Source of the DNA: Flavobacteriales bacterium
Lineage (GTDB): Bacteria > Bacteroidota > Bacteroidia > NS11-12g > UBA955
Reading direction: 5' to 3'
Assembly (NCBI GenBank): GCA_947463095.1
Contig: CANHRE010000024.1
Span: 1-35,575, forward strand
DNA length: 35,575 nucleotides
The notes under the pieces are model-generated. The model was not told the origin of the DNA, did not search any database, and saw only the letters and a program-made list of their open reading frames with translations. Shown in pieces: positions 1-35,575 of the stretch. Each line of letters begins with the position of its first letter. Positions within the stretch are counted from its first letter, which is position 1. The position numbers and the translations under genes are program-made.

Positions 1-1
1 G

Positions 2-892
2 GAAGTGATGCTGAACAACATGTATTTCAACGGAAATGAAGCCCTGTGGCAATTGTTTACCCATGCGGGAAAGGGACGTTACGACGTGCTTTCTGTTGCC
101 AACAACCACATGTTGGATCAGGGTTATTCAGGACTTGAAGCCACACTTCAATTTCTGGGAAACAAGGGTGTTACGGCCGTTGGCGCAAGGATGGATCCAT
201 TGTTCCGTCCTGAAAGCAACCTGATGCGGCGCGCCGGCATCACCTTTGGTTTTTCCGCGTGGACCTATTCACTGAACACCTGCACACCTGACCATGAAAA
301 ACCATGGTGCACGAACCTGCTTCCGTTGAATGTGGCGGAGGCCGATTTAAGCCCGCTGTATGCAGAAGCAGCGGCATTGCGCCACGCAGGAGCTGAGGTG
401 CTGGTGCTTTCGCTGCACGGGGGCAACGCCTATCAGGCATTCCCACAACAACATGTGATGCATAACTACAGGATGATTATGGAAAAAACCGGCGCTGAAC
501 TCATTATTGGAACCCATCCGCACAATCCACAACCTTGGGAGTTTTACCGTTATCAAAATCCTGATGGACCTGGAATGAAGACTGGCCTCATCATCTATTC
601 ACCCGGAGATTTTATTGCTTATGATATTTTCAAGTGGTGTCATCTGCCCAGTACCTACCGTGTAGGGTTCAACCGCACAGAACAAGGAGTTCGCATTACA
701 TCTTTTGAGCCGCGGTTCTGGTATCTGGGGTTGTTTGGCGGCAAGGAGTTGCGCCTGCATGATGCTTTGCTTGCGCAGGCACAGGTCACCTGGCGTGGAT
801 GGCCTAAAAAAAATCAAAGGGAGTTTATGGAATTGATGCGCTTTCAACAGCATACATTTCCGGCTCAAAACCGCATCTTTGAAACACCTTGA
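2..892 (+). CDS. CapA-family (poly-gamma-glutamate synthesis type) protein, 5' partial
   Basis: The reading frame is already open at the left edge, so the N-terminus lies outside the window; about 296 codons are visible. The family has a calcineurin-like metallophosphatase fold. Visible family blocks are VANNHMLDQGYSG near the start (the usual (L/V)ANNH..D.G motif), then VLSLHGGNAYQAFP where many relatives have HWG.E, then IIGTHPHNPQPWEFY (the G.HPH..QP.E motif). The motif order matches the second half of CapA proteins, which act in capsule or polyglutamate formation, although many homologues are functionally uncharacterised. The stop codon TGA overlaps the TTG start of the next gene by three bases, so the two are probably translationally coupled and part of an envelope-polysaccharide locus extending to the left. 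The family call is firm; the polymer involved is not known. Confidence 0.85.
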   Translation, partial: EVMLNNMYFNGNEALWQLFTHAGKGRYDVLSVANNHMLDQGYSGLEATLQFLGNKGVTAVGARMDPLFRPESNLMRRAGITFGFSAWTYSLNTCTPDHEKPWCTNLLPLNVAEADLSPLYAEAAALRHAGAEVLVLSLHGGNAYQAFPQQHVMHNYRMIMEKTGAELIIGTHPHNPQPWEFYRYQNPDGPGMKTGLIIYSPGDFIAYDIFKWCHLPSTYRVGFNRTEQGVRITSFEPRFWYLGLFGGKELRLHDALLAQAQVTWRGWPKKNQREFMELMRFQQHTFPAQNRIFETP

Positions 893-2016
893 AACAGCGT
901 CCCTACCGAGTTTGCCACTTAAGCAGCCTGCACGTAGCCAAGGATACGCGCATCTTTTATAAATGCTGCAGAAGCCTGGCCCGGCATTATGAGGTTACGC
1001 TGATTGCTGTTCACGATAAAGAGGAACGGGTTGACGGGGTCAGGATAGTCCCGTTCAGAAGGTTGAAAAAACGTTACTGGGAAATGCTCACCGCCTCGCT
1101 TCGCATGTTTCCCAAGGCGCTGCGGGTCAAGGCAAACTTATATCACCTCCACGACCCAGAGCTGATTCCCTGTGGTCTCTGGTTGCGTTTGCTGGGTAAA
1201 AAGGTCATCTTCGATGTACACGAACACTTTGCTGCCGATATTTACGACAAGCCCTGGATACGCCAAAAGAAGCTACTGGCGGGCATATACGCTTTTTGGG
1301 AAAAACGCGCGGCAAAACGATTTGAACTAATCCTAGCAGAGCGCTCCTATGCCCCACACTATGCAGCGCTTGGAGCCCGCTATACGGTGGTGCTGAATTA
1401 TCCTGATGAGCCTTTTTTTAGGCAGTTCAGAATCCTTAACGAACGGCCTGCAACAAACTTGTTTTACATAGGAATTCTGCTGGAAAGCAGAGGGCTGTTG
1501 CATATTGCCGAGGCGCTTTGGATACTCAAACAAGGAGGGCGCATATTCCATTTTCATTGCGTAGGAGCGCTGTATTCTTCTCTGGCCCATAAGCTTGAAT
1601 CATTGCCTTTTTATCCTGAGGTAAAAGACCAGATGACCTTTTATGGCCGTTGTGACTTGCCCGAGGGATACCGACTGAGCATGAACATGGGAATTGGTTT
1701 GTGCATCATCAAGCGCATGAAGAACTCGGAATGGAGTTACCCAACAAAAATGTTCGAATACATGAGCGTGGGGCTACCAGTAATCACCTCCGACTTTGAA
1801 TTATACCGCAGTGTGGTAGAACGTCATGCCTGCGGGCGCTGTGTAAACCCGGACAATCCGAAACAGCTGGCAGAGCAGATTTTAACACTGGCTGACAACC
1901 CCATGCTGCGCATGGACATGGCAAGGAACGGCGTTCAGGCTGTAACATCGTACTACTCCTGGAAATCACAGGAGCAGAAACTGCTGTCGTTGTACGAAAG
2001 GCTCAGTAAATCTTAG
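889..2016 (+). CDS. Glycosyltransferase family 4 (GT-B fold)
   Basis: This 375-residue protein should transfer a sugar from an activated donor to a surface glycan or glycolipid. The N-terminal acceptor half has the pattern CHLSSLHVAKDTRIFYKCC, typical of Bacteroidota GT4 enzymes that begin with H.(T/S)S.H...DTRIF, followed by YHLHDPELIP and IFDVHEH. The C-terminal donor half has TKMFEYMSVGLPVITSDF, matching the family's K.FEY...G.PVI nucleotide-sugar binding block. No signal peptide or membrane helix is evident, so it is probably cytoplasmic or peripheral. The start is a TTG overlapping the upstream stop; the protein aligns to the family from its first residues, which supports this start. Its 3' end overlaps the convergent lipoprotein gene by four bases. 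Donor and acceptor cannot be deduced. Confidence 0.9.
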   Translation: MKQRPYRVCHLSSLHVAKDTRIFYKCCRSLARHYEVTLIAVHDKEERVDGVRIVPFRRLKKRYWEMLTASLRMFPKALRVKANLYHLHDPELIPCGLWLRLLGKKVIFDVHEHFAADIYDKPWIRQKKLLAGIYAFWEKRAAKRFELILAERSYAPHYAALGARYTVVLNYPDEPFFRQFRILNERPATNLFYIGILLESRGLLHIAEALWILKQGGRIFHFHCVGALYSSLAHKLESLPFYPEVKDQMTFYGRCDLPEGYRLSMNMGIGLCIIKRMKNSEWSYPTKMFEYMSVGLPVITSDFELYRSVVERHACGRCVNPDNPKQLAEQILTLADNPMLRMDMARNGVQAVTSYYSWKSQEQKLLSLYERLSKS

Positions 2017-2405
2017 GGGCAGTTGTTGATGGCATTGGACGCCACACTTCCCCATTTTAAATACTCTTCAAGCTCTTTACCCTTGTATTTCTTCTCATAT
2101 GCTTCCAGGCGGGTAACCACCTTGCCGCGCTCTTCCCAAAGGGCCTGATCTGGCGGTCCGTCGCCGGATTTGTTCAGCTTGCAATTCACCAGATAATAGG
2201 CTTCTAAATCGGATGCGTATGGCAAGCGCGATGGAATGCCAATGCTGTTTAATTGTTCGTCTTTAGCAGGAGCAGCCTGGTCATTGGTGCTGGTGGTGCC
2301 TGATGAAGCAGTAGGTTCGCCATTGCTGTCCTGCCGCACTTTTTGGGTACATGCGGAGGCTCCTGTTATTAATACAATGGCAACAAACAGATATAAGGTT
2401 TTCAT
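2013..2405 (-). CDS. Small lipoprotein of unknown function
   Basis: This is a 130-residue protein. A short basic N-terminus and a hydrophobic stretch end in GASAC, giving a lipoprotein signal peptide with lipidated Cys19. The next 30 residues are a low-complexity Ser/Thr/Asn/Gln linker. A small folded region follows, with YYLVNCKLNKSG and a final NNCP, so two cysteines remain after lipidation and could form a disulfide in the periplasm or outside the cell. I do not recognise the family. A perfect TAnnTTTG promoter box lies five bases before the ATG, so the gene is probably transcribed alone. It is tail to tail with the glycosyltransferase, overlapping by four bases. Confidence 0.75.
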   Translation of the reverse strand: MKTLYLFVAIVLITGASACTQKVRQDSNGEPTASSGTTSTNDQAAPAKDEQLNSIGIPSRLPYASDLEAYYLVNCKLNKSGDGPPDQALWEERGKVVTRLEAYEKKYKGKELEEYLKWGSVASNAINNCP

Positions 2406-2410
2406 GGCTT

Positions 2411-2418
2411 CAAAAATA
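2411..2418 (-). promoter_or_regulatory. -7 promoter box of the lipoprotein gene
   Basis: Read on the minus strand this is TATTTTTG, a full match to the Bacteroidota -7 consensus TAnnTTTG. Only five bases separate it from the ATG at 2405, so the transcript would start at or within a few bases of the start codon. No clear -33 TTG is visible. Confidence 0.5.
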
Positions 2419-2439
2419 ATCCTTGTGGTTTAATTCCAG

Positions 2440-5256
2440 TTAATAGCTCAGGTACATGCTTTTGGTCTTGTACAGATCGCGGAATCCCGGATCCTTCAGG
2501 TCATGCACGAAAACAATCTCTTCGCCGGTGCTTTTCATTTCCGGTCCGAGTTCACGACTAACGCCTGGGAATTTACTAAAGGAGAATACGGGTTTCTTGA
2601 TGGCCCATCCTTGGGGGCGTTCAGGAATCACAAAATCCTTCACCTTCATCACACCCAGCATCACTTTGGTAGCCAGATTGATGTAGGGCACATCATAGGC
2701 TTTGCAAATAAATGGAACCGTGCGGCTGGCCCTGGGATTGGCTTCGATGACGTAAACCTTTTCGTTTTTGATGGCGAACTGGATGTTCAGCAATCCTTTC
2801 ACCTGAAGGGCTCTGGCTAGTTTTTCCGTGTAGGTTTCCATTTGGTGGATGACCTCCTTGCTCAGACCGTAGGGAGGAAGCACGGCGTTGCTGTCGCCAC
2901 TGTGGATACCGGCTGGTTCTATGTGTTCCATCAGGCCGAGGATGTGGATGTGTTCCCCGTCGCTGATGCAATCACTTTCAGCTTCTTCGGCGCGGTCCAG
3001 AAAATGGTCAATGAGCACGCGGTTTCCGGGCAGGTCGCCAAGCAATTTTACAACAGCACGTTCCAGATCTTCATCGTTGATGACAATGACCATACCTTGC
3101 CCTCCTAACACATAACTGGGGCGCACCAACACGGGGTATCCAACTTCGTTGGCAATGCGTATGGCCTCATCGGCATCAAGGGCTACGCCGTACTTTGGAT
3201 AGGGAATGTCCAGGGCTGCCAGCAGGTCGCTGAAGCGTCCGCGGTCTTCGGCAATGTCCATGTTGTCATAAGATGTTCCGATAATTGGTATGCCGTGCTC
3301 ATGAAACTTCTCGGCCAGTTTTAATGCAGTCTGACCACCGAGTTGAACAATTACCCCTTCCGGCTTCTCATTGGCAATCAATTCCCTCAGGTGCTCCCAG
3401 TAAACAGGCTCGAAATACAGTTTGTCGGCCATGTCAAAATCAGTACTTACCGTTTCCGGGTTGCAGTTCACCATGATGGCCTCATATCCCACTTCGCGCG
3501 CGGCGAGGATGCCGTGTACACAACTGTAGTCGAACTCGATTCCCTGTCCTATTCTATTCGGTCCGCTGCCCAGTACAATCACCTTTTTCCGGTCGCTGAA
3601 CACGCTTTCGTTTTCACCGTCGAAGGTGCTGTAGAAGTAGTTTGTAGGGCTGGGAAATTCGGCGCTGCAGGTATCTACCATCTTATAAACCCGGCGGATG
3701 TTGAGGGCTTGACGTTTTTCAAAAACATCGTCCTCGGTGCAGTTACCCATCAGCCAGGATATCTGGTAATCGCTGAAACCTTTCTCCTTGGCCAGGCGCA
3801 GCAGGGCTTCCGGGATGTTGGCCACCTGGTAGCGGCGTATTTCCGTTTCGGTTTTCACCAGGTCGCTTATTTGCTCCAGAAACCAGCGGTCTATACGTGT
3901 TATTTTATGTATGGATGTAAGCGGAACGCCCATGGAAATGGCGTCCTTCAGTTTGAACAGGCGATCCCAGCTGGCATATTCCAGCGCGTGCAGCAGCTCA
4001 TCCAGGTTGCGGCTGCTTTTCCCGTCTGCGCCCAGGCCATGGCGTCCTATTTCCAGGCTTTGACAGGCTTTTTGAAGGGCTTCCTGAAAGCTGCGACCGA
4101 TGGCCATTACTTCGCCCACACTCTTCATTTGGAATCCCAGGCGGCGATCTGCCCCATGAAATTTATCGAAGTTCCAGCGGGGAATTTTTACAATTACGTA
4201 ATCAATGGCGGGCTCAAAAAACGCGCTGGTGGTTTTGGTTACTGGGTTATTGAGCTCATCCAGGTAATAACCAATGGCCAGCTTCGCGGCAATTTTGGCA
4301 ATGGGGTAGCCTGTTGCTTTTGAAGCCAGCGCAGAACTGCGGCTCACGCGCGGATTAATTTCCACCGCGATAATTTCTTCGGTATCTGGGTTTACGCTGA
4401 ACTGTACGTTGCAGCCGCCTGCAAAGACCCCCATGCTGCGCATCATTTTGAAAGCCATGTCGCGCATGCGCTGGTAGGTTACATCACTCAGTGTCATGGC
4501 CGGTGCTACCGTGATGCTGTCGCCCGTATGGATGCCCATAGGGTCGAAGTTTTCGATGGTGCAGATTACCGCAATGTCGTCTTTGCTGTCGCGAAGTAGT
4601 TCTAATTCGTATTCCTTCCAGCCCAATACAGCTTGTTCTACCAGTACTTCATGCACCGGACTGGCTTCTAGTCCGCGTTGAAGGGCAGCATCAAATTCTT
4701 CCTTTTTATACACGATGGAACCACCGGTTCCTCCCAGGGTATAACTGGGGCGAATCACCAGCGGGAATCCTATGCGTTGGGCAATTTCTTTTCCCTCCAG
4801 AAAGCTGTTGGCAATTTGGCTGGTGGCTACACCTACACCCAATTCTCCCATCAACTGCCGGAACTTCTCCCGGTCTTCCATGCGGTCGATGGCTTCAATG
4901 TTTACACCGATAATCCGGCAGTTGTATTGCTGCCAGATGCCCAATTCATCACACTCCTTGGCCAGATTCAGTGCGGTTTGGCCGCCCATGGTAGGCAATA
5001 CTGCATCAATCTGTCGCTCCTGAAGGATTTTCTCTATGCTCTGGGGTGTTAATGGCCACAAATACACATGATCCGCATTCAGCTTGTCGGTCATGATGGT
5101 GGCGGGATTGCTGTTAATAAGGCTCACTTCAATCCCTTCTTCACGGAGGGAACGGGCCGCCTGACTTCCAGAATAATCAAACTCGCAGGCCTGCCCGATG
5201 ATAATGGGTCCGGAACCGATAATGAGTACACTTTTGATTTCAGGATCTTTAGGCAT
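2440..5256 (-). CDS. carB: Carbamoyl-phosphate synthase large subunit, short form without the C-terminal regulatory domain
   Basis: CarB makes carbamoyl phosphate from bicarbonate, ammonia delivered by CarA, and two ATP, feeding pyrimidine and arginine synthesis. The 938 residues show the internal duplication of the family: the first synthetase half opens with GSGPIIIGQACEFDYSG, the second (near residue 560) with GSGPNRIGQGIEFDYSC. Each half carries ATP-grasp motifs such as RPSYTLGGTGG and RPSYVLGGQGM, and the metal-binding EINPR and EANPR. The protein ends at FRDLYKTKSMYLSY just after the second synthetase domain. The roughly 120-residue MGS-like domain that binds UMP, IMP and ornithine in the 1073-residue E. 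coli enzyme is therefore missing. Short CarB proteins are known in Bacteroidota, so this is probably lineage-typical and not damage. carA is not in the window. A -7 box sits 16 bases before the ATG. Confidence 0.97.
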   Translation of the reverse strand: MPKDPEIKSVLIIGSGPIIIGQACEFDYSGSQAARSLREEGIEVSLINSNPATIMTDKLNADHVYLWPLTPQSIEKILQERQIDAVLPTMGGQTALNLAKECDELGIWQQYNCRIIGVNIEAIDRMEDREKFRQLMGELGVGVATSQIANSFLEGKEIAQRIGFPLVIRPSYTLGGTGGSIVYKKEEFDAALQRGLEASPVHEVLVEQAVLGWKEYELELLRDSKDDIAVICTIENFDPMGIHTGDSITVAPAMTLSDVTYQRMRDMAFKMMRSMGVFAGGCNVQFSVNPDTEEIIAVEINPRVSRSSALASKATGYPIAKIAAKLAIGYYLDELNNPVTKTTSAFFEPAIDYVIVKIPRWNFDKFHGADRRLGFQMKSVGEVMAIGRSFQEALQKACQSLEIGRHGLGADGKSSRNLDELLHALEYASWDRLFKLKDAISMGVPLTSIHKITRIDRWFLEQISDLVKTETEIRRYQVANIPEALLRLAKEKGFSDYQISWLMGNCTEDDVFEKRQALNIRRVYKMVDTCSAEFPSPTNYFYSTFDGENESVFSDRKKVIVLGSGPNRIGQGIEFDYSCVHGILAAREVGYEAIMVNCNPETVSTDFDMADKLYFEPVYWEHLRELIANEKPEGVIVQLGGQTALKLAEKFHEHGIPIIGTSYDNMDIAEDRGRFSDLLAALDIPYPKYGVALDADEAIRIANEVGYPVLVRPSYVLGGQGMVIVINDEDLERAVVKLLGDLPGNRVLIDHFLDRAEEAESDCISDGEHIHILGLMEHIEPAGIHSGDSNAVLPPYGLSKEVIHQMETYTEKLARALQVKGLLNIQFAIKNEKVYVIEANPRASRTVPFICKAYDVPYINLATKVMLGVMKVKDFVIPERPQGWAIKKPVFSFSKFPGVSRELGPEMKSTGEEIVFVHDLKDPGFRDLYKTKSMYLSY

Positions 5257-5272
5257 GGTCAGATAAATTGCG

Positions 5273-5280
5273 CAAAGTTA
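5273..5280 (-). promoter_or_regulatory. -7 promoter box of carB
   Basis: The minus strand reads TAACTTTG, a full match to TAnnTTTG, 16 bases before the carB ATG. No convincing -33 TTG is seen at the usual distance. An interrupted dyad lies further upstream at 5314-5326. Confidence 0.5.
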
Positions 5281-5298
5281 GCAAAATAGAAGGGCGCC

Positions 5299-5408
5299 GG
5301 CTTTGAGGTGTATATGTTGAGAACATGGTCAAAGATGGAAATTAGCTTCTGCATACCTTTGCTTTTTACTTTTTCCGGGGCGCCAGTTCCGGATCGGGCC
5401 TCAAAGCC
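5299..5408. repeat. Long-range 10-bp inverted repeat in the carB upstream region
   Basis: GGCTTTGAGG at 5299-5308 is the exact reverse complement of CCTCAAAGCC at 5399-5408. Each arm is preceded by a copy of GGGCGCC, immediately (5292-5298) on the left and 14 bases earlier (5378-5384) on the right. The arms would pair in a transcript of either strand and lie just before the terminator-like hairpin at 5413-5440. The 90-base interior holds the dyad ATGTTgagAACAT (5314-5326) and a plus-strand TACCTTTG box (5354-5361). No protein-coding gene is supported in 5257-5457. Confidence 0.5.
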
Positions 5409-5412
5409 AATA

Positions 5413-5440
5413 AAAAAAGCCGCTGATCAGCGGCTTTTTT
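5413..5440 (-). terminator. Intrinsic terminator after the YqaE/Pmp3 lipoprotein gene (symmetrical, could act both ways)
   Basis: GCCGCTGA at 5419-5426 is followed directly by its complement TCAGCGGC (5427-5434), with six A before and six T after. Allowing a small loop, this is a GC-rich stem with a U-run on either strand. Its main client is the minus-strand gene ending at 5458. A plus-strand RNA from the box at 5354 would also stop here. Confidence 0.8.
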
Positions 5441-5457
5441 ATGGTGCAATAAATCGC

Positions 5458-6060
5458 TTAAATTTCTCCTAAGATGACCAGAATGGCGTAAATGAAACCG
5501 GGTAGCCAGAACAGTATAGTCAGCAAAAGGCTAATCCAGAAGTGATTGGTGATTTCCCGTTCATACAGCAGCACGCCGAGAAAGGGAATAAAAAACGCTA
5601 CAATGAGGTACAACAAGGTGCTGTCATCTTCATTCCATGCGGAATTATTCGACCGCTGAACCATCTTAGCACTGGCAAAAGCAGCGGCGTGCCTAAACTG
5701 AACTGCCGTGTTTTTGCTGTTCAAGGTCTTGGAGCGCGTCATGGTTCCATCAGGTGAAAAACCACCAGTTTCTTGTGGTTTGTTCCTGCTTGTAACCACT
5801 GATGTTGCAGGATTAGGGGTGCTCCATTCAACCTTTTGCTGCACTGGTTTCATGGTGGATAAGCGAAGCGGGATTTCTGGTTTTGCGCTTTTTGGGTTTT
5901 GAGCAACTGCTGTTTTGTGGTTTTTACCGAATAGGTTCAGCTGCACTTGATAACCCGAGCTGTAGCGGCGTTTGGTAAGGGAGAAATTGCTTGCGCAGGA
6001 ACTGAGCAAGGAGGCTGAGATAAATACAGCGGTAATGGTTTTTAGAAAACGATTGTTCAT
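5458..6060 (-). CDS. Lipoprotein with C-terminal YqaE/Pmp3 membrane domain
   Basis: This is a 200-residue protein with two parts. The N-terminus has a lipoprotein signal ending in LLSSC (lipidated Cys22). Residues 23-148 form a polar, probably flexible region with no recognised domain. Residues 149-200 match the YqaE/Pmp3 (UPF0057) family: YLIVAFFIPFLGVLLY and then FWISLLLTILFWLPGFIYAI form two membrane hairpin helices with the usual IP.LGV and LPG.IYA signatures. Family members are normally about 55 residues and linked to membrane potential and salt stress in yeast and plants; the bacterial role is unclear. A longer reading from GTG at 6072 is possible, but the ATG at 6060 starts directly at the signal peptide. 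It lies downstream of thyA with an 81-base gap and ends in the terminator at 5413-5440. Confidence 0.82.
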   Translation of the reverse strand: MNNRFLKTITAVFISASLLSSCASNFSLTKRRYSSGYQVQLNLFGKNHKTAVAQNPKSAKPEIPLRLSTMKPVQQKVEWSTPNPATSVVTSRNKPQETGGFSPDGTMTRSKTLNSKNTAVQFRHAAAFASAKMVQRSNNSAWNEDDSTLLYLIVAFFIPFLGVLLYEREITNHFWISLLLTILFWLPGFIYAILVILGEI

Positions 6061-6141
6061 AGGTAAATACACTTGATTGGTGCAATTTACTGGTTGCGAT
6101 GAACACTTATTTCTATCGGGGTAAAATCACCCGCAGAACTG

Positions 6142-6945
6142 TCAAACAGCAACAGGGGCTTTGATGGCGGGCCAGGGGTCGTATTGTTCCAGGCTGAAGT
6201 CTTCGTAGGTGAAGGCATACAGGTCCTGAACAGCCGGGTTGAGTCGCATCACAGGATAGGGGCGGGGTTCGCGCGACAATTGGAGGGTAACCTGCTCAAA
6301 GTGGTTGTTGTAGATGTGCGCATCGCCAAAGGTGTGGACGAATTCACCGGGCTTCAGTCCGCAAACTTGGGCCATCATCATGGTGAGCAGCGCATAGCTG
6401 GCGATGTTGAATGGCACGCCGAGGAACAGATCTGCGCTGCGTTGATACAGCTGGCAACTCAGAGTGCCTTTGGCTACATAGAACTGAAACAGGCAATGGC
6501 AGGGCATCAGGGCCATACGATCCAGTTCGCCCACGTTCCAGGCACTCACCAGGATGCGACGGCTGTCGGGTTGGTTTTTTATGAGGTGCAAAGCCTCGGA
6601 AATCTGGTCAATGGTTCTGCCATCTGTTGTTTCCCAGCTGCGCCACTGTTTGCCATACACCGGTCCCAGATTTCCTTGTGCATCAGCCCATTCATCCCAG
6701 ATGCTTACGCCGTGTTCTTTCAGGAACGCGGTATTGGTATCGCCCCGCAAAAACCACAATAACTCGTAGACGATGCTTTTCAGGTGCACCTTTTTGGTGG
6801 TAATCAGCGGGAAACCCTGTTGCAGATCGAAGCGCAGTTGACCACCCAACATGCTGCGGGTACCTGTGCCTGTGCGGTCAGATTTGTCGGTGCCATGTTC
6901 CAACACATGGTGCAGAAAGGATTCATACTGACCGCTGTTTTGCAT
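6142..6945 (-). CDS. thyA: Thymidylate synthase
   Basis: ThyA methylates dUMP to dTMP using methylene-tetrahydrofolate, yielding dihydrofolate, in the cytoplasm. The 267 residues match the usual 264-residue bacterial enzyme end to end. Visible signatures are DRTGTGT (phosphate-binding arginine loop), [10 protein letters not shown], the active-site block [12 protein letters not shown] with nucleophile Cys149, then [18 protein letters not shown] with the conserved QRS.D..LG.PFN block, and DAHIYNNH. The start is ATG at 6945. A dihydrofolate reductase gene, often adjacent to thyA, is not visible. A short GC-rich dyad follows the stop near 6115-6133 but lacks a U-run. Confidence 0.98.
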
Positions 6946-6970
6946 GAGGCGAAAGTACGGAAGGGATAAA

Positions 6971-6996
6971 AAAAAACCACCCCATTACGGGGTGGT
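6971..6996 (-). terminator. Intrinsic terminator of the TonB-dependent receptor gene
   Basis: An eight-base stem, ACCACCCC (6976-6983) with GGGGTGGT (6989-6996), encloses a five-base loop. On the minus strand the stem is followed by a run of T (plus-strand A's from 6968). It lies 24 bases after the receptor stop codon and 25 bases before thyA, so it separates the two units. Confidence 0.88.
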
Positions 6997-7019
6997 CTTT
7001 GGGTATAGAAATGTTTCCT

Positions 7020-10000
7020 CTAGTTAAAAATGTAACGAATGCCAAACTGCATTTGCCATACATCTTCCAGAGAAGCTCTGGTATCCGTAATGCTGGAAAT
7101 GAGTTTGTTGCTGCGGTCGCGGTTCAAAGAGAAGATGGGTGTATTATCTGTAGGGCTTACCACACCTTCAAATTTCAGCAGGTTGTTATAGTTGACAGAT
7201 TTTGCCACACCCCACTTGTTGTTGAGAAAGTTACCAAAGTTGTACACGTCCAAACGAAGTTGCAGGGTGTGTTTCTTGCCGGGATTACCCACGGAGAAGT
7301 TTTGCTGCACACTCAGGTCCATGGTGCCAATCCAACCCAGCAGAGCGCCGTTTCTTCCGGCATAGGAACCCTTGTTTGCTTTCAGGTAATCATCATTTTC
7401 CAGCAGGCTGTTGAACGCTGCAACCTGGTCGGCTTCGCTAAATGTTACACCGCCCACGGTGGTAGCTTTCCACTTCAGGTCTTCTGCCTTATTGGGAATA
7501 TAAATCAAATCGTTGTTAGCCAACTGGTCGTAGTTCATGTCATTGCTGTAAAACAGGCTGTAACGGCCTTGGTTTCCGGTTTGATAGAACAGGCTGAGCA
7601 GGGTTGACATCTTGTCGTTCTTGCCATATGACATACGGTAGGTAGCGCTGGCAATGATACGGTGGCGCTGATCCTGGTCGCTGAAAGCAATTTCGGGCTT
7701 GTTGTTGCCGTTTACGGCGCGGTTATCCCTCCAACTGCTGTAGGCAATAGAACCGGCAGAGATCAGGTCTTTAGTTTCGCTGAAGTTATAGGCAACCATG
7801 GCAGACCAGTTGTTGCTGAAGGGTTTTTCCAGCTTGAAGGTGGCGCTGTAATTGTAGCCTTTGTTGGTATTGGTCAGCACAATGGCGTCGGTGATGTTAT
7901 TCTGTACGCGCATGGCGTTGTTCTGGGCTGTTCCGGTCAAACCTTTTCCGGGGAAGTAGTCGCGGTTGTCAGGGCCGTTAAAGGTTCCTGCAGCTTTTTC
8001 TTGGTTCACGTTGAGGTAAGCCACGTTGTTGATGGTTCTGGTGTACATGAACTCGGTAGTGGCTACAAAACCGTAGGGAAGCTTGAAATCAGCACCAAGG
8101 TCACTTCTCCAAACCTGAGGGAACTTGAAATCAGGGTCTGTCAGAGCCAGGTTGTAGGAAGAAGGTGTTGTGGGGTTTGCAGGGATGTATTTGGTTACGT
8201 CGGGGCTGAATGGATAAGCCTTGGAGTTATCAATGCGCATGGAGCCGGTAAGGATACCGTTGTTGCCCAACTGGTTGCTGATCCAAACAAAGGCGGGACG
8301 CCCGGCAAACAAACCTGTTCCACCGCGCACTTGGATTTCCCTGTTTCCTTTGGCGTTCCAGTTGAATCCAACACGGGGCGACCAGAGAATATTTCTGCCA
8401 GGGAGCTTGCCGGTGGCATATTTCACTGCCTTATAGTTTTCATCACGGAAAGTCATGGTATCAGCCTTAGCGTTGGTTAACGAAGGATCCTGGTACATGG
8501 GTAAATCGAATCGAATACCGGCTGTTACCTTAAGGCGTTTGTTTACGTTCCAGGCATCTTGAAGGTAAGCAGAAGTTTGCGCTACTACCGGGCTGGCTGT
8601 TGGCAGGGCTTTGCCCTCCAGCGCTGAATACGTTAAAGCGTAACGACGGGTGGAAACACCGGTATCGCCATTGGCGCTTTTGTAAAAGTCTTCGAGGCTG
8701 TTGAACACAAACTGACCGTAATACGTCGGTGCAAAGGTGTTTTCAAATGCAAAACGCTCAAATGCAATACCCGCAGTGATGGTGTGGTTTCCTGTGTAGT
8801 GGGTAATGTTGTCCTGAATCTGGAAGGTATTGGTGTTCAGGATGTTGTTGGCCGTGAATGGCTCGTATCCGAAAGAGGTCAGTGTAGTTCCGTTCTCCTG
8901 AATGTCAACCAGCGGGAATACGCCACCATTGCTGGAGCGATAATCGCGGTTGGCCGTATAGCCAATGATGAAGTTGTTGTGTGTCTGGCGGTTCAGTGTA
9001 CTGTTCAGTTCGCCGATGATGGAGTAAATATCGTTGTTGATTACATAGTTCGAGTTGGCAAAGTTGAGCGCGTTCAGGTTGTCGCGGCGGTTGCCATTTA
9101 CCACGCCAGAATTGCTGATCAGCACATCACGGGAGGAGCGCAACTGGTTGTAGCGCAAAACAGCGCGGTGCTTCTGATTGATGTTCCAGTCGAACTTAGC
9201 AAGGTATTTCAGACTGTTTGTTTTCAGCGAATAGCTCTCATATGCTCCGGGGTCATAACCGTAGCGGCTTTTCAGGAAGTTACTCAGTGAATCAAGTGCG
9301 GAAGCGCGAACACGGGTTACATTGCTTCCACTCAGTCCAGGACGGGCTGCCAGAAACGAAGTAGCCGGATCCTCACGGTTTTCCATTTCTGCATTGAAGA
9401 AATAGAATAGCTTATTCTTCACAATGGCACCGCCAACACGGAAGCCGGTTTGCATTACGTTGTAATCGTTCTTTACAACCTCTACGCCATTGGCTTTTTT
9501 ACCGGTGAGGTTCTGGTTGCGTGTATTGTAAAAAACAGAACCTTCCACCTGATTGGTACCACTGCGTGTTACTGCGTTGATTCCGCCGCCGGTAAATCCA
9601 CCATTTTTAACATCATAAGGGGCAAGATTTACGCTGATTTCCTGAAGTGCATCCAGTGAAATTGGCGTAGAGGCAGTTTGTCCTGCAGGAGCCGAAGCAA
9701 GCCCGAAGCTGTTGTTGAAGATGGATCCGTCAATAGTGAGGTTGTTGTATCGGCTGTCCTGCCCGCCCAGTGATATACCGGAACCGGTGGTGGCTGCCAC
9801 AGATGATGAACGGGCCTGTGGGGTTAAGCGCAGGAAATCATTTAAGCTGCGGCTGATGGTGGGAAGCGATGTTAGGGCATCTTTATCAATAACCGTGGAT
9901 GCACCAGTGTTCTGGTTGTTCAAAAGTCGGTTGCGCACCGCTTTGATCGTTACCGCTTCCATTTGTCCTACAGTAAAGTCAAGTACGAAGATTTGTGAAA

Positions 10001-10301
10001 GTGTCAGCGTGATGTCTTCTGCCTTGTCGGTAGTTTTTCCGTTGGCATCTTTGCATTCAACGGTGTAAGGTCCGCCAATTTTTACCGCAGGTATGTTGTA
10101 ACGGCCGTCGCTGCGGCTGTTGGCCAAATAAACCGTACCAGTAGGAAGATGGGTGGCGGTGATTGCTGCATTTACGTAAGGTTTTCCTGAGACGTCTGTG
10201 ACTACACCGCTGAACGAAGCGAAGTTGTCCTGGGCAAATGTTGCTTTAGCTGTAAACAGGCCAATGAGCAACAAAACCCCGGTTCTGAGTTTGTTTTTCA
10301 T
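7020..10301 (-). CDS. TonB-dependent outer-membrane receptor, Oar-like, with carboxypeptidase-regulatory-like domain
   Basis: This 1093-residue outer-membrane protein probably imports or binds a ligand using TonB energy. A Sec signal peptide ends around ATFAQ (residues 20-24). Residues about 30-115 form a carboxypeptidase-regulatory-like beta-sandwich (FSGVVTDVSGKPYVNAAIT, then SDGRYNIPAV). The plug domain follows, with SLPTISRSLNDFLRLTPQ, LGGQDSRYNNLTIDG and GGFTGGGINAVTRSGTN. The remainder is a 22-strand type barrel ending in WQMQFGIRYIFN with the usual alternating aromatic last strand. This architecture is that of Oar-like receptors of Bacteroidota and Myxococcota. No SusD partner is next to it, so it is not a canonical polysaccharide-utilisation pair. 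It is monocistronic: a terminator follows, and the upstream region has only an imperfect box (TTACTTTG at 10321-10328). The ligand cannot be predicted. Confidence 0.93.
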   Translation of the reverse strand: MKNKLRTGVLLLIGLFTAKATFAQDNFASFSGVVTDVSGKPYVNAAITATHLPTGTVYLANSRSDGRYNIPAVKIGGPYTVECKDANGKTTDKAEDITLTLSQIFVLDFTVGQMEAVTIKAVRNRLLNNQNTGASTVIDKDALTSLPTISRSLNDFLRLTPQARSSSVAATTGSGISLGGQDSRYNNLTIDGSIFNNSFGLASAPAGQTASTPISLDALQEISVNLAPYDVKNGGFTGGGINAVTRSGTNQVEGSVFYNTRNQNLTGKKANGVEVVKNDYNVMQTGFRVGGAIVKNKLFYFFNAEMENREDPATSFLAARPGLSGSNVTRVRASALDSLSNFLKSRYGYDPGAYESYSLKTNSLKYLAKFDWNINQKHRAVLRYNQLRSSRDVLISNSGVVNGNRRDNLNALNFANSNYVINNDIYSIIGELNSTLNRQTHNNFIIGYTANRDYRSSNGGVFPLVDIQENGTTLTSFGYEPFTANNILNTNTFQIQDNITHYTGNHTITAGIAFERFAFENTFAPTYYGQFVFNSLEDFYKSANGDTGVSTRRYALTYSALEGKALPTASPVVAQTSAYLQDAWNVNKRLKVTAGIRFDLPMYQDPSLTNAKADTMTFRDENYKAVKYATGKLPGRNILWSPRVGFNWNAKGNREIQVRGGTGLFAGRPAFVWISNQLGNNGILTGSMRIDNSKAYPFSPDVTKYIPANPTTPSSYNLALTDPDFKFPQVWRSDLGADFKLPYGFVATTEFMYTRTINNVAYLNVNQEKAAGTFNGPDNRDYFPGKGLTGTAQNNAMRVQNNITDAIVLTNTNKGYNYSATFKLEKPFSNNWSAMVAYNFSETKDLISAGSIAYSSWRDNRAVNGNNKPEIAFSDQDQRHRIIASATYRMSYGKNDKMSTLLSLFYQTGNQGRYSLFYSNDMNYDQLANNDLIYIPNKAEDLKWKATTVGGVTFSEADQVAAFNSLLENDDYLKANKGSYAGRNGALLGWIGTMDLSVQQNFSVGNPGKKHTLQLRLDVYNFGNFLNNKWGVAKSVNYNNLLKFEGVVSPTDNTPIFSLNRDRSNKLISSITDTRASLEDVWQMQFGIRYIFN

Positions 10302-10453
10302 GTCTTTGATATTGGTGCATCAAAGTAATTTTGGGTTTGTTATGAAATGGTAAAGTTTATTTTAAGGAAATTATAACATACCCACATATAGGCCTTAAGA
10401 AGGAGTACTTTTCATAGCAAATTCCAGATTTCATTAGAGTGGCGAATCAAAAA

Positions 10454-10498
10454 CTTGCTGCCTTTGTGCTTAAGGCATTATTCCTTTTACACAGCAAG
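10454..10498. repeat. Short dyads upstream of the E2 gene
   Basis: CTTGCTG (10454-10460) and CAGCAAG (10492-10498) are perfect inverted repeats. A second, offset pair is TGCCTT (10459-10464) with AAGGCA (10472-10477). They lie just upstream of the promoter box at 10509-10516 and could be regulator sites or chance. The rest of the 226-base gap between the receptor and E2 genes shows nothing further. Confidence 0.25.
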
Positions 10499-10508
10499 CC
10501 TTTTGCCT

Positions 10509-10516
10509 TATTTTTG
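10509..10516 (+). promoter_or_regulatory. -7 promoter box of the E2 gene
   Basis: TATTTTTG is a full match to TAnnTTTG, 11 bases before the ATG at 10528. A T-rich stretch at 10485-10488 lies where a -33 element would be, but it lacks the G of TTG. The mRNA leader would be only a few bases long. Confidence 0.55.
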
Positions 10517-10527
10517 CCGCAGTAACT

Positions 10528-11757
10528 ATGGCTGAAATCATCAGAATGCCCAAGATGAGCGATACCATGACCGAAGGGGTTGTGGTGAAATGGCTTGTGA
10601 AAGAGGGCGATCAGATAAAATCCGGTGACATCATTGCTGAGGTAGAAACCGATAAGGCTACCATGGACTTTGAATGCTACAGTAAAGGAACCCTTTTGTA
10701 TATAGCGGTAAAAGAGGGGCAATCTGTGCCCGTGGATGGCGTGGTGGCCGTAGTTGGTCAGCCCGGAGAAGATTTCCAGAGCCTGTTGTCCGGATCTCCT
10801 GCGGCAGATACCACGGTAGCCGCTGTTGTGGAAGCACCTGCCGCCCAGGCTCCTGCTGCGGTTAGTGCACCGGTACAACAGCCATCTGCACCGCTGAGCA
10901 CCGACAGAATTCTTGCTTCTCCTTTGGCTAAGAAGCTCGCTGCCGATAAAGGAATTGACCTTGCCGCGGTTAAAGGCAGTGGTGAAAATGGCCGCATTGT
11001 AAAGCAAGACGTTGAGGCCTTCCAGGGTATGCCCGCAACGGTTTCTGCTCCTGCCATTGCTGTTGTTGCAGGAACTGAAAGCTATGAAGAGGTTCCGGTA
11101 TCGCAGATGCGTAAAACCATCGCCGCGCGCCTCAGCGAAAGCAAATTCAGCGCCCCCCATTTCTACCTGACCATCGAAATAAACATGGATAAGGCCGTGG
11201 CTGCGCGCGAGCAGATGAACCAGATCAGCGAAGTGAAAATAAGCATGAACGACCTGGTAATCAAAGCGTCAGCCGCCGCATTACGCAAGCATCCAAAGAT
11301 CAACAGCTCCTGGCTGGGCAACACCATCCGTTACAACCACCACATCAATATAGGTGTGGCCATGGCGGTGGAAGAAGGCCTGCTGGTTCCCGTGGTGCGC
11401 TTTGCCGACCAGAAAAACCTAAGCCAAATCAGCAGCGAAGTGAAGGACTATGGTGCTCGCGCCAAGGCAAAGAAGCTACAGCCTCAGGACTGGGCAGGCA
11501 ATACCTTTACCATCAGCAATTTGGGCATGTTTGGCATTGAAGAGTTTACGGCCATCATCAACCCACCCGATGCCTGCATTCTTGCCGTGGGCGCGGTGAA
11601 AGACACAGTGGGCGTGGTAAACGGACAAATCCAGCCGGTTAAGGTGATGAAAGTAACCCTGAGCTGTGACCACCGCGTGGTGGACGGCGCCAGCGGTGCC
11701 CAGTTCCTGCAAACCCTGAAGCAACTGCTCGAAGAGCCGGTGCGATTGCTGGTTTGA
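10528..11757 (+). CDS. pdhC: Dihydrolipoamide acetyltransferase (E2) of pyruvate dehydrogenase, single lipoyl domain
   Basis: E2 is the core of an alpha-keto acid dehydrogenase complex; it moves the acyl group from lipoate to CoA. The 409 residues hold one lipoyl domain (about 1-80, with lipoylated Lys43 in ETDKATMDFE), an Ala/Pro-rich flexible linker, a peripheral-subunit-binding domain (ILASPLAKKLAADKGIDL with GSGENGRIVKQDV), a second linker, and the catalytic domain ending in SCDHRVVDGASGAQFL with active-site His382 and Asp386. The start of the lipoyl domain (IIRMPKMSDTMTEG) is of the pyruvate dehydrogenase type. Many Bacteroidota E2 proteins carry two lipoyl domains, so one is on the short side. 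E1 and E3 genes are not adjacent. Assignment to a branched-chain or other complex is less likely but not excluded. Confidence 0.92.
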   Translation: MAEIIRMPKMSDTMTEGVVVKWLVKEGDQIKSGDIIAEVETDKATMDFECYSKGTLLYIAVKEGQSVPVDGVVAVVGQPGEDFQSLLSGSPAADTTVAAVVEAPAAQAPAAVSAPVQQPSAPLSTDRILASPLAKKLAADKGIDLAAVKGSGENGRIVKQDVEAFQGMPATVSAPAIAVVAGTESYEEVPVSQMRKTIAARLSESKFSAPHFYLTIEINMDKAVAAREQMNQISEVKISMNDLVIKASAAALRKHPKINSSWLGNTIRYNHHINIGVAMAVEEGLLVPVVRFADQKNLSQISSEVKDYGARAKAKKLQPQDWAGNTFTISNLGMFGIEEFTAIINPPDACILAVGAVKDTVGVVNGQIQPVKVMKVTLSCDHRVVDGASGAQFLQTLKQLLEEPVRLLV

Positions 11758-11814
11758 ATTTAAGTTTGAAATTTCATTAATCCTGGCGCAGCTGGGAATG
11801 GTTCCGTCCATTTC

Positions 11815-11920
11815 GCTACCCGCGTAAGGGATAGCAGCGAATAGCCCACAGGCCCGCATTTCAGGGCCGAGGACTTGCAGCGTATAGCCCGACCGCGCCG
11901 CAGGCGGGGTTACGCCCTGA
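11815..11920. repeat. GC-rich structured intergenic element
   Basis: This noncoding block between the E2 and DUF3108 genes is unusually ordered. GCGTAA (11822-11827) and TTACGC (11910-11915) form outer inverted ends. GCAGCGAATAGCCC (11834-11847) recurs with one change as GCAGCGTATAGCCC (11877-11890). Inside are the hairpins GGCCC/GGGCC (11851-11855 with 11864-11868) and CGCC/GGCG (11896-11899 with 11903-11906, loop GCA). Open frames across it are not gene-like. It could be a dispersed REP-like repeat, a structured 3' UTR of the E2 mRNA, or a small RNA. Confidence 0.5.
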
Positions 11921-11944
11921 ACACTTTGCCGTTGGAACATGAAA

Positions 11945-11969
11945 ACGCACCGCCTTGAGGGCAGTGCGT
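11945..11969 (-). terminator. Intrinsic terminator of the DUF3108 gene
   Basis: A ten-position stem pairs ACGCACCGCC (11945-11954) with GGGCAGTGCGT (11959-11969), with one C-A mismatch and a small loop. On the minus strand it is followed by TTTTC. It is 19 bases beyond the stop codon of the gene ending at 11988. Confidence 0.75.
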
Positions 11970-11987
11970 TGCTGTATCCTGTTTCTG

Positions 11988-12806
11988 TTACTTCAACAGC
12001 GCATCGAAGCTGTTCTTCAGGTTTTCGTATGCGGTGATGTCCACCTTTATGCTTCCCACCTGGATGGCGCTTTCCACACGGATTGGAATTTTGTTCTTGT
12101 CGTCGGACACCCAGATGGTCATGTCATCGTCCTCTTTGAACACGCGGTCCACCACGAGTTTCGGGCGGAGCTTGATGCAGCGTACCTTGCCTATATCCGT
12201 ATTGAGTGTCTCGCGGCCAATGAACTTAAACTGCAGGTTATATACCTTATTGTCAAGATATACATCCACAGGAAAGTTTTGGTTGAGCTTCGCTGTGCTG
12301 AAATCCAGGTTACGTGCGTAATAGATGGCAGATGCAATATCTTGGGTGTACACTGGCATAGCCATTTCGCCTTTCAGATTGCGCAGTTTCTTCTGGTCGT
12401 GGTAGTAAATTACGGCATCTGAAGCGCTGTATTTATTTTCCCTCTTGGACATGCTGTAGCGCAGTGGTGCCAGTGATTCTTCATCCAGGTAGCTGTCGAA
12501 CTTATCGCGCACCTTATACATCCAGTCGAAGCTTTTAAGTGTCTCTCCTTCGGTGCGCACCAGGAAGGCTTTGCGGGTGCCAATTTGTTGCATTACGGGA
12601 TCTACGCTCATGATGATGCGGGCCGCGTTGATTAACCCGTAGTGGGCTCTGAAGGTAAGCTTCTCGCCGGTTTTGAACGCTGTATTAGGGAACTTGCGGA
12701 AACTGAATCCGTTGTCTGAGGGGCGCTCAGCGTTCTGACGGTTGAAGGAACTGAGCACAATTCCCAGGGCCAACAGCGCGATGAAGGTATTTTTTACGGT
12801 ATTCAT
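11988..12806 (-). CDS. DUF3108 family exported protein
   Basis: This is a 272-residue protein. Residues 1-20 (NTFIALLALGIVLSSF) form a signal peptide or membrane anchor without a clear lipobox. The body matches DUF3108: FKTGEKLTFRAHYGLINAAR near residue 45, a VRDKFDSYLDEESLAPLRY block near 100, and a closing DDKNKIPIRVESAIQVGSIKVDI. The family forms a beta-rich periplasmic or envelope protein of unknown function. It lies downstream of the M16 peptidase on the same strand with a 66-base gap that holds neither a clear promoter nor a terminator, so co-transcription is plausible. It ends in the terminator at 11945-11969. Confidence 0.85.
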   Translation of the reverse strand: MNTVKNTFIALLALGIVLSSFNRQNAERPSDNGFSFRKFPNTAFKTGEKLTFRAHYGLINAARIIMSVDPVMQQIGTRKAFLVRTEGETLKSFDWMYKVRDKFDSYLDEESLAPLRYSMSKRENKYSASDAVIYYHDQKKLRNLKGEMAMPVYTQDIASAIYYARNLDFSTAKLNQNFPVDVYLDNKVYNLQFKFIGRETLNTDIGKVRCIKLRPKLVVDRVFKEDDDMTIWVSDDKNKIPIRVESAIQVGSIKVDITAYENLKNSFDALLK

Positions 12807-12872
12807 GACGTGATGCTTAAAAGGTCATGGGAAGAAATCCAAATATTGTTCCAAAGCATAGCCCCTCTAAAA

Positions 12873-15824
12873 TCAATACGGAAACAGGGTTTCCATAGGA
12901 ACCACCTCAACGGGCCCGTAACGCTCCAGCTCTTTGGCCTTAATGCGCTCTTTAGAACCTACGATGGTGATGTTGAAGGGTTTTCCGCTCAAGTATGTTT
13001 GGTGAAACTGAAGTATTTCTGTGGGGCTGATGGTGCCACATTCTTTGTAAAGTTTCCTGCGGAGATCTTCCGTATGGCCCATGCGCAAAGCCTCAGCATA
13101 TTCGCTAAATACCTGGTCTTCAACTACGCGCGTTGACTCAATACGTTTGCGGATGGAAGCTTTTGCCAGATCAAGCATTCCGGGGTCCATGGGCAGGCTG
13201 TCCAGCAGTTCCTGCATGGCGGCAATGGCCTCGTGAAGCTTGTCGGCCTGGGTGCCCACGAAGGCCAGTACCTGATTGTTTTTTGTAGGTTCATCGGGGG
13301 TTGCAAAATAGGAATAGGTACTGTAGGCCAGCGCTTTGCTTTCGCGAATGGACTGGAATACCACGCTGCCCATTCCGCCCCCGAAGTATTCATTAAATAG
13401 GTTGATGGTTGGTTCGAGGTTCCGGTTATAAACTCCGGTTTGCCTTTGCCAGCGGATATCCGCCTGAACCATATCAAAATGTGTGAAGAATATCCGGTTG
13501 GCAGTTTGCGGCCTTTCTACAAACTGTTTCACCACAGGGATGGGTAGTTTTTTTGAAGGAACGCGGTGCAGTTTATCCAGGGTCTGTACCAATTCGGGTA
13601 GGTTGCGCTGTCCGAAGTAATACACCTTGTGCGGGTAGGCATTCAGGGATTTAATGGTACCGATTAGTTGCTCGGGTTTCAGCGCTTTCAGTTCCTGGTT
13701 GCTCAAATTGTAGCGGAAGGGATTGTCTTTCCCGTATCGGGCGAAGCTGCCCAGGGCCTGGCTGATGGTGCTCTTGTCCAACCGCGAGTCCTCGCGCTGC
13801 TTGATGCTGCGTTGAATCAGATTCTTAAGGGCTTCTTTATCTGCGGCGGGGTTGTTGATTAACGTTTCCAATAGGGCCAGGGCTTCATCAAAATGCTCTT
13901 CAGGGCCGCTGAGGTTGATGTAACATTGCTTGTCGCCCGAGAAAATACTGTAGCTGCATCCAAGGCTGTAGAATTTCTTACTGAGTGCTTCATTGCTCAA
14001 ATTCGTGGTGCCCAGGAATTTGAAGTAATTGAGTGCAAAAGGCAACTCTTTGTTGTGGAGTCGGCCAATATCCAGCACATAGTAAAGATGAAACAAACGG
14101 TTGTCGTTGTTCTGAACATACCATACAGGCAGGCCCTTGCTGCTGGTTTTGGTTATATCTCGCTCGAAATCAATGAATACTGGCTTCATGCTATCAGATT
14201 TCTCATCGAGCCACTCACTGGTCCATACACTCTGTTTGTCGCGGTTGAGCGCCACCTGGTTGATTTCGGGCTTCTGGATTTTTGCGCTGTTGGCAGGGGC
14301 GCCCAGGCGCTTAAAAACCTCTACATGGTCTGCGTTTAGGTATTCGCTGGCAAATGCCATGATTTCTTCCTTGCTCAGGCGGCTCATTTCATACAATTCG
14401 TTGCGGGCTGCGTCGTAACGAAGACCTGAAGTGTATGCCGACATGAGCATCATGGCGCGGCCTTGGTTGTCCTTCAAGTTGTTGATTTCGGAGATTTCCT
14501 CGTTTAGGATGATTGCCCGCAGCAGTTCCTGATCGAAAGAACCCTGCTGAACGAGTTTTACCTGATTCAGCAAAAGGTCGCGCACCTGTTCCAGTGTTTG
14601 TCCTTCCTTGGGTCGGCCTGTGAGCAGGAATAAACCATAATCCTTGAGCGATTCCGACATGCTGTTGGCGGAAAGCACTTTTTGTTGCTTGATCAGGTTC
14701 AGGTCAATCAGTCCGGCTGCGGCATTATTCAGGATGAGGTCCACTAGTCGGGCGATGGCGGCTTCTTTGGTGCCGGCTCCGGGCGTGCGGAAGCCTATCA
14801 TCACCTGCTCAGCTTCAGGGCCATACAGCACCTTCACCTCAGGTTCTGCCCGCAATGGTTCCGGTTCATAGCGGTAGTTGGCAACCGGCGCGGCTTGCAT
14901 CGTTCCGAAGTGGCCATCAATCATGCTTACTGCTTCGTCCGGGTCAAAGTCGCCTACCAGAATGATGGCCATGTTGTTCGGCACGTAGTATTTTTTATAG
15001 TAGTCGCGGATGGCTTTCAGGGACGGGTTTTTTAGGTGTTCTACGGTGCCTATGGTGGTTTGCTGGCCGTAGTTGTGTTTCTGGAACAGTGAGGCCATCA
15101 GGGTTTCCCAGGCTTGGTCCATGTCGTCGTCCAGTGAAATATTCTTTTCTTCATACACCGCTTCCAGTTCTGTGTGGAACAGGCGCAGGATAGGGTTCCT
15201 GAAGCGCTCGGCTTCGAGGGAAATCCACTGATGCAACGAATTGGTAGGGATGTCGTTGATATACACCGTTTGTTCGAAGCTGGTGAATGCGTTGGTGCCA
15301 CTGGCGCCAATGCTCTGACACATCTTGTCGTATTCGTTGGCTACAGCAAACTGCGCTGCTAAGGCCGATACAGAATCAATGGCTTTGTAAATCCGCTTGC
15401 GGGCAATGGTGTCGCGACTTTGGTTATACGCATCGTAGAGGTTGTCTATTTGTTCCAGGAACTCCAGTTCCTTCTGCCAGTCCTGTGTGCCGTATTTGTC
15501 GGTGCCTTTAAACAACATGTGCTCGAGGTAATGCGCCAGTCCAGTATTGTCGGCGGGGTCGTTCTTGCTACCGGTTTTCACCGCCACCATCGTTTGGATG
15601 CGCGGCGCTGTTTTGTTTACGGAAGTTATGACGGTCAGGCCATTCTGGAGTTTGTAGAACCTGGTTTTCAGCGGGTCGTTGCTCCAGTTGGTGTATTCCC
15701 AGTCGCTGCTGCGGATGGTTTCATACGTGTTCAGTTGCTGTTGCGCCTGTAGGGTTTGGGAAATGAACAGCAGGGCCGGAATAAATAGATTCCTGAGCCT
15801 TGAAAAAATGCCTTTAGGGGTCAT
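12873..15824 (-). CDS. M16 family zinc metallopeptidase, two-domain, secreted
   Basis: This pitrilysin-type endopeptidase has 983 residues from the ATG at 15824. The N-terminus (LRNLFIPALLFISQTLQAQ) is a Sec signal peptide, so it acts in the periplasm or at the surface. The inverted zinc motif HYLEH (His98, Glu101, His102) lies in NTGLAHYLEHMLFKGT. The third ligand is probably a glutamate in ELEAVYEEKN about 100 residues later, which fits a longer than usual insertion. Active-domain signatures such as YYVPNNMAIILVGDF follow. The C-terminal half (from about residue 520) repeats the fold without the zinc motif, including FNEYFGGGMGSVVFQSIRE, as expected for an M16 closing domain. A TTG at 15839 would extend the N-terminus by five residues, but the ATG fits the signal peptide better. 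An imperfect box (CAAATTTG) lies 12 bases upstream of the ATG. Confidence 0.94.
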   Translation of the reverse strand: MTPKGIFSRLRNLFIPALLFISQTLQAQQQLNTYETIRSSDWEYTNWSNDPLKTRFYKLQNGLTVITSVNKTAPRIQTMVAVKTGSKNDPADNTGLAHYLEHMLFKGTDKYGTQDWQKELEFLEQIDNLYDAYNQSRDTIARKRIYKAIDSVSALAAQFAVANEYDKMCQSIGASGTNAFTSFEQTVYINDIPTNSLHQWISLEAERFRNPILRLFHTELEAVYEEKNISLDDDMDQAWETLMASLFQKHNYGQQTTIGTVEHLKNPSLKAIRDYYKKYYVPNNMAIILVGDFDPDEAVSMIDGHFGTMQAAPVANYRYEPEPLRAEPEVKVLYGPEAEQVMIGFRTPGAGTKEAAIARLVDLILNNAAAGLIDLNLIKQQKVLSANSMSESLKDYGLFLLTGRPKEGQTLEQVRDLLLNQVKLVQQGSFDQELLRAIILNEEISEINNLKDNQGRAMMLMSAYTSGLRYDAARNELYEMSRLSKEEIMAFASEYLNADHVEVFKRLGAPANSAKIQKPEINQVALNRDKQSVWTSEWLDEKSDSMKPVFIDFERDITKTSSKGLPVWYVQNNDNRLFHLYYVLDIGRLHNKELPFALNYFKFLGTTNLSNEALSKKFYSLGCSYSIFSGDKQCYINLSGPEEHFDEALALLETLINNPAADKEALKNLIQRSIKQREDSRLDKSTISQALGSFARYGKDNPFRYNLSNQELKALKPEQLIGTIKSLNAYPHKVYYFGQRNLPELVQTLDKLHRVPSKKLPIPVVKQFVERPQTANRIFFTHFDMVQADIRWQRQTGVYNRNLEPTINLFNEYFGGGMGSVVFQSIRESKALAYSTYSYFATPDEPTKNNQVLAFVGTQADKLHEAIAAMQELLDSLPMDPGMLDLAKASIRKRIESTRVVEDQVFSEYAEALRMGHTEDLRRKLYKECGTISPTEILQFHQTYLSGKPFNITIVGSKERIKAKELERYGPVEVVPMETLFPY

Positions 15825-15864
15825 GTTTGAATGGAACAAATTTGAGGTTTATCTGTGAAACGAA

Positions 15865-15894
15865 AAAAGGCCGCCTTTGTTGGGGCAGCCTTTT
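15865..15894 (-). terminator. Intrinsic terminator of the lipoprotein gene at 15915
   Basis: AAAAGGCCGCC (15865-15875) pairs with GGGCAGCCTTTT (15883-15894) with one C-A mismatch. On the minus strand the stem is followed by TTTTTT. It lies 20 bases after the stop of the lipoprotein gene and before the M16 peptidase start. Confidence 0.75.
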
Positions 15895-15914
15895 GTGCAA
15901 AGGTTAACTTTTGT

Positions 15915-16343
15915 TTATCGGGTCAGGGTGTAAGTGTCTTTAAACACGAACTTTCCCTGAGTAACTTCACGAATCCACACCTGCTTCTTTTTTTCGTTGG
16001 TAGTTACCGTAAAGCTCCAGGTAGCTTTTCCTTTGGTATCATCATCAGTCACGTCCATGGTCACAGAATTTTCACCTGTAGTCCAGCCATTGATGGTATA
16101 GCTGTCAGTGCTTCCATTGGCTGTAACTTTAAAAGTGCCGGTGCCGTCTTTTTTCAGGTCAACGGTGCCTACGTTCTCTATGGAAATAGATTGTCCGGGA
16201 TCAACCACGCCATTGTTGCTCAATTGGTATTCATATTTGGCAATATTCCAGGTCTGATTGTCAAGTCTAGATTCCAGAGCTTTTTCCTTGGAGCATCCGG
16301 TCAGGAACAGGGCGCCGATGGCGATAAGTGCAAGTTTCTTCAT
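15915..16343 (-). CDS. Small lipoprotein, beta-rich, unknown function
   Basis: This is a 142-residue protein from the ATG at 16343. The lipoprotein signal is clear: MKKLALIAIGALFLTGC with lipidated Cys17. The mature part begins LESRLDNQTWNIAKYEYQL and continues with alternating polar and hydrophobic strands (VGTVDLKKDGTGTFKV, SYTINGWTTGENSVTM, ATWSFTVTTNEKKKQVWI), resembling the small lipocalin-like lipoproteins of Bacteroidota. An upstream GTG-type reading adds 18 residues (MKIFCRKSLIIV...), but the ATG places the signal peptide at the N-terminus. I do not assign a function. It has its own terminator at 15865-15894. Confidence 0.8.
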   Translation of the reverse strand: MKKLALIAIGALFLTGCSKEKALESRLDNQTWNIAKYEYQLSNNGVVDPGQSISIENVGTVDLKKDGTGTFKVTANGSTDSYTINGWTTGENSVTMDVTDDDTKGKATWSFTVTTNEKKKQVWIREVTQGKFVFKDTYTLTR

Positions 16344-16478
16344 GTTGCTGAATTTTATGAGCACGATTATAAGGGATTTCCTGCAAAATATTTTCAAAAG
16401 CGCACCCGGAGTCCACCTGATTCATCGATTCTGCCCATGTTTTAGGCTTCATATTAAAGGCTTTCTTCTTCCGGACTG

Positions 16479-16486
16479 TATTTTTG
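16479..16486 (+). promoter_or_regulatory. -7 promoter box of the AIM24-like gene
   Basis: TATTTTTG is a full match to TAnnTTTG and ends seven bases before the ATG at 16494, predicting a leaderless or nearly leaderless mRNA. No -33 TTG is evident. Confidence 0.5.
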
Positions 16487-16493
16487 AGGCATA

Positions 16494-17282
16494 ATGATCA
16501 GCAATCACGAAATAGACTACCGCATCTATGGAGAAGAGATGCAATGCGTAGAAGTGGAGCTCGACCCTCAGGAAACCGTTGTGGCGGAAAGTGGCTCTTT
16601 TATGATGATGGAAGATGGCATGCAGATGGAAACCATCTTTGGCGACGGAAGCAAACAACAGGGAGGATTCTTCAGTAAACTGGTGGGTGCGGGCAAGCGC
16701 CTGCTTACCGGAGAAAGTTTGTTCATGACGGCCTTTACCAATGTGAGCAATACCAAAAGAAGGGTAAGTTTTGCAGCCCCCTACGCAGGGAAAATTATTC
16801 CACTGGATCTATCGATGATGGGCGGTAAGGTAATTTGTCAGAAGGACGCCTTCCTATGCGCGGCCAAGGGAGTAAGTGTGGGCATTGAATTCCAGCGAAA
16901 GCTAGGTACGGGTTTATTTGGGGGTGAGGGTTTTATCATGCAAAAGCTGGAAGGCGATGGAATGGCCTTTGTGCATGCGGGAGGTTACATCATGGAAAAG
17001 CAACTTGCTCCGGGAGAAATCCTGAAGGTGGATACCGGATGCATTGTAGCCTATACCCAAGAGGTGAATTACGACATCCAGTTTGTGGGTGGAATCAAGA
17101 ATTCTGTTTTTGGTGGGGAGGGTTTGTTTTTCGCCACGCTGCGCGGGCCCGGTAAAGTATGGCTTCAAACACTGCCCGTGAGCAGGCTGGCCGCCCGGAT
17201 TCTGGAATATGGCACCTACAAACGCAAAGAGGAAGGCGGTATACTCGGCGGATTAGGCAACCTGTTGGACGGTGACAGTTAA
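16494..17282 (+). CDS. AIM24 / TIGR00266 family protein
   Basis: This is a 262-residue protein of the widespread AIM24-like family, a duplicated beta-strand fold with no settled bacterial function (the yeast relative affects mitochondrial inner-membrane organisation). Visible conserved features are the N-terminal [19 protein letters not shown] and [11 protein letters not shown], the glycine-rich [17 protein letters not shown], the middle repeat [21 protein letters not shown], and the closing [23 protein letters not shown]. The two GGEG(F/L) turns mark the internal duplication. No signal peptide or membrane helix is seen, so it is probably cytoplasmic. A promoter box lies just before it and another before the next gene. 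Confidence 0.92.
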
Positions 17283-17303
17283 TCAAATCTCATCATCCTC
17301 AGT

Positions 17304-17311
17304 TATCTTTG
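17304..17311 (+). promoter_or_regulatory. -7 promoter box of the lipoprotein-lysE pair
   Basis: TATCTTTG is a full match to TAnnTTTG, only four bases before the ATG at 17316. Transcription would start at or inside the first codons, so the mRNA should be leaderless if the box is used. Confidence 0.5.
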
Positions 17312-17315
17312 AACC

Positions 17316-17711
17316 ATGCGCGCAGCGATTATCCTAGCATCTATTTCAGTTTTGGCGGCATCGGCATCTTCCTGCAAGAAGTATGACGAAGGCCCCATGG
17401 TTTCCTTGTGGCCGCGAAAGGAACGTGTTGCCAACAAATGGCAGTTTACCAGTGTAAGCATCAATTCCAAAGACACCACAAAAATCTTCAACGACCATGT
17501 GGTAGAGTATACGGATAAGGGCACCGCCATTTATCAGATTGGCAATCGGAAATACTTCGGAAACTGGCAGTTGAATAACGGTGGTACCGACCTGGATGTT
17601 TCCTACGACTCACTGGGCAGAATGAGTTTTGAAATCATTATGCTCAAAGAGAAGATGCTGAAATACCGCGACAAGAACTCCAACTGGGAGTACAAACTGG
17701 AACCTATTTAA
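17316..17711 (+). CDS. Small lipoprotein, lipocalin-like, unknown function
   Basis: This is a 131-residue protein. The signal ends in ASASSC with lipidated Cys20, followed by KKYDEGP. The mature part has the pattern VANKWQFTSVSINSKDTT, then VVEYTDKGTAIYQIGNRKY and GNWQLNNGGTDLDVSYD, ending in a short beta strand WEYKLEPI. This resembles the Bacteroidota lipocalin-like lipoproteins in which a tryptophan opens the barrel (.KW...). No function can be assigned. It sits four bases before the LysE-type exporter gene, so the two are very probably one transcript. Confidence 0.78.
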   Translation: MRAAIILASISVLAASASSCKKYDEGPMVSLWPRKERVANKWQFTSVSINSKDTTKIFNDHVVEYTDKGTAIYQIGNRKYFGNWQLNNGGTDLDVSYDSLGRMSFEIIMLKEKMLKYRDKNSNWEYKLEPI

Positions 17712-17715
17712 GGTT

Positions 17716-18336
17716 ATGAATTCGCTGCATCCGGTTCTGTGGGGCTTGTTTGCCGGTTTTACCATGAGCCTGATGCTGGGAACGGTATTCTTCTCCCTCA
17801 TTCAAACCAGTATAAATCAGGGTTATAAGTACGGCGTAGCCATTGCCGCAGGTGTGGTGGTATGCGATGTCCTATTTCTGATTTTAGCCCTGGGCTTCAG
17901 CGAAGCGGTCTCCAATTTTTACAACCAACATCGGGGAACCATGGCCTGGATTGGCTGTCTGGCACTGGTAACTCTAGGACTGATACAGGTCTTGAGAAAA
18001 CCACCCCATACCGGTATAGAAGCAGCCAAGAATGAACTCAGTTATCCAGCCTGTATGGTTAAGGGTTTTTTATTGAACCTGGTCAACCCCGGGAACCTGA
18101 TTATCTGGCTGGTTGCATTAAACAATCCGCTTACAGTTACTTTGGAAGTGAGCCAGAAAATTCAATTTTCCGTGGCGGGCCTGCTGGCCATTTTCATCAC
18201 CGAATCGGGGATTTCTTATGCTGCCCAGCAATTAAGACGTTGGGCAACGCCTGCGCGCTTGCACAAGCTTGATCTGGTTGTTGGCGCCGTGTTTATCCTT
18301 GCAGGCCTGCAGATGGCCTGGAAATACCTTTTTTAA
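17716..18336 (+). CDS. LysE-family exporter
   Basis: This is a 206-residue integral inner-membrane protein with about six hydrophobic segments. The N-terminal helix GLFAGFTMSLMLGTVFFSLIQTSINQG carries the LysE/RhtB-type start (G...G...G..FF..IQ.S...G), and the middle block GFLLNLVNPGNLIIWLVALN matches the family's K.F..N..NP....W. motif. LysE-family proteins export amino acids or other small solutes; the substrate here is unknown. It follows the lipoprotein gene by four bases. Its stop is only four bases from the stop of the convergent pyrH gene, with no terminator visible between them. Confidence 0.88.
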   Translation: MNSLHPVLWGLFAGFTMSLMLGTVFFSLIQTSINQGYKYGVAIAAGVVVCDVLFLILALGFSEAVSNFYNQHRGTMAWIGCLALVTLGLIQVLRKPPHTGIEAAKNELSYPACMVKGFLLNLVNPGNLIIWLVALNNPLTVTLEVSQKIQFSVAGLLAIFITESGISYAAQQLRRWATPARLHKLDLVVGAVFILAGLQMAWKYLF

Positions 18337-18340
18337 ACCC

Positions 18341-19048
18341 TTATGACACCAGGGTTCCTACGGATTCACCCTGAAGCAATTTGCTGAGGTTACCAGGTTT
18401 GTTCATATCAAAAACGATGATGGGCAGCTTGTTTTCCTGGCAAAGGGTAATAGCAGTCATGTCCATCACTTCCAAACCGAGTTCATATACCTGAGAGAAG
18501 CTGATGGATTCAAAGCGTGTGGCGTGGGGATCTTTTTCCGGGTCGGCAGAATAAATACCGTCCACCCTGGTGCCTTTGAGGATTACGTCGGCTTCAATTT
18601 CTATGGCCCGCAACGAAGCTGCCGTATCTGTAGTGAAATACGGATTTCCGGTGCCGGCACCAAATATTACCACCCTGCCTTTTTCAAGATGACGCATGGC
18701 GCGACGACGGATGAAAGGCTCCGCCAACTGTTCCATTTTGATGGCCGTTTGTAATCGCGTTACGAGACCGGCTTTTTCAAAGGCACCTTGCACAGCCATG
18801 GCATTGATTACCGTGGCCAGCATACCCATGTAATCGCCGGTAGCGCGGTCTACTACACCGCCTTTTGAGCCGTTAACCCCGCGAAAGATATTACCTCCGC
18901 CAATGACCACGGCTATTTCTACTCCAAGTTCTGCGGCTGCTTTCACTTCTGCAGCATATTGCTCCAACACCTCTGCGCTGATGCCAAAAGACTGGCTTCC
19001 CATCAGTGACTCTCCACTAAGCTTCAGTAGTATGCGTTTGTATTTCAT
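18341..19048 (-). CDS. pyrH: UMP kinase
   Basis: PyrH phosphorylates UMP to UDP in the cytoplasm. The 235 residues match the bacterial amino-acid-kinase-fold enzyme: [13 protein letters not shown] at the N-terminus, [11 protein letters not shown] (nucleotide-binding glycine loop), [15 protein letters not shown] (UMP-binding region), and [20 protein letters not shown] near residue 160. It is the last gene of the rplM-rpsI-rpsB-tsf cluster, a conserved arrangement. A strong terminator hairpin lies between tsf and pyrH, so pyrH must be expressed by read-through or from a weak promoter in the 56-base gap, where no consensus box is visible. Confidence 0.97.
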
Positions 19049-19060
19049 AGGTTTAGGCTA

Positions 19061-19088
19061 AAAAAAAGTCCCTCGATTGAGGGACTTT
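19061..19088 (-). terminator. Strong intrinsic terminator between tsf and pyrH
   Basis: A perfect ten-base stem, AAAGTCCCTC (19065-19074) with GAGGGACTTT (19079-19088), has a four-base loop. On the minus strand it is followed by seven T. It lies 16 bases after the tsf stop and 12 bases before the pyrH ATG. Confidence 0.88.
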
Positions 19089-19104
19089 CAGAAAATCAAT
19101 TGAA

Positions 19105-19941
19105 TTATCCGAGTGCTACCCGGACGAAATGAGTTACAACAAGACCCGGTTCCACATCCGTAAGCATTTTTGCCACAGTTTTGGAAGAGTCTTTCACAAA
19201 CTCCTGCTGGAGTAGTGTTGATTCTTTGAAGAACTTCTGCAACTTGCCTTCCGCGATTTTTTCAATCATGGCTTCTGGCTTGCCTTCTGCGCGTGCCTGT
19301 TCACGGCCAATTTCCATTTCGCGTTCAACAATGCTGGTATCAACACCGTCGCGGTCTACAGCCACAGGATTCATGGCTGCAATTTGCATGGCGATGTCGC
19401 GACCGGCCTGGAGGTTAGCCTCGCTGGGAGCATTGCTCATTTGAACCAAAACGCCCAGGCGATTTCCTGCATGGATGTAAGCCACTACGTTATTTCCTTT
19501 AAGGATGGTGTATTTGCTCACTTCCAGCTTCTCTCCGATTTTAGCCATCTCGTCAAGCAGGCGCTGAGACAGGGCAACACCGTTGATGCTCATATTCTGA
19601 ACATCTTCAAGGGTGGCGGGTTCCTGTTCCAGAACCGCCTCAGCGATGCTGCGAGCGGTTTTCACGAAGTCTTCATTTTTGGCAACGAAGTCGGTTTCGC
19701 AATTCAGTTCAATAACCACACCTTTAGTCCGCTCGGCATTGGTCAGCGCAATAACTGCGCCTTCCGAGGCTTTACGGTCAGCGCGGTTGGCACTGATTTT
19801 TTGACCCTTTTTACGGAGAAAGTCGATGGCGGCTTCGAAGTCACCATTGCTTTCTGAAAGGGCTTTTTTACAATCCATCATTCCTGCGCCGGTCATTTGG
19901 CGCAGTTTGTTTACGTCTGCTGCGTTAATTGTTGAGGACAT
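19105..19941 (-). CDS. tsf: Translation elongation factor Ts
   Basis: EF-Ts exchanges GDP for GTP on EF-Tu. The 278 residues begin with the UBA-like domain (VNKLRQMTGAGMMDCKKAL, then DFEAAIDFLRKKGQ) and continue with the core motif ELNCETDFVAKNEDF that contacts EF-Tu (TDFVA.N). The C-terminal end VEPGLVVTHFVRVALG completes the protein at normal length. The start is ATG at 19941, 20 bases after the rpsB stop on the same strand. The gene is followed by a strong terminator. Confidence 0.98.
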   Translation of the reverse strand: MSSTINAADVNKLRQMTGAGMMDCKKALSESNGDFEAAIDFLRKKGQKISANRADRKASEGAVIALTNAERTKGVVIELNCETDFVAKNEDFVKTARSIAEAVLEQEPATLEDVQNMSINGVALSQRLLDEMAKIGEKLEVSKYTILKGNNVVAYIHAGNRLGVLVQMSNAPSEANLQAGRDIAMQIAAMNPVAVDRDGVDTSIVEREMEIGREQARAEGKPEAMIEKIAEGKLQKFFKESTLLQQEFVKDSSKTVAKMLTDVEPGLVVTHFVRVALG

Positions 19942-19961
19942 GAGTCTGTTTTCTGCTTCTA

Positions 19962-20702
19962 CTAAGAGGCTTGAGCTTCTGCAACGGGTTGTTCTGCTGC
20001 GGCTTCATCTTTTTCTCTGCGGCGCTCCTGCTGTCCTTCGTTAATGGCGTCAGCCACTTCACGTGCAATGATGTAGATGCTTTTGCTGGCATCATCGTTT
20101 GCAGGAATGGGGAAGTCAACGGTAGTGGGATCGCTGTTTGTATCAACAATGGCGAAGGTAGGAATGCCAAGCCTTCTGGCCTCTGCAACCGCGATATGTT
20201 CCCTTTTGATGTCCACGATGAACAGGGCACCGGGCAGTTTAGACATTTCTTCAATGCCGCCAAGCATACGTTCCAGTTTTGCTTTTTCGCGGGTGAGCAT
20301 TAAACGTTCCTTCTTGTTGATATTCAGGAAGGTTCCGTCAGTCATCATTTTGCTGATGTTCTGCATACGCTTGATGCTTTTGCGCACCGTAGCGAAGTTG
20401 GTGAGCATACCACCGAGCCAGCGTTCAGTAACGAAGGGCATAGAAGCACCTTGAGCTACTTCGCTGATGATTTCTTTAGCCTGCTTTTTGGTAGCTACAA
20501 ACAGCACCTTGCGGCCAGATTTCACGATGTTGCGGATAGATCCGCGGGCCTCTTCGAGTTTGGCTTCGGTTTTCTTCAGGTCCAGAATGTGAATTCCATT
20601 CTGCTCCATGAAAATGTAGGGAGCCATTTTGGGATTCCATTTGCGGGTGAGGTGCCCGAAGTGCACACCTGCATCCAGAAGATCTTGTTGGGAAATTGCC
20701 AT
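19962..20702 (-). CDS. rpsB: 30S ribosomal protein S2
   Basis: S2 is a late-assembling small-subunit protein. The 246 residues show the family pattern: [63 protein letters not shown] and [13 protein letters not shown]. The C-terminal tail is charged and Ala/Glu-rich ([16 protein letters not shown]), as is common in Bacteroidota. The ATG is six bases after the rpsI stop and the tsf gene follows after 20 bases, so the genes form one operon. Confidence 0.98.
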
Positions 20703-20708
20703 ATAGGA

Positions 20709-21089
20709 TTAGCGCTTGCTGAATTGGAATCTTTTTCTTGCTTTCTTTTGACCGGGCTTTTTCCGTTCCACTTCACGTGAGTCGCGGGTAAGAAGACCGT
20801 GCTGACGCAGAGAACTGCGAATTTCTTCGTTGCTTTGAACCAGTGCTTTGGCGATTGCCAGAGATACTGCACCAGCTTGGCCGGAAACTCCGCCGCCCCG
20901 AACATTTACTTTAATGGTCACTTTATCTTCCTGACCTGCGAGGTGAATGGGTTGTCTCACCTTGGCCTGCATGGTTAGCACAGGAAAATATTCGTTCATG
21001 GGGCGCCCGTTTACCAGGATTTCACCGTTGCCTTCCTGCACATATGCTCGGGCAACTGCAGCCTTACGCCTTCCGGATGTATTGATCAT
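20709..21089 (-). CDS. rpsI: 30S ribosomal protein S9
   Basis: S9 reaches the P-site tRNA through its C-terminal tail. The 126 residues include TSGRRKAAVARAYVQEG at the N-terminus, GGGVSGQAGAVSLAIAKAL in the middle, and the basic tail KARKRFQFSKR ending in the universally conserved arginine. The ATG lies 11 bases after the rplM stop. The rplM-rpsI pair is conserved across bacteria. Confidence 0.98.
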   Translation of the reverse strand: MINTSGRRKAAVARAYVQEGNGEILVNGRPMNEYFPVLTMQAKVRQPIHLAGQEDKVTIKVNVRGGGVSGQAGAVSLAIAKALVQSNEEIRSSLRQHGLLTRDSREVERKKPGQKKARKRFQFSKR

Positions 21090-21100
21090 GATCCTTTATT

Positions 21101-21550
21101 TCAGAGGTCTAACTTGAGTTCTTTGGGTTGCTGAGCAACATGTGGATGCTCAGTTCCGGTATACACATACAGATTGGTAAACAACCTGCGACCGAGACGA
21201 TTCTTGGGAAGCATCCCTTTTACAGCGTGCTCGATGAGGCGCTCAGGATTGCGGTTTAGGATTTCCTGTGCGGTTCTGGAACGTTGCCCACCGGGAAAAC
21301 CAGTGTGTCGCAGGTATGTGCGGTTGGCTATTTTATTAGCCGTCATCACCACCTTGTCGGCGTTCAGCACAATCACATTGTCTCCACAATCAGTGTGAGG
21401 GGTGTAACCGGGCTTATGCTTGCCGCGGATAATCATTGCGATGCGGGACGAAAGCCTTCCCAGTACCTGTCCTTCAGCGTCTACCACGTACCATTTCTTG
21501 TCGCGGGTTTCGCTGTTCAGCATCCTACTTTTATAACTCAGCGTGTTCAC
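21101..21550 (-). CDS. rplM: 50S ribosomal protein L13
   Basis: L13 is an early-assembly large-subunit protein. The 149 residues include [36 protein letters not shown] and [16 protein letters not shown], all typical of the family. The start is a GTG at 21550 giving MNTLSYKS, which matches the Bacteroidota L13 N-terminus (M.TLSYK); the only in-frame ATG nearby is nine codons later and would cut this off. It is the first gene of the rplM-rpsI-rpsB-tsf-pyrH unit and is served by the promoter at 21582-21612, giving a leader of roughly 25 bases. Confidence 0.97.
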
Positions 21551-21581
21551 GGTCTATAAATTGTGTAAAAATTTGGGACGG

Positions 21582-21612
21582 CAAAAATAGACAAATTGTT
21601 TTGTTAAGCCAA
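21582..21612 (-). promoter_or_regulatory. Complete Bacteroidota-type promoter of the rplM operon
   Basis: On the minus strand TTG (21612-21610) is followed by 20 bases and then TATTTTTG (21589-21582). This fits the -33/-7 consensus TTG-N17-23-TAnnTTTG in both elements and in spacing. The -7 box ends 31 bases before the GTG start of rplM. The rest of the 203-base gap between rplM and the next gene shows no further signal or gene. Confidence 0.75.
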
Positions 21613-21753
21613 TAGTGCATAAGAAGATTTTTTGGTTTGAGAAATTTGGCCTCTTAAGAAAAGACGAACAAGAACAAGCGGTTATCAGATTGCTGCTGCC
21701 GCTGAGGAGTTTGTTTGTACAAAAGCTTGAATAAACGAAAGTTAAACGACTGA

Positions 21754-22455
21754 CTACCAATCGTCTTCGTCTTCAGGTTTCCACTTTTCCCTAAGGGATT
21801 TAGTGAGGTTGGCCAAGGTTTTCTTAACCTCCATATCCATGCCTATCAGATATAGGTCGTTGGCACGGGTAAAGGTTTTGGCCTGCCTGTAATATTCAGC
21901 ATAGGTGCGTGATTGCCCGCCAGCGGCTCCCTGAATATCGCGGATATGGACAAAATTGCTGATTTCGTACTTGTAACGGTTGTCCTGAAAGCGAAGAACC
22001 AATTTGTATTCAATGAAACCCTCTTTTATTACCACGTTGGGCTGGGGTTTGGTCACCAGGGGTACTTTAAGTAAAACAGCAAGTTTGTTTCCGGGTTTGG
22101 CTTCGAGCGTTATTTCCTTCAGTACTTTTTCGCCAAAACGACCTTTCAGGTAGCGCAAGGCACGGATGTACAAACTGTCGGCAGAGCATTCATTGCAGTT
22201 GGGGTCTTCAACAACATTGCTGTAAAAGATGAGTTCCCTCAAACTATCGTAAGGTGCTTCAAAGCGTTCATGCTTTTCAAAACGCATCGGTCCGTTTACA
22301 CCAGATGCTTCGCCTTCTTCACCATAACCCAAAGCGCTCGTGTCCATCGAGGTAGTGTCCCCGTAAGTGTTAAATTCACCCCCACCATCATCTTGCGCTT
22401 GCAGTGAAGCAACCCCAAGGATGCATGAGAAAACGATCAGTTTGATGTGTTTCAT
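21754..22455 (-). CDS. Exported protein with DUF4468-like domain
   Basis: This is a 233-residue protein from the ATG at 22455. MKHIKLIVFSCILGVASLQAQ is a Sec signal peptide. An acidic low-complexity stretch (DDGGGEFNTYGDTTSMDT) precedes a folded region with YIRALRYLKGRFGEK, then KEGFIEYKLVLRFQDNRYKYEISNF, which resembles the DUF4468 (TBP-like fold) pattern of Bacteroidota envelope proteins (.Y.L.....(D/G)RY.Y.I..F). The C-terminus is charged and ends in EDEDDW. The open frame continues 91 codons upstream, but that part overlaps the divergent peptidase gene and lacks protein character. The two divergent genes share a 128-base intergenic region. Function unknown. Confidence 0.75.
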   Translation of the reverse strand: MKHIKLIVFSCILGVASLQAQDDGGGEFNTYGDTTSMDTSALGYGEEGEASGVNGPMRFEKHERFEAPYDSLRELIFYSNVVEDPNCNECSADSLYIRALRYLKGRFGEKVLKEITLEAKPGNKLAVLLKVPLVTKPQPNVVIKEGFIEYKLVLRFQDNRYKYEISNFVHIRDIQGAAGGQSRTYAEYYRQAKTFTRANDLYLIGMDMEVKKTLANLTKSLREKWKPEDEDDW

Positions 22456-22568
22456 GCCCGTGTTTATGTTTCGCAGATGGTTCCTTTTCAAAAACGTTGC
22501 CAAATTGATGTGCTTGATTGGAAAGCGCGAAGATATACGTTGAAATGAACTGATTGCGCATCCTTGCG

Positions 22569-22575
22569 TAATTTG
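22569..22575 (+). promoter_or_regulatory. Possible -7 box of the M1 peptidase operon
   Basis: TAATTTG is a one-base-shorter variant of TAnnTTTG, eight bases before the ATG at 22584, the same geometry as the perfect boxes elsewhere in the window. No -33 TTG is found at the expected distance. Confidence 0.3.
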
Positions 22576-22583
22576 CGCCTCAC

Positions 22584-24455
22584 ATGTCCAGATTCCCGTA
22601 CACCTTTCTTGGCCTTGCTGCACTTCTGGGTCTAGCCTGTGGCCCAGGTAAGCATTCTGTGCAACGCGTTTCGGTGCCTTTGCGAACCGATCATTCTTAT
22701 GGTAATGCAGAACAGGTGCGCACCACACACCTGCACCTGGAACTGGCCGTGGACTTTAACAAAAAGCGCCTGAGTGGAACAGCCACGCACCACATTGAGC
22801 ACAAGAGCACAGATACCATGATGGTACTGGACTCGCGTGGACTAGTGATTGAAGAGGTGCTGTTGGACGATGGCAGCAGCGCAAATTTTAGGTTCGGCAT
22901 TGAAGACACGCTATTCGGCACAGCGGTGCTCATTCCCTTGAAGCCCGAAACGAAAAAAGTGCATCTTCGATACCATACGGATTCCACAGCTGAGGCGCTG
23001 CAATGGCTGAGCCCTGTTCAGACTCATGACCGGCAACATCCTTTTTTGTTCACCCAGTCGCAGGCCATCCTTGCCAGAACCTGGATTCCCTTGATGGACA
23101 GGCCGGATGTGCGCTTCACCTACAGCGCAAAAATTACCTGTCCAAAGGAATTGCTCGCACTCATGAGCGCCGCTAATCCTCAGCAGCGGAACGACAGCGG
23201 CATTTACCATTTTGACATGCCTCAGCCTGTATCCTCTTACTTGATGGCCCTGGCTGTTGGCGATATTTCCTTTAAGTCACTGGACAGCCTGAGTGGTGTT
23301 TATGCAGAACCGGGATTTCTTGACTCGGTTGCTTGGGAGTTGGCTGATATGCCCAATATGATTAAAAAAGCGTCCGCCCTTTACGGAGATTATCCCTGGG
23401 GTCGGTATGACGTGTTGGTGCTGCCTCCCAGTTTTCCTTTCGGTGGCATGGAAAACCCCAGGCTCACCTTTGCCACGCCAACCATTATTGCTGGCGATCG
23501 CTCACTCACCAGCCTGGTTGCACACGAGCTGGCGCACAGCTGGAGCGGCAACCTTGTTACCAACGCCAGTTGGAATGACTTTTGGCTCAACGAGGGATTT
23601 ACGGTGTATTTTGAAAACAGAATCGTTGAGGCGGTTTACGGTAAAGATTTTGCCGATATGTGCGCCGAACTGGAAGTGGGAGAGCTGGAGCGCACCTTGG
23701 AGCGCATGATGCGCGAAGCGCCCAAGGACACCCGCCTGGCCCTCAACCTGAAAGGCAGAAATCCAGACGATGGACTGACAGATATTGCCTACATCAAAGG
23801 CTTCCTCTTTTTAAAACATTTGGAACAATTGGTTGGTCGTCATCGATGGGATGACTTCCTTAAAGAGTATTTCCGCGTTTATTCGTTCAAAACCATTAAT
23901 ACGGAGGCGTTTAAAGACTTTCTGCACGAGCACCTGTTCCAAACAGCTAAAGAAGTTGTTTATGCGCAACTAAAGGACTGGATGTATGGGGAAGGTTTGC
24001 CGGCGCAGGCGCCCAAACCCGCATCAGAACGGATGAAACAGGCACGTGAGGCTGCTTTGAAATACCAAACAACACGGAAACCTGACCCGCTGATGGCTAA
24101 AGGCTGGGTAACACAGCAGTATCAGCACTTCCTGAGAAATATGCCGAAGGATATCAGCACTGCCGAACTTGATGCGCTGGACCAGTCTTTTGGTTTCAGC
24201 AAGAGCGGCAATGCTGAGGTATTATGCGACTGGTTTACCCTGGCTGCCAGGGTTTGGTATCGTCCGGCTTTTGCTCCAATGGAAGCCTTTTTAGTTCGCG
24301 TTGGACGCAGGAAGTTTCTCAAGCCGGTTTATGAAGCCCTGAGTGCTACACCGAAAGGGCTTGAGCTGGGAAGAGCAATCTTCCGACGCGCCAAATCAGG
24401 TTATCATTCGGTTTCCGCTGGAACCATTGCTGAGATTCTGGGTGTGAAATCATGA
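22584..24455 (+). CDS. M1 family aminopeptidase, leukotriene A4 hydrolase type, lipoprotein
   Basis: This 623-residue zinc aminopeptidase removes N-terminal amino acids from peptides. A lipoprotein signal ends in LGLAC (Cys19), so the enzyme is membrane-anchored outside the cytoplasm. The N-terminal beta domain is followed by the substrate-binding FGGMENP (about 286-292), the zinc motif HELAH (His314, Glu315, His318) and the third ligand Glu337 in FWLNEG. The strings PPSFPFGGMENPRLTF and SWSGNLVTNASW are of the LTA4H subgroup, and IAYIKGF holds the expected catalytic tyrosine. The C-terminal helical domain (FLVRVGRRKFLKPVYEAL, then YHSVSAGTI) matches the LTA4H C-terminal domain. It overlaps the next gene by four bases (ATGA), so the two are translationally coupled. 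Confidence 0.94.
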   Translation: MSRFPYTFLGLAALLGLACGPGKHSVQRVSVPLRTDHSYGNAEQVRTTHLHLELAVDFNKKRLSGTATHHIEHKSTDTMMVLDSRGLVIEEVLLDDGSSANFRFGIEDTLFGTAVLIPLKPETKKVHLRYHTDSTAEALQWLSPVQTHDRQHPFLFTQSQAILARTWIPLMDRPDVRFTYSAKITCPKELLALMSAANPQQRNDSGIYHFDMPQPVSSYLMALAVGDISFKSLDSLSGVYAEPGFLDSVAWELADMPNMIKKASALYGDYPWGRYDVLVLPPSFPFGGMENPRLTFATPTIIAGDRSLTSLVAHELAHSWSGNLVTNASWNDFWLNEGFTVYFENRIVEAVYGKDFADMCAELEVGELERTLERMMREAPKDTRLALNLKGRNPDDGLTDIAYIKGFLFLKHLEQLVGRHRWDDFLKEYFRVYSFKTINTEAFKDFLHEHLFQTAKEVVYAQLKDWMYGEGLPAQAPKPASERMKQAREAALKYQTTRKPDPLMAKGWVTQQYQHFLRNMPKDISTAELDALDQSFGFSKSGNAEVLCDWFTLAARVWYRPAFAPMEAFLVRVGRRKFLKPVYEALSATPKGLELGRAIFRRAKSGYHSVSAGTIAEILGVKS

Positions 24456-25327
24456 TGCCCGATACGGGAAATGCTGTTTTGCAGGAAATCCCGTTGCCGG
24501 GCAATTGCCAGGTATGGATGAAGCGGGATGACCTGATTCATCCCCTTATTTCCGGGAATAAATGGCGCAAACTGAGTTGTTACCTGGAAGCTGCGCGGGA
24601 ACAGGGAATACGCCACATCATCACCGCCGGCGGACCATTCAGCAATCATATTCTGGCTACGGCCTGCCTGTGCTCTGCCGCAGGTATATCATGCACCGCC
24701 CTGATTCGGGGCCGGCAGCAACCCGATAACCACTATAGGTTGATTGGTGCCCGATATGGTTTGGTGTCTGTATTCCTGAACCACGAGCAGTTTGAACAGC
24801 GTTTGGAATGGGTGAACATACACCACCCGGGAAAGGATGTGATGTTTATTGACGTGGGCGGTGCGGGTGATCTGGGTGTTGCTGGATGTGCTAGTATTTG
24901 GGATGAGTTCAGTTTCGTTCCGGATGCATTGTTGCTGGCAACTGCAACCGGCACCACCATGCAGGGTGTATTAATGGGAAGGGATGAACGCAAATTGTCC
25001 ACGAAGGTTATCGGAATCCCCGTATTGATGAATGAACCGGAACAAAGGGCTGCCTTAGAGGCGAAGGGGTATGAAAACTGGACTCTGGAAACTGGGTTTG
25101 AACGCGGAGGATTTGCCAGGGCCGATGAGTCGCTGATGCGGTTTATGGGCGCTGAAATACAAAGAACCAATATTCTTTTTGACCCGGTTTATACCGGGAA
25201 AGCCTGGATGGCATTACATGCCATGTTGGACGGTCATTTTTTTAATCCGGGTACTCGAGTGGTGTTTCTGCACACTGGAGGAACCCTGGGCCTGTTCAGC
25301 AGGCGCTACTTGGATTTTTTCCGCTGA
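24452..25327 (+). CDS. PLP-dependent deaminase, ACC deaminase / D-cysteine desulfhydrase family
   Basis: This 291-residue fold-type II PLP enzyme most likely releases ammonia and a keto acid from a small amino acid such as D-cysteine or 1-aminocyclopropane-1-carboxylate. Visible features are VWMKRDDLIHPLISGNKWRKL (PLP-binding Lys37 within GNKWRK), GGPFSNHILATA (the G...SNH loop that binds substrate carboxylate), the phosphate-cradle segment ATATGTTMQGV, and the closing HTGGTLGLF. The SNH triplet favours the D-cysteine desulfhydrase side of the family, but the exact substrate is not resolvable. The ATG overlaps the stop of the M1 peptidase gene. The last 22 bases overlap the 3' end of the convergent DUF1573 gene. 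Confidence 0.88.
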   Translation: MMPDTGNAVLQEIPLPGNCQVWMKRDDLIHPLISGNKWRKLSCYLEAAREQGIRHIITAGGPFSNHILATACLCSAAGISCTALIRGRQQPDNHYRLIGARYGLVSVFLNHEQFEQRLEWVNIHHPGKDVMFIDVGGAGDLGVAGCASIWDEFSFVPDALLLATATGTTMQGVLMGRDERKLSTKVIGIPVLMNEPEQRAALEAKGYENWTLETGFERGGFARADESLMRFMGAEIQRTNILFDPVYTGKAWMALHAMLDGHFFNPGTRVVFLHTGGTLGLFSRRYLDFFR

Positions 25328-25761
25328 CGTCGCGGTGCTTCAGGAATTACGGTCTGCGGTTTGGGTATTACGAAGCCAGTAATGCTGAGTTGTGCTTCTG
25401 CATAGGGGGATGCTTCCAGGGGATTGATGCTGTGATACAATACGTGCGCACTGCGCAGGAAGTAGCCTGGCCTGCCTTCGCTAAAGTATTGTAGGCTGAT
25501 GAGGTATGGTTTTCCAGGATAAAGGGTGTCCTTAGGATATGCTGCCACCGTACAGCCGCAGCCCGGCCAAACCTGATGAATAACAACCGGTGCCGTATCG
25601 CACACCTCAAAGCGGAATACAGCTTCAGTAACAGCACCTTCCTGCATGGTATCCATAGTATACAGCTTTTGTGCAAGGCATAAAAACCGAACCATAGCGG
25701 TATCTTGTGCCTTGCCTGCGGCAGGTATAAACAAAATCAGCAGTATTAGGGCGCGCAGCAT
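25306..25761 (-). CDS. DUF1573 family secreted protein (divergent copy)
   Basis: This is a 151-residue protein. MLRALILLILFIPAAGKAQ is a signal peptide. The mature part is one DUF1573 beta-sandwich: FRFEVCDTAPVVIHQVWPGCGCTVAAYPKDTLYPGK contains the hallmark (S/G)CGCT motif, and SEGRPGYFLRSAHVLYHS is the family's GRPG.F...... strand. It lacks the DFG. opening strand found in its neighbours, and its tail is basic (RRQRKKSK). It is the third of three DUF1573 genes in a row on the minus strand, separated from the second by a terminator. Function unknown; the cysteines suggest metal or redox chemistry, but that is inference. Confidence 0.85.
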   Translation of the reverse strand: MLRALILLILFIPAAGKAQDTAMVRFLCLAQKLYTMDTMQEGAVTEAVFRFEVCDTAPVVIHQVWPGCGCTVAAYPKDTLYPGKPYLISLQYFSEGRPGYFLRSAHVLYHSINPLEASPYAEAQLSITGFVIPKPQTVIPEAPRRQRKKSK

Positions 25762-25774
25762 GAGGTTTAAAAGT

Positions 25775-25800
25775 AAAGGCCTTCCAAGTGGAAGGCCTTT
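25775..25800 (-). terminator. Intrinsic terminator after the middle DUF1573 gene
   Basis: AAAGGCCTTCC (25775-25785) and GGAAGGCCTTT (25790-25800) form a perfect 11-base stem with a four-base loop. The minus-strand tail ACTTTTAAA is only moderately T-rich. The hairpin lies 16 bases after the stop of the gene ending at 25817 and 13 bases before the next DUF1573 start. Confidence 0.75.
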
Positions 25801-25816
25801 TATTGAGTGTAATAGT

Positions 25817-26236
25817 TCAGTTTACGATGACAGGTGATTTAGGTTTTTCGGGTTTCTGAATCACATTACCGGTGATGGTGATGGTGTAATTGCCGGCATC
25901 GGAATACACGCTGATGGTTTTGTGAAAAGAACCCGGACGACCTGCGCTGTTGTACTGAGCAGTGATCACGGCAGTCTGACCCGGAGCGATGGGCTCACGC
26001 GGCCATTTGGGCGTAGTGCAACCACAAGAAGCCTGAACATTAGACAATACCGCAGCCGCTTGTCCGGTGTTGGTGAACTTGAAATCGTAGGTAGCAATGG
26101 TGCCTTCGTACACGGTTCCAAAGTCATGCGACAATGTCTCGAATTTCAATAACTGGTTGTTTGGAGTTGTTTCGGTTTGGGCAAAAGAGCAAGAACCGAA
26201 ACCCAGGAGGGCAATGGAGAATAGGATATTTTTCAT
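25817..26236 (-). CDS. DUF1573 family secreted protein
   Basis: This is a 139-residue protein from the ATG at 26236. MKNILFSIALLGFGSCSFAQ is a signal peptide (SFAQ cleavage). The mature part is a single DUF1573 domain: FETLSHDFGTVYEGTIATYDF, VQASCGCTTPKWPREPIAPG with the SCGCT motif, and YNSAGRPGSFHKTISVYS. It is closely similar to the next upstream DUF1573 protein (the shared strings include SCGCTTP, WPREPIA and AGRPG), which indicates tandem duplication. The open frame extends five codons further up, but the ATG at 26236 begins the signal peptide. A partial box (GATGTTTG on the minus strand) lies a few bases before it. Confidence 0.92.
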   Translation of the reverse strand: MKNILFSIALLGFGSCSFAQTETTPNNQLLKFETLSHDFGTVYEGTIATYDFKFTNTGQAAAVLSNVQASCGCTTPKWPREPIAPGQTAVITAQYNSAGRPGSFHKTISVYSDAGNYTITITGNVIQKPEKPKSPVIVN

Positions 26237-26266
26237 AGGATTTGCAAACATCTTTTGTTGAGGCGA

Positions 26267-26776
26267 TTAATGCAACTGACCGCTGCCGTTGGGTGTATCG
26301 CTGCCGTTATTCTGCACGGTACCTTTAATTTTCAGTTCAACGGTTTTGCCACTGTAGGTCACGTAGATGGTCTTTTCGAAGTATCCGGGTCTGCCGGCTG
26401 TATTGTAAATCGCTTTGATTTCAGAATTTTGACCGGATGCGATGGGCTCGCGGGGCCATTCGGGTGTGGTACATCCGCATGAAGCGTGAACATCAGTTAA
26501 TACCACGGCTTCCGAGCCGTTGTTGCTGAATTTGAAAGAAACAATCGCCTGTGGGCCCATGTTCAGGTTACCAAAATCGTGTTCCATTTTTTCAAAGGCA
26601 ATGCTGGGTCCGGCCACCAATGCGGGTTTGGGATTGTTGGTAGAAGCGGGTGCTGCTTTGGCCTTTGCTTTGGAAGCCTTAGGAGCAGCTACTGGAACGG
26701 CTTTCGGGGTGTTTTGTGCATTCAATGCACCGGCAGCGATGATGCCTGCTGCCACGAATGTTAGTATTTTCTTCAT
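26267..26776 (-). CDS. DUF1573 family secreted protein with Ala/Lys/Pro-rich linker
   Basis: This is a 169-residue protein. MKKILTFVAAGIIAAGALNAQ is a signal peptide. A 35-residue linker rich in Ala, Lys and Pro (PVAAPKASKAKAKAAPAS) precedes one DUF1573 domain: FEKMEHDFGNLNMGPQAIVSF, VHASCGCTTPEWPREPIASG and YNTAGRPGYFEKTIYVTYSG. It is the likely parent or sister of the adjacent copy at 25817-26236. It is divergent from rsmA, whose start is 74 bases away. A near-consensus box (TTTCTTTG on the minus strand) lies in that gap. Function unknown. Confidence 0.92.
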   Translation of the reverse strand: MKKILTFVAAGIIAAGALNAQNTPKAVPVAAPKASKAKAKAAPASTNNPKPALVAGPSIAFEKMEHDFGNLNMGPQAIVSFKFSNNGSEAVVLTDVHASCGCTTPEWPREPIASGQNSEIKAIYNTAGRPGYFEKTIYVTYSGKTVELKIKGTVQNNGSDTPNGSGQLH

Positions 26777-26850
26777 AGGACTAAGTGTATTTTTGGCTCA
26801 AAGAAATACAATTTCCATACCAAAACGTCACCTTTGCCCCAACAGATAAC

Positions 26851-27627
26851 GTGAACAGGGTAAAACCCAAGAAACATCTCGGACAACATTTCCTGAATTC
26901 AGAGGCTATTGCAGGGGATATTGCAGCATTGGTGCCTGATTCTAGTGAGCGGGTTTTGGAGGTTGGTCCCGGTACCGGAATGTTGACGCGCTATCTGGCT
27001 GGCCGTTTCCCCGAACGTTTGTGGTGTGTGGAATTGGACAAAGAATCTGTGCAATGGCTGCAAGCGGTATCCTATCGTTCCAACTTTCAGCTCCTGGAAG
27101 CCGACATGCTTCACGCCGACTTAGGCCCCATCCTGGGAAATACGGGTCATGCCGCGGTGGTTGGAAATTTTCCTTATAACATCAGCAGTCAGATAGTGTT
27201 CAGGGTTTTGGAACACCGCGGGCAGGTATTTTGGTTTGGAGGGATGTTTCAGCGGGAAGTAGCCAGGCGGCTTTGCTCACCTCCCGGTTCAAAAGAATAC
27301 GGCATCCTTTCCGTGTTGTTGCAGGCGTATTATCAGTGCCAATATCAATTTACGGTCCACGAGGGTTCATTTACACCTCCGCCAAAGGTAAAATCAGGTG
27401 TGATTGCTTGTGTTAGAAAGGAAACAGATGTTCCGGCTTGCACCTGGGAATCCTTGAAACTGGTGGTGAAAACGGCTTTTAACCAGCGCCGTAAAACACT
27501 GTCGAATGCATTGAAACCATTGGCGCTTGATTTACCGGTTGAACTGTCGCGGCTTCGCGCGGAACAACTTGGCTGGAAGGAATTTGAAACTCTGGCGCTG
27601 CAATTAGACACAATAAAAACGCGTTGA
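26851..27627 (+). CDS. rsmA: 16S rRNA dimethyladenosine transferase (KsgA)
   Basis: RsmA dimethylates two adjacent adenines near the 3' end of 16S rRNA during 30S assembly. The 258 residues from GTG at 26851 start VKPKKHLGQHFLNSEAIA, the normal family N-terminus. The SAM-binding loop VLEVGPGTGMLTRYLA, the acidic VELDKE, the ADML strand and the catalytic VGNFPYNISSQ (motif IV, N(L/F)PYN) are all present, as is the C-terminal AFNQRRKTLSNAL. An upstream GTG at 26785 would add 22 residues of no protein character. The gap upstream holds CACCTTTG, a near-match to the -7 box. The gene sits between DUF1573 genes without an obvious functional link. Confidence 0.96.
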   Translation: MNRVKPKKHLGQHFLNSEAIAGDIAALVPDSSERVLEVGPGTGMLTRYLAGRFPERLWCVELDKESVQWLQAVSYRSNFQLLEADMLHADLGPILGNTGHAAVVGNFPYNISSQIVFRVLEHRGQVFWFGGMFQREVARRLCSPPGSKEYGILSVLLQAYYQCQYQFTVHEGSFTPPPKVKSGVIACVRKETDVPACTWESLKLVVKTAFNQRRKTLSNALKPLALDLPVELSRLRAEQLGWKEFETLALQLDTIKTR

Positions 27628-27677
27628 TGGATTATCGGTCTGGTTTTTGCCAACGGTATATGTAAGGTTTGCTGCTG

Positions 27678-29081
27678 ATGAAGAATGTTCGACTATGGCT
27701 AACGGTTCTTGGGTTTATGGCCGCTCTTGCTGCGCAGGCACAGCAAATTTCCATAGACCGGAACATGTGGGACTTCGGCTCGGTGAATTTCTGGAAGAAC
27801 GATACAGCACGTTTTCAGATCAGAAATGCGGGTATGAAACCATTGGTGTTTCTTCCAGTGTTTTACAACGAAGACTATCGGGTTACCTTTTCTTCCAAAA
27901 GCCTTGAGCCGGGCGAAACCGGAACGGTTTCTATTATTTATTACGCCAGGGTAAAGGGACCTTTCAGCCGCGAAGTACCTGTTTATGTGAACCTCAGGAA
28001 TGAGCCCATCACCTTCCAGTTAAAGGGATGGATCAAAGGGTTTAACCCAGACGCTCAATTGCGCTGTCCTACGGTGAACAGCGGCGCAGCAAGCAGCGAT
28101 GACCTCAGCAAAGTGTTTACCATTGAGGTGCGCAACCGCCTTACAGACCAGATTTTGCAACCTGAACATATTCTTGTTCAATACAAATCAGGCAGGCGCG
28201 TAGCATTGGAGCGCAGCGGTTACACATATGAAATGTTGATTCCCCCAGGCCAGTATTTGGTGGACGTGCGCAAACAGGGGTATTCGGATTACTATGCAGC
28301 GGTTACTCTGGAAGCCTACCGCAAGCTGATGGTGGTTTATCTGGATCCCGTGGAAGAACCTCCGGTAGTGGTGCTTTCTCCACCTATTGAACGCGTGCCT
28401 GAACCTTCGCCCATAAAAACAGGTGAAGTGCTGCCCGCAATACCCCCGGAACCTATACCGGTGGAATCAAAACCCCAGAACGACAGCTATGACGAGGTTC
28501 CGCTGAAACTTGACCCCCGCCTGCATCACGCCAACAACATTGTGATGGTGCTGGATGTGAGTTATTCCATGAAAAAAGAGGATAAGCTTATACACCTGAA
28601 AACTGCCATGAGCAGGATGGCGCAAGCCTTGCGTCCCATGGATAAGGTAACCCTCATTACCATGGCCGGAACCGCTTCCATGATTTTTTCGCCCACCTGG
28701 ATTCAAAAACCCGACAGCCTGCTGCAACTTATTGATCGGTTGGCCCCTGCGGGAGGCACCAATGGAGCCGCTGCCATCCGCCTGGCTTATGCCACAGCGC
28801 TCAAAGAAAAGATTGAAGGCGGAAACAACCAGGTGATTGTGGCTACTGATGGGGTGTTCACAGCAGGAACCATGAGCAATGACGATTTACTGAAGCTGGT
28901 AGCCGATTACCGCAACAAGGGAATTATGCTCAGTGCCATAGGCTTTGGAAACGCCTTGAAACCTTTGGAATTTTTGCAACAGGTGGCAACAGCCGGCGGT
29001 GGCGACTACCTTCATGTTCAGAATCAAACCGTTGCCGAAAGTGGTCTGGTGGAACAGTTGAAACGCCAAAGCAGGAAGTGA
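27678..29081 (+). CDS. Secreted protein with DUF1573-like N-terminal domain and von Willebrand A domain
   Basis: This is a 467-residue protein from the ATG at 27678 (a TTG three codons earlier is possible). The signal peptide ends in ALAAQAQ. Residues about 22-120 resemble DUF1573: ISIDRNMWDFGSVNFWKNDTARFQIRN has the DFG. opening, and SLEPGETGTVSIIYYA is the later strand, but the CGCT cysteines are absent. A beta-rich PEGA-like segment follows (YEMLIPPGQYLVDVRKQGY), then a Pro/Glu-rich linker. Residues about 285-460 are a VWA domain with an intact MIDAS metal site: DVSYS, the Thr of GGTNGA, and ATDGVF. It probably binds a partner in a metal-dependent way in the periplasm or outer envelope. 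A partial promoter box (AAGGTTTG) lies six bases before the ATG. Confidence 0.85.
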   Translation: MKNVRLWLTVLGFMAALAAQAQQISIDRNMWDFGSVNFWKNDTARFQIRNAGMKPLVFLPVFYNEDYRVTFSSKSLEPGETGTVSIIYYARVKGPFSREVPVYVNLRNEPITFQLKGWIKGFNPDAQLRCPTVNSGAASSDDLSKVFTIEVRNRLTDQILQPEHILVQYKSGRRVALERSGYTYEMLIPPGQYLVDVRKQGYSDYYAAVTLEAYRKLMVVYLDPVEEPPVVVLSPPIERVPEPSPIKTGEVLPAIPPEPIPVESKPQNDSYDEVPLKLDPRLHHANNIVMVLDVSYSMKKEDKLIHLKTAMSRMAQALRPMDKVTLITMAGTASMIFSPTWIQKPDSLLQLIDRLAPAGGTNGAAAIRLAYATALKEKIEGGNNQVIVATDGVFTAGTMSNDDLLKLVADYRNKGIMLSAIGFGNALKPLEFLQQVATAGGGDYLHVQNQTVAESGLVEQLKRQSRK

Positions 29082-29082
29082 T

Positions 29083-29090
29083 TATATTTG
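29083..29090 (+). promoter_or_regulatory. -7 promoter box of the DUF2461-GNAT pair
   Basis: TATATTTG is a full match to TAnnTTTG, two bases after the stop of the VWA gene and six bases before the ATG at 29097. It supports that ATG as the start and predicts a nearly leaderless transcript. Confidence 0.5.
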
Positions 29091-29096
29091 GATCCG

Positions 29097-29759
29097 ATGA
29101 AAGGGTTGATAAGCGCTGATTTTTTCGAATTCTTCATCGGTCTTGCCCAAAATAACCGCAAATCGTGGTTTGATGAACACCGCTCTGAGTATGAGCAATG
29201 GGTAAAGCAACCATTTCACGAACTGGTTTCGGCAATGCAGGAACAATTGGGACCTCCCTATGCAGAGCAAAGAACGTCTGACCTAATCTTTCGCATCAAC
29301 AGGGATATACGTTTCGCAAAAAATAAAGAACCCTATAAGTTGCATATGGCCGCAGCGTTTTCACCAATGGGAAAAAAGGACATGATGCACCCTGGGTTTT
29401 ATGTTCAGATTGGGGTAGAGCAGTGTGCTGTTTATATGGGTATCTACAATCCTGACCCAGTTACTGTGGAGCGAATCCGGCAGCACCTCGCAGCGAATCC
29501 GGAGGAGCTGAAAAAGCAATTACAAGCACCTCTTTTCAAGAAGTTCTTCGGCAGGATACAAGGCGAATCTCAGAAGCGCATGGCTGCAAGCCTGGCAGCA
29601 GCTGCAAGTAAGGAGCCGCTGATTGCGCACAAGCAATGGTATTACGCCTATGAATTTGAACCTGAAACGCTGATTGATCAGGATTGCCTATCCTTTGTGA
29701 TGAAAGCCTATCAGGCAGGCAAGCCCATGAATGATTTTCTGATGCGCGCATGGAGCTGA
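29097..29759 (+). CDS. DUF2461 (TIGR02453) family protein
   Basis: This is a 220-residue protein of unknown function found widely in bacteria and fungi. Family signatures are FFEFFIGLAQNNRKSWFDEHR near the N-terminus, the block RINRDIRFAKNKEPYKLHMAA, and HPGFYVQIGVEQCAVYMGIY. No signal peptide or membrane segment is present. The start could also be TTG at 29088, but that codon lies inside the promoter box, so ATG at 29097 is preferred. Its last ten bases overlap the start of the acetyltransferase gene. Confidence 0.9.
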   Translation: MKGLISADFFEFFIGLAQNNRKSWFDEHRSEYEQWVKQPFHELVSAMQEQLGPPYAEQRTSDLIFRINRDIRFAKNKEPYKLHMAAAFSPMGKKDMMHPGFYVQIGVEQCAVYMGIYNPDPVTVERIRQHLAANPEELKKQLQAPLFKKFFGRIQGESQKRMAASLAAAASKEPLIAHKQWYYAYEFEPETLIDQDCLSFVMKAYQAGKPMNDFLMRAWS

Positions 29760-30304
29760 TCCATCAATATAACATCAGGCCTGCTGCTATTGCCGATGTG
29801 CCGGCCATGCTGGATATTTATGCTCCTTTTGTTCGGGATACAGCCATCACGTTTGAATATGAAGTGCCGCAAATAGCTGAATTTGAAGATCGGCTGAGGT
29901 ACGTCACCTTGCATTACCCTTGGCTGGTTGCGGTTTATGAGGGGAAGCTGGCGGGCTATGCTTATGCCGTGCGTTTCAGAGAGCGTGCCGCCTATCAGTG
30001 GTGCTGCGAGTGTTCTGTATACATACATCCGGATTTTCGCCGAAAGGGACTGGCTACACGATTATACGGGCACTTGTTCCAGGAATTGAAGCAGCGCGGT
30101 TTCATCAATGTATATGCCGTGATTACGCTGCCAAATCCGGAAAGTGTGGCTTTGCACGAGCACCTCGGTTTTGAGTCCGCCGGCATATTGAGAAATTCAG
30201 GATATAAGTTGGATGCCTGGCATGATGTGTTCATCATGGAGCGCTTTCTGGACCGCCATCCCGAGCATCCAACATTACCGAATTTACACCGGAACATCGG
30301 TTGA
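29750..30304 (+). CDS. GNAT N-acetyltransferase, phosphinothricin acetyltransferase-like
   Basis: This 184-residue enzyme should transfer an acetyl group from acetyl-CoA to an amine. The start NIRPAAIADVPAMLDIYAPF and TAITFEYEVP resemble the Pat/Bar and MnaT-like subgroup, which acetylates methionine-analogue amino acids such as phosphinothricin or methionine sulfoximine. The acetyl-CoA binding motif A is VYIHPDFRRKGLATRLY, and ALHEHLGFESAG is the usual motif B. Substrate is inferred from the subgroup only. The ATG overlaps the upstream gene by ten bases, so translation is probably coupled. It converges with der, with 15 bases between stops. Confidence 0.9.
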   Translation: MELIHQYNIRPAAIADVPAMLDIYAPFVRDTAITFEYEVPQIAEFEDRLRYVTLHYPWLVAVYEGKLAGYAYAVRFRERAAYQWCCECSVYIHPDFRRKGLATRLYGHLFQELKQRGFINVYAVITLPNPESVALHEHLGFESAGILRNSGYKLDAWHDVFIMERFLDRHPEHPTLPNLHRNIG

Positions 30305-30319
30305 TGCTTCTTTAACGGA

Positions 30320-31642
30320 TTACTTCTCTCTAAAAAACAGGCTGATGGGTACGCCGGTGAAATCAAACTCTTCGCGCAGCTTGTTTTCGAGGTAGCGTTT
30401 GTATGAATCGGCCACGTATTGGGGAAGATTGCAAAACAAGGCAAAGGCTACACGCTTGCTGTGAAGCTGCGTAACGTATTTGATTTTTACGAACTTGCCT
30501 TTTCTGCTTGGCGGGGGATAGTGTTCAATAACCGGTAGCAGGAAATCATTCAGCACCCTGGTTGTAATGCGGCGTTGCATGTTTTCATAAACATGCATCA
30601 CTTCTTCCAAAGCCTGATAGATGCGCTGTTTGTTTTGCGCAGAAATGAAGATGATAGGCACATCGGTAAAGGGTTCCAGCTTTTCGCGGATGTCTTCCTG
30701 ATAATCCTTCATGGTATTGGTTTCCTTTTCTATCAGGTCCCATTTATTCACCAGAATAACAATGCCTTTCCCGTTGCGGTGTGCTAGCCAGAACAGATTC
30801 AGGTCCTGCGCTTCCGGACCCTGGGTGGCATCAAGCATAATCACAACCACATCGGCTTCTTCCAGGGCGCGCAGCGAGCGCATCACAGAGTAAAACTCGA
30901 TATTTTCCTGCACCTTGCTCTTCTTACGGATGCCTGCGGTATCTACCAGCAACAGGTCTTTTCCGAAAGCTTTGTAATGTGTATGGATGCTATCGCGGGT
31001 GGTTCCGGCAATGCTGGTAACGATGTTGCGGTCTTGACCTATCAACGCATTCACAAACGAAGATTTTCCCACATTTGGCCTGCCTACCACCGCAATTTTT
31101 GGGATGTTGGCCTGTTCTTCCGGAACCGGAAGTTGTTCGGCTTCATCTTCCTTAATTAATTCTACGAGGCGGTCGAGCAGTTCACCGGTTCCGCTGCCTG
31201 TAATGGCCGAAATATCAAATACATCTTTAAAACCGAGGGTGAAAAATTGAGCCGCTTGTGGAATATTCTTAGGGCTATCGACCTTATTTACCACCATGAG
31301 CACAGATTTTCCTGCGCGCCTGAGCACATCGGCGAAGGCTTCATCCAGTGGATGAATATCCGTGGTAACATCTACCACGAAAAGCAATACTGCCGATTCT
31401 TCAATGGCAATATGCACCTGTTCCCGTATGGCTTTTTCAAATACATCGTTGCTTTCGGGCACAAAACCGCCCGTATCGACCACCATGAATGAGGTGCCGT
31501 TCCAGTCGCTTTCCCCATAATGACGGTCGCGCGTTACGCCACTCACGTCATCCACAATTGCTTTTCGTTCGCCTGTAAGCCTGTTGAACAGGGTGCTTTT
31601 TCCAACATTCGGTCGGCCTACAATGGCTACTATCCTGTTCAT
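30320..31642 (-). CDS. der: Ribosome-assembly GTPase Der (EngA)
   Basis: Der has two tandem GTPase domains and assists 50S subunit assembly. The 440 residues carry GRPNVGKSTLFNRL with DTGGF and NKVD in domain 1, GRPNVGKSSFVNAL with DTAGI and NKWD in domain 2, then the C-terminal KH-like domain (PPPSRKGKFVKIKYVTQ). The open frame extends 11 codons upstream, but the ATG at 31642 starts MNRIVAIVGRPNVGKS, the normal N-terminus. A perfect -7 box lies ten bases before this ATG. It is divergent from the giant exported protein gene. Confidence 0.97.
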   Translation of the reverse strand: MNRIVAIVGRPNVGKSTLFNRLTGERKAIVDDVSGVTRDRHYGESDWNGTSFMVVDTGGFVPESNDVFEKAIREQVHIAIEESAVLLFVVDVTTDIHPLDEAFADVLRRAGKSVLMVVNKVDSPKNIPQAAQFFTLGFKDVFDISAITGSGTGELLDRLVELIKEDEAEQLPVPEEQANIPKIAVVGRPNVGKSSFVNALIGQDRNIVTSIAGTTRDSIHTHYKAFGKDLLLVDTAGIRKKSKVQENIEFYSVMRSLRALEEADVVVIMLDATQGPEAQDLNLFWLAHRNGKGIVILVNKWDLIEKETNTMKDYQEDIREKLEPFTDVPIIFISAQNKQRIYQALEEVMHVYENMQRRITTRVLNDFLLPVIEHYPPPSRKGKFVKIKYVTQLHSKRVAFALFCNLPQYVADSYKRYLENKLREEFDFTGVPISLFFREK

Positions 31643-31652
31643 AATTGAACTG

Positions 31653-31660
31653 CAAAGGTA
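31653..31660 (-). promoter_or_regulatory. -7 promoter box of der
   Basis: The minus strand reads TACCTTTG, a full match to TAnnTTTG, ten bases before the der ATG. It faces the divergent box of the giant gene at 31700-31707, 39 bases away, so the two -33 regions would overlap. No -33 TTG is visible. Confidence 0.5.
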
Positions 31661-31699
31661 GCGCCCCTGTTTCATTTACCCCTTTTACTTATAAATTCC

Positions 31700-31707
31700 T
31701 AAATTTG
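31700..31707 (+). promoter_or_regulatory. -7 promoter box of the giant exported protein gene
   Basis: TAAATTTG is a full match to TAnnTTTG, eight bases before the GTG at 31716. Its position supports that GTG as the start codon, because an in-frame stop at 31692-31694 excludes anything much further upstream. Confidence 0.45.
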
Positions 31708-31715
31708 AAGTTGTT

Positions 31716-34700
31716 GTGGGGCATTTTTCTTTAAAATTATGGCTGCTTGCCGGGTTCTCTTGTGCTGCCCTGCAGTCGTTTGCTCAGGGTAATAAACTGA
31801 GCATCAGCGCCGGTATTCCGCGCAACCTGAACATATGCTCCGGAACCGATACCTCCAGGCTGACGGTGTTTAACATTAGCTCAAGTACCATCAGCAATGT
31901 AAAGGTTACGCTCACCCTGCCGCCCGGCGTTTTTTATGTTCCCGGTTCACTCAATGGCACCGGGGTAACAGAATCGAACATCAGCAACCTGAACAAGCCG
32001 GTGTTTTCCGGGCCGACAATGACCATCGGCCAAAGGTTCAGCCTTCGTTATCACCTGCGTGCCTCATGCAGTCTGCTTACATTTCTGAACGCCAGTGGCA
32101 TTCCGGTAGTCCTTACCCGCGTAGATTATCTGGGTAGCTTTGATGCGGCTTCATCAGCGCCATTTTCTGCAAACCTTCCTTCGCCGGGATTTGCAAGCAT
32201 TGCGAATCAAACGTTCAGTGGGAATATAGGTGACCGGTTTGTCAGGACGTTCACGGTTACCAATTACGGTAAAGGACCCCTTACAACTTTGCGCATTGTG
32301 CGTATAAACGGCAGTGATGTGCGCACCAATGGCGTGCGCAACGGGAGCAATTTCATTAATGGCGATACGGTTATTACCCTGATAGGGAAAGCGCAGATTC
32401 AAACTGTAGGGGACAGGGATACCCTGCTGGAACAGAACGAGAGTTTTGTTTTTGCCGATAGCATGCAGATTGTCGGTTGCAGCAGGTTGGCCACTGCGGT
32501 AGAAATGACCTGGGGCTGCGACGGGCTGAATTGTCAGCTGGTGAAGAGCAATGGTGCAGTAACACTGGATGCACGTTCACCGAATATCACCGTTCTTGCC
32601 AATGGAACGCTTAGTACCTGCTACGATGGGAAAAGTGCGAGCAAGCAACAACTGCGTGTGTTTAACCGCGGACAGATGGCTGCAGCAGATGTATATGTTG
32701 AAATAGCCCAAAGCAATAGCAGTGGTTTTGTAAATGGGTTGTACAGCAGGATTGATACATCCAGTGTTTGGGCGCGCTGGGGTTTTAATGGGAAGCCATT
32801 CAAGCCGAAAATTGATTCCATACGCATTAACAGCCTGTCGGCCAGCATTAATTGTTTTGGCCCCCCTCAACCGGGTATGTTCCGGTTCAACGCCGGAACG
32901 CTGAAGCCCGGTGATACACTTTATCTGGACTGGGATATGTACACTTGTTTGCCCACGGCGTGTAACGTGGCATTCTGGAGTATGGGCTGGCAATACCGCA
33001 CCGTGCATACCGATCAGTGCAAACGCAGTGTGGTTGGCAGTTGGGCCTGGGGTTATGTGCCAACCTGGTCCGGAAGTTCTGTTTCTCCTTTTGCCCCAAC
33101 GGATATTGTAAAAACAGAAAGCAAGTTGTTTCGTTATCAGGTGCCAAGCAACAGTTTTCTGGTTACGCACAGTTCAGCGCGTTATCGCGTGGATTTGGTT
33201 CTTCCTGTCGGACTCACGCATAGCCTCAGTGTTAATGATATTTACTTTGAGAATGCAAACCTGACTGCCACATGGAAACCGGATTCTGTCAGGCAATATG
33301 GAGATACGGTCAGGGCATTTTTTAAACAACCGGTGCCATTTTCGCTCAACAATGGCGAGCTGATGTTTTACCTGAAAGCTGATTGCTCAAAAGCAAGCGG
33401 AAACAGCATGAAATCTGTCGGTGTTACTTTCATGTACAACCCGAATTTCAGCTGTCATCCGGGACTTTGGCTGCGGAATTTTTGTACCACAACCCAGGTG
33501 CGGCTGCACTGCGGCAGCGCCTGTAACGGCGGAATGCTGTTCAGGAATTTTTCGGTGGAACGAACCAGTTACGGGTTGCCGGATAATGACAACAACGGCA
33601 AGCCTGACGGCACCGGAACCATAGACAAAACGAAAATTCGTGCGGAACGCGCCATGTTCGGTGATACCATTACTTCCGTATTTTATGGCAAAGTGCAGCG
33701 TAGCAGTTCAACCTTTTTGTGGCGTTTCGGCTATGCAGAGTCTGTAGTTACCTATGGAAGCGTTTTAGATATAGTGAGCGCCCAAATTGAAGTTTACAAA
33801 GGTCGAAGCAAGATCTCCGGCAATTGCAACAGGGTGCGTTGGCGCAAAACCGTGTCTGGTTTAAATGCAACCTTCCGTTTCGATTTTACCATTGACAGCA
33901 TTGCAGCAGGTGGTTGTTTGTCTTCAACCTATTTGTACAGCAACAACGACAGCATTAAACTGGTAGTGAAATACCGTGTAGCGCAGAATATTGGCAATGC
34001 TGTTTACCCCACACGTTTTGAAAACCGCTTTTACTTTGGCTCTGTACCCAATCCTAATGCAAGTCAGTCATTTCAATGTGATAGTTTCTCCGGCATTATG
34101 ATGGTAACGGGCTCATATTATCTAAATTGGAATCCCGGAACCTACGTTGCAACATCATGTAACCAGTTATATATCAATCAGTATTTTTATTTGAGTATTG
34201 GACCATGTTGTTCCAACTATGCCGGCGGTAATCATTTCCCATTTGAATACCGTTCTTGGAGCAAGTTGAAGTCGGTGCGGCTTTACTTACCGACAGGTGC
34301 GAGTCTCATACGCGGTCAAATAGGTCAGTACCGAACGACGGGTACCAATGCCAGTGTATTGGAGCGATACGACACCTTGCAGGTTTCAAAGGGGTCCATC
34401 AACCCCATAGTTTTTGATATCGGAAAACTGTATGCCGATTCCGGGGGGCGCTTGTATCCCAGTGATGACGGTTTTTATGGGTATTTCCAGGCACTGATAC
34501 AACCTTCTTGCGAGCTTTCTGCGATGGCGCAGCCGGTGCATTACGATTTCATTATGCAGCGAATGGGAAATCTGGGCAAGGGTTATGATACCGTGAATTC
34601 CAGAAATCCGGCATACAATGATTTTCTTCAGTTCAACAAGCCTGCGCTGTCATTGCAGGCTACTATTCCCACGGTTTACGCCTTTCAGGATACAGCCGAG

Positions 34701-35575
34701 TGGGAGGTACGCTACACTAATTCTTCGTCAAGTTTTGCGGCCCTGAATGTGTGGCTGAGTCCGGCCAGCGGAGGCAGCATCAGGGTTGTGGAAATTAGAG
34801 ATGCGGTGCGCGATACGGTCATAAAACCGGTAAACAACATCTTCCGCGCAGGTGCATTGGGGGTGAACCAGACCCGGCGTTTCAAGGTGCGGGCAGTATA
34901 TACCAGTTGTTCCCGCGACTCCATCAGCATTAATGCCGGTTGGAATTGCACCGGATACCCGTCTTCGTTAACCGATTACAAGTGTTCACCAAATCAAACC
35001 ACGCTATTTCTTGAACCTCAAAACACCCGGTTGCAGCTAACCCTTACCGATTCCATCAGTATTGCAGATCTCTGCGCAGAAACGCCTTACCGCATCCTCA
35101 TGGAAAACGTACATGCAACCACGGCATATAGCCCAAAGGTTCAGCTAAATCTGCCGGTAGGTATGGAAGTGGTGCCGGGTTCTGTAAGCCTGCGTTATCC
35201 GCTTAAGTCATCTGCTGTGGGCATCCCTACACCAAAATTACTTAGTGGTATTACCTATCAATGGGACCTGGCTGCGCTGAGCTCCTTGTTGGCCACCGGT
35301 TTTAAAGGAACAACCGATACCTCGAAAAATAAATTGCTCATCAGCTTTCGTGTGCGTACTACCTGTGATTATGCATCAGGCAGCTATCTGAAGGTTAATG
35401 CCAGCGGTCAACTGCGTTGCGGAGATCCAATCCCCGTGATTCCTGTAATCAGCTATCCTCTGGATATCAAAAACGCCAAAAGACCCTATTTCACACAGGT
35501 AAAACTGTGGTCCGATTCCATCCTTCCATGTGAGAAACCCACGAATATGAGGGTACGTGTGGTGGTGCTCGGTCC
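31716..35575 (+). CDS. Giant secreted cysteine-rich protein with DUF11-like modules, 3' partial
   Basis: The frame is open from the stop at 31692 to the right edge, giving at least 1286 codons with no stop. From GTG 31716 the protein starts MGHFSLKLWLLAGF and has a signal peptide ending in SFAQ. The body consists of beta-rich modules. Recurring patterns are LTLPPGVFYVPGSL early and LNLPVGMEVVPGSVSLRY late, each following a CSG- or LCAET-type cysteine and closed by a strand with (L/V)R..C(S/D). WGCDGLNCQ is another cysteine pair common in Bacteroidota DUF11-type proteins. Residues 623-631 (DNDNNGKPD) form a thrombospondin type 3-like calcium loop. Such proteins usually end in a type IX secretion sorting domain, but the C-terminus is outside the window. 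Role probably surface adhesion or matrix; unproven. Confidence 0.85.
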   Translation, partial: MGHFSLKLWLLAGFSCAALQSFAQGNKLSISAGIPRNLNICSGTDTSRLTVFNISSSTISNVKVTLTLPPGVFYVPGSLNGTGVTESNISNLNKPVFSGPTMTIGQRFSLRYHLRASCSLLTFLNASGIPVVLTRVDYLGSFDAASSAPFSANLPSPGFASIANQTFSGNIGDRFVRTFTVTNYGKGPLTTLRIVRINGSDVRTNGVRNGSNFINGDTVITLIGKAQIQTVGDRDTLLEQNESFVFADSMQIVGCSRLATAVEMTWGCDGLNCQLVKSNGAVTLDARSPNITVLANGTLSTCYDGKSASKQQLRVFNRGQMAAADVYVEIAQSNSSGFVNGLYSRIDTSSVWARWGFNGKPFKPKIDSIRINSLSASINCFGPPQPGMFRFNAGTLKPGDTLYLDWDMYTCLPTACNVAFWSMGWQYRTVHTDQCKRSVVGSWAWGYVPTWSGSSVSPFAPTDIVKTESKLFRYQVPSNSFLVTHSSARYRVDLVLPVGLTHSLSVNDIYFENANLTATWKPDSVRQYGDTVRAFFKQPVPFSLNNGELMFYLKADCSKASGNSMKSVGVTFMYNPNFSCHPGLWLRNFCTTTQVRLHCGSACNGGMLFRNFSVERTSYGLPDNDNNGKPDGTGTIDKTKIRAERAMFGDTITSVFYGKVQRSSSTFLWRFGYAESVVTYGSVLDIVSAQIEVYKGRSKISGNCNRVRWRKTVSGLNATFRFDFTIDSIAAGGCLSSTYLYSNNDSIKLVVKYRVAQNIGNAVYPTRFENRFYFGSVPNPNASQSFQCDSFSGIMMVTGSYYLNWNPGTYVATSCNQLYINQYFYLSIGPCCSNYAGGNHFPFEYRSWSKLKSVRLYLPTGASLIRGQIGQYRTTGTNASVLERYDTLQVSKGSINPIVFDIGKLYADSGGRLYPSDDGFYGYFQALIQPSCELSAMAQPVHYDFIMQRMGNLGKGYDTVNSRNPAYNDFLQFNKPALSLQATIPTVYAFQDTAEWEVRYTNSSSSFAALNVWLSPASGGSIRVVEIRDAVRDTVIKPVNNIFRAGALGVNQTRRFKVRAVYTSCSRDSISINAGWNCTGYPSSLTDYKCSPNQTTLFLEPQNTRLQLTLTDSISIADLCAETPYRILMENVHATTAYSPKVQLNLPVGMEVVPGSVSLRYPLKSSAVGIPTPKLLSGITYQWDLAALSSLLATGFKGTTDTSKNKLLISFRVRTTCDYASGSYLKVNASGQLRCGDPIPVIPVISYPLDIKNAKRPYFTQVKLWSDSILPCEKPTNMRVRVVVLG

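Follow-up and report, generated by a model that had tools for sequence, protein, structure and literature searches.

A dispersed, structured repeat of Bacteroidota genomes related to Flavo-1

The non-coding unit at positions 11822-11917 of the window (the whole stretch of 35,575 nucleotides that was analyzed, from a Flavobacteriales bacterium) is a copy of a discrete and dispersed Bacteroidota repeat, and a real member of a structured family related to Flavo-1 (RF01705 in Rfam). Comparison of the copies supports a fold as a three-way junction, in which stem P1 closes the structure, P2 joins two near-identical 20-nt cores and P3 is a hairpin. A reading of the element as DNA is favored over a reading as RNA but unproven, and our working hypothesis is that of a folded DNA site that is either mobile or used by the host.

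Results

In the window, the unit is flanked by the E2 gene of a 2-oxoacid dehydrogenase (10528-11757, PF00198) and, convergent to this gene, by a DUF3108 gene (11988-12806, PF11306). Its limits were set by comparing copies (169 for the edges) and are slightly tighter than the 11815-11920 block of the earlier note. Read on the plus strand, it opens with the left arm of P1 (GCGTA, 11822..11826) and an unpaired A at 11827, and closes with the right arm (TACGC, 11911..11915), placed by the alignment and the flank profile. Core 1, the left strand of P2 (GGGATAGCAGCGAATAGCCC, 11828..11847), is conserved among copies and stands as a direct repeat to core 2 (GGACTTGCAGCGTATAGCCC, 11871..11890), the right strand, with which it pairs around two 3x3 internal loops. 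Folding and aligned double changes place a variable apical hairpin, P2a (GGCCC/GGGCC, 11851..11868), between the cores, and folding and the loop census place P3 (ACC-CGCC-GCA-GGCG-GGT, capped by a C(GCA)G triloop) at 11892..11910. The right tail of this copy is CCTGA (11916-11920), whereas CCAAA is usual in the family.

The layout described in the earlier note stands, with the arm length and the outer limits corrected. The outer inverted ends GCGTAA (11822-11827) and TTACGC (11910-11915) are real, but the closing pair spans 5 nt and T 11910 belongs to P3. Likewise, the direct repeat is present: GCAGCGAATAGCCC (11834) and GCAGCGTATAGCCC (11877) start 43 nt apart and belong to a direct repeat that is 21 nt long and 81% identical. 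Of the two small hairpins, both of which fold, GGCCC/GGGCC lies at 11851-11868 and CGCC-GCA-GGCG at 11896-11906.

As a side observation, in three lineages, the window included, a copy lies within ~100 nt downstream of the E2-type gene of pyruvate dehydrogenase, and in two of the three its orientation is opposite to that of the gene. In a sister species (locus L008), an HNH_2 gene stands between the E2 gene and the orthologous element, and ~0.9 kb of that locus is absent from the window at 11757-11822.

The earlier note had the impression that blocks containing ATAGCCC and GAGGACTTG occur repeatedly between genes in some Bacteroidota, and such blocks indeed recur intergenically in many members of the phylum. 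A DNA search with the block gave a match in 5 of 38 genomes (its own and those of relatives), and a scan of a genome collection with a core-2 word gave at least 119 stretches, nearly all from Bacteroidota; among the matches listed, the others came from some Spirochaetes and one assembly labeled Clostridiales. From the scan and the relatives 138 paired-core copies were gathered, later 196 distinct copies; 13 of 151 core-2 matches were dropped because core 1 was not recognizable. Most of core 2 was prescribed by the scan word, and those columns are therefore no evidence of conservation. R1, a covariance model, rests on 47 diverse copies selected for exact P1 and short loops, and scores the window copy, itself one of the 47, at 86.9 bits over model positions 1-92 of 92. 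R1 finds four copies in the window's own genome, so the block is not a single copy there. Under strict filters, R1 detected at least one copy in 57 of the 395 genomes in a sample of the phylum, and in 29 of its 171 genera. The copy number by R1 ranged from 2 to at least 150 per genome in 19 genomes, most of which were picked because copies were present; the highest count, at least 150, is that of a Spirochaetales assembly (G047), in which mis-binning is possible.

Plasmids carry the element too (blastn gave 31 records, all from Bacteroides or Phocaeicola, of which 25 are typed conjugative; R1 confirmed it on the three plasmids examined), as do five viral contigs, but blastn found none in a phage collection. 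On one conjugative Bacteroides plasmid (L300, 5001-5077), the 3' end of a serine recombinase gene directly adjoins the element. Another contig (L297) has three copies (443, 6253 and 9042), two of them near the contig ends, together with Mu-like phage genes named by eye. A gene-specific role was considered, since 22% of adjacent genes had a homolog among the other adjacent genes against 12% of non-adjacent genes in an equal-number subsample, and was set aside because the clusters are mostly orthologous Flavobacterium loci.

The earlier note had called for covariation analysis of aligned copies, and in such an alignment (A1, from which 52 of 99 distinct exact-P1 copies were excluded for long loops or similarity) pairing is kept through double changes at 17 of 26 pairs. 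The shuffled mean is 8.7, and none of 500 shuffles reached 17. Standard pairs make up 89.4% of the cells in A1, and pairing falls to at most 44% when the structure is shifted by one to three columns. All five P1 pairs show double changes in A1, the members of which were preselected for exact P1; without preselection, the exact 5-nt partner of a copy's own left end is found in 165 of 196 copies, against 70.6 after permutation, and for left ends other than GCGTG in 64 of 90, against 17.9. These 5-mer counts supersede a first test with 6-mers (21 exact of 138, against 6.0 permuted). P2a has double changes at all five aligned pairs, with 32% of its cells unpaired. Dispersed copies with pairing maintained through double changes are what was found, in place of the lone copy lacking conserved pairing that, according to the earlier note, would speak against a repeat family or structured RNA. 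The folding energy of the window element itself is unremarkable (z -0.71 as RNA, -0.59 as DNA), so that the order seen in one copy alone could be due to chance; it is the P1 partners across the family that carry the earlier impression of a block more ordered than ordinary spacer beyond chance.

P2 contains two internal loops, each with GNA facing GGA. The P3 loop census covers 165 of the 196 copies: triloops close 103 of 145 hairpins, 76 of the 103 being GNA (with all four middle bases) and 92 C-G closed, while the 19 tetraloops include one GNRA and no UNCG. Outside five high-copy assemblies a GNA loop is found in 31 of 104 copies, corresponding to 31 of 49 triloops, and in one Spirochaetales assembly in none of nine copies. 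At seven loci, P3 carries a long AT-flanked hairpin that resembles a bidirectional terminator.

The window copy matches RF01705 over the full model (positions 1-76 of 76, E 0.00041), but its 28.1 bits fall short of the 42-bit gathering score, so that this GC-rich copy is overlooked by routine annotation. Yet 10 of 19 copy-bearing genomes hold other copies that exceed the gathering score. Such copies were placed at five loci and some also match R1; two intermediates above the gathering score (L114, 2562-2640, and L057, 3412-3490) reach 54.9 and 55 bits with R1. Four Flavobacterium genomes have 53 to 115 RF01705 matches and 21 to 29 R1 matches, which likely overlap in part. The core pairing scheme, the core words and the full-model alignment are common to both, whereas the form in the window differs in its GC-rich cores, its covarying closing stem P1 and its hairpin P3; in the 76-position Rfam model, P1 and P3 are not paired. 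From the full-model match and the copies that satisfy both models, we read the window element as a GC-rich variant of the Flavo-1 family, with P1 and P3 in addition. The open-access literature searched states no function for Flavo-1, which is weak evidence of absence.

The edges of the element were profiled in 169 of the 196 copies. The left edge is sharp, with almost no information beyond ~3 nt of flank (T or C at -1, hardly any G), and the right edge nearly so, with the CCAAA tail and information fading by +7. No target duplication was found across the 169 copies. Between the related genomes G046 and G057, one site is empty, one copy has decayed and other copies are orthologous; the empty site (L237 at ~12031, compared with L201 at 9957) also differs by ~100 nt beyond the element, so precise insertion is not seen. 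Ten orthologous pairs, drawn from these two and other genomes and not all independent as some share a member, have gapless cores of 95% identity, compared with 83-85% identity and 15-21% gap columns in the flanks, although picking the pairs by motif inflates the conservation of the scaffold. Over 200 kb of two Flavobacterium species, four of four copies are common to both, one of them partly deleted, which points to old copies rather than to current movement. The copies are thus mostly inherited and mostly old.

In 41 copies of G046 and G057 (L198-L237), the apex carries an insert of 31-34 nt that is unique to each copy on an almost constant scaffold. The idea that these inserts act as guides or spacers was rejected, as they match their own locus or the fetched genome parts no better than shuffled inserts do. 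Orthologous copies carry drifted versions, and the inserts are therefore read as neutral drift.

Discussion

Integron attC sites and the ends of IS200/IS605 elements work as single strands of DNA that fold, keeping certain unpaired bases constant while their loops vary, and by analogy the element may be the same kind of substrate. The element differs from both in that we saw neither a linked transposase or integrase nor a strand bias, attC being compared by description. The explanation that we place first, tentatively and at slightly below even probability, is a Flavo-1-related repeat that works as folded DNA, is recognized by a protein and has spread in trans. When exposed single-stranded, the G-rich strand would fold into the three-way junction, closed by P1, with the P2 cores arranged around two symmetric GNA/GGA loops and with P3 as a GNA-capped mini-hairpin. 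A putative protein would recognize the folded single-stranded element and a putative enzyme would have spread copies in trans without target duplication, after which most copies would have been inherited at fixed sites, the scaffold kept and the loops left to drift. The single-stranded form, the recognizing protein, the mobilizer and any host function are all elements that we infer.

Three lines favor single-stranded DNA, none of them decisive: the P3 loop type, the mispair pattern and published transcript maps. Very stable DNA mini-hairpins are reported for GNA and GNNA loops on stems of G-C pairs (PMC4686876). Single mispairs in P1 comprise three G-U, three A-C and four others, and those in P2 eight G-U and six A-C after removal of one pair fixed by the scan word (26 G-U). 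The lack of a G-U excess over A-C leans toward DNA, since RNA should tolerate G-U more; a tRNA mispair control of five stems was too small for calibration. In Flavobacterium psychrophilum, according to a transcript study, Flavo-1 matches lie sense or antisense without preference and many are untranscribed (PMC9723704). Weighing against this explanation are the even strand division of the copies in one complete chromosome, the lower share of GNA loops outside the five high-copy assemblies, the imprecise empty site and the failure to find a mobilizer among the loci examined.

A structured RNA, raised as an alternative in the earlier note, is a serious though rather unlikely candidate. Here the element would be a small RNA or an untranslated-region element, the folded transcript of which binds a protein or protects the message. 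The covariation agrees with this, the G-A rich loops are confined to one strand, and GNA triloops are also found in RNA. In tandem gene pairs, the element lies on the strand of the genes in 40 of 61 cases and on the opposite strand in 21. Flavo-1 was graded 'probably' RNA, and probably not cis-regulatory, by Weinberg et al. (PMC2864571), and several 5' transcript regions of F. psychrophilum overlap Flavo-1 matches in the transcript study. Next to the missing G-U excess and the untranscribed matches, however, the P3 loops are GNA triloops rather than GNRA tetraloops, and by rough gene calls the copies (n = 178, 45 of them inside called ORFs and 16 at edges) occur between convergent genes (33), between divergent genes (23) and in either orientation between tandem genes. 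The type of loop and the pattern of mispairs lean toward single-stranded DNA.

Insertion into the lagging strand predicts a strand bias and was rejected, as the 104 matches in one complete chromosome divide into 50 on the plus and 54 on the minus strand, without replication-strand bias. Separately, the 12 Flavo-1 matches in one octant of a Flavobacterium genome (G038, 795-1591 kb) without exception lie on the minus strand.

That the copies are host sites, for a nucleoid or replication protein or at a transcript boundary, whose spread is ancient and unlike transposition, appears improbable. The four copies common to two species over 200 kb, the gapless orthologous cores and the several Flavobacterium copies with a terminator-like hairpin in P3 agree with such sites, but one site is empty and one copy decayed in a relative, one of the four common copies is partly deleted, copy number varies widely among genomes, and none was detected in most sampled genomes of the phylum.

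The earlier note had suggested mobilization by a REP-type transposase, and the comparison with Y1 genes does not bear this out. Like REPs and REPINs, the element is dispersed, intergenic, hairpin-forming and at times arranged in close inverted pairs: we found five such pairs with gaps below 400 nt, all of the same polarity (one at ~4320 kb in G038), and close same-strand pairs at two loci. In addition, subclass 2.6 of the RAYT transposases of Bacteroidetes is described as having 'atypical secondary structures' (PMC6006769). REPs are palindromes of 20-40 bp that carry GTAG or CGTC as a tag at the foot (PMC3733652); in contrast, the element measures ~95 nt and contains neither tetranucleotide in 11822-11917. 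Scored by R1 matches, no copy lies within 1.5 kb of any of 62 Y1_Tnp loci (one in the window's genome, the other 61 drawn from 17 of 20 copy-bearing genomes), and the copy-rich assemblies G053 and G047 each have only one weak Y1 match. The sole exception, reached by another route through an HNH gene, is locus L250: two inverted copies there enclose a Y1 gene together with an HNH_2-type gene and a vsr-like start. That the element is a REP or REPIN and owes its movement to a RAYT transposase of the Y1 type is therefore very unlikely. As a separate observation, the sole Y1 transposase found in the window's genome is flanked by short repeats of the GCCTACGGCAT and CCCTACGGGAT types (L138, 1-260 and 800-900).

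A MITE of a DDE transposase is a highly unlikely explanation, for although the element is short, non-coding and dispersed with inverted ends, its 5-nt end arms covary rather than being fixed and no target duplication accompanies the 169 copies. MITECca01 of Cardinium, a small dispersed repeat in a Bacteroidota genome as well, is described as an IS982-family derivative with inverted repeats (PMC9769881), whereas for the window element we know of no parent insertion sequence comparable to the one given in that source.

An HNH gene was rejected as the general mobilizer, since a copy was present at only 2 of 27 HNH loci in an independent sample of the class, and the gene is at most occasional cargo; an HNH_2-type gene stands beside 4 of 137 copies. 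At L114 (1492-2652) and L057 (2340-3502), such a gene lies between inverted copies, in two pieces at L057, and the unit at L114 interrupts a C5 methyltransferase gene flanked by vsr and HpaII genes. At L133 (362-1221), an HNH_2 gene and an MvaI/BcnI fragment stand on either side of a copy. Together with L250 (1107-3359), all these HNH_2-type genes with copies are in or beside restriction-modification genes. No mobilizer was found among the Y1_Tnp and HNH loci examined.

Returning to the reading as folded DNA, a broader proposal, which we consider doubtful but worth stating, is that Flavo-1 and the three-way-junction form together represent a mobile Bacteroidota repeat that folds as single-stranded DNA and is not of the REP, MITE or attC kind (attC again by description), in which inverted pairs can carry genes and a putative recombinase reads the GNA-rich fold. 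Carriage between inverted pairs is exemplified by the HNH endonuclease unit inserted in methyltransferase genes. Flavo-1 has been catalogued as a probable small RNA since 2010. If the element does act as folded DNA, RNA catalogues would be misfiling a DNA element, mobile or chromosomal, and pull-down with single-stranded DNA would offer a way to test a repeat that is widespread in a major phylum.
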